A stretch of 49,262 nucleotides of DNA from a virus. The DNA lies in the IMG/VR virus record IMGVR_UViG_3300021170_000003, positions 1 through 49,262 of that record; one strand, 5' to 3'. A model generated the notes under the pieces. The model saw nothing but the letters and a program-made list of their open reading frames with translations, was not told the DNA's origin and searched no databases. Both the position numbers and the translations under genes were made by a program. This document shows positions 1-49,262 of this stretch, in pieces (positions within the stretch are counted from its first letter, which is position 1; each line of letters starts with the position of its first letter).

Positions 1-127
1 CCTATTAGCCTACGCAACCCATCTATCTAACTTATACAAATAGAATACCAAAACAGCACAAAGGTTGTCAAGCAAATAATAAAACTTTATTCGCTTTATT
101 CTCAGCAAGTTACAAGCCTAAGCTTGA
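1..127. repeat. Direct repeat shared with window end (circular closure)
   Basis: These 127 bases are identical to 49136-49262. The simplest reading is that the contig closes into a circle of about 49,135 bp, because 127 is a usual largest k-mer in short-read assembly. A genuine short direct terminal repeat cannot be excluded from the sequence alone. The repeat is AT-rich and contains a leftward promoter. Confidence 0.95.
42..71 (-). promoter_or_regulatory. Leftward sigma70-type promoter in the junction
   Basis: On the minus strand TTGACA (71-66) is followed after 18 bases by TATTCT (47-42). The -35 box is perfect and the -10 box matches four of six. Because of the terminal duplication the same site is at 49177-49206. 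From there it reads left into the small genes at 48951, 48583, 48428 and 48056. It likely starts the rightmost early operon. Confidence 0.6.
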
Positions 128-231
128 GCCGAGCAGCCCATTATAGGCTGATGGCGTAAGTTTGATTGTTGGCTTAGACTAGGTCTGATTCAAGTGTGCT
201 GTTGATTCTAAAGCAGATGTAAACTTGAATA

Positions 232-669
232 GTGAGCGATATTCAAGTGCAAAGCGTGGCTCATGGCGGCGCAAGACAAGGCGCTGGAAGAAAAAGCTTA
301 GAATATTATATTCGAAATGATGCTAAGTATTTATCTGGAAGAGGCATTAACCCTTTGCTGGCCAGTGAGATACTGGCAAGAGTTGTTGATGAGCGCAAGC
401 TTTGGCAAAGGATATTGGGCAGTCAGGATGATAGGGTTGTGTTGGATGCGCTTAAGTTTCTTGTGCAAATGCGTGACGGTCGTCCAGCTCAGCAGATCAA
501 CATGACTAGCACAAGCATTAGCTTGAGCGCATCTGACCTTGAGCGAGCACGCGCTATCGTAGCGGAGATCAGAAGCTCTAGCCATGAACCGCAGGTTATA
601 ACATCAGCCCAAAAGGGCTTGTCGGCTCTAGACTCGGCCGCTAGACTAGGTGAGGGTGGGGCGAAGTAA
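232..669 (+). CDS. terS: Putative terminase small subunit
   Basis: 145 aa, GTG start with no clear ribosome binding site, so the exact start is uncertain. The N-terminus carries HGGARQGAGRKS (residues 11-22), a glycine/arginine motif frequent at the start of phage small terminases and other phage DNA-binding proteins. A helical middle and a low-complexity tail follow. It lies about 1.6 kb before the large terminase and is the first late gene, as expected for a small subunit that recognises phage DNA and loads the packaging motor. Part of the tail (near SAQKGLSAL) is encoded by a copy of the dispersed AGCCC stem-loop repeat (602-620). The family call rests on motif and position only. Confidence 0.6.
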   Translation: MSDIQVQSVAHGGARQGAGRKSLEYYIRNDAKYLSGRGINPLLASEILARVVDERKLWQRILGSQDDRVVLDALKFLVQMRDGRPAQQINMTSTSISLSASDLERARAIVAEIRSSSHEPQVITSAQKGLSALDSAARLGEGGAK

Positions 670-764
670 TGGCGAACAAAGTTTTGCTTTTGGTTCGGCT
701 AGTAGCGGCACTACTGCTTGTAAGCCAGCATTATGGTTTGGCGAGCCGAGGGGGGAATTTTTGA
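669..764 (+). CDS. Possible 31-aa hydrophobic peptide
   Basis: The ATG overlaps the TAA of the preceding gene (TAATG). The peptide begins MANKVLLLVRLVAALLLV and is a single potential membrane helix with a short polar tail. A G-rich stretch just before the ATG could serve as a weak ribosome site. It ends two bases before a terminator-like hairpin. Overlap and hydrophobic character are the only support, and it could be chance. Confidence 0.25.
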   Translation: MANKVLLLVRLVAALLLVSQHYGLASRGGNF

Positions 765-765
765 T

Positions 766-812
766 GGTGTGAGGGAGAGTATAGGAAGGGAATATCTCCT
801 CACCAATTTTTT
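766..812 (+). terminator. Rho-independent terminator candidate after terS
   Basis: GGTGTGAGG and its continuation pair, with small bulges, with ATATCTCCTCACC. The stem is followed by a run of six T (807-812). The stem is imperfect, but hairpin plus T tract after the first gene is typical of an intrinsic terminator. Confidence 0.5.
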
Positions 813-1012
813 ACCAAAATAAGTATCATACTTACACACCCAACCTCTTCAATCCATAGCCCTTATCAGCTTTACTATCAGCTCTAAGCATGATAAACTT
901 AATTAGAGGCTCTCTTGTGCCTAATCGCAAACCTCGATGGTTTTACAGACGATCCAGATGAACTAGCGCCTGATATTTTAGATATAGAGTGTAGAAAACA
1001 AAGGAGATACCA
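813..1012. other. Non-coding leader with a palindromic operator-like site
   Basis: No convincing gene is seen between the terminator and the co-chaperonin gene. A perfect 15-bp dyad, TAAGTAT-C-ATACTTA, lies at 820-834 and could bind a dimeric regulator. No good -35/-10 pair was found nearby. The last bases carry the strong ribosome site AAAGGAG of the next gene. Confidence 0.4.
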
Positions 1013-1582
1013 ATGCCAGCCACTCATCCTATTAACCTTAAACCAACACTTCAACTATCCAACGAATCTGAGGAGACTAAGCCTTCTCTATCTCCCACAA
1101 CCAAGTTCAAGGTAGGAGAGCTTTCGTTCTGGGCGCTTGGTGATCGGGTACTGATTGAGGAAGATCAGTTCCGCTCTGGCTATGAGTGCGAACAATGCTC
1201 AGGATTGGGCAAGGTGCCATGTTTAGACTGTGAGGGTATCCAAACTAAGTCCAATGGTAAGAAATGCTCTATATGCGACGAGGGACGCGTTCGTTGCCCG
1301 TCCTGCAATGGTAAGGGCGGGCTAATTGTGACTCCTGAGACGGCTCAGCGTCGTCCTACTAGTGGCGTCGTTGTAAGTGCAGGCCAAGACTGCAAGACCC
1401 TAAAGCCCGGCGACACCGTTCTCTTCAGCAACTTTGCAGGCTACTTGGTTGATCTAAACCGAGCTGGCCAACCTATTGCCATCCGTATCCTCCATGAGTC
1501 AGAAATCTTAGCTGGTATGGATGGACACCTGACCCTGAGCAACCTCAGAGGGAAGTCAGAGATTGCCGCCTTTAACCCCTAA
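1013..1582 (+). CDS. GroES-like co-chaperonin with inserted DnaJ-type zinc domain
   Basis: 189 aa, ATG after AAAGGAG. Two parts align with GroES: ALGDRVLIEED (41-51), then GGLIVT (102-107), SGVVVSAG, LKPGDTVLFSNFAGY (130-144) and IRILHESEILAGM (157-169). Between them, where GroES has its mobile loop, sits a zinc domain with four CxxC knuckles (C59/62, 70/73, 85/88, 95/98). The first and last are full CxxCxGxG as in DnaJ. A disordered N-terminus of about 35 residues precedes the fold. GroES lids bind the host GroEL ring through the mobile loop, and DnaJ zinc fingers bind unfolded clients, so the fusion may deliver capsid or tail proteins to the host chaperonin. It lies between the two terminase genes in the late operon. 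The fold call is strong; the joint function is inference. Confidence 0.8.
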   Translation: MPATHPINLKPTLQLSNESEETKPSLSPTTKFKVGELSFWALGDRVLIEEDQFRSGYECEQCSGLGKVPCLDCEGIQTKSNGKKCSICDEGRVRCPSCNGKGGLIVTPETAQRRPTSGVVVSAGQDCKTLKPGDTVLFSNFAGYLVDLNRAGQPIAIRILHESEILAGMDGHLTLSNLRGKSEIAAFNP

Positions 1583-1584
1583 AA

Positions 1585-1633
1585 CTAGCCTATACAGGTA
1601 TATCTCTCTAAAGAGAGTATAGGCGTATAGACA
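1585..1633. repeat. 49-bp intergenic repeat, copy 1
   Basis: Identical to 19390-19438. It contains outer arms GCCTATAC and GTATAGGC and an inner CTCTCT/AGAGAG stem, plus the word TATACAGGTATA, whose reverse complement recurs at 39416-39452. It sits between the co-chaperonin stop and the ribosome site of the next gene. It could be an operator, an RNA-processing hairpin or a promoter element. Confidence 0.8.
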
Positions 1634-1646
1634 AAAAGGAGATCTT

Positions 1647-1958
1647 ATGATTGGCTTTAACTACTACCCTGAAGGTGCAGTTTTAAGGCAGGGAATAAAC
1701 TATCGGTGGGACTCTTCATGCCATCCTATAATAGCTATCAAGCTTTGGATTTTCGTCTTCTACTTCCGCATTCGCCCCAAAGCCTTAGCTAAAGCTTGCC
1801 ACAACAAGCGCTTCATCTTTGGATTTGCTTGGAAAGGGTGTACTGCTGGCTGGGGATTCCCCGACTACGACTTTGATACCCGCATGATTAGAATTGCTGG
1901 ACATAATATCTCTTGGGAAGTTCTGGTTGATATCCTTAACCAGCATGAGGTGATATAG
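1647..1958 (+). CDS. Hypothetical protein, 103 aa
   Basis: ATG after AAAAAGGAG, directly downstream of the 49-bp repeat; TAG stop. The protein is rich in aromatic residues (W, F, Y), with IIAIKLWIFVFYFRI near residues 28-42 that could be a short membrane-associated segment or a buried strand. No known motif is recognised. Its good ribosome site and position between the chaperonin and terminase genes suggest it is a real late gene. Confidence 0.65.
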   Translation: MIGFNYYPEGAVLRQGINYRWDSSCHPIIAIKLWIFVFYFRIRPKALAKACHNKRFIFGFAWKGCTAGWGFPDYDFDTRMIRIAGHNISWEVLVDILNQHEVI

Positions 1959-1966
1959 TTGATTAT

Positions 1967-2028
1967 GGGGCCACGTCCAGAACCACGCTCTTTTCTCCTT
2001 TCAGCGTTGGTCAGCGTCTTGTGGCCCC
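1967..2028 (+). terminator. Long bulged hairpin, possible terminator or processing site
   Basis: GGGGCCAC (1967-1974) pairs perfectly with GTGGCCCC (2021-2028). An inner stem ACCACGCT/AGCGTTGGT with one bulge lies within. There is no T tract after it, so factor-independent termination is doubtful. It may stabilise or process the RNA before the terminase genes. Confidence 0.4.
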
Positions 2029-2069
2029 TCCCCATTTAAGCCAGTAAAGGAGAATGTAAGGGAGAGTAG

Positions 2070-2294
2070 ATGAAAACTTACATCTACATGAATCATCACT
2101 TGAAAGATAAGGCTAACCTTAGAGCAAAGGAACCTGAACCTATCATCACAGTCCAGCGCGGCACACGTCGAACCCAAGCCAATCAAGTCAGAATCTTAGG
2201 GCCATGTGAAGTATGCTGGGGCAATCTACCTATAGCTTGTTACAACGTAAAGGCTTGGATAGAAACGACTTCTAAGGTTGAGGTAGTTATCTAA
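2070..2294 (+). CDS. Conserved-looking small protein before large terminase
   Basis: 74 aa, ATG after GGGAGAG. It contains VRILGPCEVCWGN and a C-terminal run KAWIETTSKVEVVI that looks like a small beta-rich fold. It ends two bases before the large terminase start, so the two are translationally coupled. Small proteins of this shape beside phage terminases are common, but I know of no function. Confidence 0.6.
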   Translation: MKTYIYMNHHLKDKANLRAKEPEPIITVQRGTRRTQANQVRILGPCEVCWGNLPIACYNVKAWIETTSKVEVVI

Positions 2295-2296
2295 TC

Positions 2297-3940
2297 ATGC
2301 GTTGGACGATGCTGGATGTGCCGGAAGACCCCAAGAGCGAAAAGTTCAAGCTCGTAATGCGCCTCAACTCGCTCGGCTCTCTCTACTTCTTCGAGAAGTG
2401 GGTTCTCCAGCGTGACAAGCTTAGCCCCAACCTCCACAAGCCCATATTAGAAAAGCTCGAATCTGAGATGCCAAGGTTTCTGTTTGAGATGCCTCGTGAC
2501 CATCTGAAGACCACGATGGTTACTGAGGGTCGCTCGATCTGGACTACCCTTCCTTTCAACGAGATAGACGAAGTTTGCATGAGAGACCTTGGCTACCCAG
2601 ATGCTTGGATAGCTTGGATGAAGCGTATCCACCGTCCTGGCCGTCGCCGCCTCATCGCCACAGAAACCATCTCCAATGCCGAGAAGCTTGGTCTAAGGTT
2701 TGATTGGCACTTCCAAAACAACGATCTTTTCAAGCACTGCTTTCCTGAGATTATCCCAGACTCTAAGTGCATCTGGACTAAGGAGACCAAGCAAATCCGT
2801 ACCCCCCTCCGTGGCCCCAATGGTGAAGGCACCTACGACTTTATTGGCATTGGCGGTGCGCTACAGTCAAGGCATTACGATGATATTGACGAGGATGATG
2901 TTGTGGGTAAGGATGCTATTGAGTCAGAGCTAGAGATGGCTAAGGTTCACTCCTACCATCAGCTCCTCATGGGTGCATTTGTCAGCGTGGCTCAGGGTAC
3001 ATGGACAGTTACCAACAACCGCTGGGCACCCAACGACCTAAGTGGATGGATTCGCAAGAACAACCTAAAAGTCCCTGAAGCTAAACGTTTTGTCATCGAG
3101 CACCACTCAGCCCTTGGCGGATGCTGCGACCGTCACCCGCCCGGCGAAATCATATTCCCCGAAGAGTTTAGCCAGGAAGACTTTGACGAGATTAGGCAGA
3201 CTCAAGGCCCGTTCTACTTTAGCCATCAGTACCTCAACCTTGCCATCAACCCTGAAGAGTGTGTCTTCAAGCCCGAATGGCTACGCTACTACCGAGCCTC
3301 ACCCAGCCCTGTATCTATAGGCAAACATTGGATTAAGCATGAAGTCAAGGATGGAGAGGTATTCCCAGATGTCAACCCCCGCGTCCTGATCAAGTCCATC
3401 ATCGTAGACCCTAACCATGCCGAGGAAAGAGGCCGCTCTAGACATGCACTTGTAGTGAGTGGCTTAGACCCTGAGACCGACCGCATCTACCTGCTTGACG
3501 TATGGGCCAAGAGCAGTAGCTACGATGATCTAGTCTTTCATTTGTACCGGCTGGCCAAGATGTGGGGCATCAACGAGTACTGGCTTGAAGAGAACGCTGC
3601 CCAGACCCTACTCAGGTACCCAATCGAGTATCGCTCTAAGACTGAGAACTTTATCCTGACCAAGAAGCCTCTTAAGGGGCAGCGTACCCCTAATGCCAAG
3701 CGCGACCGTATCGAATCGCTTGAGCCGCTGTTCAGGGGTGGACAGATTTGGGTACGCCACGACCAGAACGAATTCCTTGACGAGTACAACAACTATCCAG
3801 GCGGTACGACGATGGATGTGCTTGATGGACTAGGATATAGCCCACAAGCATGGAACGCCTTTCATGCCCGGCGTATAATTGATTCTATGAGGAAGCACCG
3901 GGAACGCCATGAAGCCCGTAAAGGCTTCACCGGCTACTAA
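2297..3940 (+). CDS. terL: Terminase large subunit
   Basis: 547 aa. The ATPase domain carries a Walker A-like PRDHLKTT (66-73) and Walker B HYDDIDEDD (193-201). The nuclease domain has the RNase H-like pattern VDPNHAEE (acidic D371), EENAAQ (E431/E432) and MDVLDGLGY (D507/D510). This motor cuts concatemeric DNA and pumps it through the portal into the prohead. The length is normal for the family. The ATG lies three bases after the previous stop. There is no sign of truncation. Confidence 0.92.
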   Translation: MRWTMLDVPEDPKSEKFKLVMRLNSLGSLYFFEKWVLQRDKLSPNLHKPILEKLESEMPRFLFEMPRDHLKTTMVTEGRSIWTTLPFNEIDEVCMRDLGYPDAWIAWMKRIHRPGRRRLIATETISNAEKLGLRFDWHFQNNDLFKHCFPEIIPDSKCIWTKETKQIRTPLRGPNGEGTYDFIGIGGALQSRHYDDIDEDDVVGKDAIESELEMAKVHSYHQLLMGAFVSVAQGTWTVTNNRWAPNDLSGWIRKNNLKVPEAKRFVIEHHSALGGCCDRHPPGEIIFPEEFSQEDFDEIRQTQGPFYFSHQYLNLAINPEECVFKPEWLRYYRASPSPVSIGKHWIKHEVKDGEVFPDVNPRVLIKSIIVDPNHAEERGRSRHALVVSGLDPETDRIYLLDVWAKSSSYDDLVFHLYRLAKMWGINEYWLEENAAQTLLRYPIEYRSKTENFILTKKPLKGQRTPNAKRDRIESLEPLFRGGQIWVRHDQNEFLDEYNNYPGGTTMDVLDGLGYSPQAWNAFHARRIIDSMRKHRERHEARKGFTGY

Positions 3941-3948
3941 GGATCACT

Positions 3949-4113
3949 ATGAGCCTTACCTTCACCGAACAAGAAGTCATAGCTGGTGTCCAGTTAATTC
4001 AAGCCAGTCACGAGTACTGGCCAGTCTCAGATATTGATCCTAAAGAGTTTGTGGCTGCCATGAGCGCAGCCAAGCAACCAACACAAGTTGACTGGAGCGG
4101 ATGCTGCTGCTAA
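3949..4113 (+). CDS. Small protein, 54 aa, Cys-Cys-Cys end
   Basis: ATG eight bases after the terL stop, with AAGGA overlapping that stop as ribosome site. The peptide starts MSLTFTEQEVIAG, is largely helical in character and ends in WSGCCC. It fills the gap between terL and the next gene exactly. Function is unknown. The three terminal cysteines could bind metal or form disulfides. Confidence 0.6.
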   Translation: MSLTFTEQEVIAGVQLIQASHEYWPVSDIDPKEFVAAMSAAKQPTQVDWSGCCC

Positions 4114-4122
4114 AGGAGACCT

Positions 4123-4503
4123 ATGCCTATCTCTGTCCATCACACTATCAAGCTCACCGAGAACGTGCGGCGCAACCTTGATCCAAGCATCTATCGTACT
4201 CCAATAGCTGACCCGCCTCCATTTCATGTAGGATGCACCTGCCAGTGGGAAGCTTGGGCACATAGCTCCGACCAAGCCAACTACTACATAGCCTGTCATC
4301 GCCAAGCCCAGCTCATGCGTGGCAATATCGTAACCGTTATCCTGCCCCAAGCTGTTGTCATCAGCCAGCCTGAAGCCGACCAGCCCACTACCGAGGCTGA
4401 TGCAGCCCCAGAGCTATTTCAAGCCAACAAGCTAGAGATCGAGTATCAGCCAATAAAGGGCTTACCGGCTGAGCCTAAGGCTGAGGAGAAGGCTAATGCC
4501 TGA
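4123..4503 (+). CDS. Hypothetical protein, 126 aa
   Basis: ATG after AAAGGAGA. The N-terminal 80 residues look folded (FHVGCTCQWEAWAHS has a CxC pair) and the last 40 are acidic, proline-rich and probably disordered. The end overlaps the portal start by 8 bases. Near the end the peptide YQPIKGLPAEP is encoded by a copy of the dispersed stem-loop repeat (4445-4463). No family is recognised. Confidence 0.6.
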   Translation: MPISVHHTIKLTENVRRNLDPSIYRTPIADPPPFHVGCTCQWEAWAHSSDQANYYIACHRQAQLMRGNIVTVILPQAVVISQPEADQPTTEADAAPELFQANKLEIEYQPIKGLPAEPKAEEKANA

Positions 4504-6433
4504 TAAGTTTGAGCTAGTAGAATGTGATTTTGGCAAAGACGTGATGGGTGACATGACGTGGTTTGTGGAGCAACAGCTTGAGACCCTGCTACAGGCTCAT
4601 CAAGAGCTTCACATGCAGAAGCTTCCCAAGTGGCGTAGGCTTTATCTAGGTAGGCCCTTGACTGAGACTAAAAATAGCCCTTGGATGAATGCTGCTAATA
4701 CAGTTGTGCAGGTAATTGGTGAGACTGTGGATACGATGGTTGCACGGGTAATGGGGTTGGTGTGGGCTACTCATCCGCTGTGGACGTTCCAGAACTTTGC
4801 TAAAGCTGATACAGACGAAGCCAAAGAAGCCAATGAGTCTGAGCGTAGAGTGCTTGAGGAGTTCATGGACTTAGTTGGCGTAGAGCCAGACGAACTCAAT
4901 CTGCATGAAGTAGAAGCCCTCTGGTACACGGAGGCGGCCAATCTTGGTACAGCCTTCGTTAAGGTTGCGCTTGAGCAGAACACTGAAGCTGTGGTTGTGG
5001 GATATGATTCAGAAGCGGATAAGAGGATTCGCGGCACTGAGAATACGATTTATGCTGGTCCAAAGGTCTATAACTTGAGGCATGAGGATTTGCTAGCTGA
5101 TGCTAAAGCTCAAACGTTAGAGAAGGCTGACTTTGTTGCGGTGAAGCGAACGTTGAGCCGAATGCAGCTTGAGGAGAGAAGCTTTAAGGGTGACTACAAG
5201 AAAGATGCGGTGAAGGAGATTATAGACCAGCCCGACCGTAGCCAGCCGATAGAGCCAGTGCGGCAGGAGCTTCAAGACCAGGGCGTAACTAGTCCATCAC
5301 GGCCTGACACTACGGCTGAGTGGGACATTTGGGAATGCTATTTCCCTCGCTGGTTCAAAGGCCGCAAATACCGTATCATCCTAACCTTCCACAAGCACAC
5401 CAAGACCGTGCTACGGTGTGTGTTTAGCTTCATGCCAGAGAATGCCCTACCAGTTAAGAGAGCTAAGCTTGGCTATCGCACCAATGGCTTGTATGGGCAT
5501 GGCTATGCTGAACTCCTCGAAATCTATCAAGAGGAGCTTAGCACAACGCATAACCAACGGCTAGATAATGCTACGATAGCTAACATTAGAGCGTTGAGGG
5601 TTAGCCCCAAGGCGAGAACATTGGATGCTAACCAGGAGTTGTATCCATCGGCGCTATTGGTAGGAGAGAAGGATGATATTGAAGCTATCCAAATTGGTGA
5701 TGTCTATCCTAGCACCTTCAAGAACGAAGAGATGACACTTCAGCTTGTGGCACGTAGAGCTGGTATAACTCCGGCTGTGGCAGGTGCGGGTTCGGGTAGT
5801 ATGATGAAGCGGCCACAGCAGTACTCGGCTCAAGGCACTCTAGCTGTGATGCAAGAGAACAATACCAGTGTAGGCTGGGCTACGTCTGAGTTTAGACATG
5901 CACATACTTGCCTTGGCTCGTTGCTGGTGAAGATGTATGGTAAGTTTGGCACGTTTGGGCGAGAAGAGGCATTTGGCTTAGATGGTGAGAGGCTAGAGGC
6001 TGCATTGGATAAGTTTGAGCAGCACAGCCTACGTATACCCATTAGAGCTAGTACTGGCTCAATGAACCGTGAGGTGGAGAAACAAACTGGCATGTTGCTA
6101 GCTGGGCTGCTTCAGCGGCACTATACTGCTGTGGGCCAGCTTATTCAAGCGGTGAGTAACCCAATGGCTGGGCCGGAGTTTAAGCAGTATGCCCAGAGCG
6201 TAATCTTTAGTTCGACCATGTTTCACAGAAAGGTGGTAAAAGACTTTGGATTCGACCCCGAACTTTACGTCCCAGACGCACCAGATGAGGGAGCTGGCCA
6301 AGCAGGGCAAATGGCCCCCGGAGGGCTACCCGTTTCGGGAGCTGGCCCTTCTTCCGCCCCAGGTGGTGGAGTCAATCTTCCAAGGGGAGATGTGGGCCTC
6401 GGTCTTAGCGGGCTTGCGCCTTCTTCGCGCTGA
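4496..6433 (+). CDS. Portal protein
   Basis: 645 aa, podovirus-sized. It follows the terminase and precedes the scaffold and capsid. The region from about 345 (LEIYQEELSTTHNQRLDN) to 450 (AGSGSMMKRPQQYSAQGT) has the charged helical stem and ring pattern seen in phage portals. The portal forms the dodecameric channel at one vertex of the head. The last 50 residues are glycine/proline/alanine-rich and overlap, in another frame, a separate gene (6246-6587). The low-complexity end may be an extension grown over that gene. Confidence 0.85.
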   Translation: MPDKFELVECDFGKDVMGDMTWFVEQQLETLLQAHQELHMQKLPKWRRLYLGRPLTETKNSPWMNAANTVVQVIGETVDTMVARVMGLVWATHPLWTFQNFAKADTDEAKEANESERRVLEEFMDLVGVEPDELNLHEVEALWYTEAANLGTAFVKVALEQNTEAVVVGYDSEADKRIRGTENTIYAGPKVYNLRHEDLLADAKAQTLEKADFVAVKRTLSRMQLEERSFKGDYKKDAVKEIIDQPDRSQPIEPVRQELQDQGVTSPSRPDTTAEWDIWECYFPRWFKGRKYRIILTFHKHTKTVLRCVFSFMPENALPVKRAKLGYRTNGLYGHGYAELLEIYQEELSTTHNQRLDNATIANIRALRVSPKARTLDANQELYPSALLVGEKDDIEAIQIGDVYPSTFKNEEMTLQLVARRAGITPAVAGAGSGSMMKRPQQYSAQGTLAVMQENNTSVGWATSEFRHAHTCLGSLLVKMYGKFGTFGREEAFGLDGERLEAALDKFEQHSLRIPIRASTGSMNREVEKQTGMLLAGLLQRHYTAVGQLIQAVSNPMAGPEFKQYAQSVIFSSTMFHRKVVKDFGFDPELYVPDAPDEGAGQAGQMAPGGLPVSGAGPSSAPGGGVNLPRGDVGLGLSGLAPSSR

Positions 6434-6587
6434 CTTTGAGCAAACTGCGCTTGATTCGGCTAAGGCTCAGGCTTTAAGGGAGCAGGCGTGTGGTGTTGTC
6501 AACTTTATTGATAACTATATGTTAGAGTTAGATAAGGAGATAACTAGGCTTCAACGGTTCATCCGAGAAGCAAAGGAGTCAAAGTAA
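6246..6587 (+). CDS. Hypothetical protein overlapping portal end
   Basis: Up to 113 aa in a different frame from the portal. The longest form starts with TTG; ATG starts also exist further in (MRELAKQ and MWASVLAG). The C-terminal half is helical and charged, with a likely coiled coil (LELDKEITRLQRFIREAKESK). The stop overlaps the scaffold start by one base (TAATG), which supports translation. It is probably a small head-assembly protein; start and role are uncertain. Confidence 0.6.
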   Translation: MDSTPNFTSQTHQMRELAKQGKWPPEGYPFRELALLPPQVVESIFQGEMWASVLAGLRLLRADFEQTALDSAKAQALREQACGVVNFIDNYMLELDKEITRLQRFIREAKESK

Positions 6588-7315
6588 TGGGAATGTTTAG
6601 CAGAAATCATGAACCTGCCCCCGACCCAGAAGCACATCCTTCTAGCGAGAACCAACCTCAGGCTAGTAGTGAGCCTCAAAAGACTCAGGCCGAGCTTTTG
6701 GCTGAAGCTCTTAGTCCCTTCGCTGCAACCCTTAAGACTATTTCTGACAAGGTAGATTCAGTTGAGCAGCGGTTCCAGGCACGTCAGCCAAGCCATAGCG
6801 AAGGTCAGCCTGCTCAGCCTCAGTATGCTAGTGTGTTCGAGGATGAAGATGCTGCAATTGGACAGCGGGTGGTTGCTGCTGTGGGGCCTATGTATCAGCA
6901 ACAGCTTGAAATGCAAGCTGATATCAACCGTGAGAAGGTGCTGGGAGAGTTTAGGGCTAAGGGCTTTGGGCCTACGCTTGAGAAGTTTACTGAGCGGATT
7001 AATAGCTTGCTAGATGTTACCCCACTGGTACAGCCGGATGGTCAGGGTGGACACAAAGCATGGCGCGGAGATAAAGCCTATATCCGCAATACTATCAACA
7101 TGGTAATTGGCGAAGCGGCTGCTGCGGCTGGTCTTAGGTTTGATGGCACTAAGCAAAGCTTCTTCTTGGAGGGTGCTAATGGCGGTGATGGTAGCACGAG
7201 TAGCTCTAGTCCCTCTGATGGCTTGACGAACGAGCAGCGAAAGCTATTCTCACGGTACAAGGTTAGCCCGGCTGATGCTCAGAAGACCATTGCTAAGCTC
7301 AAGTTTTTCAATTAG
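6587..7315 (+). CDS. Probable capsid assembly scaffolding protein
   Basis: 242 aa. It is highly charged and Q/E/S/P-rich at the N-terminus, predicted helical in the middle, with a basic end (RYKVSPADAQKTIAKLKFFN), as in scaffolds that bind capsid subunits. It sits between portal and capsid genes, the standard place for a scaffold. No protease motif is visible. The name is inferred from composition and context. Confidence 0.65.
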   Translation: MGMFSRNHEPAPDPEAHPSSENQPQASSEPQKTQAELLAEALSPFAATLKTISDKVDSVEQRFQARQPSHSEGQPAQPQYASVFEDEDAAIGQRVVAAVGPMYQQQLEMQADINREKVLGEFRAKGFGPTLEKFTERINSLLDVTPLVQPDGQGGHKAWRGDKAYIRNTINMVIGEAAAAAGLRFDGTKQSFFLEGANGGDGSTSSSSPSDGLTNEQRKLFSRYKVSPADAQKTIAKLKFFN

Positions 7316-7331
7316 TTAGAAGGAGACATAG

Positions 7332-7475
7332 ATGAGTGGAAGGTTGAGGTATACCGAGCCGAGCTTCACGCTACCAGCTTGCGAACGAAAGATGAGTGAG
7401 CTTGACTATGAGTTGGCTGTGGGGAAAATCAGCCAAGCACAGTACGATGAGCGTGTCAAGCAAAATAAACCATAA
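7332..7475 (+). CDS. Small protein, 47 aa
   Basis: Strong ribosome site AGAAGGAGA before the ATG. The sequence begins MSGRLRYTEPSFTLPACERK and continues with a charged helix (MSELDYELAVGKISQAQYDERV). The gene occupies the space between scaffold and the next head gene. Function is unknown. Confidence 0.6.
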   Translation: MSGRLRYTEPSFTLPACERKMSELDYELAVGKISQAQYDERVKQNKP

Positions 7476-7540
7476 GCCCTAGACTAAGCTTATAATTAAG
7501 TTTGGGGATCGTATCGTAAAGGAGAGAAAGCGATGCGTTT

Positions 7541-8197
7541 GTGCTTACTACAGCCACGACTAGCGGAATTCGAGATAACGTCGTAACTGACCTGAATGCG
7601 AATGTTCCTCTACCCGATGCACCTAAGCCACGAGTAATCTCTCGTGAAGCGGCACTTCTTTTCAACAAGTCTGTTGTTGCCAAGCCGCTGATGGTGCCTG
7701 AAGTTTCTTCCATCCGAGTTAAAAATACCGAGTATATGTATCGCTGGGTGTTCCTTGGCGAACGTGGCCAGATGTATACCAAGCGCAAAGCCCAGGGCTT
7801 TACTAATGCCACGATTGAGGATGTAGAAGTACTTGGTGGCGACTGTACGTCTGACAAGGGTGAAATTAGGGCGGGTGATCTGATCTTGATGAAGATCCGG
7901 GGCGACCTGTATGATGCTGCTATCAAGTACAATATGGAACGTGCGCTACTTATGCAGAGGGCACGGGGTATGTACCTTAAGGGTGACACTAGCCAGAACG
8001 TGATGAGTGATGGTCAGGCTAGTGGCGCGTCGATTGGGCAAGAGAACTTCCGTGGCAAGGCCAGTAACTTCATTCCTGACAATCCAGATGCGCTTCTCTC
8101 AAGCTCAGCATTGAATGGTGGGCTTGAGGCTGCGAGGGAACAGGAAACCCAGATTCGTGAAAAGATTGCTGCTGATAAGGCAAGCAAAAAGAGTTAA
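7541..8197 (+). CDS. Head-region structural protein, start irregular
   Basis: 218 aa if translated from GTG at 7541. It contains FNKSVVAKPLMVPEVSSIRVKN-type conserved-looking segments and a charged helical end, and lies just before the capsid genes, so it is probably a virion or capsid-accessory protein. The ribosome site AAAGGAG (7518-7524) is correctly spaced for ATG 7533, which is in another frame and hits a stop after 17 codons; it is too far from GTG 7541. One extra T in the TTT at 7538-7540 would join ATG 7533 to this frame. A base miscall or a natural frameshift is possible. Confidence 0.7.
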   Translation: MLTTATTSGIRDNVVTDLNANVPLPDAPKPRVISREAALLFNKSVVAKPLMVPEVSSIRVKNTEYMYRWVFLGERGQMYTKRKAQGFTNATIEDVEVLGGDCTSDKGEIRAGDLILMKIRGDLYDAAIKYNMERALLMQRARGMYLKGDTSQNVMSDGQASGASIGQENFRGKASNFIPDNPDALLSSSALNGGLEAAREQETQIREKIAADKASKKS

Positions 8198-8206
8198 GAG
8201 GATATT

Positions 8207-8857
8207 ATGGCGATCAGTGGAATACCTATTCTTCCGGTGCAGGACACCAGCGCAAATGGGTTTGTTGCTCAGCGCTTGATTGAGGAACTTAGTCAGACTT
8301 TCTTGGCTGGTACTCCGGTTGAGCTTACTGCTGCCGATGGTGGTGTCAAGGCTTGGGACGGAACTACTGGAACTGCGTTTGTGTTTGGGTCAGCTAGCAT
8401 TGGTGGAATCGTAGGGTTCAGCTATGAGGCTGCTTCAAACTTGAGCGCAACTGGTTCTGGTGCTCCTAGTCCTCAACAGCCGTTTACTGGTGTTGGCGCT
8501 GTAGCTGGCACGTTTGGCTCTGTGCCTAACCAGACTAGTGCTAAGAATATTGCTCATGGCGCACCAATCAATGATGGCCGCGTAGGCTTTATTTTGGCTG
8601 GGCCTCAGGTTGTGTGGAGCGCTGTATTTGGCAACAACGGCAATACTGCTACTCCAGCCGCAACTGATGTAGGCAAAGAGTACGGTCTTACGATTGACTC
8701 GAATAGCAAGTACTGGTACGTAGACAAGAACAAGAGCACCGTTGGCACTAACACTGTGCTGAGAGTAGTTGGACTTGATCTGCGGGATGTACCGGCTGCG
8801 GGTTCCAGAGTTCTTTTTGTTCTTGATTCTCGTTTCACTCAGTTCCTTGGCATATAA
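8207..8857 (+). CDS. Putative capsid decoration or accessory protein
   Basis: 216 aa, ATG after AAGAGGA. Composition is beta-rich, high in G/A/T/V, without charged helices, resembling small head decoration proteins encoded before the major capsid protein. It includes a run GFVAQRLIEELSQTFLAGTPVELT and a C-terminal VLRVVGLDLRDVPAAGSRVLF. The role is inferred from position and composition. Confidence 0.55.
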   Translation: MAISGIPILPVQDTSANGFVAQRLIEELSQTFLAGTPVELTAADGGVKAWDGTTGTAFVFGSASIGGIVGFSYEAASNLSATGSGAPSPQQPFTGVGAVAGTFGSVPNQTSAKNIAHGAPINDGRVGFILAGPQVVWSAVFGNNGNTATPAATDVGKEYGLTIDSNSKYWYVDKNKSTVGTNTVLRVVGLDLRDVPAAGSRVLFVLDSRFTQFLGI

Positions 8858-8883
8858 GGGCTGACCTTGGGAGATTAACTTTT

Positions 8884-9834
8884 ATGATGGTTCGCGGACA
8901 GTTCGCACAGACTTTAGCTCCGGGGGTGCATCACTTCTTCTTGCACTTCCTCGATTTGCAGATGCGCCAAGAGGAGTACTCTGAAGTCTTCAACATCGAA
9001 ACTTCTACTCAGGAGTTCGAGGACGAAGTTGAAATGACTGGCGTGGGGATCATGCCTGAGAAGCCGGAAGGTGCTGCGGCTGTCTATGACGACATGATTC
9101 AGGGTGGAACCAAGCGTTACATTCATCTGAGTTATGGGCTTGGGTCTCGCACTAGCTGGGAACTGATTGAGGATGATCAGTACGGCATTCTCAAACAGGT
9201 GCCTAAGGCTCATGCACGGTCGGCTATGTTCGCTCGTGAGATTGTGACTTGGAATGTACTCAACCTGGGCTTCTCCACCATTACAACTACGGATGGCATT
9301 AGTGTGTTCAATACTCAGCATCCATTGCTGGGTGGAACCGCCGCAACCAATGTTGGCCCTGGACTGACCAATGTGATCTTTGCGGCTGGCACCTATCCCA
9401 ATCGGCCCTCGCCTGATATTGACTTGAGCTTTACTGGAGTTCAGCTTATGGTCAACCAATTCGAGCGGCTTGTGGATAGTCAGGGCATTCCGGTTCGCGT
9501 AAAGCCCAAGTACATCCTGATTCCGCCTGAGCTAAAGTTTATTGCTCGTGAGATTCTGGGTAGTCCTGGTAAGCCTTATACGGACGATAACGAACTCAAC
9601 TCCCTACTTGGTGAGGACATCAAGTTCCGAGTGGTTCATTACCTGACCAGCCAGACTGCATGGTTTGGTGTAACTGAGAAGGATGGTCATCAGCTTAAGC
9701 ACTTTGACCGACATCCTATAGACACGGACTATGACGATGACTTTGATACCCGCTCTACCAAGATGCTCACGTTCCAGCGTTTCAGTGCCGGAGCTACGAG
9801 TTGGGTTGGAACTTGGGGCAGCAACGGACCATGA
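8884..9834 (+). CDS. Major capsid protein
   Basis: 316 aa, beginning with two adjacent ATGs. The protein has a long N-terminal arm region, the helix-rich segment LKQVPKAHARSAMFAREIVTWNVL (as in the spine helix of HK97-fold capsids) and a beta-rich end. DGISVFNTQHPLLGG and PKYILIPPELKFIAREIL resemble capsid proteins of the Mu gpT/HK97 type. Its position after scaffold and decoration genes agrees. It would form the icosahedral shell. Confidence 0.8.
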   Translation: MMVRGQFAQTLAPGVHHFFLHFLDLQMRQEEYSEVFNIETSTQEFEDEVEMTGVGIMPEKPEGAAAVYDDMIQGGTKRYIHLSYGLGSRTSWELIEDDQYGILKQVPKAHARSAMFAREIVTWNVLNLGFSTITTTDGISVFNTQHPLLGGTAATNVGPGLTNVIFAAGTYPNRPSPDIDLSFTGVQLMVNQFERLVDSQGIPVRVKPKYILIPPELKFIAREILGSPGKPYTDDNELNSLLGEDIKFRVVHYLTSQTAWFGVTEKDGHQLKHFDRHPIDTDYDDDFDTRSTKMLTFQRFSAGATSWVGTWGSNGP

Positions 9835-9850
9835 TAGCTATTAGTTAGTC

Positions 9851-10108
9851 ATGCCTTATTATCGTAGTCAAAGGTCGAAGGTTTATCACAACTGTAGTAG
9901 GTGTGACTTTCGTTACCCGCTTGATGAGATGTTATGGCAGCAAGGTAAGCTCTTATGTTTAGCTAAGTGCTACGACAATAGTATAACCGGAGCGCGAGAC
10001 ATTCAGGTTGCACGAGCAGTAAGCATACCACGGCATGAGCTTGAGCCAGATGAAAAGCTGACTAACCCAAGCGAACGACGCGCTGACGTGCTGGATGTTT
10101 ACTGGTAG
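9851..10108 (+). CDS. Small zinc-ribbon protein
   Basis: 85 aa. Knuckles NCSRCDFRYPL (C15/C18) and LLCLAKC (C36/C40) suggest one zinc site; the GFRYPL-like phrase is typical of small phage proteins found beside capsid genes. The C-terminus is charged. It probably acts in head completion, but no activity is known. Confidence 0.6.
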   Translation: MPYYRSQRSKVYHNCSRCDFRYPLDEMLWQQGKLLCLAKCYDNSITGARDIQVARAVSIPRHELEPDEKLTNPSERRADVLDVYW

Positions 10109-10116
10109 GAGAGATT

Positions 10117-10812
10117 ATGGCGAGAACTTTTGGTGGGTTGATATTTTACGGTGCTGAGAACCTCAACTTTCCGTCTGCTAACAATGGCGGTGGAGCTGGT
10201 CAGTACAATTGGGTTCAGAATGCTGATGGCACCCTCACGCTAAACAACACTGCCGGAGTCTCGACTGTTACGTTTCAGATGGGAATTGCTGAAGTCAAGC
10301 GTCCCTACTTCATCTTTCCTACCCAGCCTGGCCAAGGCACAATCCTCGTAACGAACGAGTTCAACGAAGCCTTTGGCACGACCCCTGCTACTCCTGGCGC
10401 GGCTGGCCCTGGCAACCCGTTCAGCGGAATTGCTTCAGGCTCTAATGCTAATCAGACTACTCAGTTTGGCAGCCCTCAGATGCCATTTGGCTTAGCCCTG
10501 GTTGACGTATTTGCTGTGTACTCTGTGCAGACTGCTGGGCTTACTACTGCAACCTTAGCTGTCAACCGGCTTCGATATGCTGAGAATACGGCTGTGACGA
10601 TTGATGCTGTTTTAGCTGCTACTGGAGTTGCTCTTACTACGACCACTAGTGCCAGTACTCCTCACGTTCAGAAGGTCAGCTTGGCTCAGCCTCTCATCTT
10701 CGAACAGGCCGACTTTAGCAACCTTGCTGTGAGCTTTCTGATTACAACTGCGGCCACTAGTGCCGTAAGAGTTTATGGTATTGGTGCTCACGTAGCTGTT
10801 GAGTATAGCTAA
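10117..10812 (+). CDS. Virion structural protein, unknown
   Basis: 231 aa, ATG after AGGAGAG. Low charge, many G/T/A/N residues and alternating hydrophobics indicate a beta-sandwich. No motif identifies it. Its place between capsid and tail-hub genes suggests a head decoration or head-tail joining protein. Confidence 0.55.
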   Translation: MARTFGGLIFYGAENLNFPSANNGGGAGQYNWVQNADGTLTLNNTAGVSTVTFQMGIAEVKRPYFIFPTQPGQGTILVTNEFNEAFGTTPATPGAAGPGNPFSGIASGSNANQTTQFGSPQMPFGLALVDVFAVYSVQTAGLTTATLAVNRLRYAENTAVTIDAVLAATGVALTTTTSASTPHVQKVSLAQPLIFEQADFSNLAVSFLITTAATSAVRVYGIGAHVAVEYS

Positions 10813-10821
10813 GGAGAACTT

Positions 10822-11343
10822 GTGAACATTGGCGGAAATCCGTGGTCGTTCATTAGCACCGACCCAGCTACAGCTTCTATCACGCCAGCAACTGGCCTGA
10901 CCCTCAATGCTGACGGTACAGTTACGCTTACCACGACTGCCGCATTCAACTTCAACACAACTGGAGTTCCGGCTAACTGGTTCACGGTGATTGGGGCTTC
11001 TGCCGCAGCCTACAACGGCTTCTACAAACTTATCGCTGGAGCAAGTGGAGCCTCAAGTTTTACCCTTGCGCCTCAGTTTGTCATTGCCGCTGGAACAGCT
11101 CAGAGTGGTGGTGGAACTGTAGCTCAGTGCTTATATCCCTGGCAAGTACGAGTCGAGGATATTAGCTGGCAACAGGCAGCCGCAGCCGGTCACACGCTCG
11201 ACTTGAGAGACCGAGCTGGCAATCCTGTATGGCAAGCTACAAGCACCGGCATCGGGCAGCAGAACCGTGGCAAGGTCTACTGGATCAATGGCTTCACACC
11301 AATCACAATCCAAAGTGGAGTCGTCCTCATAACCATCAACTAA
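10822..11343 (+). CDS. Virion structural protein, unknown
   Basis: 173 aa, GTG start after AAGGAGA. It is beta-rich and threonine/alanine-rich, similar in composition to the preceding protein. The C-terminal part (VYWINGFTPITIQSGVVLITIN) looks like stacked strands. The stop is next to a stem-loop repeat and a gene-free gap, so a transcript may be processed or end here. Confidence 0.5.
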   Translation: MNIGGNPWSFISTDPATASITPATGLTLNADGTVTLTTTAAFNFNTTGVPANWFTVIGASAAAYNGFYKLIAGASGASSFTLAPQFVIAAGTAQSGGGTVAQCLYPWQVRVEDISWQQAAAAGHTLDLRDRAGNPVWQATSTGIGQQNRGKVYWINGFTPITIQSGVVLITIN

Positions 11344-11518
11344 GCAGCCCTTTTTGGCTGATGCGCAAGCAGAAATGTTTGCTATTCCCTTACCCAGGGG
11401 CAATAATATTGGGTAGAGCAGTCCACCAGGGAGCAATCTTTGGTGGACTCCTTGATTTAACTTAAGATGGGCCGCATCAGCCCAAAGAGGGCTTAAAGGC
11501 TTAGAATTAAAGGAGATC
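11344..11518. other. Gene-free interval with paired stem-loop repeats and hairpins
   Basis: The interval starts with a copy of the AGCCC stem-loop (11345-11369) and ends with an inverted copy (11475-11495), so it is bounded by inverted repeats. Inside are TACCCA/TGGGTA (11391-11415) and a perfect 9-bp stem AGTCCACCA/TGGTGGACT (11420-11449). There is no T tract, so termination is uncertain. It resembles a small palindromic element or a processing site. Confidence 0.55.
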
Positions 11519-12754
11519 ATGGCTAAGTTTAAGATAACTTATTCTCCTGACCAATGGACAGCTCCGGCTGGTGGTGTGGCGACTCAGTGGACTGCTCCTT
11601 ATGGTGGACTACATGTTCAGGCCCCAGCTAACACGATTGGTCCTCAGTATAGCCCAGACTTGCTCAATGTCTTCCTCCGTAATGCTCAAATTACGAGTAG
11701 GCCAGCGTTTGGGAGATTTCTGCCTGGTCCAAATGGTGTTGATCTAATCCTGGGTTGTGGGAGCTTTTTGAGTAATTCTCAGGTGTGGCATACGTTCTGC
11801 TTTACGCAGAGGGGGCTTTGGCAGCTCTACCCAAACTGGCCAGACTTGATAGCTAAAGCCAAGAACCCTTGGCAATTTATTGGTGGTCCTCCACTTGGAA
11901 CTGCTCCAGTAAATTGGGTAGCTTTAGCAGGTATATTATACTACTGTAATGGTCCACACTTGAGCGCTTGGGATGGAGCAGCAGCTCAGCCATTGACAGA
12001 TGTAGCGTTTATTGGCTCAACTAACCCACCGCCTGATAATACGGCCAAGTTTGGAGCGGTGTTCTTGGGTGAGCTAGACAATCATATACTCTTAGCTTAC
12101 ACATATAGCACAACAAGCGGCGCAACTGTGAGGCAGGCTAATGCTATAGCTTGGTCAAACAACGGCTTCAATCCAACTGACTCTAACGGCAACTTTGGCA
12201 CCAACCTTGGAACGGTTGGTGCAACCTTTGATCCTAGCATCAACGTCAACGCGGGCAATAACACCTTCTTGGATGTGCCAGATATAATCACTGGATTGAT
12301 GACACTTGGTCAGGATGGTTATTTGTTTAGGCAAAATGGTATCACACATATAACTCCAACGGGTAAGGGTGTTGCACCATTTGACTTTAATCACTTATGG
12401 CAATCCCAGCAGGGAATAGGAAATGTTTATCCTTTTACGATTGCTCAATATGGGAATACTGGGGTCTTTATTAGCTTTGAGCAGATTTATCAGATTACGC
12501 CGGGTGGGATGCAGCCTATTGGTGGAGCAGCGCGTGATGCAATCTTGGCTGACCTTGCTATGAGTACTGGTTCTCCAAAAGCTTCGTTTGAGAGAAGCTT
12601 TAAGCAGGGTATTAGCTATCTTATGTACCATCTTCGTATCCCTCTAAGCAACGGTACTAAGAGCTGGATTTATGTTTTAGAGGATAATCACTGGTTTCCG
12701 TGGTTCACGTCGGGTGTATGGCCTACGGGAGCTTCTAGTGCGTGTTGGGTGTAG
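11519..12754 (+). CDS. Tail hub / packaged-DNA stabilisation protein (P22 gp10-like)
   Basis: 411 aa, ATG after AAAGGAGAT. Repeating blade-like units with W/F/Y and G turns (LAGILYYCNGPHLSAWDG, LGQDGYLFRQNGITHI, YGNTGVFISFEQIYQITPGG) indicate a beta-propeller as in the P22 gp10 tail-hub family, which plugs the portal after packaging. It occurs before the gp4-like adaptor gene. Fold inference is fair; the exact role is by analogy. Confidence 0.6.
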   Translation: MAKFKITYSPDQWTAPAGGVATQWTAPYGGLHVQAPANTIGPQYSPDLLNVFLRNAQITSRPAFGRFLPGPNGVDLILGCGSFLSNSQVWHTFCFTQRGLWQLYPNWPDLIAKAKNPWQFIGGPPLGTAPVNWVALAGILYYCNGPHLSAWDGAAAQPLTDVAFIGSTNPPPDNTAKFGAVFLGELDNHILLAYTYSTTSGATVRQANAIAWSNNGFNPTDSNGNFGTNLGTVGATFDPSINVNAGNNTFLDVPDIITGLMTLGQDGYLFRQNGITHITPTGKGVAPFDFNHLWQSQQGIGNVYPFTIAQYGNTGVFISFEQIYQITPGGMQPIGGAARDAILADLAMSTGSPKASFERSFKQGISYLMYHLRIPLSNGTKSWIYVLEDNHWFPWFTSGVWPTGASSACWV

Positions 12755-12758
12755 GGTT

Positions 12759-13325
12759 ATGCCAAATATTCCATTACCGGATTTAGATGGTGGTTCAGGC
12801 GGACCAATGAACCAACCTGATGGTGGAGGTGTACCAGGTACTAGTACTGGTAGCTCAGTTAGTATAGCATTTCCAGCGAATGAGAATGGAGGGGTATTTG
12901 CTAGTACCTACTTTCTCTTTACTCCAGTTCAAGACATAGCCTCTGGACAGTGCTACATCGGCTTTTATGACTTTAGTAACTTAGATGATCAGAAAGATGG
13001 AAGCTTCTATTCATATAAGCAGGAAGATGTGGTTCCTGATGCTACTCCAACTGTGAGAAGGGTTGACTTAACCTACCAAGACTTAGGACTGGCCACAATA
13101 ACCGTGACTGTGACTGGAACTAATGACAATGGTCAGGTTGTAAGTGCTAGTGTTAAGCAGCAACTTGGGAATGCGGTTCCTACTAATGCTTTACTGACAG
13201 CTTTTGTTTCGATTAATCTAACTTGTAAGCGTCCACAACTTGGCCTTAGTAGAACGGCTGGAAGTGGACCAGTACGAATCACACGAGCTATTATGCGTGG
13301 AGATAGTGAAGAGGATAGTGAATAA
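12759..13325 (+). CDS. Hypothetical virion protein, 188 aa
   Basis: I chose ATG 12759 just after the preceding stop; an upstream GTG at 12714 would add 15 residues overlapping the tail-hub gene. The N-terminus is G/P-rich and disordered, followed by a beta-rich domain (VRRVDLTYQDLGLATITVTVTG) like an immunoglobulin-type or fibre-attachment domain. The end is acidic (GDSEEDSE). Likely a tail-associated structural protein. Confidence 0.6.
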   Translation: MPNIPLPDLDGGSGGPMNQPDGGGVPGTSTGSSVSIAFPANENGGVFASTYFLFTPVQDIASGQCYIGFYDFSNLDDQKDGSFYSYKQEDVVPDATPTVRRVDLTYQDLGLATITVTVTGTNDNGQVVSASVKQQLGNAVPTNALLTAFVSINLTCKRPQLGLSRTAGSGPVRITRAIMRGDSEEDSE

Positions 13326-13327
13326 AA

Positions 13328-13738
13328 ATGAAGCCGCCGCGTCGAACAAGCATTGAGATTAGTGCTATACCAACACGAGCTATAGTTAGTCCTGGTGTAC
13401 CCCAAGGTGTTCAAGATCATCTCGACCGTATCAATAAGACCTTAAGCAATATTAGCTTTGGGTCATCTATGCCTTCCGCTCCAGCGGTTGGCCAGTCCAA
13501 GCGTGTGATTGATCCTGAAAGCAATTTTGAGGGAGACAAGTTTATTGTGACTAGTCCAGCAGCCTCCAATACCGAGTTTGCTATTAGTCATAATTTGGGA
13601 CGCATTCCTAATGGCTTCCTATTTCTAGGAGGGACAAATCAGGGAGTAGTATATCGTAGCATAACACCCTGGACCAAAACTCAGGCTTTCTTCAAAGAGA
13701 CACAAGGCTCCAATGTTGTGACTATACTAATAGTATGA
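13328..13738 (+). CDS. Tail-associated protein, 136 aa
   Basis: ATG two bases after the previous stop. The end has the pattern NTEFAISHNLGRIPNGFLFL, a motif I associate with short phage tail or fibre-adaptor proteins, followed by strands to the C-terminus. The N-terminal half is basic and probably disordered. The family call is tentative. Confidence 0.5.
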   Translation: MKPPRRTSIEISAIPTRAIVSPGVPQGVQDHLDRINKTLSNISFGSSMPSAPAVGQSKRVIDPESNFEGDKFIVTSPAASNTEFAISHNLGRIPNGFLFLGGTNQGVVYRSITPWTKTQAFFKETQGSNVVTILIV

Positions 13739-13745
13739 GGACTTT

Positions 13746-14168
13746 ATGGCTGCAAATATAAACGTAAACCTATCTGGGGTGGTTCTTCAGGTAATTGATA
13801 ATGCAATTGCTACGGCGCGTGTAAATAGCTCGGTTGGAACAATTGGCTTACCTGGATCAGAAGCAACTCATATTGACTATATGCCAATCAATAATGGTAT
13901 TGGTCTTGCTGTAACACTTCCTGCACCTACAATATGGGTGCTATTTGTTAGGAATCTTGGTGGAATTAACGGGACACCAGTCGGGAATATTACTGTGCAG
14001 ACTGCTGTAGTAGGTGGGGCATTAGTATCTGCACAGAACTCTCCAGTTGTATTGCCGGGGGGAGTTTATATCTATTGGCAGCCTACAGAGTCGGCAGGAG
14101 GCATTATTTCAGTTAATCTTGTTGCTAGCGTAAATAATGTTCCGGCTGAAATTTTGATGGCAGCATAG
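13746..14168 (+). CDS. Hypothetical virion protein, 140 aa
   Basis: ATG with a weak GAGGAC ribosome site. Nearly the whole sequence alternates hydrophobic and small residues, with few charges, as in all-beta virion proteins. The stop is one base before the next ATG. No function can be assigned. Confidence 0.5.
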   Translation: MAANINVNLSGVVLQVIDNAIATARVNSSVGTIGLPGSEATHIDYMPINNGIGLAVTLPAPTIWVLFVRNLGGINGTPVGNITVQTAVVGGALVSAQNSPVVLPGGVYIYWQPTESAGGIISVNLVASVNNVPAEILMAA

Positions 14169-14169
14169 T

Positions 14170-14913
14170 ATGATTCCTGGTGGATCAAATCGAACCGTAG
14201 CAGACTTAGTGCCTGGAGTTATTGAAGCTCTACAACAGCGTACTGATGTTGCCCAGCTTGCGCCTAAGTATATCCGTAAGTCTGTCATTGAGATTACGGA
14301 GAAGTACCCATTTGATGAGCTTAGACGTACAGGACTAACCGTTAGCGTGACTAAAGCCGATAATCCTATTGCAGCTTTTCTCAATAATGATGATGACTAC
14401 AACTGGCCCGAAGTGTTTGTTCTTTCCATAAATCCTCCAGCCAATACTGTAATTGATACTCTAGACTATAAGACCCCTAAAGCTATTGAGATTATTACTA
14501 GTCCTATTACGACTGGCATTCCCAAGTACTGGACGCGCTATGGCTCGATCTTTCGGTTTGCACCGGTGCCTAACCAAGCCTACTCCATCTTTCTACGGTA
14601 TCAGGTTAAGCATCCGTTTCCAGGCAACACAACTGATACGATTGCCTTGAATGCTGCCCCACTTTTTATTCCTGATAGTTGGGAAGAGATTATTGAGTAT
14701 GCTGCTGCTGAGCGGATAGCAATCGTAAAGCGGTGGAATGATCAGGCTACATTTATCCACAATATCTTGTGGGGCGACCCTGACTTTCAAACAAGTCAAG
14801 GCAAGATGGGGCGGCCAGGACTTATTGCTGCTCGTACCATCCAAGTCGAGCGAGATCAACAGTTTAACACTCGCCAGCTTGGGATTCGGGTCTCCCGAAC
14901 TAACCCTCGCTAA
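14170..14913 (+). CDS. Head-tail adaptor (P22 gp4-like)
   Basis: 247 aa. The N-terminal helical region (VADLVPGVIEALQQRTDVAQ, YIRKSVIEITEKYPFDELRR) and the later helices EEIIEYAAAERIAIVKRW match the architecture of gp4/gp6-like adaptors that bind the portal ring. Strands in the middle (SIFRFAPVPNQAYSIFLRYQV) form the accessory domain. It lies between tail-hub and ejection-protein genes. The assignment is by pattern. Confidence 0.6.
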   Translation: MIPGGSNRTVADLVPGVIEALQQRTDVAQLAPKYIRKSVIEITEKYPFDELRRTGLTVSVTKADNPIAAFLNNDDDYNWPEVFVLSINPPANTVIDTLDYKTPKAIEIITSPITTGIPKYWTRYGSIFRFAPVPNQAYSIFLRYQVKHPFPGNTTDTIALNAAPLFIPDSWEEIIEYAAAERIAIVKRWNDQATFIHNILWGDPDFQTSQGKMGRPGLIAARTIQVERDQQFNTRQLGIRVSRTNPR

Positions 14914-14948
14914 GCTAGTTTTGGCGTAGAATTATAGAAGAGGGTTTT

Positions 14949-15629
14949 ATGTCTACTCCTTCTCCTTTTGGTATGCCTGGAATTCCTGGTGCAAACCCAG
15001 GAGGTTCAAATCTCTCTGTGCCTACTCCAGCTTCGACCAATACTCCTGCTATTGGAGGCGGTAATAACCCGTTCTTGCCTACCTTTCCAAGTGGCACGAG
15101 CACGCCTCTAATTACATCTCCAATTAATGGAGCTGCAAGTCCAAGCTCAAGCGACCCCAACAGTTTTAACGTAGCTAATCTCCTGGGCTTTGGTAATGGC
15201 ACCAACAACCCCTTAAATGACATTACTAAGGCTTTGCATAAGGCTGGTTTTAGTGCAGGTGTGGCTGGAGAGCTTGCCAACTTTTTGCAGAGTGGTGCAG
15301 GGTTTAATCCAGCAGTAGCTCAGGCTTTGATTGCAGCTATGCAACCTGGAGTCCAGCGTAAAGAAGCTGACATACTTGAACAGTTTAGTAATATGGGCTT
15401 ACGAGGGTCTAGCTCGGCTGCGATTGGACTTGGAGATTTTTTGAGCCAGGAACAGCTTAATGAAGGTCAGATTTGGGCAGGGCTTTATGAGCAGAGCGTC
15501 CAGAACTATATGAACGTTTTGCTTGCTGGTAAGGGACCGGCTCCCAAGGGCTTGTTTGGTAATATAATGGACTTTATCTCAACTACTAGTAATGCTGCTG
15601 CTAACGTTGGTAAGGCTCTTGGAGGCTAG
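14949..15629 (+). CDS. Putative internal virion / ejection protein, small
   Basis: 226 aa, ATG after AGAGGG. The first 80 residues are a P/G/S/N-rich disordered region; the rest is helical (VAQALIAAMQPGVQRKEADIL, AIGLGDFLSQEQLNEGQIWAGL). In podoviruses, small alanine-rich helical proteins here are DNA-ejection proteins carried inside the head. Placement before two large internal proteins supports this. Confidence 0.5.
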   Translation: MSTPSPFGMPGIPGANPGGSNLSVPTPASTNTPAIGGGNNPFLPTFPSGTSTPLITSPINGAASPSSSDPNSFNVANLLGFGNGTNNPLNDITKALHKAGFSAGVAGELANFLQSGAGFNPAVAQALIAAMQPGVQRKEADILEQFSNMGLRGSSSAAIGLGDFLSQEQLNEGQIWAGLYEQSVQNYMNVLLAGKGPAPKGLFGNIMDFISTTSNAAANVGKALGG

Positions 15630-15634
15630 GATAA

Positions 15635-17455
15635 ATGAATTTACCAATTTCCATAGCTTCTGTTTTACAACAATCATTAGGGCAGCAGTCTCAAGCACAA
15701 CCTCAACAGGCTCAGCCTAACCAAGGTAGTAGTGTAGATGATTCTATCAAGAAGACTATTGAGTCCAACCTTAAACCTAAGTCTGAACTATCCCCTCTTC
15801 AGATAAACCCTAGCTTAGGCAAAACTAGTCTTGGCTCTGATATTGGTATGGGGATACTTAGCATGTTTGTTCCTCAGATTGGAGTAGTTTTACAGAAACA
15901 TATTAAGCAACAAAAAGAGCAGCAAGTCAACCAGGTCGTAAATGACTTTACAATCCTTCATAGTGCTTGGGAAGAAGCCCAACAGCTTTCAGGTGGTGAT
16001 ACAGAAAAAGCTAAACAGATGTTTAGCCAAGACCCTCGTATAGCCTCTCTCTTTGCTGACAAGAAGAAGATTAAGCTTCTCACTAAAGCGTTTGGCGTGG
16101 ACTTGATGAACCCTGAGAAGACTATGAATAACGTAGCCTTCCAGGGACTCAAGCGTTTCATGGACTTGAAGCAAGCTAAGCAGAAGATTGACCAAGCCAA
16201 GCAAGGTATGGACTCAGCTCAGCAAGGCCAACAACAGCCTCAACAAGGACAGACTCAACCACAGCCTAACCAAGCTCAGTCTACTCAGCCTGGACAGGCT
16301 GAAGCTCGTGGTTTTATTGATAGATGGCCAAAGCAGATTAAGCAGCCCTCTATGGCTGATGCTCATACTGCTGCTCAGACACAGAAGGAGCTGGTGTTAA
16401 AGTCTATGGAGGGAGAACCTAAGACTGAGTTTCAAGCGTGGTATAAGAGTAAGACTAAAGAGCTTGGTCATGCTCCGTCAAGTGATGAGATTGAAGCCCA
16501 TCATGATGCAGGCCGCGAGACACCTATCATGAGGCTTGCTGGAGAGGCTATAGAAGACATCCAAGGCGGGGATGTGGATGGTGGTAAGCAGAAGCTCCAG
16601 ATTGCAACAGATGTTAATCAAGCCCTCCATCCTAAAGCTCAGACTCGCTATACGCTAGAGCAAGCTGCACTTCATGGTGATAAAGATGCCAAGAATATCT
16701 TGGACTATGACTTCAAGCGGGAGTATGCCCTAAAAGAAGCTATTGGCATGGGCCGAGCCAAGGGCTATGCTATGTACCAGCTTCGTAACTTCTTATTCGA
16801 TGATGGCCAGCAGGTCACGATGAGTGCCTACCAGTTTATGACTGGCCAGCAGAACGGTGCGTTTAAAGATCGTGGCGTAGTTATGATTAACAATCTAACT
16901 TCTGACCAGATTGGTACTGTGCAAAGGATGCAATCAGCTATGGGGCTTCCTGGTACTCCTATGTACGAGCATGGTGCTCTCAAGGGCATGTATGATAACC
17001 TCGATGCATTTGACGATACTAAGACTAGAGCTATCTTCGCTAAAGCTCTACAAGCTGCTCATCATGATAGCGACGTTGTGCAATGGCTTAGTAATATGGT
17101 TGATCAGCTTAGCCAGCAGAAGCTAGATGATAAAGGACTCAAAGCCCTCGCCTATACCAATCGCTTGAGAGAAGCGCTTGGAACAATGCGTAAAGCTGGC
17201 TACCTACCAAGCACTGAGGCCAGCCAGGACTTGATGTATAGGCTTGTGCCAGGTGGAGGCACTTCAAGCTCAAAGCAAGCCAAAATTCAGTTAGACATGG
17301 TAGCTGATGAGGTTAAGAATGCTACCGAGATTCCATTGTTACCACATAAGCCCAAAGCTCAGACTAACCCAAGCCAACCGCAGCCAGCTCAAGCTCCACA
17401 GAGCCAACCGCAGCAGAAGAAAATGAGCTTACAGGACTTTCTTAACCAAAAGTAA
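15635..17455 (+). CDS. Putative internal virion / ejection protein, 606 aa
   Basis: A Q/P-rich start (13-30), a second Q-rich linker near 195-225 and a P/Q-rich C-terminus separate helical domains. Residues 60-80 (LGSDIGMGILSMFVPQIGVVL) are hydrophobic and could insert in a membrane. No transglycosylase signature is seen. The linker segment KQPSMADAHT is encoded by a stem-loop repeat copy (16343-16364). Likely ejected into the host with the DNA; inferred from context. Confidence 0.5.
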   Translation: MNLPISIASVLQQSLGQQSQAQPQQAQPNQGSSVDDSIKKTIESNLKPKSELSPLQINPSLGKTSLGSDIGMGILSMFVPQIGVVLQKHIKQQKEQQVNQVVNDFTILHSAWEEAQQLSGGDTEKAKQMFSQDPRIASLFADKKKIKLLTKAFGVDLMNPEKTMNNVAFQGLKRFMDLKQAKQKIDQAKQGMDSAQQGQQQPQQGQTQPQPNQAQSTQPGQAEARGFIDRWPKQIKQPSMADAHTAAQTQKELVLKSMEGEPKTEFQAWYKSKTKELGHAPSSDEIEAHHDAGRETPIMRLAGEAIEDIQGGDVDGGKQKLQIATDVNQALHPKAQTRYTLEQAALHGDKDAKNILDYDFKREYALKEAIGMGRAKGYAMYQLRNFLFDDGQQVTMSAYQFMTGQQNGAFKDRGVVMINNLTSDQIGTVQRMQSAMGLPGTPMYEHGALKGMYDNLDAFDDTKTRAIFAKALQAAHHDSDVVQWLSNMVDQLSQQKLDDKGLKALAYTNRLREALGTMRKAGYLPSTEASQDLMYRLVPGGGTSSSKQAKIQLDMVADEVKNATEIPLLPHKPKAQTNPSQPQPAQAPQSQPQQKKMSLQDFLNQK

Positions 17456-17465
17456 AAGGTGAGAT

Positions 17466-19112
17466 ATGCCGGATAAGAAGCAGACAGTAAAGGAGTTCTT
17501 GGCTCAGGTGCGAGACTTGATTGAAGTCCCTAAAGATATGGATGACTACCAGCTCTTTCAAGCTATATCCAAGAGTGAGATTGGCCGAGCTAAGATTCAA
17601 CGTTCTGTTGAGCCAAGCAACCTTAAGCAATATGTTCTTATGAAGGGTCAAGAGCCTGGAGCTGGGAGTGTGCCTAAGCCGCCTCTGCCACAGAAACTTC
17701 AAGAGCAACTTGATCTAAAAGCTAGATGGGAAAGAGAAGATAAAGAGTATAAAGCTGAGTGGAATCGTCAATGGGATGAGATTAATCACCAGTCTACCGG
17801 TAGACAAGCCTTCAATATAAGTAAAGGCTTGGAGGAAATGATAAGTCCAGTTCCAGTAGTTGGCCCACAACTAGATGCTGCTGATAAGTCCATTCAGTCT
17901 TTTAACAAAGGCAATACGTCTGAAGGATTGGGATATGCTGGGGCGGCAGCATTACCAGGTGTAGGGCCAATGGCCGCTGGAATTGGTGAGCAAATTGGTA
18001 ATAAGGATTTAGTAGGAGCTGGAACAGATATAGCTGGGCTTATTGCTATGAGATTAATAGCAGAGTCACCACATAAGCCAGGAGCACGCAAGTACCCATC
18101 TCTACCAGAGAAACCATCAGAACTTAGTAAGTTTAAGCAAATGACACAGCGTATAACACAACCTATCTTTGATACACTCTCAGAGCAAGCAGAAGCTATT
18201 AAGGGTCACATGCAGGGCGAAGTAACTAATGTTGGAGCTATTAAAGCCAATCCAACTATTCGTACCGCAGCCAAGCTTTTGGGGGACTTGGAGAGTGCGC
18301 CGGGTACGCCCAAGGGGGCCGTAGGTGCTGCTCGTGATGTGCTCAACCAGATGGCCGATCAGTTAAACTCCGGCAAATCAGTTAGTTGGAACGAATTGTT
18401 CGAGCTTAATAAGAAGCTTAACGCAGCCACAACTAGCATCAAAGACCCAGCAACAGCCAATGCTTTGAGAAAGATCATAAACTCAGTTGATGCTGAGTTG
18501 AGTGCTTCAGCAGGCCGAGTTGGGGCTGGCAAGGTTTATGATACATGGCGGCAAAATTATGCTAAGGCTTCAGAGGTTAGGCGGCAGTATGAGAATGTGC
18601 TGCGTGGCAAGACTGATGCCCAACTAGAGACTAAAGCCACAGCTAAGAATCCCAAAGGCCCTCTAAAGGGATGGCGCTCAACTAAGACTAGTCAAGTTGC
18701 TACGGCTAACAAGAAGTTAGTTGAGCAGGCTCACAAGGGGTTTGATGAGCTTCACCGCAATATCAAAAATGCACCTAAGCTTGAGCCTAAACCTACTCCA
18801 CCTAAGCCACAGCTTACATTGCCTCCTGGCCCTAATCCTAATGCTCCTCAGCTTCCAGGCGCAATACCACTTGGACCAAGTTCAAGTCCAGCAGTCAATC
18901 AGCCAGTACAAAGTTTAGCTCTGGCAGGTGGTGCTGGGCCTAAGCCAACTATTGGCCCCGCAGCTCCACCTTCTGTGCGCCCACCTTTACCAACTAACCC
19001 AATGGCAAGCACTCCCCCTCAGAGTATGAGCGGGCAGCCAAGAACAGGGCCAGTTATCCCAAGCGGAGGAGCAACCGAGCAACTAATTAAACAGCTAATG
19101 GGTATACAATAG
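17466..19112 (+). CDS. Putative internal virion / ejection protein, 548 aa
   Basis: Helical and charged at both ends, with a glycine/alanine-rich hydrophobic core at about 155-200 (GYAGAAALPGVGPMAAGIG, LVGAGTDIAGLIAMRLI) that resembles the membrane-active segment of podovirus ejection proteins. The C-terminal 120 residues are proline-rich and disordered. It ends in TAG. It is the third gene of the presumed ejection set. Confidence 0.5.
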   Translation: MPDKKQTVKEFLAQVRDLIEVPKDMDDYQLFQAISKSEIGRAKIQRSVEPSNLKQYVLMKGQEPGAGSVPKPPLPQKLQEQLDLKARWEREDKEYKAEWNRQWDEINHQSTGRQAFNISKGLEEMISPVPVVGPQLDAADKSIQSFNKGNTSEGLGYAGAAALPGVGPMAAGIGEQIGNKDLVGAGTDIAGLIAMRLIAESPHKPGARKYPSLPEKPSELSKFKQMTQRITQPIFDTLSEQAEAIKGHMQGEVTNVGAIKANPTIRTAAKLLGDLESAPGTPKGAVGAARDVLNQMADQLNSGKSVSWNELFELNKKLNAATTSIKDPATANALRKIINSVDAELSASAGRVGAGKVYDTWRQNYAKASEVRRQYENVLRGKTDAQLETKATAKNPKGPLKGWRSTKTSQVATANKKLVEQAHKGFDELHRNIKNAPKLEPKPTPPKPQLTLPPGPNPNAPQLPGAIPLGPSSSPAVNQPVQSLALAGGAGPKPTIGPAAPPSVRPPLPTNPMASTPPQSMSGQPRTGPVIPSGGATEQLIKQLMGIQ

Positions 19113-19144
19113 CGTATACTAGATTTAGCAGGACTGGAGTTGAT

Positions 19145-19387
19145 ATGAGTTATCCTTGTAGTAAAGCAGACGCACGCGCCGCGATTAGCGAGATTGAGTT
19201 AAGCCATACTCATGGCTCAGATGGCACTTCCCCTATTCTTCATGGAGCGAGTAGCCCTGGTGGAGCAGCCCACATGGCTAAGCCTGCTCATGAGGTTCAG
19301 ATCGTGGGACGGTTGAGAGCTGGCATCAAAAAGCCCAAGACTCGCACTGATTCATTGACTCGGCATTATGCCGCTTCTGGGCGGTAA
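19145..19387 (+). CDS. Small hypothetical protein, 80 aa
   Basis: ATG with a weak upstream GGAG (19135-19138). Basic, glycine and histidine-rich (ELSHTHGSDGTSPILHGASS). It ends just before the second copy of the 49-bp repeat. Nothing identifies its role. Confidence 0.5.
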   Translation: MSYPCSKADARAAISEIELSHTHGSDGTSPILHGASSPGGAAHMAKPAHEVQIVGRLRAGIKKPKTRTDSLTRHYAASGR

Positions 19388-19389
19388 GT

Positions 19390-19438
19390 CTAGCCTATAC
19401 AGGTATATCTCTCTAAAGAGAGTATAGGCGTATAGACA
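19390..19438. repeat. 49-bp intergenic repeat, copy 2
   Basis: Exact duplicate of 1585-1633, again directly upstream of a gene with a strong ribosome site. The two copies lie about 17.8 kb apart in the same operon, so it is a shared control or processing element, not a random hairpin. Confidence 0.8.
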
Positions 19439-19467
19439 GTTTTTGACTTGAGAAGGAGGAGTTTTAA

Positions 19468-19845
19468 ATGCTTACTTTCCTAAAAAAGCTTGGACAGATT
19501 ATTGTCAATGTTGCTGGTGTGGCTACTGGTATTGGACCAATCCTCAGACCATTCTTAGGTTCAGCTAAGGCCCAGTCTGGCGTTGTAACTGCTGTAAATG
19601 ACCTTAGCCAGATTGCCCAGCTTGTTGTAACGATTGAGGCTGCTTTCCCGGCTGCTGGTTCTGGCGCTCAGAAGCTTCAAGCTCTTGTGCCTCTCGTAGC
19701 CAATGTCATTAAGACTTCGGAGCTTGTGTCTGGCAAGCAGGTAGCCGATAATGCTCTCTTTACCAAGGGTGTCACTGAGATTGCTCAGGGCACAGTTGAC
19801 GTGTTGAACTCCATCCACCCCGACGAAGCCAAACACGCAAGCTAA
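19468..19845 (+). CDS. Small protein with N-terminal hydrophobic segment
   Basis: 125 aa, ATG after GAAGGAGGAG, a very strong ribosome site suggesting high expression. The first 30 residues (LGQIIVNVAGVATGIGPIL) are hydrophobic and the rest are alanine/valine-rich helices. It could be a holin-like or virion protein near the lysis genes; only one possible membrane span is visible, so a holin role is uncertain. Confidence 0.55.
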   Translation: MLTFLKKLGQIIVNVAGVATGIGPILRPFLGSAKAQSGVVTAVNDLSQIAQLVVTIEAAFPAAGSGAQKLQALVPLVANVIKTSELVSGKQVADNALFTKGVTEIAQGTVDVLNSIHPDEAKHAS

Positions 19846-19871
19846 GATCAACCCGCAGCAAACGGTGAGCC

Positions 19872-19900
19872 AAGGCCCCTGCCTAATATGTGGGGGCCTT
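19872..19900 (+). terminator. GC-rich hairpin, terminator or attenuator
   Basis: AAGGCCCC (19872-19879) pairs perfectly with GGGGCCTT (19893-19900) around a 13-base loop. No T run follows. It lies right after one gene and before the ATP-grasp start, so it may reduce read-through. Confidence 0.45.
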
Positions 19901-19905
19901 CCAAC

Positions 19906-21189
19906 ATGAAGCCAGTTGAAAACGTGACGTGTGCGGTAGTTGATTACGGCAACTTCTTGAGTCTTGCTGATAAGCTTGGTGAGACCTACAAGAAGGTCTA
20001 TTACTACACGCCGTTTGAGACTGAGTACCGTGACATCAGCCGATGCGTGACTGGTTATGGCTCACCCAACATCGAGTGTATCGAGTCTATCTTTGGTCCT
20101 GAGTTTGATAAGATTGACCTTTTCGTGTTTCCAGACATTGGCTTTGCTGAGCTTCAGAGGTTTCTTGAGAAGTCTGGTAAGAGCGTATGGGGCAGCCGAG
20201 AAGCTACAGACATCGAACTCTACCGCAGCTACTTCCTTGACGTGCTGGCAGATGTGGGTTTGCCTGTGCCTAAGGCAAAGGTTATAGTTGGCTTAGCTGC
20301 TCTTGAGGCTCACCTTGAACGAGTTGAGGACCGCTGGGTTAAGCTAGATGTGTTCAGGGAAAACATGGAAACATGGCACCACATAGACTACGAGCACAGT
20401 CTCCCAATGCTACGACACCTAAGCACAGTCTTCGGCGGCTGTAGCGAGGACATAACCTTCGTAGTACAGGAGCCAATAGATAACGCCGAAGAGCAAGGTT
20501 ATGACGGCTGGTGCATTGATGGTAGGTATCCCAAGATTAGCTTCCAAGGCTATGAGAAAAAGAACGAACTCTATCTTGGATCAGCTCTGGAGGCGCGAGA
20601 GATGCCAAAGCAAGTCCAGGCCGTGAATGAGAAGATGAGCAAGTTTTTGGAGAAGATTGGTTATAGGAACTTTTGGGCAACTGAGATACGCAATGAATTT
20701 TTCATTGACCCAACACCGAGAATGGCAGGCCAAAGCCAAGAGCATCTTCAGGAAAGCTGCCCTAACTTGGCTGATATTATCTGGTCAGGGTCAAACGGAA
20801 AACTTATTGAACCCACCTTCACACACAAGTTTGCTGCGTCCGCCACGCTCCATTACAAGGAAGTCCCAGGAGACTCCAACTGGAAGTCCGTAAAGATTCC
20901 CAGCTCCGTCCAACGTTGGTTCAAGCTAGCCAACTGCCACAGAGACGGCAACATCTTCAACTTCCCCCCAGGCCGCAACGACGAAATCGGAGTTACCATC
21001 GGCCTTGGAGATACCGTCGAGCAAGCCATCGCTCATGTCAAGTCCAACCTCGAAGCAGTCAAGCATGAGCCAATAGAGGCCGAGATAGCAGGCTTAGTAG
21101 ACCTGCTCAAAGATATAGCCAAAGCTGAAGCCCACGGAGACAAGTTCAGTGACCAACCCTTACCAAAACCCGAATCAATCCTTGCCTGA
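19906..21189 (+). CDS. ATP-grasp ligase-like enzyme
   Basis: 427 aa from ATG 19906; ATG 19888 lies inside the hairpin loop and is less likely. An N-terminal Rossmann-like part (TCAVVDYGNFLSLADKL) precedes an ATP-grasp-like core: GSREATDIELYRSYF (96-110), WVKLDVFRENMETWHH (144-159), VQEPIDNAEEQGYDGW (187-202) and ATEIRNEFFIDPTPRM (258-273), where E and N/D residues would bind Mg-ATP. The order resembles PurD-type and peptide-ligase ATP-grasp proteins, which join a carboxylate to an amine through an acyl phosphate. Substrate unknown. It sits between virion and lysis genes, so it may modify a virion or cell-wall component. Confidence 0.6.
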   Translation: MKPVENVTCAVVDYGNFLSLADKLGETYKKVYYYTPFETEYRDISRCVTGYGSPNIECIESIFGPEFDKIDLFVFPDIGFAELQRFLEKSGKSVWGSREATDIELYRSYFLDVLADVGLPVPKAKVIVGLAALEAHLERVEDRWVKLDVFRENMETWHHIDYEHSLPMLRHLSTVFGGCSEDITFVVQEPIDNAEEQGYDGWCIDGRYPKISFQGYEKKNELYLGSALEAREMPKQVQAVNEKMSKFLEKIGYRNFWATEIRNEFFIDPTPRMAGQSQEHLQESCPNLADIIWSGSNGKLIEPTFTHKFAASATLHYKEVPGDSNWKSVKIPSSVQRWFKLANCHRDGNIFNFPPGRNDEIGVTIGLGDTVEQAIAHVKSNLEAVKHEPIEAEIAGLVDLLKDIAKAEAHGDKFSDQPLPKPESILA

Positions 21190-21673
21190 TCAGCCCTTTA
21201 TGGCTGATAGCGTAAGTCAGCAATTATCAGATGTGCAGCATCAGCCCAAAGAGGGCTTACCAGCTCAACTGAAGAGGGACGAAGGGCTAAGACTATCGGC
21301 TTACAAAGATACGTTGGGTAATTGGACTATTGGTTATGGACATAAGCTTGCTATGGGCTTCTCTCAGTTGCTATGGACTAAAGAGCAGGCTGAGATTACG
21401 TTGGAGCACGATATAGCCAGTGCTCAGAATATGCTTAGACTTAGGCTTCCTTGGACGATTGATTTAGTAGGGCCTAGAATAGGAGTATTGGTGAACATGT
21501 GCTTCAACATGAGCATAGAAAAGTTGCTGGAGTTTAAGCGTACACTAGAATTGATGGAAAAGGGAGATTGGGAACAGGCTTCAGTGCAGATGTTGAAGTC
21601 AGCTTGGGCTACTCAGGTTGGAGATAGGGCTAAGCGTTTGAGTGAGCAAGTGAGGTTGAATCAATGGATTTGA
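21149..21673 (+). CDS. Endolysin, T4-type lysozyme (GH24)
   Basis: 174 aa from GTG 21149, supported by GGAG nine bases upstream; ATG 21200 would give 157 aa. LKRDEGLRLSAYKDTLGNWT IGYGH carries the catalytic set E45, D54 and T60. The enzyme cleaves the MurNAc-GlcNAc bond of peptidoglycan to release progeny. No signal peptide is seen, so export needs a holin. The N-terminal linker (QPFMADS, HQPKEGLPA) is built from two opposite copies of the dispersed stem-loop repeat. It overlaps the genes on both sides by 41 and 10 bases. Confidence 0.85.
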   Translation: MTNPYQNPNQSLPDQPFMADSVSQQLSDVQHQPKEGLPAQLKRDEGLRLSAYKDTLGNWTIGYGHKLAMGFSQLLWTKEQAEITLEHDIASAQNMLRLRLPWTIDLVGPRIGVLVNMCFNMSIEKLLEFKRTLELMEKGDWEQASVQMLKSAWATQVGDRAKRLSEQVRLNQWI

Positions 21674-23589
21674 AGAAACTGTTGTGCAAGATTGGGCTTG
21701 TGGGAGCGTTGGTATTACTAGGTCTAGTGCCAACTGGTCATGGCCAAGCCATAGCTCAGAGATCATTCACGACTAATGTAGTCGGAGCTGATGTAGGAGT
21801 TGACCTGACTGGTACGGTTGTGACACAGCATAAGATTATCTGGCGTCCGGTTGGAACTGTGTCTAGTTGTACTGTGGCATTGGATTCTAGTGCGGATGGT
21901 GTGACGTGGAGTGCTGGAGGAGTGATTGCTGGACAGACCTGCACATCCAATGGAAGCGTGGCTCTAACCACAGCCAACGTTAATCGTGTGCGTATCAATG
22001 TCACAGCTTTTACTGGCTCTGGCATGGTTATCGTGACATATAAAGGGGCAGATGGAGATGGCCAGACTGTGAGTGGTACAGTTTCTACTACGCCTCCGAC
22101 CGGAGTTAGCTCAACTCAAGTGCAGGGTACTACAGCAGATGGAGGCACGTTAGTTGGTAATCCAGTAGTAATTTGCGGGCTTACAACTGGAGAGGCTTGT
22201 GAGCCAATACTAGTAGATACTGACGGAACGACTCAGGTTAACCAAACTAAGATTGGTGGTTTGGCTTATGCATTAGGTCAAGCTGCGGCGGCTAGTTCAG
22301 CGCCAGTTGTGCTTCCCTCAGCGCAGTTGCCTAATACTGGTCAAGCTGTAATGACTAACTCTGTGCCAGTGACAATTGCCAGTAACCAGTCAGCAGTCTC
22401 AGTAACAGACTCTAACTTCCCTGCTACGGTTGATACTAATACTGGCACGTCTGGAGCTAATACAATTAGGGTTGCGCCAGGTACAGGCAACTTTACCGTT
22501 GTCCAACCTACTGGCTCAAATTTACACGCGCAGTTGGATTCTGGTAGCACTACGGTGGTTACAGGTAATGTGACCGTGGTTCAGCCAACGGGAACTAACC
22601 TTCATACTGTGATTGATAGCGGAGCCGTGACTAATACACCTCCAGCTAATCAGTCAGTAAATGAGACACAGGTAGCAGGATCAACCTTGGGTGCGCCGTC
22701 CAACTATGGAACTTCACCTGGAGCTGTTACTGTCCCAGGTGTTAATGCTTTCATCACAAACACGCCTGCTGTAACTATCCCAGCCAATTCTAGCGTGAAT
22801 GTTGCTCAGATGAATGGTGCAACAACTTCTATGAACGCTGGCATTTCTGATGCTGGTACTCAGCGTGTAGTGCAAGCTCAGACTACACCAGCTGATACAA
22901 CATCTAACACGTCTGTTCCTGGGCCTCAATCGTTTTGTATGATATGGAATGGTGCCACTTGGGACCGTTGTAAGGGAATCACTGGGCAGACAGGTCTAGT
23001 AGCAGTAGGTACGGTTAATTCAGGTACAAATCCTACAGATGCCTTTACTCAAATGTTTACGCAGTTGAATAATGTGGGAAACTCACAATTAACCTCAAGT
23101 GGTGTTGGATACGTATTTAATAATACTAACTATGATCGTGCCCGATCTGGAGCAACTGCTAATCTTCCTAACTTGCTTGGTTCAACGCTTGTGGCTAATG
23201 TAACGGTTGATCCATGTGCTTCGAGTGCAGTGGTTAAGAGTCATGCTTTCGCCAATATTACCACAGCTATAACTACAGCCTTAGTTCCTGTTTCTGGCTC
23301 TACCAATATTTTTGTTTGCGGAATCAACTTCGACCTGGCAAGCGCCACATCAAGCACCATCTTATTCGAGTCGGGAACTGGCTCAGCTTGTGCTGTAGTT
23401 ACTGGATGTGTGTCGTCGGGTATTTGCTCAGCCACATATCGTAATGGTGCTATTGCCGAGCAGCCCTACCAGCTTGGATATGGAGCAGGCACAGTCTTTT
23501 CAACTGGTGCTGGCAATGGATTGTGTGCTTTGACAACGGTTGGTACTTCACCAAATATAGCAGTGGATGTAACTTACGTTCAGCAATAA
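21664..23589 (+). CDS. Secreted-type beta-rich tail/adhesion protein
   Basis: 641 aa. The N-terminus has a basic start, a hydrophobic core (LVGALVLLGLV) and a likely cleavage region near GHGQA (about residue 28): a Sec signal peptide by eye. The rest is T/V/S/N-rich with repeating units (NFTVVQPTGSNLHAQLDSG and NVTVVQPTGTNLHTVIDSG), typical of fibrous beta proteins. Next to lysozyme and a beta-helix spike it is probably a tail fibre or surface adhesin, but a signal peptide is unusual for a virion protein. Confidence 0.6.
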   Translation: MDLKKLLCKIGLVGALVLLGLVPTGHGQAIAQRSFTTNVVGADVGVDLTGTVVTQHKIIWRPVGTVSSCTVALDSSADGVTWSAGGVIAGQTCTSNGSVALTTANVNRVRINVTAFTGSGMVIVTYKGADGDGQTVSGTVSTTPPTGVSSTQVQGTTADGGTLVGNPVVICGLTTGEACEPILVDTDGTTQVNQTKIGGLAYALGQAAAASSAPVVLPSAQLPNTGQAVMTNSVPVTIASNQSAVSVTDSNFPATVDTNTGTSGANTIRVAPGTGNFTVVQPTGSNLHAQLDSGSTTVVTGNVTVVQPTGTNLHTVIDSGAVTNTPPANQSVNETQVAGSTLGAPSNYGTSPGAVTVPGVNAFITNTPAVTIPANSSVNVAQMNGATTSMNAGISDAGTQRVVQAQTTPADTTSNTSVPGPQSFCMIWNGATWDRCKGITGQTGLVAVGTVNSGTNPTDAFTQMFTQLNNVGNSQLTSSGVGYVFNNTNYDRARSGATANLPNLLGSTLVANVTVDPCASSAVVKSHAFANITTAITTALVPVSGSTNIFVCGINFDLASATSSTILFESGTGSACAVVTGCVSSGICSATYRNGAIAEQPYQLGYGAGTVFSTGAGNGLCALTTVGTSPNIAVDVTYVQQ

Positions 23590-23604
23590 AAAGAGGAAAA
23601 AAAA

Positions 23605-23910
23605 ATGGCCGATCTAAAGAAAGCTCTCAATTTCTACATTCTGTTTGAGTCGAACGGGACTGACAAAAACTTCGAGGTTAGTTTCGCAACTGACCCTATC
23701 GCCTATGTGCCGCCAGAGTCAGTGGCCAACACACTCTCAGCCTTGTTTAGTGCTCTACCAAGTGATGTGCAGATTGATACACTAACGGCTGATCTTGGCA
23801 TTAGTGGTACCCCAACCTTCAACCCAGTTACTAAAGTTCTTAGCGGAACCTTTACTAACGCTGGAACGGATGATTCACTTTACCTGTTGAGTGGAACAGC
23901 TTTGTACTAA
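23605..23910 (+). CDS. Small hypothetical protein between fibre genes
   Basis: 101 aa, ATG after AAGAGGAAA. Beta-rich and acidic, with no cysteine. It stands between two tail-like proteins and shares their T/S/G composition, so it may be a fibre chaperone or connector. No family is recognised. Confidence 0.5.
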   Translation: MADLKKALNFYILFESNGTDKNFEVSFATDPIAYVPPESVANTLSALFSALPSDVQIDTLTADLGISGTPTFNPVTKVLSGTFTNAGTDDSLYLLSGTALY

Positions 23911-23923
23911 GGAGCTAAGTCTT

Positions 23924-25684
23924 ATGAAGAGATTAATGAAACTTGTAGCATGTGTTGTACTGGGACTGGCTGGCTCGATGGTTGGACAGACCAGCTTTTA
24001 TACAGACCGGGCTGTAGCCACAACCCCAGTCAATGGCCAGAGTGTACTTGTACCGATTGGCTATGGGCAGGTTAGGGTTTGTACGTCTGCTGCAACTGGT
24101 TCGCCTTGTACACCTGTAGCAGCCATTACTGACTTGAACGGTAATCCCTTGAGTGTGGTTGGCGGGAACTTTGGTCAGGTTACGACAGATGTAGTGGGTA
24201 GGTTTAACTTTGGCTGCCAAACAGGGAATTATATTGTACAGGTTGCACCAACTGGCTCCAACACGCCGCAGCTTAACTATAAGATTACCTGCCCTCAGAC
24301 TAATGGTCCTCTTACTAGCCCCACGATTAATGGCTTCTTCTTTGTGGATGGCACGACCTACATAACTCCTCAGCAGGCTATTAGTGCGGCGTGTGCGTTT
24401 GGTGGAGGCACTGTATTCATTAGTCCTGGCGTGTATGCTCAGAATGGACCGTTTGCGCTGTGCTCTAACCTGAACATAATTGGTGCTGGGCGGTGCCAAG
24501 TGGATGCTGTAAACTGTCCAACACTTATCACGACTACAATGACTACTGGTGACTTGTTCCCGATCACCAACATGACGGACATTCATTTGGCTGACTTTGG
24601 CGTTAAGGCCACAGCAAGTGGAGCCAATGCTTTCATTCGACTCAACTATGGCCAGAGAGTTGTGGCTGAGAGGTTATATTTGAGCGGGCCGTTCGCTGTT
24701 GGCATTGAGCTTGACTCAAGCTTAGGGTCGTTAGGTAGCACAATTTGGAATAGCTTTAGAGACATTCATAACAACCTCTTAGCACCTAATGGAATCGGCT
24801 GCCTGATTGATACACATAATGCAACTGATAAGGTGGTCAACAACAACACCTTCGATAATGTAACCTGCTCTGGTGGGTCGAGTGGTGCAAGTGCTGGTGG
24901 AGTAGTCATTCGTAACAGCAACCAGTTTCAGAATGCTAATGAGAACTGGTTCAAGTGCGGAGAAGCTGCAAGCTTTAATGGTGCTGGTGGAGGCACGGGT
25001 GTTCTCATTACCCAAGCTGCAACAGGCAACACTACCTTTCAAAGCTGCAACATCGAGAATAACTTAATTGGAGTTAACATTGCTTCTGGTAATACGGTCT
25101 CGTTCATAGCTAGCGGAATCCAGGCCAATGGAACCAATATCTTAGCTGAGCCTCGTACTAGCACTCAGCATATCGGTGGTAGGGTTGGTGGGGTTGTGCC
25201 AGTACTTGGCGTCGATAAGGGTGGAAATATAATTGCTAACAGCTTTACCATTGGAACCGTAGCTCCTGATCCTGGCAACCTGAATGGAACCGATAATGGT
25301 GGGTGCTGGGCCATAGAAGCCAATGGTAATGTTAGGCAACTAGTCTGTAACTCTGGTATTGGCATTGATGCTACTAATGGTCTTCAGGTTGACACTAGCA
25401 TGGCTCAGGGTGGAACAGGCTTCAAACATGCCAGAGGTACTACAGGTTCAATTGCAGCCACAACTAGAGCAGATATTACCTTAAGTTGGGGTGGAACAGT
25501 GTTTGCTAATACTAACTATAGCGTGACCTGCTCGATTGAGGAAAGTACTGTGGCTGCTGGAACTCAGAGCTTAGTCGTTGAGCGTATCCATAACAAGAAC
25601 GTAGGAAGTATTGTTGTATCAGTATTCAATGGTACTGGAGGAGCTTTAACTGGAACGCTCGATTGCTTAGCAGCTCATGATTAG
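23924..25684 (+). CDS. Tailspike-like right-handed beta-helix protein
   Basis: 586 aa from ATG 23924, chosen because AAGGAG lies nine bases before it. Residues 1-20 (MKRLMKLVACVVLGLAGS) look like a signal peptide, ending near GQT. An Ig-like N-domain (24-110) precedes a pectate-lyase-like helix: GGGTVFISPGVYAQNG, NLNIIGAGR, and repeated short strands with N and G turns. Such spikes bind or cut host surface glycans. The C-terminal domain is beta-rich. Catalytic residues cannot be picked by eye. Confidence 0.65.
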   Translation: MKRLMKLVACVVLGLAGSMVGQTSFYTDRAVATTPVNGQSVLVPIGYGQVRVCTSAATGSPCTPVAAITDLNGNPLSVVGGNFGQVTTDVVGRFNFGCQTGNYIVQVAPTGSNTPQLNYKITCPQTNGPLTSPTINGFFFVDGTTYITPQQAISAACAFGGGTVFISPGVYAQNGPFALCSNLNIIGAGRCQVDAVNCPTLITTTMTTGDLFPITNMTDIHLADFGVKATASGANAFIRLNYGQRVVAERLYLSGPFAVGIELDSSLGSLGSTIWNSFRDIHNNLLAPNGIGCLIDTHNATDKVVNNNTFDNVTCSGGSSGASAGGVVIRNSNQFQNANENWFKCGEAASFNGAGGGTGVLITQAATGNTTFQSCNIENNLIGVNIASGNTVSFIASGIQANGTNILAEPRTSTQHIGGRVGGVVPVLGVDKGGNIIANSFTIGTVAPDPGNLNGTDNGGCWAIEANGNVRQLVCNSGIGIDATNGLQVDTSMAQGGTGFKHARGTTGSIAATTRADITLSWGGTVFANTNYSVTCSIEESTVAAGTQSLVVERIHNKNVGSIVVSVFNGTGGALTGTLDCLAAHD

Positions 25685-25692
25685 GAGTAGAT

Positions 25693-25893
25693 ATGGCAGA
25701 GATAAATCCATTTAATTCTCACGAGTTCCGAAAGGAGCTGGCTGAACTGCTTGACGAGAAGCTCAAGCCTATGTCTGACTTGGTGCTTGAGCATGAGAGA
25801 GCTTTGCAGCGTGGCAAAGGTGCTATGTGGCTTTTGGGTGTGCTGTGGACGGTTGTTGTGGCTGGGGCTGAGTGGCTATTCCATCGGCACTAA
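25693..25893 (+). CDS. Holin-like small membrane protein
   Basis: 66 aa. A charged amphipathic N-terminal half (HEFRKELAELLDEKLKPMSD) is followed by one membrane helix (AMWLLGVLWTVVVAGAEWLF) and a short basic tail. Single-span proteins of this design next to an endolysin act as holins or antiholins, though the lysozyme is 4 kb upstream. It is the last rightward gene before the convergent region. Confidence 0.5.
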   Translation: MAEINPFNSHEFRKELAELLDEKLKPMSDLVLEHERALQRGKGAMWLLGVLWTVVVAGAEWLFHRH

Positions 25894-25956
25894 CTCCACA
25901 AGCACTCATAGATATCTACGTGCTCATCAATGCCTTCGTCTATGTATACTATATTC
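25894..25956. other. Convergent junction of the two large transcription units
   Basis: The rightward and leftward genes meet here. The imperfect hairpin AGCAC/GTGCT enclosing the palindrome TAGATATCTA lies in it. There is no T run on either strand, so a bidirectional terminator is only possible. Confidence 0.3.
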
Positions 25957-26145
25957 TTACTCATCTGGTTCATCTCTTAGTGGTGCATCAATAATACGCA
26001 TCAGCTTCTTATGAAGGTCAGTGAGGATATCTTCGAGCTTACGATTGTCTTTGGTGGAACGGGCTTGGACATGTCGATCTAACCATTCGATCTGGTCATG
26101 TGCTGTCCAAGCCGTATGCCGTATCTGTGCGTGAGTTAGAGCCAT
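25957..26145 (-). CDS. Small helical protein, 62 aa
   Basis: Leftward gene that ends the early unit. Highly charged and helical (QIEWLDRHVQARSTKDNRKLEDILTDL read in two pieces), without a motif. It follows the 88-aa gene by nine bases. Function is unknown. Confidence 0.5.
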   Translation of the reverse strand: MALTHAQIRHTAWTAHDQIEWLDRHVQARSTKDNRKLEDILTDLHKKLMRIIDAPLRDEPDE

Positions 26146-26154
26146 TTTAGCTAA

Positions 26155-26421
26155 TTACCCATTAGAACCTTCACTAAGGATTTCTCTTGCTATATCTTCA
26201 TAGTCTGGTGGGACCATTAATACTCGTGGTTTGTGCAAGCCTAACTCTTCGCTAGTGGGTGATGGGCCATAATAGTGCCCCATGTGAGTTGATGGCATCT
26301 TCTTGACGATAGCTTGGTCTTGCTGTATACAAGCATTACACTTTTGACCAAACCGGTAAATAGCGGGAGAGTGGTCTTGCACTTTAACTCTATGGCCACA
26401 GGTAAAGCTTTGAATACTCAT
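26155..26421 (-). CDS. Small cysteine-containing protein, 88 aa
   Basis: ATG after AAAGGAGATAAGAGA. Contains FTCGHRVKVQ and KCNACIQQD, a CxxH/CxxC-type zinc ribbon, then a P-rich part and an acidic helix (DYEDIAREILSEG). It is probably a small regulatory or adaptor protein; no family is recognised. Confidence 0.55.
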   Translation of the reverse strand: MSIQSFTCGHRVKVQDHSPAIYRFGQKCNACIQQDQAIVKKMPSTHMGHYYGPSPTSEELGLHKPRVLMVPPDYEDIAREILSEGSNG

Positions 26422-26695
26422 TCTCTTATCTCCTTTAGTCGTGCTTGCTTAGTCTATGCTTGAGTTAGGGAAAGGCACTGACCCTTCTACTTGGCGTGAG
26501 CACTGTGCAGCAGAAACCGTAAAAACGCTACCAGTATTGCTTACAGCACCTTTCCCAGCCTGCCACGGTTCTTCTTCGGCTGCCGGTTGTTCCGGCTCAA
26601 ACTTGGTGTCTTGCTCTCAGACTGTCACGCCACTTTAGCAGGTATCGCTGTTAGCTACAGTCTCGTTGTTCCTACGAGTGTGCCTTGGCTAATCT
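26422..26695. other. Gene-free structured region, left part
   Basis: No credible gene on either strand. Several perfect stems are present: GGGAAAGG/CCTTTCCC (26468-26556), GCCGG/CCGGC (26580-26594 area) and AGACTGT/ACAGTCT (26619-26663). Read leftward, the region follows two tRNA-like genes. It may be a structured RNA tail or decayed tRNA genes. Confidence 0.4.
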
Positions 26696-26765
26696 TGGTG
26701 GGTGGTGACGAGTCGAACGTCTCTGCCAGCTCCATGCTGGGGTGCTGCCGTTACACTAACCACCC
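26696..26765 (-). tRNA. tRNA-like gene with short anticodon loop (Gln-like D arm)
   Basis: Acceptor GGGTGGT/ACCACCC, discriminator A and encoded CCA; D arm GTGT-AACGGCA-GCAC with A14, G18G19 and A21; T loop TTCGACT on a 4-bp stem. The anticodon arm is CCAGC-ATGGA-GCTGG: five pairs and only five loop bases, or four pairs with loop CATGGAG lacking U33. The D arm looks like tRNA-Gln, but the anticodon cannot be read normally. Length without CCA is 67, below the usual 72-73. Confidence 0.6.
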
Positions 26766-26800
26766 TTGGCTCTACACTCCCAAGGGTTCATAAGAGCCAA
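26766..26800. other. Perfect hairpin between two tRNA-like genes
   Basis: TTGGCTCT (26766-26773) pairs perfectly with AGAGCCAA (26793-26800). The stem abuts the 5-prime end of one tRNA-like gene and lies 8 bases from the 3-prime end of the other. It could guide processing of the leftward tRNA transcript. Confidence 0.5.
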
Positions 26801-26808
26801 TCTCAATT

Positions 26809-26876
26809 TGGTGGGTCCGGGAGTTCGTTAGGCTCCATCTCCTCTATCGAGGGCTTTACTCTTAAGCTACAGTCCC
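26809..26876 (-). tRNA. Degenerate tRNA-like sequence
   Basis: Acceptor GGGACTG/CGGACCC (one mismatch), A73 and encoded CCA; TA at 8-9; D arm GCTT-AAGAGTA-AAGC. The anticodon arm closes as CCTC-GATA-GAGG with a four-base loop, and the T arm GGAG/CTCC has a nine-base non-canonical loop. It is tRNA-like but may be non-functional or specialised. Confidence 0.4.
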
Positions 26877-27013
26877 GTCAGGGAGTTAAGACTATGTGGA
26901 GAGCTAGCCATCAGCCACCATTCATCAGATCGTGCTTGATGTCCGCTTGTCTTCAGGGCTTGGAAGTAAGCGAAAGGATTTAAAGTAACCAGCCCTCCAC
27001 TAAACTAAGTCTA
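26877..27013. other. Gene-free spacer upstream of the tRNA-like genes (minus strand)
   Basis: No gene seen. Contains CATCA/TGATG and GTGG/CCAC stems and a long-loop CAGCC/GGCTG stem (26990-27021) related to the dispersed repeat. The last could end or process the transcript after the deoxynucleotidase gene. Confidence 0.35.
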
Positions 27014-27622
27014 TCAGGCTGTGGTGCCCTTGTCAACCAAATCAAACAATTCCTGCACCGATTTGACACGATGCTTCACTTTGGCATCCTGGTTCCAGGG
27101 CCGGTCTTGCAACAGGGCTATGTGACTCTTGAGTTGCTGGCACTGCTCCACCGTCTCGCCCTTGTCATCGATGCTAAAGTCTATCTGCATAGCTCGATAG
27201 ATGTCTATCTTCTCATTGCTGTTAGGTACAGAGATGACGCTAAGATAGTTGTGGCACGGACTGACGCCACAAGCCCTCAGCCATGTATCAGTCTGCCAAG
27301 CCACAGTGTGGCCTTCAGTCTCGACGCGGCTAGTCACGATGTATACGTCATGACCTCGGTGCATCCAGAAGAAAATGGCTAAGACACCAATATTCTCCCC
27401 ATGTGGATCAAGCCTCATCCACCAATCAGGCGTGGTCTTGATGCGTTCCCAAACCTGATTTACTTCAGCCTTGGAGATCAGGTCAGCCGGAAAGTCCCAC
27501 TGCTTATGTTGCTGCCAGTAGTCTTTAGGGAAGCGCCCTGGCCAGATATGGTTGGCCTCCTCAGCAAACGCTTTTAGAAAGTTTGCTAATACTCCATCAC
27601 AATCTATGCTGATCTTAGCCAT
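27014..27622 (-). CDS. HAD-family 5'(3')-deoxyribonucleotidase
   Basis: 202 aa. HAD motif I is IDCDGVLANF (D7xD9), motif II is IVTSRVE (T/S near 96) and the later acidic pair is SIDDKGE (D152/D153). Small phage HAD proteins of this length dephosphorylate dNMPs and help reshape nucleotide pools. It overlaps the upstream MazZ-like gene by 8 bases, so both act in nucleotide metabolism. Family call is strong, substrate inferred. Confidence 0.75.
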   Translation of the reverse strand: MAKISIDCDGVLANFLKAFAEEANHIWPGRFPKDYWQQHKQWDFPADLISKAEVNQVWERIKTTPDWWMRLDPHGENIGVLAIFFWMHRGHDVYIVTSRVETEGHTVAWQTDTWLRACGVSPCHNYLSVISVPNSNEKIDIYRAMQIDFSIDDKGETVEQCQQLKSHIALLQDRPWNQDAKVKHRVKSVQELFDLVDKGTTA

Positions 27623-28085
27623 TGGTTACTCCTTTGCAGCCCTCTACGGCTGATGTGCTATCTAATATCTTCAAACTCAACTTATCTAAATATTGCTGGT
27701 AGGTTAGGCCAAGCCTACGCGCTTCGATCAGCTTTTGGAGGAAGGCCAGCATCCTCCAAGCTGCTTTAGCTGCATGAAACGTACCATCCGTATCTTTCTC
27801 GTAGCGCTGAGCAAAATGTCTCAAGGCCGTGTTCTCTTCGTCCTGACTCTTCTCCTTAGCCCAATGCAATGGCTCACCTGGATTGTGCTGCTGATTTCCC
27901 ACAAAGCTGACCCTTGCTACTTCAGCTAGTGCGTCAGGAAAATAGTCCAGCACCCCCGTTGCTATAGGCTGACTCTTACGATCATCATAGTCGTGACTAA
28001 GCCCGCCTCGCACATCAGCCTTAATGGGCTTACCGGCTTTAAGCTGAGCTGCAACTTGTGCTCTCATTTGTTCTAGTGTTGGCAT
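27615..28085 (-). CDS. MazZ-like dATP/dGTP diphosphohydrolase domain protein (DUF5664 type)
   Basis: 156 aa, ATG after GAGAGGAGAA. Conserved phrases ATGVLDYFPDALAEVARVS, GNQQHNPGEPLHWAK, ENTALRHFAQR and FHAAKAAWRMLAFLQ match the phage nucleotide pyrophosphohydrolase family that includes cyanophage S-2L MazZ. It would remove pyrophosphate from dATP or dGTP to supply dNMP. No PurZ or DatZ gene is seen, so an aminoadenine genome is not implied. The stretch GKPIKADVRGG is encoded by a stem-loop repeat copy (28013-28032). Confidence 0.7.
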   Translation of the reverse strand: MPTLEQMRAQVAAQLKAGKPIKADVRGGLSHDYDDRKSQPIATGVLDYFPDALAEVARVSFVGNQQHNPGEPLHWAKEKSQDEENTALRHFAQRYEKDTDGTFHAAKAAWRMLAFLQKLIEARRLGLTYQQYLDKLSLKILDSTSAVEGCKGVTNG

Positions 28086-28095
28086 GTTTCTCCTC

Positions 28096-28860
28096 TCAAA
28101 TGCTTTTGACTATGCCAGTCAAACGGCGCTGGGTCTTGACTTCGCGGCCCCAGCCTCCGCAGTCCTGGCATTGGAACTGGCGATAGATAGTGCTCTGAGT
28201 TCTAGTTTCTCCACGGCTATGAAGCTTAGTACTACCACACTTGGGACAGACTGTACCTTCTATAAAACTACTGATATTGGGATGACGCTCCATCCAGGGC
28301 AGCATGTGCAGATAGATAGCCTCTAGCAACACCACATCATGAGCATTGTAACGCTTCATCTTGGCCCATGCTTTAGGATCACCAGCCATGCAGTCAACCC
28401 ATAGATCGAAGCCTTGAGTTGGGAGCTTCTTGCCAATGCCAAGATATTGTGATATATCGTCTAAACTGTTGCTGGTGAAGTTGAAGTATTTCTTAGACAT
28501 CTCCTTTGTATCTACAATCTTGTACGGGCTAGGTGGAGCAATGTGGTGAAAGCTAAAACGTGCATTGACCTTCTTTGTATCAAAAGCTCGGCCATTATGT
28601 GCCACAGCAATGTCAGACTCATCCAACAGATGCCACAAGTCCATCACTAGTAGATAGTCATTATGGCGGTTGGTTGAATAGCCAGGATAATCAATCAAGC
28701 CTCTGGTAATTTGTGCTCCATTAAGCCACTTTGCACTGAAGCTGAGCATGTGAGAGTGCTTAACGAAACCAACCACAGTCTGATCATACTTGCCCCAGGT
28801 GAAGCTCAGGTGTGGCGTAGTCTCAATATCGAACAGCAGAATCTTGGGCTTACTCTTCAT
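28096..28860 (-). CDS. DnaQ/RNase H-fold exonuclease with C-terminal zinc ribbon
   Basis: 254 aa. LLFDIETTP (D10, E12), VAHNGRAFDTKKVNAR and YNAHDVVLLEAIY carry the DEDDy set of 3'-5' exonucleases. The end has a zinc ribbon, CPKCGSTKLHSRG and FQCQDCGGWG. The start overlaps the previous stop (ATGA). It likely proofreads or processes DNA ends beside the phage polymerase, or trims RNA. Fold is clear; substrate is not. Confidence 0.75.
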   Translation of the reverse strand: MKSKPKILLFDIETTPHLSFTWGKYDQTVVGFVKHSHMLSFSAKWLNGAQITRGLIDYPGYSTNRHNDYLLVMDLWHLLDESDIAVAHNGRAFDTKKVNARFSFHHIAPPSPYKIVDTKEMSKKYFNFTSNSLDDISQYLGIGKKLPTQGFDLWVDCMAGDPKAWAKMKRYNAHDVVLLEAIYLHMLPWMERHPNISSFIEGTVCPKCGSTKLHSRGETRTQSTIYRQFQCQDCGGWGREVKTQRRLTGIVKSI

Positions 28861-29024
28861 TCATTACTCCCATAAGAGCCAACCCACATTCCATTAGGGT
28901 TGAACGGAAATTTAGCAGTTATAATAAACTTGCTATCCTTTTCCTCGATACGAATATCTTTACCAAATCGAAAGAAAAGTTCCATCTGTGACATTTCATT
29001 AATCATTGGGTCAGCTTGTTCCAT
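28857..29024 (-). CDS. Small protein, 55 aa
   Basis: Starts MEQADPMINEMSQMELFFRF and ends MWVGSYGSNE. The stop overlaps the ATG of the exonuclease gene (ATGA) and the start lies nine bases after the polymerase stop, so it fills the gap in the operon exactly. A CTAGAGG sequence precedes it. No function is known. Confidence 0.6.
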   Translation of the reverse strand: MEQADPMINEMSQMELFFRFGKDIRIEEKDSKFIITAKFPFNPNGMWVGSYGSNE

Positions 29025-29033
29025 ACTATACCT

Positions 29034-30608
29034 CTAGTTGGCGTCTGTCCAGTTTGGCCCGATCTTATGTTCAACTTCGATGCTCAGTCCAGCAGGACAG
29101 ATGCGATTAACCAGGACTTTGCTGGGAGTTTCCATAATGCTTTGGACAAGCTTAGTGTCCTGCTGCTTGTCTCGTGGCCACAGAAACATAAGTGAGTCGT
29201 GAATTGTGTTGCACATATTATAGGTAGCCGGGAGTCCTACTTGCTCAAGCCATCGCATTCGGTCTCGTAGCTCACAATGAGCATCGTTCTGCGTGAAGTA
29301 TGAGAGGGCTGCCTCGTGGTCGTCACCATGAGACCAGACCTGCTCCCACCTACCATTTACTTTAACATACTTAATCCTGAACACTTCATAAAAATATCGT
29401 ATGTGGCCGTGACGCGAGATGAGGAAGCCCTGCTCATGGGCCTTGTGGCAGATAGCTTCACGATAGCGTTTAGTCACCGGAAACAGTGAGTCAAACAAAG
29501 CCATAGCGCGTTTGGCTTCAGCAAGGTTCTCGAAGTACTCCTCGTACTGGCGGTACAATTTGTTGGGTCCCATGCCATTGTCATAGCCAAGGAAGGCATG
29601 TTTAACCTTTGCGTCTCGGTCGTGCTTGTAGTTCTTTTTGATCCACTTGAGGCGGTCTCGTAGCTCATCGTCTGGATAAGAGATAAGCCGGTCTGCGCCA
29701 TCCAAGTGCAAGAAGTGAGCTGTGACGAAGCTATGCACATCCAGCTTAGCAATCCTAAGTAGGTCAGCATCCTCAGCCTCAAATGCTAAGGTCTGCACAT
29801 GGGCACTCTTCATGTCAAACTCAGCCACTAGAAAGCCCTCTGATGCTTCAATCATGCTACGAAAGGGCTTAGCATATCCTCCAAACTCTGGGTCATCATG
29901 ATGAGGTGCGTTCTGGACATTGGGCCTGCGAGAGCTGAGCTGGCCAGTTGCTGGATCAAAGTAGTAGGTCGAATGAACGCGGCCATCCAGCCCCGGCTTC
30001 CAGTTCTTCAAGTGATTAGTTAGGACAGTTTGAGCCTTACGATACCGCAGCACTCGGTCATAGAGCTGATCCTTAGTTGTGCGGAATAGCCGAGCCAACT
30101 GGACATGACCTGTGGTATCCTTCTCACCATTGAAGTCTTTAGGTACGTTATGCCCTCGAAACTTCATATATGAGATGAGGTTCTTGGTGGAAGGTTTCCA
30201 GGTCAGCCGTTGCTGCCACTGCTTAGTCCAGCCAGTGCCTAAGCATAGCGGACACTCTGCTTGAGCATAGATCGTATCTGGCGTTGGTCCAGTCTTAAGC
30301 TTTCTGCCAGCTTGAACGTGAGAGCATGGCACATCAGCCTGATAATGGGCTTCCCCAGCCTTCTTGGGGGCTTTCTTATAAGCTTTAAACCTGAGCAGGT
30401 CAGCCGGGACTAGAGCCTGCATCTCAGCTAAAGCTTTGTCCATGTCGTGCTTGAGAAGTGTCTGGAGAGCGGTCCATTTCTCAAGGCTGACAGGTAGGCC
30501 TCGGTTGCTCATGGCCTGAAGGATAGGCTCGATCTCTACAACCTGAGACTCAAAGCTCTTCCATAATCCAAACTGCTGCATCTGACTGATTAGGCTCATT
30601 TGTCCCAT
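29034..30608 (-). CDS. DNA polymerase I-type (family A) polymerase domain
   Basis: 524 aa. Polymerase motifs: A, AEFDMKSAHVQTLAF; B, RDAKVKHAFLGYDNG; C, NTIHDSLMF. Motif C has Ser where most family A enzymes have Glu (HDE). A zinc-like insertion (PCSHVQAGRK, ECPLCLG) lies in the thumb region. There is no 3'-5' exonuclease domain here; it is on the neighbouring UDG gene. The protein starts with LWKSFESQVVEIEPILQAM, which in related phages continues directly from the exonuclease domain, so the polymerase seems split. Replicates the phage genome. Confidence 0.85.
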   Translation of the reverse strand: MGQMSLISQMQQFGLWKSFESQVVEIEPILQAMSNRGLPVSLEKWTALQTLLKHDMDKALAEMQALVPADLLRFKAYKKAPKKAGEAHYQADVPCSHVQAGRKLKTGPTPDTIYAQAECPLCLGTGWTKQWQQRLTWKPSTKNLISYMKFRGHNVPKDFNGEKDTTGHVQLARLFRTTKDQLYDRVLRYRKAQTVLTNHLKNWKPGLDGRVHSTYYFDPATGQLSSRRPNVQNAPHHDDPEFGGYAKPFRSMIEASEGFLVAEFDMKSAHVQTLAFEAEDADLLRIAKLDVHSFVTAHFLHLDGADRLISYPDDELRDRLKWIKKNYKHDRDAKVKHAFLGYDNGMGPNKLYRQYEEYFENLAEAKRAMALFDSLFPVTKRYREAICHKAHEQGFLISRHGHIRYFYEVFRIKYVKVNGRWEQVWSHGDDHEAALSYFTQNDAHCELRDRMRWLEQVGLPATYNMCNTIHDSLMFLWPRDKQQDTKLVQSIMETPSKVLVNRICPAGLSIEVEHKIGPNWTDAN

Positions 30609-30629
30609 GCTCCGTTTATATTACCTAAA

Positions 30630-31157
30630 TCAAGAGCCTCGCTTGCCAGGGAACACATAGATAAATTTGTGCTTGGCAATAGGACTCCATTTGCCTCGGC
30701 CTGAACCACGGTGAGCCTTGAACAAGCCGAGATAGTGCCAGTTAGTTGCACGGTAGATGGTGCCGCTGTGTCCATGTGCAGGGTCTGCAAAGGTTGTGAC
30801 TGCAATAAGTTCCTTGCTTTCCTTAGCAATAGCTCGTAGACACCATCCAAGAAACAACGATTCAGCATTCTTAGGCACAGCATCAACAAGACATAGCCTA
30901 ACCAGCTCTCGGAACAGGCATGGTGGAAAGCCCCAATAAGCACGGCTATTACCAGCACCAAATCCAAAAAGAGCAGCACCCGCGAGGTTACCATTAAACT
31001 CAACTTTATAAGCGTGAGTAATGCCAGCAGGAACACACCCAGAGTAATGATTAGCACAGATAAACTCCTTTATGTCTCTCAGCCTACAACATCCAAAGTG
31101 GAGCGGGTAGCTAGGACTTGAGCCTGCATCTTTCCGTTGGACGGAACGCTTTACCAT
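30630..31157 (-). CDS. Mom-like DNA adenine modification protein
   Basis: Up to 175 aa. Core motifs FICANHYSG, FRELVRLCLVDAVPKNAES, LGWCLRAIA, TFADPAHGHSGTIYRATNWHYLG match the Mom acetyltransferase-like family, which changes adenine to a carbamoylmethyl form and blocks restriction enzymes. The only in-frame ATG (31157) lies inside the tRNA gene at 31099-31171; a strong AAAGGAG at about 31060 is followed by no in-frame start. So the start is irregular: the gene may be truncated or use a rare codon. It sits between the two halves of the replication polymerase. Confidence 0.75.
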   Translation of the reverse strand: MVKRSVQRKDAGSSPSYPLHFGCCRLRDIKEFICANHYSGCVPAGITHAYKVEFNGNLAGAALFGFGAGNSRAYWGFPPCLFRELVRLCLVDAVPKNAESLFLGWCLRAIAKESKELIAVTTFADPAHGHSGTIYRATNWHYLGLFKAHRGSGRGKWSPIAKHKFIYVFPGKRGS

Positions 31158-31171
31158 TAAGCTATACCCGC
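31099..31171 (-). tRNA. tRNA-Gly(UCC)-type gene with 5-base anticodon loop
   Basis: Acceptor GCGGGTA/TACCCGC, U73 and encoded CCA (the glycine identity set), TA at 8-9, D arm GCTT-AATGGTA-AAGC and T loop CTCAAGT. The anticodon arm is TTCCG-TCCAA-CGGAA, so the loop lacks two bases expected before UCC. If forced into a seven-base loop the anticodon becomes CCA. The T stem has a bulged A. It lies 7 bases after the UDG-exonuclease stop and overlaps the mom reading frame. Confidence 0.7.
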
Positions 31172-31178
31172 AGAGAAG

Positions 31179-32285
31179 TTAGTAGTTGATCATCCATTGC
31201 AAAATCGCTACATCTACAATGCCATAGAACTGTGGAGATTGAGAGTCAAGATGCTTCCAAGCAAAAGGCCAGCTATGGCTTGGCTCATGAATCCTTGACC
31301 CTTGCATAGCAGCGGCAAATTGGAGCTTACGAGGTAGGTCAGGCTGCCAATGATGCCATGCCCACATCAAATCTATGATCTTGCCATTAATCTCTATTCC
31401 AGTCGCCCGAATAGCTGGATCATCAAAGCGCCAGTTGTTCCAACCACCTTTGCAAGTTTCTGATGCAAGGATTCTTCTGGCTGATTCTGTGTAAGGCTCT
31501 CGCCAGGGCATAAAGATTCCGCTATCTGGTCTAAGGCTAAACTGGATTGAACGGATTTCTTTGGAGTCATGTTCCTCAGCCTCATCTTCTTCAGTGCTAT
31601 AGTAAGTCTCAATGTCATAAGCCAAGAAGCCCTCTTCAGGCTGATGCCGTACCTCATATTCGAACTCTTGAGCCTGAGCTTCGGTTGGATGCAAGATGTA
31701 GCCGGGTGGTGGATCGTTGACTGGAGGTAGCACAAGCTGGTTCAAGCCTTGCGCAACCCTCAGGGCCAACCTCAAGCAGCGCATAAGCACTCCAAAGTGG
31801 CTCATCTTACCACGCCGAAGGTAGGCTGGATGGAAGCAAGCCACAACTGGAGGATAGCTTGGCTTAAGTGGAGGTAACACATACCCAGTGAGGAGGTTCA
31901 TGCTCATCTTTGGCCCACACATCCCAGTCGTCTGCCTGACTGCTGTGGCTCCCAAAGCCAGGATAACGCGGGGCCTGTACTTGTCAATTACTTCCTCAAG
32001 CATGGTACGTCCCCACTCAACCGCAGCCGTCTCATAGCTGGCCCCGCTGAGCTTATTCTTGGGAGGCTGGACAGGCACAGCATTCCACAGCACATACTGC
32101 TCTCGGCTAGTGCCTATCCTCTTGATAGACCTCTCCAGCACAGCGCCACTCTGACCACTGGGCCGGAATGGGAGTCCTTCTATAACTTCTTGGTCTCCCA
32201 TTGCCTCGCCAAGTATAAGCACTCCATTAGCTCCGGTGCCTTCTGGTCGGCATGTGCCACGCGCGTTTGGGATTGGACAATTCAC
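31179..32285 (-). CDS. Uracil-DNA glycosylase fused to 3'-5' exonuclease
   Basis: 368 aa, GTG start after AAGGAA. The N-terminal half is a family 4-type UDG: ILGEAMGDQEVIEGLPF (24-40), LWNAVPVQPPKNK and CFHPAYLRRG. The C-terminal half is a DEDD exonuclease: FLAYDIETYY (D/E pair), GWNNWRFDDPAI and YGIVDVAILQWM. In related phages UDG, exonuclease and polymerase occur in one chain; here the polymerase follows as a separate gene after a tRNA and mom. The linker HQPEEGFLAY is encoded by a stem-loop repeat. Removes uracil and proofreads. Confidence 0.75.
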   Translation of the reverse strand: MNCPIPNARGTCRPEGTGANGVLILGEAMGDQEVIEGLPFRPSGQSGAVLERSIKRIGTSREQYVLWNAVPVQPPKNKLSGASYETAAVEWGRTMLEEVIDKYRPRVILALGATAVRQTTGMCGPKMSMNLLTGYVLPPLKPSYPPVVACFHPAYLRRGKMSHFGVLMRCLRLALRVAQGLNQLVLPPVNDPPPGYILHPTEAQAQEFEYEVRHQPEEGFLAYDIETYYSTEEDEAEEHDSKEIRSIQFSLRPDSGIFMPWREPYTESARRILASETCKGGWNNWRFDDPAIRATGIEINGKIIDLMWAWHHWQPDLPRKLQFAAAMQGSRIHEPSHSWPFAWKHLDSQSPQFYGIVDVAILQWMINY

Positions 32286-32349
32286 TCTTTGTCGTTCCTT
32301 GTCAAAAGATAGAAAATTACAATTAAGAAGATAAAGAAGCTTATATCAT

Positions 32350-32643
32350 TCATGGCTGAGCAGACCTTTCTTTAGTTGGAGGAAATGTTACGTCATGACC
32401 TTCCTCAAGCAATAGCTCAAGGTCTGGCCCCCCATACTGAAAGCTTGGGTAGGATGTGCTGATGGTTGGGTTGCGGTGACGCCACACGGTTTCGTCGTGC
32501 TCCTCTGGCCCAGGTGCCATTACATTTACCCAGTATAGCTTGCCATCTACGCAAGCTACTTTATGCTCAATGGCTGCCGGGTCTTTAAAGCCAAGCACAC
32601 GCTGCTCAACTACTGACTGTTCAATTGCTAGAGCTTGAGTCAT
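32350..32643 (-). CDS. Hypothetical protein, 97 aa
   Basis: Acidic protein with no motif; contains KVACVDGKLYWVNVMAPG and EEHDETVWRHRN. It overlaps the preceding gene by 23 bases, so it belongs to the replication operon. No function is suggested by the sequence. Confidence 0.5.
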   Translation of the reverse strand: MTQALAIEQSVVEQRVLGFKDPAAIEHKVACVDGKLYWVNVMAPGPEEHDETVWRHRNPTISTSYPSFQYGGPDLELLLEEGHDVTFPPTKERSAQP

Positions 32644-32881
32644 ACAATGTTACCTCTTTGATTGGAATAGTCTTGGATTTGCCTGCGTACAAAATCTTGG
32701 CTATCTTTCTGCCAAGCTTAATTAGTCGTGCGGTTCTCCAGCCATTATCATAAAAGCTAATCAAGGCCCCAACTTGCAACTGCTGAGTGGGGCCTAAACT
32801 AGGGGAGAGATCAGGCTTGGGTGCGCGGCTTAGGGGCTTTGGTGCCCGACTCTGCGTACTCTTTGATTTCGTTGTAGCCAT
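32621..32881 (-). CDS. Hypothetical basic protein, 86 aa
   Basis: Started at the ATG giving MATTKSKSTQSRAPK, which lies inside the upstream gene; an upstream start at 32920 is also open. The first half is a K/P/S-rich disordered tail and the rest a small beta domain (LQVGALISFYDNGWRTARLIKLG) like an SH3-type fold. Ribosome site is weak, so the start is uncertain. Confidence 0.45.
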   Translation of the reverse strand: MATTKSKSTQSRAPKPLSRAPKPDLSPSLGPTQQLQVGALISFYDNGWRTARLIKLGRKIAKILYAGKSKTIPIKEVTLYDSSSSN

Positions 32882-33431
32882 TATTGTCCACCACAATGCG
32901 AACGTCCAGTTTTGCGCCAACGAACTTACCTACAACAATCGTGTTCTCGGCGGTGAGGGGAACTCCAACCTTGGTTGCCTTGCCAAGCTGACCAATCTTA
33001 GCCAGCAATAGCGAGGTGCGTTGGCCATCAGGATCAGGCCATCTACCCTGAACACCCTTCATATCCTCACGCAAGCTCTTGACATACTGAACGCGTTCGG
33101 GCTTGAAGTCAGACTCACGGTAGTTGAAGCGGGTTTGGAGGTTTCGAGGTTCGCCACGGACAGGGCTGACCTTCAGCGCGAGTAGGGCATTGCGGCTGGA
33201 GCCATCCTGGCTGGGTGAGTCACTCGTAACAATCTGCTTTCCCTTGCGAGTGGCATAGCCTTCGATGACCTCTGCGGCATACCATCCAGGAGCAAGAGGA
33301 CCACCTGGTTCGTCAGCCATGTCGCTCAAGTCAAGTACCCTCTCTTGGGCAAGGTCTCCGGTTAGGCTGGCAGCAGCATCAATCACAGTCTCAGTCTCAG
33401 GTGCTTCGGTAAAAGTATTCTGGTTGGTCAT
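32811..33431 (-). CDS. Putative single-strand DNA-binding / DUF669-like protein
   Basis: 206 aa, ATG after GGAGAAAAAGC and overlapping the previous stop (ATGA). Contains PGWYAAEVIEGYATRKGKQIV and a later VGKFVGAKLDVRIVVD, which suggest an OB-like core as in phage replication-associated DUF669 proteins. It is in the recombination operon with a RecT-like and a nuclease gene, agreeing with ssDNA binding. Tentative. Confidence 0.5.
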   Translation of the reverse strand: MTNQNTFTEAPETETVIDAAASLTGDLAQERVLDLSDMADEPGGPLAPGWYAAEVIEGYATRKGKQIVTSDSPSQDGSSRNALLALKVSPVRGEPRNLQTRFNYRESDFKPERVQYVKSLREDMKGVQGRWPDPDGQRTSLLLAKIGQLGKATKVGVPLTAENTIVVGKFVGAKLDVRIVVDNNGYNEIKEYAESGTKAPKPRTQA

Positions 33432-33649
33432 GCTTTTTCTCCTTTATTAGTGATAGAAAGTACTTGCGGGAACCATGCAACAGGAATTGTCTCGAAACGC
33501 TTGCCACCATTCTTGAAGAAGGTAATACCATTGCGCTCGTATTTGCCCTCTCCAAAATAGATTTGTGTGTGCTGGAACTGGTCGGCCTTAACCGTGACAA
33601 CTTCTGTTTGGTAAGTCTCAGGCTTTGGAATAGTTACTAGATAGGTCAC
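33428..33649 (-). CDS. Small hypothetical protein, 73 aa
   Basis: GTG start after GGAGACCAGAA; GTGA overlaps the stop of the upstream RecT-like gene. Mostly beta strands (YLVTIPKPETYQTEVVTV, NGITFFKNGGKRF). Translational coupling supports it as real; role unknown. Confidence 0.6.
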   Translation of the reverse strand: MTYLVTIPKPETYQTEVVTVKADQFQHTQIYFGEGKYERNGITFFKNGGKRFETIPVAWFPQVLSITNKGEKA

Positions 33650-34329
33650 TTCTGGTCTCCTTTGTCGGCTTGGGTTATTGCGGCTTGCACTGCGGTTGTA
33701 ACAGCGGCATTGGCTATGATGGGTGGAGCTTCATCATCCTCGGTTGCCGTTGGATTAACGAACTCAAGAGCATGAGCTACGGTGTTCAGCTCAAGCATGT
33801 GCTCAGGCCGGTCTTTCCAGTTAGGGTTCTTAGCATTGAACCATCTACTCAATCTACTCTTGCGAATGATGGGTGCTTTCCAACCCTTTATGTGAATCGT
33901 GGCCTTGCACTCAATGTCTTTCTTAAGCGGGCAGCCAACCAGCGCAATATCCTCGTTAAGCTGAGTTATCTCGGTTTCAATGCCTTCGATACGGTTTGTG
34001 GCCAAGGCTTGCTTGATCTTAGCTTTGTTGGAGGTTGCGATACGGCCACTTCCTGTACTATAAACATCTCCTGCCAGAATGTCAAGCCCTTTCGAGTTGG
34101 CATAAGCTATAGCGAAGATAATTTCGCTAAACGGAGAGCCTGACCATGCTCCTTTCTTAAGCATGAGAGCTTGCTGGATGAGGCTCCACTTGGCAAACTC
34201 CCCCGTATCAGGCAGAGGAGCGCGAATCATACTGGTCTTGCCAGAAGCATCATACTCCTTCGCCTCCAGCAAGTATTCACCCTCGATAGGTGTCTTAACT
34301 ATAGCACTAGTATTACCTTGTTCCGACAT
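33646..34329 (-). CDS. RecT-like ssDNA annealing protein
   Basis: 227 aa. LKKGAWSGSPFSEIIFAIAYANSKGLDIL, SGRIATSNKAKIKQAL and NWKDRPEHMLELNTVAHALEF have the pattern of RecT/Bet annealers, including the conserved region before the C-terminus. Such proteins coat single strands and anneal complementary ends during replication or repair. A PD-(D/E)XK nuclease two genes upstream would be the partner exonuclease. The start overlaps the preceding stop by one base. Confidence 0.65.
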   Translation of the reverse strand: MSEQGNTSAIVKTPIEGEYLLEAKEYDASGKTSMIRAPLPDTGEFAKWSLIQQALMLKKGAWSGSPFSEIIFAIAYANSKGLDILAGDVYSTGSGRIATSNKAKIKQALATNRIEGIETEITQLNEDIALVGCPLKKDIECKATIHIKGWKAPIIRKSRLSRWFNAKNPNWKDRPEHMLELNTVAHALEFVNPTATEDDEAPPIIANAAVTTAVQAAITQADKGDQK

Positions 34330-34652
34330 TAGTTAACCCCTTTCGAAGCACTTGCTTTAGACTGGGCTTCTTTAGCCTCAAGAGTATTAATCTCTTCATC
34401 CCAAGCTTGAATTATACTACCACAGATTAGATCATTTAATGAAGCAAACTCGTGGGTAATCTCACCTACAAGCACACGATATAGCTTGTTATGCTCTGCT
34501 CCCCACTTCTTAGCATAAGTTCTGGCCTTCTTACTGACCTCCGCCAAGTCATTGCCAACGAAGCAACTCAAGCTTCCACTACCATCAGGACGCTTAGATT
34601 CAAGTGGATTTTGATTTGACACAACTGCAACGAACAAACGATCTTCAGCCAT
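34329..34652 (-). CDS. Hypothetical protein, 107 aa
   Basis: ATG after AAGGAGAAATGA-type sequence. Alpha/beta composition (FVAVVSNQNPLES, LAEVSKKARTYAKKWG) without known motif. It lies between the nuclease and annealing genes, so it may take part in recombination, but nothing direct supports a role. Confidence 0.5.
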   Translation of the reverse strand: MAEDRLFVAVVSNQNPLESKRPDGSGSLSCFVGNDLAEVSKKARTYAKKWGAEHNKLYRVLVGEITHEFASLNDLICGSIIQAWDEEINTLEAKEAQSKASASKGVN

Positions 34653-34667
34653 TTCATTTCTCCTTAT

Positions 34668-35561
34668 TCAGAATTTACTAGTGCTAGTTCCTAAAGCCAT
34701 CAAAGCCTCAGCCTTGTCCTGCTCAGCTTTAATCTGGTCCAGGTGAGCAGCTATAATCTCATGAAACCTTGAGCCAATCTCAAGGTTTTCGTTCTCTTCT
34801 CGCAAGCCTTGACCTTCCCACATGCGCCGGTAAAGCTCGTGGCACCCAATCCAATCCCCCACCCTCGTAGCATCCAACACAATTAAGTCTGACATGTCCA
34901 GCTTATGCTTGTCAAGCAACAAGTTCTCAATCTGGAGATGACTCTGTATGCGAGGCTTCATCTGATCTGGCACATAATTAAAGTTCAGCGCCCAGCATCC
35001 CTGGTCCCGAAATGGACACTTATACTTCTCACCATACTTTGTGCAATGCTCCAAGCCAAGAGGCCAGTTAGCCTTAGGTGAGTCTATAATAGTGTCACCA
35101 TTACGCCAAATCTCATGACTACGATGAAGCCGAATCTCGGATGCAATATTGAGTAGCTGAGCCTTCCACCAGTCAATCTCAGCCTCAGAATATTCGTACC
35201 ACTCGAAGTCAGTCGTGACAGGATCAGTCTTGAATACCCATCGCACTGTGAAGTGGTTAGCTAAGTTGGTGTTGAGCAAGCCATACGTAAGGGCTTGAGG
35301 ACTCATTCTCCATCGGGCTTTCTCATCCTTGATAAAGCGTTTCTTGTTGAGGCTAGCTGTCTTCCAATCTCCAAAGAAAGCCTTGCCATCACTCGTCCAC
35401 CCCAATCCATCACGCTTCCCAACTAAGACAGTGCGCTTGTCCAGCCAATATATAGCTTCGGCCTCAAGCTGAGTCCACCTAATCTCATGATTCGAGGCCC
35501 AGAAGTCCTTGATAAATCCTTCAGATAGAGATTCAGCTAATCTGTTCTGTTCTAGAGTCAT
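34668..35561 (-). CDS. PD-(D/E)XK nuclease (RecB/Cas4-type)
   Basis: 297 aa. The nuclease core is LVGKRDGLGWTSDGKAFF-GDWKTAS, with D, D and K in the DxK pattern, preceded by an acidic residue near 33-35. Cysteine phrases HCTKYGEKYKCPFRDQGC suggest an iron-sulfur or zinc site, as in Cas4/AddB-type enzymes. It would resect DNA ends for the RecT-like protein. Motif evidence is good; exact family uncertain. Confidence 0.7.
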   Translation of the reverse strand: MTLEQNRLAESLSEGFIKDFWASNHEIRWTQLEAEAIYWLDKRTVLVGKRDGLGWTSDGKAFFGDWKTASLNKKRFIKDEKARWRMSPQALTYGLLNTNLANHFTVRWVFKTDPVTTDFEWYEYSEAEIDWWKAQLLNIASEIRLHRSHEIWRNGDTIIDSPKANWPLGLEHCTKYGEKYKCPFRDQGCWALNFNYVPDQMKPRIQSHLQIENLLLDKHKLDMSDLIVLDATRVGDWIGCHELYRRMWEGQGLREENENLEIGSRFHEIIAAHLDQIKAEQDKAEALMALGTSTSKF

Positions 35562-35562
35562 A

Positions 35563-35865
35563 TTAGTTAACCAAGCTAGTTTGTTCGATGCTGGCTTTTA
35601 GAAGATCAACCTTCATTAGCTCAAGCTGCTTCTCAGCAACCTGTTGAACCATAAACTGTATTTGAGCTGGCGTCTGCTTCTCCTTAGCATCAAACTTAAG
35701 CTGAGCTAGGATAGAGCCTACACTATTAATATACCAACCCGGAATCCGGTTTTGCTTAAAGAAAAGCATAATCTGGGTAAGTATTGTGCCAAGGTCATCT
35801 GTGATTTGTTGGGCTGTTGGAAGGCTAAGCCCAGCCTTTGGCGGCATTTGTTCAAGCTTCCCCAT
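35563..35865 (-). CDS. Hypothetical helical protein, 100 aa
   Basis: Start at the ATG giving MGKLEQMPPK, because GAGAGGAGAA lies before it; a start 7 codons upstream would place the ribosome site inside the gene. Helical and amphipathic (GSILAQLKFDAKEK, QFMVQQVAEKQLELM). No motif; member of the recombination operon. Confidence 0.5.
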   Translation of the reverse strand: MGKLEQMPPKAGLSLPTAQQITDDLGTILTQIMLFFKQNRIPGWYINSVGSILAQLKFDAKEKQTPAQIQFMVQQVAEKQLELMKVDLLKASIEQTSLVN

Positions 35866-35888
35866 CTCTTTTCTCCTCTCACTCAAGC

Positions 35889-36245
35889 TTACGCATTCTC
35901 TTCCATGTAGTCAAGTACAAACTGTGCCAGCTTAGCCCACGCATAATCAGTCATAACAATCAAGCCAGTCTGCTTCTTCATTCGGGCAATTAGCTCAGCC
36001 TTAGCATCGTGGGAGGTATAGCCCTTGGCAGTTTTCTCTCGCACAGTTTTGTTGAACAAACTAAGAGCTTCAACATAGCTAACCAGTCGATCACGAGTCT
36101 TATCAACAACGGTCATCGTCCCACCACGCGGCCCAAACTTAGCAATAACCTTAAATCCATTAGTATGTCCAGTTACTAGCTCAAGATGATACTCTTTGTC
36201 AGACCTTGCATCTCTATAGAACAAGTGTGCTTCATGAATTGGCAT
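35889..36245 (-). CDS. WGR-domain-like protein
   Basis: 118 aa from ATG 36245, preceded by AAGGAGACTT. HEAHLFYRDARSDKEYHLELV, then FKVIAKFGPRGGTMTV, then LFNKTVREKTAKGYTSH follow the order of WGR domains (aromatic strand, GxxG turn, helix ending in K-x2-GY), found in PARP-like and DNA repair proteins. It may bind DNA or RNA ends, which suits its position between a zinc protein and a nuclease. Confidence 0.55.
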   Translation of the reverse strand: MPIHEAHLFYRDARSDKEYHLELVTGHTNGFKVIAKFGPRGGTMTVVDKTRDRLVSYVEALSLFNKTVREKTAKGYTSHDAKAELIARMKKQTGLIVMTDYAWAKLAQFVLDYMEENA

Positions 36246-36456
36246 AAGTCTCCTTTTTGTTGGCTCTATACTTAGCCATGTAGTCTGAGGCTTTCTTGGC
36301 GCAAGCTCGGCATAGTTGAGCCAGCTCAGGTGGGCGCTTAACACCACACGACCTGCATCTCCCAAGCCTTTGCATCTTCTTCTGCCATCGGGCTTGGGCG
36401 CTTCTACCTAGCTTAGGCCGGGCGCGAGAGGTTGTAATTTTGCTTGGGTTAGCCAT
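36232..36456 (-). CDS. Small basic zinc-ribbon protein, 74 aa
   Basis: GRCRSCGVKRPPEL and LCRACAKKASDY give a CxxC/CxxC zinc knuckle in a very basic protein, likely nucleic-acid binding. The stop region overlaps the WGR gene start by 14 bases. Role unknown, but a DNA-binding regulator or ribosome-like factor is plausible. Confidence 0.6.
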   Translation of the reverse strand: MANPSKITTSRARPKLGRSAQARWQKKMQRLGRCRSCGVKRPPELAQLCRACAKKASDYMAKYRANKKETYANS

Positions 36457-36474
36457 AGCAGCTCAAGATCAATC

Positions 36475-37401
36475 TTACGCCTTGCTATCAGATGTGTCAA
36501 CTGGAAAAGCCGATTCCAGCAGCTTTCTCTTATAGAACTCAGGAAAACCAGCCGTGGCAGCTCTCATAATCTTAGGCATTGCAAACTCAAGCAACCTCTG
36601 GACTATAAACTCCTGTTCCTCAGCCGCAATGTCCTGCTGGATGGTTTTGATGAGGGGGCCAATATCGGCAGGCTCGTGCTTAAGTTGACCTTCGTCTCGC
36701 AGCCTTTCAATAGCTTTCTCCCAGCGCCGTTCACTCCTCAAGGTTGCCCCAAGCAAATCAATGACTTCAGCATGGGTTGGATTGGTGAGCTTCCAGTTTT
36801 TGCTGGCAGTCTCTTTGTAGGCTTCAGACACAAACTTGCCCATCAGCACCTTGCCATCTCGCCCAAACCTGTCATAGTTCTTGACCACAAACCCCTCAGG
36901 CTTTACCTTTCCCAAGCAACTCTCCCGATCAAGCAAAGCTGTGATCTGATCTAAGCCTAATACCACGCCTAAGAACAACGCAGGCACGATCTCAAGTCCG
37001 ATACGATTGGCTTCCTGTTCCTTCTCAAACCTCGACAAGTACTGATCATTACCAATGTTGATATCGAACAGGATAAGATGCTTGAGTGGCACTCGCTCGT
37101 AGCATAGATTATTGTGCTTAGGCTTGGATAAGAACTCAGCTCGATAGATCCAGCCATCATGCAAGATCGGTGCTAGCTCCTGCACCGTCTGGACAGCGGC
37201 ATTAAACATCTTCTCACTAGCTCCACCATCTACAGCATGAATCTCAGCGCCATGACTCCGCATCTGAACCTGTCCATCAACCAAGCCAAAACTAAACTGG
37301 CTGCCATCAATCTTCTCTTCAATCAGCACCGGCCCATCAAACAGCTCAGTCACGGCAGCATGACCAATAGCATAAACTTTAGGATACGAATGCAAATTCA
37401 T
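36475..37401 (-). CDS. RNA ligase (T4 Rnl2-like)
   Basis: 308 aa. EEKIDGSQF gives nucleotidyltransferase motif I, with K at about residue 30 as the adenylated lysine; IYRAEFL (motif III) and PEGFVVK (motif IV) follow, with a downstream MGKF lysine as motif V. It joins 3'-OH and 5'-phosphate RNA ends. In phages such enzymes repair tRNAs cut by host anticodon nucleases, which fits the odd tRNA-like genes here. It overlaps the upstream gene by 4 bases (ATGA). Sequence motifs are clear; the repair role is inference. Confidence 0.75.
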   Translation of the reverse strand: MNLHSYPKVYAIGHAAVTELFDGPVLIEEKIDGSQFSFGLVDGQVQMRSHGAEIHAVDGGASEKMFNAAVQTVQELAPILHDGWIYRAEFLSKPKHNNLCYERVPLKHLILFDINIGNDQYLSRFEKEQEANRIGLEIVPALFLGVVLGLDQITALLDRESCLGKVKPEGFVVKNYDRFGRDGKVLMGKFVSEAYKETASKNWKLTNPTHAEVIDLLGATLRSERRWEKAIERLRDEGQLKHEPADIGPLIKTIQQDIAAEEQEFIVQRLLEFAMPKIMRAATAGFPEFYKRKLLESAFPVDTSDSKA

Positions 37402-37658
37402 AGTCCATCATCTCCTGTTATATCACCATAACCACTTGGTTTAAATTCAGTCAAAGCCTTAGCCAAGCTTTTTGCCTGCTCAGAGTCCCAGCGCCGGGCA
37501 CGATGAAAATGGCAGAACGTTCCTCTGATTGGATGCTTAACCATATCGCACTTCTGGCCAACCTCAGCTCCGCACGTCCTGCAAGCCATATCCAGATAGA
37601 AGTTTGTGTGGCGCTTGTTGAAGAACCTGAGCGAACCGGCCTTGTAGTCTCTTGGCAT
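37398..37658 (-). CDS. Small zinc-binding protein, 86 aa
   Basis: MACRTCGAEVGQKCDM and GTFCHFHRAR make a Cys/His zinc site near the centre, flanked by basic and helical stretches. Two bases separate it from the upstream gene, and its stop overlaps the RNA ligase start. Function unknown. Confidence 0.6.
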   Translation of the reverse strand: MPRDYKAGSLRFFNKRHTNFYLDMACRTCGAEVGQKCDMVKHPIRGTFCHFHRARRWDSEQAKSLAKALTEFKPSGYGDITGDDGL

Positions 37659-37660
37659 TG

Positions 37661-37852
37661 TTATCTACCTACTATTCCAACACATACTAGCATTCCGCCC
37701 TTGCTGTCCAGCCACAGCTTGAACTCTCGCAACTGCTTGCCTACAGCCCAGCGAATGATAGGTGCTGCATCTATGATTTGGTCATACCGGCCAGGATCAA
37801 GGCTTGTCTCAAGGCCAGCACAGAAATATGAAGTTGTCGCTCGGTAAAGCAT
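37661..37852 (-). CDS. Small hypothetical protein, 63 aa
   Basis: ATG after TGAGAGGAGAAC, the recurrent ribosome-site context of this phage. First gene downstream of the leftward promoter candidate at 37892-37920. Contains CAGLETSLDPGRYDQIID. No motif. Confidence 0.55.
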   Translation of the reverse strand: MLYRATTSYFCAGLETSLDPGRYDQIIDAAPIIRWAVGKQLREFKLWLDSKGGMLVCVGIVGR

Positions 37853-37891
37853 GTTCTCCTCTCACGCTTAGACTAAGCATCAGCTAAATAC

Positions 37892-37920
37892 ATTTTCTCA
37901 TGATGTAAGCCGAGTGTCAA
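37892..37920 (-). promoter_or_regulatory. Leftward promoter candidate
   Basis: TTGACA (37920-37915), 17 bases, GAAAAT (37897-37892), preceded by TGA as an extended -10 element. It would express the replication and RNA ligase genes to its left. The -35 is perfect, the -10 four of six. Confidence 0.5.
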
Positions 37921-38000
37921 GCTTACAAGCCCATTAAGGCTGATGCTGAGCGCTAAGTTGTAACGAAACTCCGGCTTTGAGGAGGTTTTGTGTTGGGTAA

Positions 38001-38029
38001 TTGACTAGCGGGGCCAAGTGGCGTACACT
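38001..38029 (+). promoter_or_regulatory. Rightward promoter candidate of the inverted island
   Basis: TTGACT (38001-38006), 17 bases, TACACT (38024-38029). It lies between divergent gene sets and would drive the GGQ protein and RepA-like ATPase. A copy of the stem-loop repeat (37926-37946) lies between the two promoters. Confidence 0.5.
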
Positions 38030-38112
38030 AAACATAAGGCTGACCTCAGCCGATGCAGGGCCAACGCCATGTGTAATGGCTGCGGCCCTCTCCCCTCAGG
38101 TAAAGGCTAAAC

Positions 38113-38439
38113 ATGGAAAAGCAACTCCTATTCTCGCTTACCAAGAAAGACTTTGTTATCCAGACCTTCTGTACTGGTGGTAAAGGTGGTCAGCATCGGA
38201 ACGCTAAGCAGAACGGTGTCCGCATCCTTCACCCAGCTAGCGGGGCTGTGGCTGAGCATCGTGATGGGCGTGACCAGTTCCTAAACAAGCGGGAAGCCTT
38301 CAAAAAGCTGGTCGAATCCTCAACGTTCAAGGCTTGGCACAGGACGGAAGTGGCTAAGCGGTTGGGCCTGCTCAAAGATGTTGATAGAACTGTAGATGAG
38401 CAGATGCAAGAACAGAACCTTAAAATCGAATACTTCTAG
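38113..38439 (+). CDS. RF-1/ArfB-like GGQ-domain protein
   Basis: 108 aa, ATG after AAAGG. TFCTGGKGGQHRNAKQNGVRI (C20-) carries the GGQ tripeptide at 25-27, which hydrolyses peptidyl-tRNA in class I release factors and the rescue factor ArfB. ASGAVAEHRDGRDQFLNKREA continues the family pattern. The codon-recognition domains of full release factors are absent, so a ribosome-rescue role is likely. In this island it may keep host ribosomes working during infection, possibly when tRNAs are damaged. Confidence 0.75.
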   Translation: MEKQLLFSLTKKDFVIQTFCTGGKGGQHRNAKQNGVRILHPASGAVAEHRDGRDQFLNKREAFKKLVESSTFKAWHRTEVAKRLGLLKDVDRTVDEQMQEQNLKIEYF

Positions 38440-38548
38440 CTTTAACGCACGATTTATCAGAATTTACTAACCTTGATTCGCACATCAGCCTATAGAGGGC
38501 TGTTCGGCTAACAGCTCGGCTTAAGCCTGGGCTGTGGGAGGAGTGTGC

Positions 38549-39400
38549 ATGGCTAAGAGCTTGGAAGAGTTTAGGTGTAGGCAGAGGAGTACACCGGATT
38601 GGATTTTGCCGGGCTTGCTCAAGCGTGGTAATACACTTTTTATTATTGGTGCTCCGAAGAAGGCCTGTAAGAGCTGGCTGATGCTGGCTGCGGCGTGGGA
38701 CTTAAGCGAAGGTGAGCCGGTGTGGGGCCTTAAGCGGAGCGATGGAGAGTACTTGCTGAAGCCCAGCCGACCTATGCGGACGGTCTATCTGGCGCAAGAA
38801 GACACTGAGGATGATGTGCATGATCGGCTCTCAGCTCACTTTAGCCAGGGCCGGGCAGCGAATGATAGGCTGTGGATTGTGCCTAAGAACCTGAAGATTC
38901 GGCTGGACTCGGAGAGGGGGTGTGCGCTGCTGGAGGAAGAGTTGGATGCTGTAGCGAATGGCTGCGGCAAGATTGATCTGGTAATGTTTGATCCGTTTCG
39001 TCGGATGCATCATGGCGATGAGAACGATAGCCTTGCGATTGCCAAGATTTGGGGGGTGCTGGAGTCGGTGCATCGGAGGTATGGGTGCGCTACGATCATC
39101 AGCCATCATACGGTGAAGCCCCCGGCTGATAGGAGCTTGTTTGATCCGACTGACCCGTTTATAGCTAGGGGGAGTGGAGATATCTATGGCGGTGGGGATG
39201 CTTTTATTAATGTGGTGCCAAAGAGGTTGGAGAATGATCCGCCCAGCCGAAAGGTTGCGCTATATTTTGAGAGCAAGCGGGGCAGGCCCTTGGCCCCGGC
39301 GATGGTGAAGGTTCACTTTGATACGGGGGCTGTGGAATGGTTGGGCGCAGCATGGGAGCGAAAAGAACGCGAAGAGGAAGGTCATATTGGCGCTGGTTAA
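38549..39400 (+). CDS. RepA-like RecA-fold ATPase (possible replicative helicase)
   Basis: 283 aa from ATG 38549 after GGGAGGAG. Walker A is GAPKKACKSWL (degenerate P-loop typical of RepA-like proteins), Walker B is LVMFDPF, and RTVYLAQEDTEDDVHDRL and ATIISHHTVKPP give the later hexamer motifs. The end is a short basic helix. Plasmid RepA hexamers unwind DNA; in this phage it may be the helicase or a primase loader. No primase domain is seen. Confidence 0.65.
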   Translation: MAKSLEEFRCRQRSTPDWILPGLLKRGNTLFIIGAPKKACKSWLMLAAAWDLSEGEPVWGLKRSDGEYLLKPSRPMRTVYLAQEDTEDDVHDRLSAHFSQGRAANDRLWIVPKNLKIRLDSERGCALLEEELDAVANGCGKIDLVMFDPFRRMHHGDENDSLAIAKIWGVLESVHRRYGCATIISHHTVKPPADRSLFDPTDPFIARGSGDIYGGGDAFINVVPKRLENDPPSRKVALYFESKRGRPLAPAMVKVHFDTGAVEWLGAAWERKEREEEGHIGAG

Positions 39401-39415
39401 AGGCGGGATTTTGAC

Positions 39416-39452
39416 ATACCTGTATATCTTCTAAAGAAGATATACCTGTATA
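39416..39452. repeat. Palindrome flanked by direct repeats (TATACCTGTATA element)
   Basis: ATACCTGTATA occurs at 39416-39426 and 39442-39452, and between them GTATATCTTCT-AA-AGAAGATATAC is a perfect 11-bp inverted repeat. TATACAGGTATA in the 49-bp repeats (1585, 19390) is the reverse complement of TATACCTGTATA. It lies just after a TTGACA sequence (39411) and before a gene, so it may be an operator or promoter. Confidence 0.75.
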
Positions 39453-39517
39453 AGGAGAGAGTTGAAAGAGTTAGATTTAGAGGAGTGTAAGGCTAGAGAA
39501 TAAAAGGAGAAAATAGG

Positions 39518-39964
39518 ATGATTGCTGGAATAGTAGGTTCTGAGGGGGCTAAGTTTACAGAGCTTGGCCAAGCTGGAGCTAAAGCTAAGATTTATGAGAT
39601 TCTAACCCAGCCGGGAGTGACTGGATTTTGTTCTGGGCATTGCCATTTGGGAGGGATTGATATTTGGACGGAAGAGATAGGCTTAAAGCTTGGGCTGAAG
39701 CCTTTTATATTTGCCCCGAAACAACTTAATTGGACTAATGGCTATAAGCCAAGAAATGAGCTGATTGCTCATACAAGTGATGAGCTTCACTGCATTACGG
39801 TTGATCAGCTTCCACCTGGATTTGCTGGGATGAAGTTTGATTATTGTTACCATTGTATGACTAAAGATCATGTTAAGAGTGGGGGATGCTGGACAGTTAG
39901 ATGTGGCCTTAGATTGAGTAAGCCTGGGTTTTGGCATGTAATTGCTAATGTGGAGGCTATATGA
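39518..39964 (+). CDS. SLOG / DUF2493-like nucleotide-binding protein
   Basis: 148 aa, ATG after AAAAGGAGAAA. GIVGSEGAKFTELG at the start, GFCSGHCHLGGIDIWTEE in the middle and NGYKPRNELIAHTSDEL near 78-94 follow the order of SLOG Rossmann-like proteins. These bind nucleotide ligands; some sense signalling molecules. The last 50 residues contain extra cysteines and histidines (YCYHCMTKDH), perhaps a metal site. Role unknown. Confidence 0.6.
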   Translation: MIAGIVGSEGAKFTELGQAGAKAKIYEILTQPGVTGFCSGHCHLGGIDIWTEEIGLKLGLKPFIFAPKQLNWTNGYKPRNELIAHTSDELHCITVDQLPPGFAGMKFDYCYHCMTKDHVKSGGCWTVRCGLRLSKPGFWHVIANVEAI

Positions 39965-40185
39965 CCTGTGAGTGCGGGATGAAGATGAAGTGTAGGTTTA
40001 GTGTTCCACTCAAGTTTGGGGAGGGTGAAGCAAGGTATAGACATTATAAGTGTGGGAATTGCTTAGAGGAGGCTGAGACTATAGAGATTGATAAGAAGGA
40101 CTTGATGGAAGGAGAGATAAAGGCGGCCCTTGAGAGGGGGCGCAAAGGCCGCTTTAGGTTCTACAAAGCTAAGTCTAAGGGCTGA
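39961..40185 (+). CDS. Small zinc-ribbon protein, 74 aa
   Basis: ATGA overlaps the previous stop. MTCECGMKMKCRF and YKCGNCLEEAET form a four-cysteine zinc ribbon, and the C-terminus is very basic (ERGRKGRFRFYKAKSKG). Likely nucleic-acid binding. Its end overlaps by 11 bases the end of a leftward gene. Confidence 0.6.
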   Translation: MTCECGMKMKCRFSVPLKFGEGEARYRHYKCGNCLEEAETIEIDKKDLMEGEIKAALERGRKGRFRFYKAKSKG

Positions 40186-40690
40186 TCTGATGAGCGCCTC
40201 CGTCGTCTTCCCAAGCTCCAAGGTGACTAGCTTCGTCCGTCTTTTGATAGTCGATAGGAGGCTGGGGGCGTTCTGAATGGGTGTCGAGCCAGTGTTTGGC
40301 TGCTCGGTAGGCGGCGGCTGCTGCTGGGTGCTGCTTGAGCCAATAGCCATTGGTCATATCAAGGCAGATAGCGCGCACAACCTCTGAGGGTATGCCCTTA
40401 CTGAAGTCTAGTCTGTAGGCTTCGTCAACCTTGAGTAAGATACGTTGGGCCTCTGAGTTGAGACGCCCGGCAGCACGAGCCTTGGCAGTCTTCTTGGAGT
40501 ATGGGAGAATGCCTTGGTCTAGTGGATTGTAGGTTGAGACGGCGAAGCAAATGGCTTCTTGGCCGTACCATTGACCAGCTTGGACGGCGACACAACTTAC
40601 AGGAAAGCCGCTGCCAAGTCTTTTACCAGGACTGTTAAGGTCTCCGCTTGAAGGGAGGCGTAAGTAGAAAAAGCTGGGATCGTGAGTCAT
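40175..40690 (-). CDS. Hypothetical protein, 171 aa
   Basis: ATG after AAAGGAGCTTT. Mixed alpha/beta with a helical, alanine-rich C-terminal half (PAAAAAYRAAKHWL). It is the last gene of the leftward ubiquitin-like region and converges on the island. No motif. Confidence 0.5.
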   Translation of the reverse strand: MTHDPSFFYLRLPSSGDLNSPGKRLGSGFPVSCVAVQAGQWYGQEAICFAVSTYNPLDQGILPYSKKTAKARAAGRLNSEAQRILLKVDEAYRLDFSKGIPSEVVRAICLDMTNGYWLKQHPAAAAAYRAAKHWLDTHSERPQPPIDYQKTDEASHLGAWEDDGGAHQISP

Positions 40691-40717
40691 AAAAAGCTCC
40701 TTTAGCTAAGGGTGAGG

Positions 40718-40969
40718 TTAGGCTTCATTAGGCTTGACGATTATGTCAAGCTTGGTGTTAGGTTGGTCTACAGTTAATACATTATTTAGAGCATCGTTGA
40801 CACCAGTATTGTATATGACTTGCAACATGGCGTGGCCTATCTCGATCAGGCGTATGTCGTGATCTTGGCAATAGTTGTTGATAGTGTTCCAGATGGCATA
40901 ACCGAGAGCGTTAATGTGGGTTTTGTTGAGGGTTAAGATTTGAGTGGGCTGAGCATCTTGCTGTGGCAT
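40718..40969 (-). CDS. Hypothetical protein, 83 aa
   Basis: ATG after GGAGACTTAAA. Helical, with IEIGHAMLQVIYNTGVNDALN; no cysteines. A gap of 27 bases to the next gene. Function not recognised. Confidence 0.5.
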   Translation of the reverse strand: MPQQDAQPTQILTLNKTHINALGYAIWNTINNYCQDHDIRLIEIGHAMLQVIYNTGVNDALNNVLTVDQPNTKLDIIVKPNEA

Positions 40970-40999
40970 TTTAAGTCTCCTTTTTAGTTTGGATTGATG

Positions 41000-41314
41000 T
41001 TAGTTACGATCTGATTTTGCTAGTTTGATTGCGTACTTAAACCACGATTCGACTTGAGAAAATTTAGTGGAATGGTGGTCATTAGCACGTATAATACTGC
41101 AAAAGTTAGTTTTTATAGCTACAGCTTTCTCTAGATAGGTCTGGGCTGTATAGTGTGCATTAGGACTGATTTCCATTAATGCACCTATAGGACAAAATTT
41201 TCCATTTGGAGTCCTAAAGTTGAACTTGATCCAATACTCGCCTCGTGGACCAAGTAGCGCTAATGCTTGTTTAAGTAGGTTTGAAGCTTTTAAGTTACGA
41301 TTTAGCTTGGTCAT
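41000..41314 (-). CDS. DUF6197-like small protein, 104 aa
   Basis: The phrase KFCPIGALMEISPNA after a charged helix (LLKQALALLG) resembles small phage proteins called DUF6197. The start follows a (GA)n purine tract and overlaps the stop of the upstream gene (ATGA). The first codons and leader are repeated before the gene at 45714. Unknown function. Confidence 0.5.
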   Translation of the reverse strand: MTKLNRNLKASNLLKQALALLGPRGEYWIKFNFRTPNGKFCPIGALMEISPNAHYTAQTYLEKAVAIKTNFCSIIRANDHHSTKFSQVESWFKYAIKLAKSDRN

Positions 41315-41538
41315 GTCTCTCTCTCTCTCTCTTTCTCTTTGGGCCAGTTTAAGAGTTGGCTCAGTTGGCCCTGCTTAGGCTTTAAATGTGTTTTGACTAA
41401 GGATCGTAGTTGCAAGCGTATGGCTAGTGGGAGGGCTTGTGAGCTTGGTTGAGCTTTAGTCCATCCGGTTAGCCATAAATGATAAGCTATGGCCCAGCGG
41501 CGTTCTTGTGTGGGTAAGCTTGGATAAAGCGTCTTCAA
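41311..41538 (-). CDS. Small basic protein, 75 aa
   Basis: TTG start at 41538, chosen because GAGAGGAGAA lies just upstream and the same context precedes several ATGs here; a GTG at 41556 would put the ribosome site inside the gene. Helical and basic. The purine tract at the end encodes PKEKERERET. Unknown role. Confidence 0.5.
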   Translation of the reverse strand: MKTLYPSLPTQERRWAIAYHLWLTGWTKAQPSSQALPLAIRLQLRSLVKTHLKPKQGQLSQLLNWPKEKERERET

Positions 41539-41586
41539 GGCAGGTTCTCCTCTCACGCTATTAGCTCTAAGGGCTAGGTTTGGGGG

Positions 41587-42657
41587 TTAAGGCTTGGTTT
41601 GGGCTTGCTGGATATCCAGTAGTCCTCTTAAGTCTGCTTGTTGGATACGTTGGTCAAGGATGCGGAGAGCCATCTGAACCGCAGCATCGGTTGGTTTCTT
41701 ACCTTTGCTATCCCTCTTGTCTTGAGGTTGAGGAGAGTCTGGCCTGCCACAGGCTTTACAAAATCTATTGATGCTGATGTTGTGAGAGCAGACCAGCTCA
41801 CCATTTAAGGTATAGAGTATGTCTGCTTTGTTTGAATAGTTCTTGGATTTGGGTTTGATGGTAATTTTACTTTCTAGGTCAGCTAGTACTTTAACTTGAG
41901 CTTCACTAGGGATTAGTTTGATGGAGGCTTCGACACGGCTGAACTCACCACATCGGAGCTTGATGCGAACGACGCATTCCATTTGGCCATTGCGGTTGAT
42001 AACTAGCTCAACCGGAGAGCTAAAATGGTCCCAATCGGTGCCAGAGAAAAAAGCTTTCATGTTAACGTGGCTGTGGATGCGGCCAATGGTGCCTTCTTCT
42101 TTGGACTGGTCGAGGAAGGTGCTTTCAGCGGTAGCTTCTCCAACTTCCTGCTTGTTGAAGTACATCCCCTCCCGGTCGATGTAATGGAGCCATCCATCTT
42201 TCTCGGTAGTGCCTTTTAGGTTGGCAATCCACTCAACGTCGAGCTGGCGGCATAAGAAAATCCACTCGCTATAAAGGTCGAATGGGATTTGGACTTCAGG
42301 CTGAGATGTGACAAGTGGACAGCCCTTAATGTCTTTGCATTCAAATGTAAGTGGTTTATCGGACTTGAGTGTTTCCCTCTCGTTGGGAATTGTCTCCCAG
42401 CCACAGAGCTTACATTTGGTTTCGGTAAGTCTATAAACGATAGGTTTGTTGTAGAGATCACAACTTTGAGTTAAGCAAACTCGTAGAGATTGCTCTGAAA
42501 TATGGAGGTTAGGAGGCGAACTTGTTAGTATCGTAGGCCATCCACAGCTCCTGCAAGAGATTGACTCAACTAAGTTGTAGCTTATAAGCTTACTATAGAG
42601 TTTACAGCTAACTCTGTCACAAAATCTAAGTTCAGTTCTAGCTTGGTTTTGACTCAT
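41587..42657 (-). CDS. JAB/JAMM protease with zinc ribbons (deubiquitinase-like)
   Basis: 356 aa, ATG after AAAGGAGATA. Metal-binding JAMM motif HSHVNMKAFFSGTDWD at 195-210: H195, H197, S205, D208 in exact HxH-x7-SxxD spacing, with E142 (DVEWIANLKG) as the upstream glutamate. Two tandem zinc ribbons precede it (C13/C18..C35/C38 with GW; C61/C66..C82/C85 with GW) and another CxxC ends the chain (C300/C303). JAB enzymes cut isopeptide bonds or mature ubiquitin-like proteins. It belongs to one leftward set with E1- and E2-like genes, so it likely processes or removes the modifier. Confidence 0.8.
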   Translation of the reverse strand: MSQNQARTELRFCDRVSCKLYSKLISYNLVESISCRSCGWPTILTSSPPNLHISEQSLRVCLTQSCDLYNKPIVYRLTETKCKLCGWETIPNERETLKSDKPLTFECKDIKGCPLVTSQPEVQIPFDLYSEWIFLCRQLDVEWIANLKGTTEKDGWLHYIDREGMYFNKQEVGEATAESTFLDQSKEEGTIGRIHSHVNMKAFFSGTDWDHFSSPVELVINRNGQMECVVRIKLRCGEFSRVEASIKLIPSEAQVKVLADLESKITIKPKSKNYSNKADILYTLNGELVCSHNISINRFCKACGRPDSPQPQDKRDSKGKKPTDAAVQMALRILDQRIQQADLRGLLDIQQAQTKP

Positions 42658-42668
42658 AAATATCTCCT

Positions 42669-43217
42669 TTAGTCTAGGGGTGGAATTGATTTGTATTGGG
42701 TTGGGTGAAAGATGAACTTGTTAAACTCAACTGGTACATAGTTGGTGTATTCGATGGCAAATAGCCGACGCCATGCTGGACACTTTACTTTATATGTATT
42801 AATGTCTAAGCCTGTGTTATGGAAGCCATCCCAAATGTTGTGTAGATGGCCGTGGATATTGAGGGTACACCCATTAGGTAGGGTTAGTGCTGGCTCATGT
42901 GTAAGCCAGCAGTTGCGGTACTTAAGGGCTTGACAGGCAAACTGGAAGCCATGATGCATCCACCAGTCTGGGCTGTGCTGCCGGTCGTGGTTGCCAACAA
43001 TCAGAATTTTGCGCCCAGGCAGCCAGGCTAACTGGTTGGTAAAGAGCTGCCATTTACCTATGGCCACGTCGCCCAGGTGAATGATTAGATCATCCTGCTG
43101 GACAAGCTGTGTCCAGTTCTTGATAATCAAGTCAGTGAAGTTGGGTGGGCGGTCACAATAGGTTGCAATGTTCTGGTGGTTGAAGTGTGTGTCTGAGATA
43201 AGCCAAGTGCGGCTCAT
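42669..43217 (-). CDS. Calcineurin-like metallophosphoesterase
   Basis: 182 aa from ATG 43217, which overlaps the previous stop (ATGA); GTG 43232 is less likely. SDTHF (about 8-12), LGDVAIGKW, VGNHDRQHSPDWW, LTHEP and IHGHLH give all metal-binding motifs of the family. Small enzymes of this class dephosphorylate nucleotides or RNA ends. Its place between JAB and E1 genes is of interest; substrate unknown. Confidence 0.8.
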   Translation of the reverse strand: MSRTWLISDTHFNHQNIATYCDRPPNFTDLIIKNWTQLVQQDDLIIHLGDVAIGKWQLFTNQLAWLPGRKILIVGNHDRQHSPDWWMHHGFQFACQALKYRNCWLTHEPALTLPNGCTLNIHGHLHNIWDGFHNTGLDINTYKVKCPAWRRLFAIEYTNYVPVEFNKFIFHPTQYKSIPPLD

Positions 43218-43351
43218 GACGGAGTTCTCCACTTGTTAGTACTTGGATCAATGCCATGTACAGGACAAAATGTATGGTTATCTAACTCAGCACATCTACA
43301 ATCTGGCCTGTTATAACTTTCTTCTGACCATTCTAGTTTTTCATCTGGCAT
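43214..43351 (-). CDS. Cysteine-rich small protein, 45 aa
   Basis: ATG 5 bases after the E1 stop, with GGAG spanning its end. CRC (18-20) and FCPVHG form a possible Cys/His metal site. Overlaps the phosphoesterase start. Translational coupling supports it as real. Confidence 0.55.
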   Translation of the reverse strand: MPDEKLEWSEESYNRPDCRCAELDNHTFCPVHGIDPSTNKWRTPS

Positions 43352-43355
43352 AAGC

Positions 43356-44018
43356 TTATAGCTCCTGAAGTTCGATTTTGTGCGTGGCTGGGTTGAAGCC
43401 AAGCCGGTAGTTGAATGTGTCGGTGTGGAGAGGGTGGACAATGCGATGGACTGCCATTGAAGCAGCCATAATGCATGGCCCAGCCCACACAGGTACCGAG
43501 TTATAGCCACGTTGGCGTTCTGACTCAAGCGTGAACATGGCCGGTGAGTCGGTACAGCCTCCATATTCACCCTCTGCGCTGGCTTCTATGTAGCTTATAT
43601 TGTTGGCTTTGGCATAGTCATAGAGTTCGACGCGGCTGCTATGTTGGTCTGTTGCGGCTACTATCCAATCGCTAGGACAAGTTTTAGCCGTTTCAGGGTA
43701 CCATATCCGATAAAATGTTGATATATTGCAGCGTGGTACTCTGTCTAGTATGATCATGCTTAAGGCATGAACTTTAGGATAGCCTATGGTAGCAGGACCA
43801 TAGGGGAGGCGATTGAGATTGGATGCTTCTATCGTATCACCGTCCCAGATGTAGAGCTGAGGAACGCCAATCATGGCTAAGAGTAGAGCTATCCATGAGC
43901 CGACTCCCCCAACGCCTATGATAGAGACAGCGTTAGGGATAGATAGGTTGAGAGGTTGCTGGCGTTCCAGCCGAGCGGTTTCAAAAGCCTGGGTCTGGAT
44001 CGAGACTAATGAGGTCAT
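43356..44018 (-). CDS. ThiF/E1-like adenylating enzyme
   Basis: 220 aa from ATG 44018, with AAGGAGAAGAAA before it; a longer open frame is a shadow of the upstream gene. GVGGVGSWIA (35-44) binds ATP, WDGDTIEASNLNR (58-70) holds the D-x-D...N-x-x-R set, and AATD (121-124) is the acidic adenylation residue. C155 (GGC) and C182 (GPC) could form a thioester. E1 enzymes adenylate the C-terminus of a ubiquitin-like protein. It has no CxxC zinc pair of MoeB. Located between the E2-like and phosphoesterase genes. Confidence 0.8.
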   Translation of the reverse strand: MTSLVSIQTQAFETARLERQQPLNLSIPNAVSIIGVGGVGSWIALLLAMIGVPQLYIWDGDTIEASNLNRLPYGPATIGYPKVHALSMIILDRVPRCNISTFYRIWYPETAKTCPSDWIVAATDQHSSRVELYDYAKANNISYIEASAEGEYGGCTDSPAMFTLESERQRGYNSVPVWAGPCIMAASMAVHRIVHPLHTDTFNYRLGFNPATHKIELQEL

Positions 44019-45237
44019 TTTCTTCTCCTTGTTCTTCTTGTTGTTGTTGTTCCTGTTCGATTCGAGTATATGGTGAAGTAGTGGGGTTAGGGGTAGGATG
44101 TTCGAGTAGGTTAAGGTCTTCAATTGAATCAGGTTTAGGTAATAAACTTTGTTCACGGTAGCCATAACCAACCTTAAACCAAGGCAATAGACTTCTGGGT
44201 ATGGACCGACGGATTTGAGGGAACCAGGACCTATGATTTGTTTGTAGTAGGCTGGTCATGTTAACGGTTTGCATGGCGCGGTTTATGCTATCAGCCAAGT
44301 GAGTTATAGCTTGAGGGCTTAGTGGCCCATCTGGTGGATCGGATATTTGCATGCAAACACTCGATCTTTTCGCATGAGGTAAATCATAATGTTCAGTTTT
44401 GCTTAACCGCAAGCCTAGCTCATTCAGGGTACGGTTATCGGGAAATAGTTTTATACAAAAGCTTGTATATACAGGCTTATGTTGAATAGCATCCCACACA
44501 TGGACCTTATGATTTACCTCATGCGTAAATCTCGTAATTCTGATAGTGACTGGAAAGTTCAGTAGTAGCTGATAATAGGTTGGGTAAGCGTATGTTTCTG
44601 TGTACGCCCAACATATAGTATATGGTGGTTGCTGTGCCCATTCAGGTATTACATTTAATGTAGCAAGATTATGCTTGAGGGTACTTAGTAACACATTTTT
44701 TTCATGGCATTCAATATTTAATTGTTGTGCTCTTTTGTTAGCATCTTCTATGATTGAGGAAGATTGTTTTTCGGCATTTGCTTTGATAAGTTCTGCTTCA
44801 ATCTTGGCATCGGAAGTGATTTTTTTGCGTAGTCCTGCCAGGGCTTTGGGACCAGCTACAGCAAAGTCGGTGAGATCAAGCTTGAAGATGCCGTTGCCCA
44901 TAGCTAAATAGGCTGGGCTTGAGGCCACAACCAGCTCCTGTTCGACTTGTTGATTGTCAATGAGAATTTCAGCTATAGCTTTGGTTATGGCGTGTGCCCA
45001 TACTTTAACTTTTATCCAGTGAGCATGGGCAAATACGTTATCTAAACTGGTGTTAGCAGAAATGTAGAGATTGCTGCTAATTTTATTCCTGTCTTTAGTT
45101 GTCAGGTGCTTGAGAATTTCAGGTACAGGAGGTACAGGATGTGAGCACTCCATAAGTTTACAGATGTTGTTTAGGCGGCTAATACGAACCTTTACTTTCT
45201 GTGGTTGAGTTGGATTAGATTGTGCTTGGACTGACAT
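43981..45237 (-). CDS. E2-like (ubiquitin-conjugating) protein, candidate
   Basis: 418 aa, ATG after AGAGGAGAATT. A helical N-part with coiled-coil (about 130-195) precedes a domain from about 203 resembling the E2 fold: strands YYQLLLNFPVTIRITRF, then LPHAKRSSVCMQISD with H288 and C295 in the HPN...C relation, GPLSPQAITHLADSINRAMQ as the following helix. The tail is Q/E-rich. No known family is certain. Overlap with the E1 gene (38 bases) and proximity to JAB support a conjugation role. The motif is weak, so this is an inference. Confidence 0.5.
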   Translation of the reverse strand: MSVQAQSNPTQPQKVKVRISRLNNICKLMECSHPVPPVPEILKHLTTKDRNKISSNLYISANTSLDNVFAHAHWIKVKVWAHAITKAIAEILIDNQQVEQELVVASSPAYLAMGNGIFKLDLTDFAVAGPKALAGLRKKITSDAKIEAELIKANAEKQSSSIIEDANKRAQQLNIECHEKNVLLSTLKHNLATLNVIPEWAQQPPYTICWAYTETYAYPTYYQLLLNFPVTIRITRFTHEVNHKVHVWDAIQHKPVYTSFCIKLFPDNRTLNELGLRLSKTEHYDLPHAKRSSVCMQISDPPDGPLSPQAITHLADSINRAMQTVNMTSLLQTNHRSWFPQIRRSIPRSLLPWFKVGYGYREQSLLPKPDSIEDLNLLEHPTPNPTTSPYTRIEQEQQQQEEQGEENDLISLDPDPGF

Positions 45238-45436
45238 AATTCTCCTCTCTTTCTTCTAGTTGTTGAGTATAGGGCTTGATGAGCCTGTAGACAATGCTAC
45301 TTTCGGCGACCCACTCAATACCATAAGTGTCAGCTATAACTACTGCACCATCATTAAGTCGTCGCAGCATGGTGCCTAGTCTAAGCTCAGATGGCGGAAC
45401 TAGATAGAGTGGGTCGCCTGGGTTGAGTTGGTTCAT
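45215..45436 (-). CDS. Small protein, 73 aa
   Basis: ATG after GGAGAAGTCCCC. Contains ELRLGTMLRRLNDGAVVIADTYGIEWV, a small beta-barrel-like pattern. Overlaps the E2-like start by 23 bases. A partner of the conjugation genes is possible; no direct evidence. Confidence 0.55.
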   Translation of the reverse strand: MNQLNPGDPLYLVPPSELRLGTMLRRLNDGAVVIADTYGIEWVAESSIVYRLIKPYTQQLEEREENYVSPSTI

Positions 45437-45459
45437 GGGGACTTCTCCATTTCTAAGCC

Positions 45460-45714
45460 TTAGTCTAGGGCTTTGAGGGGCTTTAGGTCATTACAGACTG
45501 TACAACGCCATCCACCTAAGCCACTAAAGGCTTTCTTGGCAAAGTTATGGAGGCGATTACCGGCTCCAAATAGTGTGTCCTGGGCTTGGGAACCTGCTGT
45601 CATGGTGTTGAATGGGACTAGATATAGCATAGTGTTGCCTTGCCAGCGGGTGCCAGGGGACTTGAGTGGCACAGCTCGAAGACTGATGCAGCCGCACTTA
45701 ATAAGCTTGGTCAT
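45460..45714 (-). CDS. Small zinc-containing protein, 84 aa
   Basis: Start ATG 45714 after a (GA)n tract (a start at 45780 would overlap the next gene). KCGC (7-10) and WRCTVC (69-74) may bind zinc. The leader and MTKL are shared with the gene at 41314. Unknown function. Confidence 0.55.
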   Translation of the reverse strand: MTKLIKCGCISLRAVPLKSPGTRWQGNTMLYLVPFNTMTAGSQAQDTLFGAGNRLHNFAKKAFSGLGGWRCTVCNDLKPLKALD

Positions 45715-45733
45715 GTCTCTCTCTCTCTTTCTC

Positions 45734-45907
45734 TCAGTTATTATTAGGTTTGGCTCGGCTAGGTTTTTCGTCCCAGCCATAGTTATTAGTACCTAATTGG
45801 AATGGTGGAGGAGTCATACCCATTTTGTCTAAGCATGGACCACAATAGCCGGTGCCCATAAATATCCATCGGGTACCACATCCTTTACAAATTCCGTCGT
45901 CTTCCAT
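45734..45907 (-). CDS. Small zinc-ribbon protein, 57 aa
   Basis: MEDDGICKGCGTRW and YCGPCLDKMG give CxxC/CxxC. ATG after TAGAGTTTTATGG; ribosome site is weak (GGAGG lies about 20 bases before). The C-terminus is polar. Small proteins of this kind recur throughout this region. Confidence 0.55.
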   Translation of the reverse strand: MEDDGICKGCGTRWIFMGTGYCGPCLDKMGMTPPPFQLGTNNYGWDEKPSRAKPNNN

Positions 45908-45924
45908 AAAACTCTAGCCTCCTT

Positions 45925-46134
45925 TTAGTCAGTTTTGGTTGAGTGCATAATAGCGTCAGATGTGTTATGGCGCTCATAAGGGCGTTCTAATCGGAGGTCG
46001 TGACAAGCTGCACACTCACGGCGGTACTCACCAGCCTAATCGTCCCATACAATATAGTTGCGCTCGGTGCAAGGACTAATCTCGCGGGTACAGTTGATAC
46101 AATTGTTGTTGGCGGGTTGGAATGCCCAGCTCAT
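45925..46134 (-). pseudogene. Zinc-ribbon gene interrupted by an in-frame amber codon
   Basis: From ATG 46134 the frame reads 32 codons (MSWAFQPANNNCINC...), then TAG at 46036-46038, then 36 codons (AGEYRRECAACHDLRL...) to TAA 45925. NCINC and ECAAC would form one zinc site across the TAG, so the downstream half looks like part of the same protein. ATGA overlaps the previous stop. Either a recent nonsense mutation, a sequence error, or amber read-through. Many other genes here end at TAG, so general recoding is unlikely. Confidence 0.6.
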
Positions 46135-46286
46135 GGCTCCACCTTCTCAATACAATCAACCCCCCAATGAACATAACGAGTTTTCATCTCAATCCTAGCT
46201 AAATTTTCTGCGGCCTCTTGGCTACAAGCTTGTACCTCTACCATTTCCTGATCTGACACATGAAGAAAAACTCGATAAGTAGGCAT
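46131..46286 (-). CDS. Small protein, 51 aa
   Basis: ATG after GGAGACTGAAAACT. Sequence begins MPTYRVFLHVSDQEMVEVQAC, with an alpha/beta pattern reminiscent of a small ferredoxin-like fold, and ends WGVDCIEKVEP. Stop overlaps the next ATG (ATGA), showing translational coupling. Confidence 0.6.
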   Translation of the reverse strand: MPTYRVFLHVSDQEMVEVQACSQEAAENLARIEMKTRYVHWGVDCIEKVEP

Positions 46287-46316
46287 AGTTTTCAGTCTCC
46301 TCTACTCTGAAAGAAT

Positions 46317-46373
46317 GGCTAAGCGATGTTCTGCTTAGCCCAAGTGGTTGACCTTGGCTAGTGTTCCCTAGCC
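46317..46373 (-). terminator. Two hairpins downstream of the beta-grasp gene
   Basis: GGCTAAGC/GCTTAGCC (46317-46340) is a perfect 8-bp stem, and GGCTAG/CTAGCC (46356-46373) a 6-bp stem. Read leftward, each follows the beta-grasp stop. No long T tract, so partial termination or RNA stabilisation. Confidence 0.45.
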
Positions 46374-46388
46374 TAGGGATGAGATGGT

Positions 46389-46772
46389 TTAGGCGGCATC
46401 TTCCGTGGTAGGCTGAGTATCCGACTCCTCTTCCTCTTCCTCCTCCTCCTCCTCTGGCTCAAGCTCGGCTTCAGTTGAGGCAGGAGTTTCCTCAGCAGTC
46501 GGCTCTGTGGCAACGCTGTCCTTGGCTGTAATGCCAATGGACTTTGCGCTGGAAGCCGGAGCGTCGACCTGTGCCTCAGTTGTGGCAGATTTGCCGTCGA
46601 TCACCACGTTGAAGCTGGTGACGCCATGCTCACGAGCCAAAGCTTGAGCCACTTCAAGCAGGGATGGCTCCCCATTGCACTGGATCGTGCCTTTGCTCTG
46701 ACCGTTAACGAAGGTTTCCATCTGGTGGGTTATAACAACATGCTCGGTAATTCTGATTTCTCCAGTACTCAC
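46389..46772 (-). CDS. Beta-grasp (ubiquitin-like) candidate with acidic tail
   Basis: 127 aa, GTG start after AAAAGGAGAA. The first 90 residues suit a beta-grasp fold: METFVNGQSKGTIQ strands, SLLEVAQALAREHG helix, FNVVIDGK strand and SIGITAKD last strand. The C-terminus has 11 glutamates in a 12-residue window (LEPEEEEEEEEE) and no terminal GG. Such folds act as ubiquitin-like modifiers; a JAB protease could trim it. Alternatively an acidic DNA-mimic. It is first in the leftward unit from a strong promoter. Fold by eye only. Confidence 0.5.
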   Translation of the reverse strand: MSTGEIRITEHVVITHQMETFVNGQSKGTIQCNGEPSLLEVAQALAREHGVTSFNVVIDGKSATTEAQVDAPASSAKSIGITAKDSVATEPTAEETPASTEAELEPEEEEEEEEEESDTQPTTEDAA

Positions 46773-46942
46773 TTTAATTCTCCTTTTGGTTTATAGGTTA
46801 TAGACAAGCACTAGCCTAAGCTAGCGCAGAACAAAGACTCAGCCTAGTCTAAGCCAGGACCAACTGTTTGGGGTGAGGGACAATGGATACAGTTGGCCCT
46901 ACAAAGGCTAAGGCTATAATGGTTTCGATTAAGTATGAGAAG
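46773..46942 (-). other. Leader of the leftward early operon
   Basis: About 160 bases from the presumed transcript start to the beta-grasp gene. No gene seen. Contains dyads such as CTAGCCTAAGCTAG and a short CCAACTGT/ACAGTTGG pair near 46860-46895, so the leader is structured. It may regulate translation. Confidence 0.4.
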
Positions 46943-46971
46943 ATTATAACAGAATAATTGGAGCTTGTCAA
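46943..46971 (-). promoter_or_regulatory. Near-perfect sigma70 promoter, leftward
   Basis: TTGACA (46971-46966), exactly 17 bases, TATAAT (46948-46943). Both boxes match consensus fully. It reads left through the beta-grasp, E2, E1 and JAB genes. It directly follows the terminator at 47107-47142, so it starts a separate unit. Confidence 0.85.
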
Positions 46972-47106
46972 GCAGAGTTGCTCCTTTGTGACCAGATTTT
47001 AGCCAATATCAGTAAAAATTTCGTCCTTTACGACCACTATTGCACACATAAGGAAAGCCAAAGGCATAGAATTTTATTGTACCCGCCCTAAAGCCAAAAA
47101 ATAGAC

Positions 47107-47142
47107 AAAAAAATGCCCACACCAGCTTGAAGCCGGGTGGGC
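47107..47142 (-). terminator. Rho-independent terminator
   Basis: On the minus strand GCCCAC/GTGGGC outer stem and GCTT/AAGC inner stem form a strong hairpin followed by a run of seven T (47113-47107). It ends the unit of the 297-aa gene. Confidence 0.85.
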
Positions 47143-47162
47143 TAGTCGTGCACTTTTAATTT

Positions 47163-48056
47163 TTAGGCTACTTTGGCCTTGCCATTCGCTTCTTTCATTT
47201 CAGTAGCCCCGTTCAGCGCCTTATCGAGCTGACCGACCATTGCCAGGGGCAGGTTCAGGTCAGTAGTTTCTTTGACCAGCGCAGTGAGCATCTTGCCAAT
47301 CTCGCTGTAGACTAAGCTTTCATGCTTCTTGAGCCAGCCGATTGTGCGCTTCTGGAAAGCCTGAATCTGCTTTTTGATGCGCTTGTCTTCAGGCTCAGTG
47401 CGGGCTTTGCTGCGGAGAGTGCTGGCATGGCTATACAACTTGCGGGCATTCAGCTCACATACCTCTGCGTCGCTGGAGTCGGTGAGCTTGATTTTCTCAA
47501 TTGCTTGTTGCCAGTAGGGGCTGAGGATATAAGGCTTAGGAAGCTTGTTCCCGTGTGCGTCCACCTCGTTGTACGCTTCATCACGCACGACAAGTCCCTC
47601 TCCGCCGGTCATAGCTAGCACAAACCGGCGAACATTCGCGTTGGGGATGAATTGCGGCAGTTTGTCTGCTCGAATCATCCATAGAGCGATATTGCCATCC
47701 GTCAAACCCGACACCTTAAGCTTCGAGGTTTCATTAATGAGCACTCGAAGCTTGTCAGTGCCATGCTTGCGACCAAACTCCAAGAAACGTTCTCCGATTT
47801 GGAGCTTAGATTCAGCTGCTTTGACCACGTTGTCAAGCGCAAACTCAACAACTGCCCTTGCATCTAGTGACTCAGATTTGCTCCAACCGTGCGTGGCGCT
47901 GGAGATTGCTGAGTCCATGAGCACGATGTTGCCTTGAGTTTGGGCAGGCTGAGGTCGCGGGGTCTCTGCTGGCTGCTCTGGCTGATTCAGCTTAGTCTCA
48001 GTGGTTGTTTGAGTTTCAGTCTCATTAGACAGAGTAGCTTTGTTTCCCTTTTTCAT
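47163..48056 (-). CDS. Hypothetical early protein, 297 aa
   Basis: ATG after AGGAGAATTACTAAA. T/Q/P-rich disordered start (1-45), then mostly helical (DNVVKAAESKLQIGERFLEFG, KIKLTDSSDAEVCELNARKLY). No known motif. Its unit with strong terminator and promoter suggests high early expression, so it may control host functions. Confidence 0.6.
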   Translation of the reverse strand: MKKGNKATLSNETETQTTTETKLNQPEQPAETPRPQPAQTQGNIVLMDSAISSATHGWSKSESLDARAVVEFALDNVVKAAESKLQIGERFLEFGRKHGTDKLRVLINETSKLKVSGLTDGNIALWMIRADKLPQFIPNANVRRFVLAMTGGEGLVVRDEAYNEVDAHGNKLPKPYILSPYWQQAIEKIKLTDSSDAEVCELNARKLYSHASTLRSKARTEPEDKRIKKQIQAFQKRTIGWLKKHESLVYSEIGKMLTALVKETTDLNLPLAMVGQLDKALNGATEMKEANGKAKVA

Positions 48057-48081
48057 TTTAGTAATTCTCCTATTCTGATTT

Positions 48082-48107
48082 TGCTTTGCGCTATGCGAGA
48101 CACAAGC
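48082..48107. repeat. 26-bp inverted repeat, left arm (mate 48585-48610)
   Basis: TGCTTTGCGCTATGCGAGAC and six following bases match, on the opposite strand, 48585-48610 with three differences. Together they bracket the genes at 48132-48583. The left arm also forms the hairpin TGCGAGA/TCTCGCA (48094-48116). Confidence 0.75.
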
Positions 48108-48131
48108 ACTCTCGCATTTGAACTAGTTAAG

Positions 48132-48428
48132 TCACAGCTTAGCTGAGCCGTGAATGATAGGTTTAAGCTTGTCACGTTCTGGTTGTGGCAAGGTTTGCCA
48201 GAGAGCTTTAAGTTCGTCAAGCTCGCTGGGCTGGTAGGATGTCGGATGCATCCAGCATGGCACGGCTGAGTCAAACTGCGTGCAATCATACACTTGTAAC
48301 GCGTCTTGAAAAGACACATGCTGATAAGTCAGGATTGTAACTTGCAAACGCTCACAAGTTCGTACTGTTGAGCTTGTAAGTGTCAGCACTTCATGACTAA
48401 CAGTCACAGTTTCAATGACGATTAGCAT
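48132..48428 (-). CDS. Small hypothetical protein, 98 aa
   Basis: ATG after AAGGAGAAAGC, overlapping the previous gene by 7 bases. Starts MLIVIETVTVSHEVLTL (beta) and ends in a helix (SELDELKALWQTLPQPERDKL). No motif. Confidence 0.55.
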   Translation of the reverse strand: MLIVIETVTVSHEVLTLTSSTVRTCERLQVTILTYQHVSFQDALQVYDCTQFDSAVPCWMHPTSYQPSELDELKALWQTLPQPERDKLKPIIHGSAKL

Positions 48429-48583
48429 GTGCTTTCTCCTTGCATGCGTGATAGAATCTCTTCACGATAAAGAGACTCCAAATCTTTCATTTCCTCAAGA
48501 TTCTCTGGAACTTGAAGTATGTTATTCTTGAGTCGCAAGAAATAGTAATTATCAATCAACATCTCATTCGATAGTTTTTTCAT
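48422..48583 (-). CDS. Small protein, 53 aa
   Basis: MKKLSNEMLIDNYYFLRLKN... then a charged helix. ATG after GGGAGACACAAACT. The ribosome site lies inside one arm of the 26-bp inverted repeat. Function unknown. Confidence 0.6.
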   Translation of the reverse strand: MKKLSNEMLIDNYYFLRLKNNILQVPENLEEMKDLESLYREEILSRMQGESTC

Positions 48584-48584
48584 A

Positions 48585-48610
48585 GTTTGTGTCTCCCACA
48601 GCGCAAAGCA
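48585..48610. repeat. 26-bp inverted repeat, right arm (mate 48082-48107)
   Basis: Matches the left arm at 23 of 26 positions. It lies in the leader of the 53-aa gene and supplies its ribosome site. Confidence 0.75.
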
Positions 48611-48643
48611 GTTTAGAATAGACTGTGAGTCTGCTACTTACTT

Positions 48644-48666
48644 AGTGTGCCTCGTGCGAGGTACTA
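48644..48666. repeat. 23-bp inverted repeat, left arm (mate 48951-48973)
   Basis: AGTGTGCCTCG-TGC-GAGGTACTA; its reverse complement matches 48951-48973 with two differences. The stop codon of the bracketed gene is inside this arm. A CCTCG/CGAGG hairpin is nested. Confidence 0.75.
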
Positions 48667-48951
48667 ATCTCGCACTAGTCGAAGAGCATCATTGCATAGC
48701 TTGATTGTAATCGTGTCACATTCAAGTGCACATGAACATTTTATACAACTAATGACATGAACTAGAAGCTCAAGCCATTCAGGCGCAATAGCTACTCTTG
48801 CATTATGTGATGTAACAATTTCTTCTGCGATCTTCAAGTTGTGCTGATTATACTCGCCATTGCCAATTTCAGCTACACCTAGTCCCTCCTCGCTATCTTC
48901 AATGATAGCGAGAGGAAGCTCTTTATTCTCATCGATCTTCCACTTTTTCAT
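48664..48951 (-). CDS. Small early protein, 95 aa
   Basis: ATG 48951 with GGGAGGT before it; a longer start at 48972 would include the repeat and ribosome site. Begins MKKWKIDENKELPLAIIEDS; ends with a hydrophobic Cys-rich helix (VISCIKCSCALEC). It is bracketed by the 23-bp inverted repeats. First gene from the junction promoter. Role unknown. Confidence 0.6.
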   Translation of the reverse strand: MKKWKIDENKELPLAIIEDSEEGLGVAEIGNGEYNQHNLKIAEEIVTSHNARVAIAPEWLELLVHVISCIKCSCALECDTITIKLCNDALRLVRD

Positions 48952-48973
48952 AGTACCTCCCGCGAGGCACACT
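48951..48973. repeat. 23-bp inverted repeat, right arm (mate 48644-48666)
   Basis: Mate of 48644-48666 (21 of 23 bases). It contains the GGGAGG ribosome site of the bracketed gene. Confidence 0.75.
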
Positions 48974-49135
48974 ACTCAGTAGAGTCACTTCCGGCTTGCG
49001 GCCATGCTCAAGCTCTGAGCTTGAGTTTGCCTTGCTTCGGCTCGGATTCCAGCGTATTCCGGCTCACCGCGCACTGCTTACCCCTAAGACCTGAGCTTAA
49101 CTCAGGTGAGTGCGTCTTATGCTGCCGATTGCTGG
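48974..49135. other. Gene-free junction region with two strong hairpins
   Basis: CTCAAGCT-CTG-AGCTTGAG (49007-49025) and ACCTGAG-CTTAA-CTCAGGT (49089-49107) are perfect dyads. With bases 1-231 the non-coding span is about 390 bp, between divergent early and late units. It may hold the packaging start, origin or regulator sites. No gene is seen. Confidence 0.5.
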
Positions 49136-49262
49136 CCTATTAGCCTACGCAACCCATCTATCTAACTTATACAAATAGAATACCAAAACAGCACAAAGGT
49201 TGTCAAGCAAATAATAAAACTTTATTCGCTTTATTCTCAGCAAGTTACAAGCCTAAGCTTGA
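49136..49262. repeat. Direct repeat of window start (circular closure)
   Basis: Identical to 1-127. The promoter described at 42-71 is therefore present again at 49177-49206. Confidence 0.95.

Follow-up and report, generated by a model that had tools for sequence, protein, structure and literature searches.

Ubiquitin attachment in human cells relies on the tag itself, on the enzymes that attach it and on a remover. In bacteria the conjugation of ubiquitin-like proteins (Ubl) is known mainly as an anti-phage weapon. One such system, Bil (BilABCD), includes BilA with two Ubl domains, BilD with an inactive and an active adenylation domain plus a Cys domain, and BilB with a CEHH motif (PMC11354881). 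Operons combining E1, JAB and Ubl genes exist also for sulfur assimilation and siderophores (PMC1779556).

The window, i.e. the whole stretch of 49,262 nucleotides analysed here, is a tailed-phage contig. The initial annotation had proposed in it an E1-E2-JAB-Ubl set on the plan of Bil, type II CBASS Cap2/Cap3 and PRTRC systems, and the four ORFs are indeed present where it had placed them, in one transcription direction, with the following layout.

46943-46971, minus strand: match to a sigma70-type promoter (TTGACA-17-TATAAT, 12/12, TG before the -10), upstream of the Ubl gene; pattern only
46389-46772, minus strand: Ubl, 127 aa (AF2 beta-grasp, Foldseek, HMM built from relatives only)
45215-46286, minus strand: small ORFs between Ubl and E2 (46131-46286, 45734-45907, 45460-45780, 45215-45436)
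43981-45237, minus strand: E2-like protein, 418 aa (invariant Cys, AF2 core, HMM built from relatives only)
43356-44018, start may extend to 44171, minus strand: E1-like adenylyltransferase, 220 aa, single ThiF domain (Pfam ThiF)
42669-43232, minus strand: metallophosphoesterase, phrog_547 (PHROG 7e-32)
41587-42657, minus strand: JAB/JAMM metalloprotease, 356 aa, Cys-rich N-terminus (catalytic residues, family profile)

The metallophosphoesterase, already noticed among the cassette genes and lying between E1 and JAB, is a common phage gene outside the conserved cassette, and in related contigs it is not found between these two genes. The four small ORFs are absent from related cassettes as far as seen. 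The near-perfect sigma70 promoter is real as a pattern; promoter-like sites in the whole region numbered 9 against 12.6 expected, so there is no excess.

Comparison with known conjugation systems

As in Bil, the Ubl, E2, JAMM deubiquitinase and E1 are encoded by separate genes; BilC is among the matches of the JAB profile, and the Ubl of the BilC complex (8tyx) is among those of the Ubl model. However, the window Ubl is predicted by AF2 to form one beta-grasp domain and not two in tandem, and the E1, with 220 aa and one ThiF domain, does not have the pair of inactive and active domains with a Cys domain. The conserved His of the E2 lies before the Cys, and when the C138/E144/H146/H151 spacing of BilB is applied to the window protein, the positions after C295 are P301, D303 and P308. 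Gene order differs too, and the carriers are phage genomes.

With CBASS Cap2/Cap3 the locus shares a related E1 domain (PADLOC E1-E2 1e-13, E1 half only) and the JAMM partner, but in distinction to type II CBASS its E1 and E2 are separate ORFs and there is a dedicated Ubl gene; no CD-NTase family match was found among the window genes scanned. PRTRC, which was compared by NCBIfam scores and by the description of type 6d in Iyer 2006, likewise has separate Ubl, E2-like, E1 and JAB genes. Matches to it are very weak, with 11.6 of the 101.8 bits of the NCBIfam cut-off for PRTRC_A and 18.5 of 144.75 for PRTRC_ThiF, while PRTRC_B and PRTRC_C gave no NCBIfam match and none of 21 aligned E2s matched PRTRC; in type 6d the E2 His follows the Cys, whereas in the window it precedes it. 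Of the proposed kinship, the shared set of genes stands, but by their defining features the window cassette is not Bil, Cap2/Cap3 or PRTRC. The polyUbl operons (type 6e in Iyer 2006) also bring Ubl, an E2-like fold, E1 and JAB together at a single locus, but their usually repeated Ubl, E1-JAB fusion and inactive E2 are missing here. The TAPI/TAPK proteins of Lambda/T1 tail assembly pair a phage Ubl with a JAB peptidase; those are tail genes without E1 or E2, while the cassette of the window is not part of the structural module.

Conservation of the cassette in phages

Searches starting from E1 and JAB identified 22 other viral contigs, from uncultured phages, in which all four genes share a strand and keep the order Ubl-E2-E1-JAB. 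Three of these (L172, L175, L177) came from the JAB search alone and are treated as held out. Some more distant contigs with E1 and JAB do not have recognisable type-A Ubl or E2 genes, and many of these distant contigs carry Ubl and E2-like genes of their own. Profiles from which the window was left out still recovered its four proteins, with E values of 5e-55 (E1), 4e-39 (JAB), 1.6e-21 (E2) and 6e-6 (Ubl); run against 6,340 ORFs they picked exactly the four window ORFs, the next-best window ORF having E>1 with each profile.

The route to the first relatives was a degenerate DNA pattern, WDxD..E..NLNR. Two of its matches were set aside, L002 being MoeB-like and L003 an unrelated ThiF. Searching IMG/VR with the single E1 and E2 sequences returned nothing, as did tblastn of E1, E2 and JAB against 50,697 phage records and a plasmid search. 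A scan of bacterial genomes gave at least 80 loci with TcdA-like E1s and, among the matches listed, no E2 or Ubl match.

A parallel set is present in Crassvirales, including the cultured gut phage crAss001, where it corresponds to gp79-gp76, annotated only as ThiF (gp76), metalloprotease (gp77) and hypothetical proteins. It differs from the window in its order, Ubl-E2-JAB-E1, and in the separate clade of its E1; the tail of its Ubl carries a conserved K-S-G, and in crAss001 it is flanked by the primase and uracil-DNA glycosylase genes. Since the crAss-type E2 profile matched no sequence in the PDB and gave near-zero probability against the type-A HPN group in hhalign, only the motif suggests that the two phage E2s are homologous. 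The literature searched contained no description of either cassette.

The four proteins

The JAMM protease had been recognised by its exact HxH-x7-SxxD motif. This is present as HSHVNMKAFFSGTD (H195, H197, S205, D208) together with Glu142, completing the isopeptidase signature, and the E/H/H/S/D catalytic residues are invariant in all 17 aligned JABs. The Pfam Prok-JAB match of the window protein alone is sub-threshold (1.8e-4); the family profile matches AMSH-type deubiquitinases (AMSH/STAMBP, 2e-4) and BilC (0.0055).

The E1 assignment is equally direct, with GVGGVGS and WDGDTIEASNLNR both present and a Pfam ThiF match of 7.7e-25. R19, GxGGxG, D59, D61, N67, R70, K82 and D124 are invariant in 19 E1s, and these include the ATP-site features of the ThiF/UBA superfamily (GxGGxG, Arg, Lys, Asp); no cysteine is conserved across the family. 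In the E1 tree 26 E1s form one monophyletic clade (98/97).

The E2-like protein gave no match in single-protein library searches. AF2 predicts a long helix (130-193) and an E2/UEV-like core at about 195-345, mostly at pLDDT 84-95, for which UEV and E2 proteins are the best structural matches in Foldseek, all of them weak, the first being the Tsg101 UEV (E 0.04, TM 0.39 by target). The proposed HPN...C region is upheld in its H288 and C295, both invariant across the nine-member window clade, the Cys being invariant in 21/21 aligned E2s, but not in its wording, as the string is PHAKRSSVC, i.e. PHxxxxxxC rather than HPN. The textbook HPN...C site is found in some relatives, and with the profile of this HPN-type subgroup all 30 PDB matches at E<1 are E2s (best 0.01). 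With the profile of the whole family E2s make up 8 of 9 PDB matches (best 0.0087), and with that of the window clade alone no E2 was matched in the PDB. The window clade is linked weakly to the HPN subgroup (probability 14) and better to a HYH...CWG subgroup (probability 85, E 6.5e-6).

The Ubl by itself also gave no match in single-protein library searches, and its sequence profile matched no ubiquitin in the PDB; fold comparison did match. AF2 predicts a single beta-grasp domain at about residues 16-83 (E16-22, E25-32, H38-49, E54-58, H66-69, E78-83; core pLDDT about 90), followed by a disordered tail, and the top Foldseek matches are nearly all ubiquitin-fold proteins, including the bacterial Ubl 8tyx_A. 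Together with the homologous gene sets and the HMM of the relatives this bears out the beta-grasp-like protein with an acidic tail that had been postulated.

The related Ubls end in Gly or in Gly plus one residue in 20 of 23 cases. The window Ubl does not have this C-terminal Gly, exposed or exposable: it has Ala88 at the position, followed by a 39-residue acidic tail (89-127), which makes the function of the window copy less sure. The initial annotation made no mention of the difference. A frameshift as its cause was rejected, since no other reading frame of the DNA gives back a Gly terminus. The Ala, the tail and the small ORFs between Ubl and E2, which near relatives do not have, would agree with a cassette decayed or altered in this phage, in which E1, E2 and JAB persist and the Ubl no longer conjugates, acting non-covalently if at all. 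We consider this unlikely: the active sites of the enzymes are all intact, L175 and L026 likewise have Ala at the Gly position with their partner genes present, and in L056 another phage Ubl-like protein carries an acidic extension after GG.

Proposed mechanism and alternatives

The reading of the locus as a pathway was largely right. E2 and Ubl are borne out by the gene sets of relatives, by conserved residues at the active site and by their predicted folds; among the near relatives neither a missing E2-like or beta-grasp fold nor an E1 and JAB without these neighbours, the outcomes that had been named as counter-evidence, was encountered. The genes are likely to be a phage-specific cassette for reversible Ubl conjugation. 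In the chemistry and order of transfer that we infer, the Ubl, where it has a C-terminal extension, would first be matured, probably by the JAMM protease. The single-domain E1 would then adenylate the Ubl C-terminus using ATP, as its invariant ATP-site residues suggest. Next, the E2-like protein would receive the Ubl on its Cys295; as the E1 family shares no conserved cysteine, this transfer may start directly from the adenylate. The E2 would move it onto an amine of target proteins without an E3, none being seen with the cassette, and the JAMM protease would take it off again.

A different use of the same genes would be against host defence, the phage Ubl, E2 and E1 engaging or poisoning a Bil- or CBASS-type conjugation system of the host and the JAMM protease freeing proteins of the phage or the host from defence tags. 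Bacterial Ubl tags are reported to disturb phage assembly (Hor 2024, as cited in PMC12660748), the JAMM active site is intact and the altered C-terminus of the window Ubl would suit an inhibitor. We regard this as doubtful, since a stripping enzyme would not need a complete activation arm that is inherited along with it and keeps its catalytic residues, and since most relatives retain the conjugation-type Gly.

It is improbable that the genes form a sulfur-carrier system, in which E1 would activate and JAMM would trim a ThiS/MoaD-like Ubl that donates its thiocarboxylate for making a sulfur-containing metabolite, tRNA or nucleotide, the E2-like protein being the acceptor enzyme. The single-domain, ThiF/MoeB-like E1 without conserved Cys, the weak Pfam ThiS matches of two Ubl relatives (0.0015) and the sulfur assimilation operons mentioned above are in line with such a carrier, but among the window genes scanned and the recurrent neighbours none was recognised as a rhodanese, a cysteine desulfurase or a sulfur-metabolism gene, and what is consistently inherited together with E1, JAB and Ubl is an E2-like protein whose Cys is invariant and whose family matches E2s. 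A chance neighbourhood, with E1 and JAB as metabolic or structural genes that have nothing to do with each other and with wrong calls of E2 and Ubl, as the empty library searches might suggest, can be dismissed in view of the gene order conserved in 22 other contigs and of the recovery by relative-only profiles.

If reversible conjugation is the true function, diverse phages would have a protein-tagging pathway of their own in this complete Ubl-E2-E1-JAMM set, which they inherit as one unit. Ubiquitin's early history would gain a viral branch, and biochemistry would gain four-protein minimal systems. Since crAss001 is in culture, its parallel set makes the idea testable on a phage and host grown in the laboratory.

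As targets, proteins of the infected cell or of the phage's replication apparatus would be the most likely, given that in T4-like and crAss-like lineages the cassettes sit among replication genes. It is speculative, and rather unlikely, that phages steer their own replisome by their own Ubl modification, in parallel to ubiquitin and SUMO on eukaryotic PCNA. Besides the place of the crAss001 set between primase and uracil-DNA glycosylase genes, this reading draws on the T4-like cassettes, eight in number, where the Ubl gene always comes after genes for gp44- and gp62-like clamp loaders and a putative sliding clamp, 58-341 bp downstream of the last of them.

The four-gene set and its viral relatives

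The window, an IMG/VR virus record of 49,262 bases, derives from a tailed phage. It encodes an SU10-type portal, a capsid protein, a DNA polymerase of family A and a lysozyme-like ORF. The four genes proposed in the initial annotation are present as follows:

46389-46772, minus strand: ubiquitin-like protein (Ubl)
43981-45237, minus strand: conjugating-type (E2-like) protein
43356-44018, minus strand: ThiF-type activating enzyme (E1)
41587-42657, minus strand: JAMM/JAB metalloprotease

As first described, the E1 belongs clearly to the ThiF family (7.7e-25) and the JAMM motif is exact (HSHVNMKAFFSGTD). The E2-like protein and the Ubl, each searched singly against protein families, gave no convincing match, so their identities were the open questions of the follow-up.

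Direct searches of phage records with the window proteins and single-sequence scans of IMG/VR returned no relatives. A degenerate DNA pattern of the E1 motif retrieved two contigs with the order Ubl, a protein of about 282 amino acids, E1 and JAB, whose aligned E1s, used as query, yielded 80 viral loci. By profiles of the four proteins, 19 distinct contigs carry Ubl-E2-E1-JAB on a single strand (contigs L020 and L039 counted once), and an independent scan with the window-group JAB added three more with the full set in identical order (L172, L175 and L177). L022 shares this layout, its E2 being identified through alignment; the arrangement in L030, L032 and L070 is Ubl-E1-E2-JAB or one that is likely to be equivalent. 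Two tandem E2-like genes occur within one cassette in L020 (8237-9979) and L039.

To see whether the window belongs to this group, a profile was made for each protein from 19-20 relatives, leaving the window out, and searched against a pool of 6,340 ORFs that contained the window's own. The profiles matched the window ORFs for E1 (5.5e-55), JAB (3.6e-39), E2 (1.6e-21) and Ubl (6.1e-6), the runner-up window ORF having E>1 with each profile. In the E1 tree the 26 cassette E1s, including that of the window, form a single clade (98/97) separate from cell-type and crAss-type E1s, and the window groups with L011-L014, L021, L172, L175 and L177 (96/87).

Active sites and the Ubl C-terminus

The ATP-site residues of E1 are invariant across the aligned family. 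No universally conserved cysteine was found in the aligned E1s; a GPC cysteine (C182) is present both in the window protein and in the close relatives aligned with it. In 17 aligned proteases the glutamate, two histidines, serine and aspartate of the JAMM site are invariant, and the JAB family profile matches AMSH-type deubiquitinases and BilC.

Cys295 is the sole strictly invariant residue among 21 aligned E2 candidates. A classical HPN...C site is found in most of the subgroup L022, L024, L026, L038 and L070, whose profile matched only E2 enzymes in the PDB (30/30 at E<1, best 0.01); with the whole-family profile E2s were eight of nine matches (best 0.0087). For the window protein, AlphaFold predicts a core at residues 195-345, mostly with good confidence, and UEV/E2 domains are the top structural matches of this model. 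Both His288 and Cys295 are invariant in the window clade (n=9). The structural matches are weak, however, and the window-clade profile alone matched no E2 by sequence, the clade being linked to the E2 family via an HYH...CWG group (hhalign probability 85); the window protein is therefore likely, not proven, to be an E2.

The beta-grasp candidate with an acidic tail was borne out by its AlphaFold model, which has a beta-beta-alpha-beta-alpha-beta core (pLDDT near 90) and a tail disordered from about residue 84. Foldseek matched this model mainly to ubiquitin-superfamily proteins, with modest E-values and probability near 1, including the Ubl component of a Ubl-deubiquitinase complex from bacteria. 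A terminal glycine, or glycine plus one residue, is present in 20 of 23 related Ubls. The window Ubl has no C-terminal glycine; Ala88 occupies the aligned position, followed by 39 mostly acidic residues, and this is the weakest point of the case. The same substitution is seen in L175 (alanine plus four residues) and L026 (terminal alanine). Established work on ubiquitin points to some tolerance of a Gly76Ala exchange, so the window copy may still be functional. In another contig (L056, 7568-7948) a phage Ubl-like protein has an internal GG and then an acidic tail like that of the window Ubl.

Proposed function and known systems

The simplest reading of the cassette is activation, transfer and removal: E1 would activate the Ubl, which would be handed to the E2 cysteine and then to presumed targets, from which the JAMM protease would strip it. 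The cassette would work in a manner like that of Bil, CBASS Cap2/Cap3, PRTRC and polyUbl systems, but judged by their defining features (taken from PMC11354881 for Bil and from PMC1779556 for operon types 6a-6e) it is none of them. No phage E1-E2-Ubl-JAB set was found mentioned among the open-access papers searched on bacterial Ubl systems and on jumbo, huge and crAss-like phages; any priority is provisional on that scope, which does not extend to subscription papers such as specialist reviews of the E1 and E2 folds.

A second cassette and genomic setting

Many contigs with E1 and JAB in the order JAB-E1 encode a Ubl of another family, whose conserved K-S-G tail either forms the terminus or is extended further, and an E2-like protein with HSH...C-G. 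Comparison of the two phage E2 types did not demonstrate homology. Among Crassvirales this second cassette is found in cr111_1 (L180, NC_055880) and in the cultured crAss001 (L181, NC_049977 80000-89000), where Ubl-E2-JAB-E1 correspond to gp79-gp78-gp77-gp76. Of the phage records, 74 match the cr111_1 E2-like gene and 45 its Ubl gene. Flavobacterium phage FpV4 (L182, NC_041872) has a similar set with a putative ThiF gene and likewise a K-S-G Ubl tail. Existing annotation of these genes goes no further than ThiF, metalloprotease or hypothetical protein. In a Candidatus Collierbacteria MAG (L106) JAB adjoins an E1 from the crAss-type side of the tree; this contig may be a phage fragment.

In eight T4-like contigs (L015, L018, L020, L023, L027, L029, L033 and L057) the Ubl gene lies 58-341 bp downstream of a gp44-/gp62-like clamp-loader pair and a third gene, tentatively a putative sliding clamp from PCNA matches at E 0.08-0.9 and partly from position.

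Elsewhere in the window, 19888-21189 (plus strand), directly 5' of the lysozyme-like ORF, encodes 433 amino acids, ATP-grasp-like by eye and without a Pfam match, and 38113-38439 (plus strand) encodes a short protein in which Pfam recognises a peptidyl-tRNA hydrolase domain of the RF-1 (GGQ) type (5e-12); stand-alone and release-factor-like, it possibly serves in ribosome rescue.
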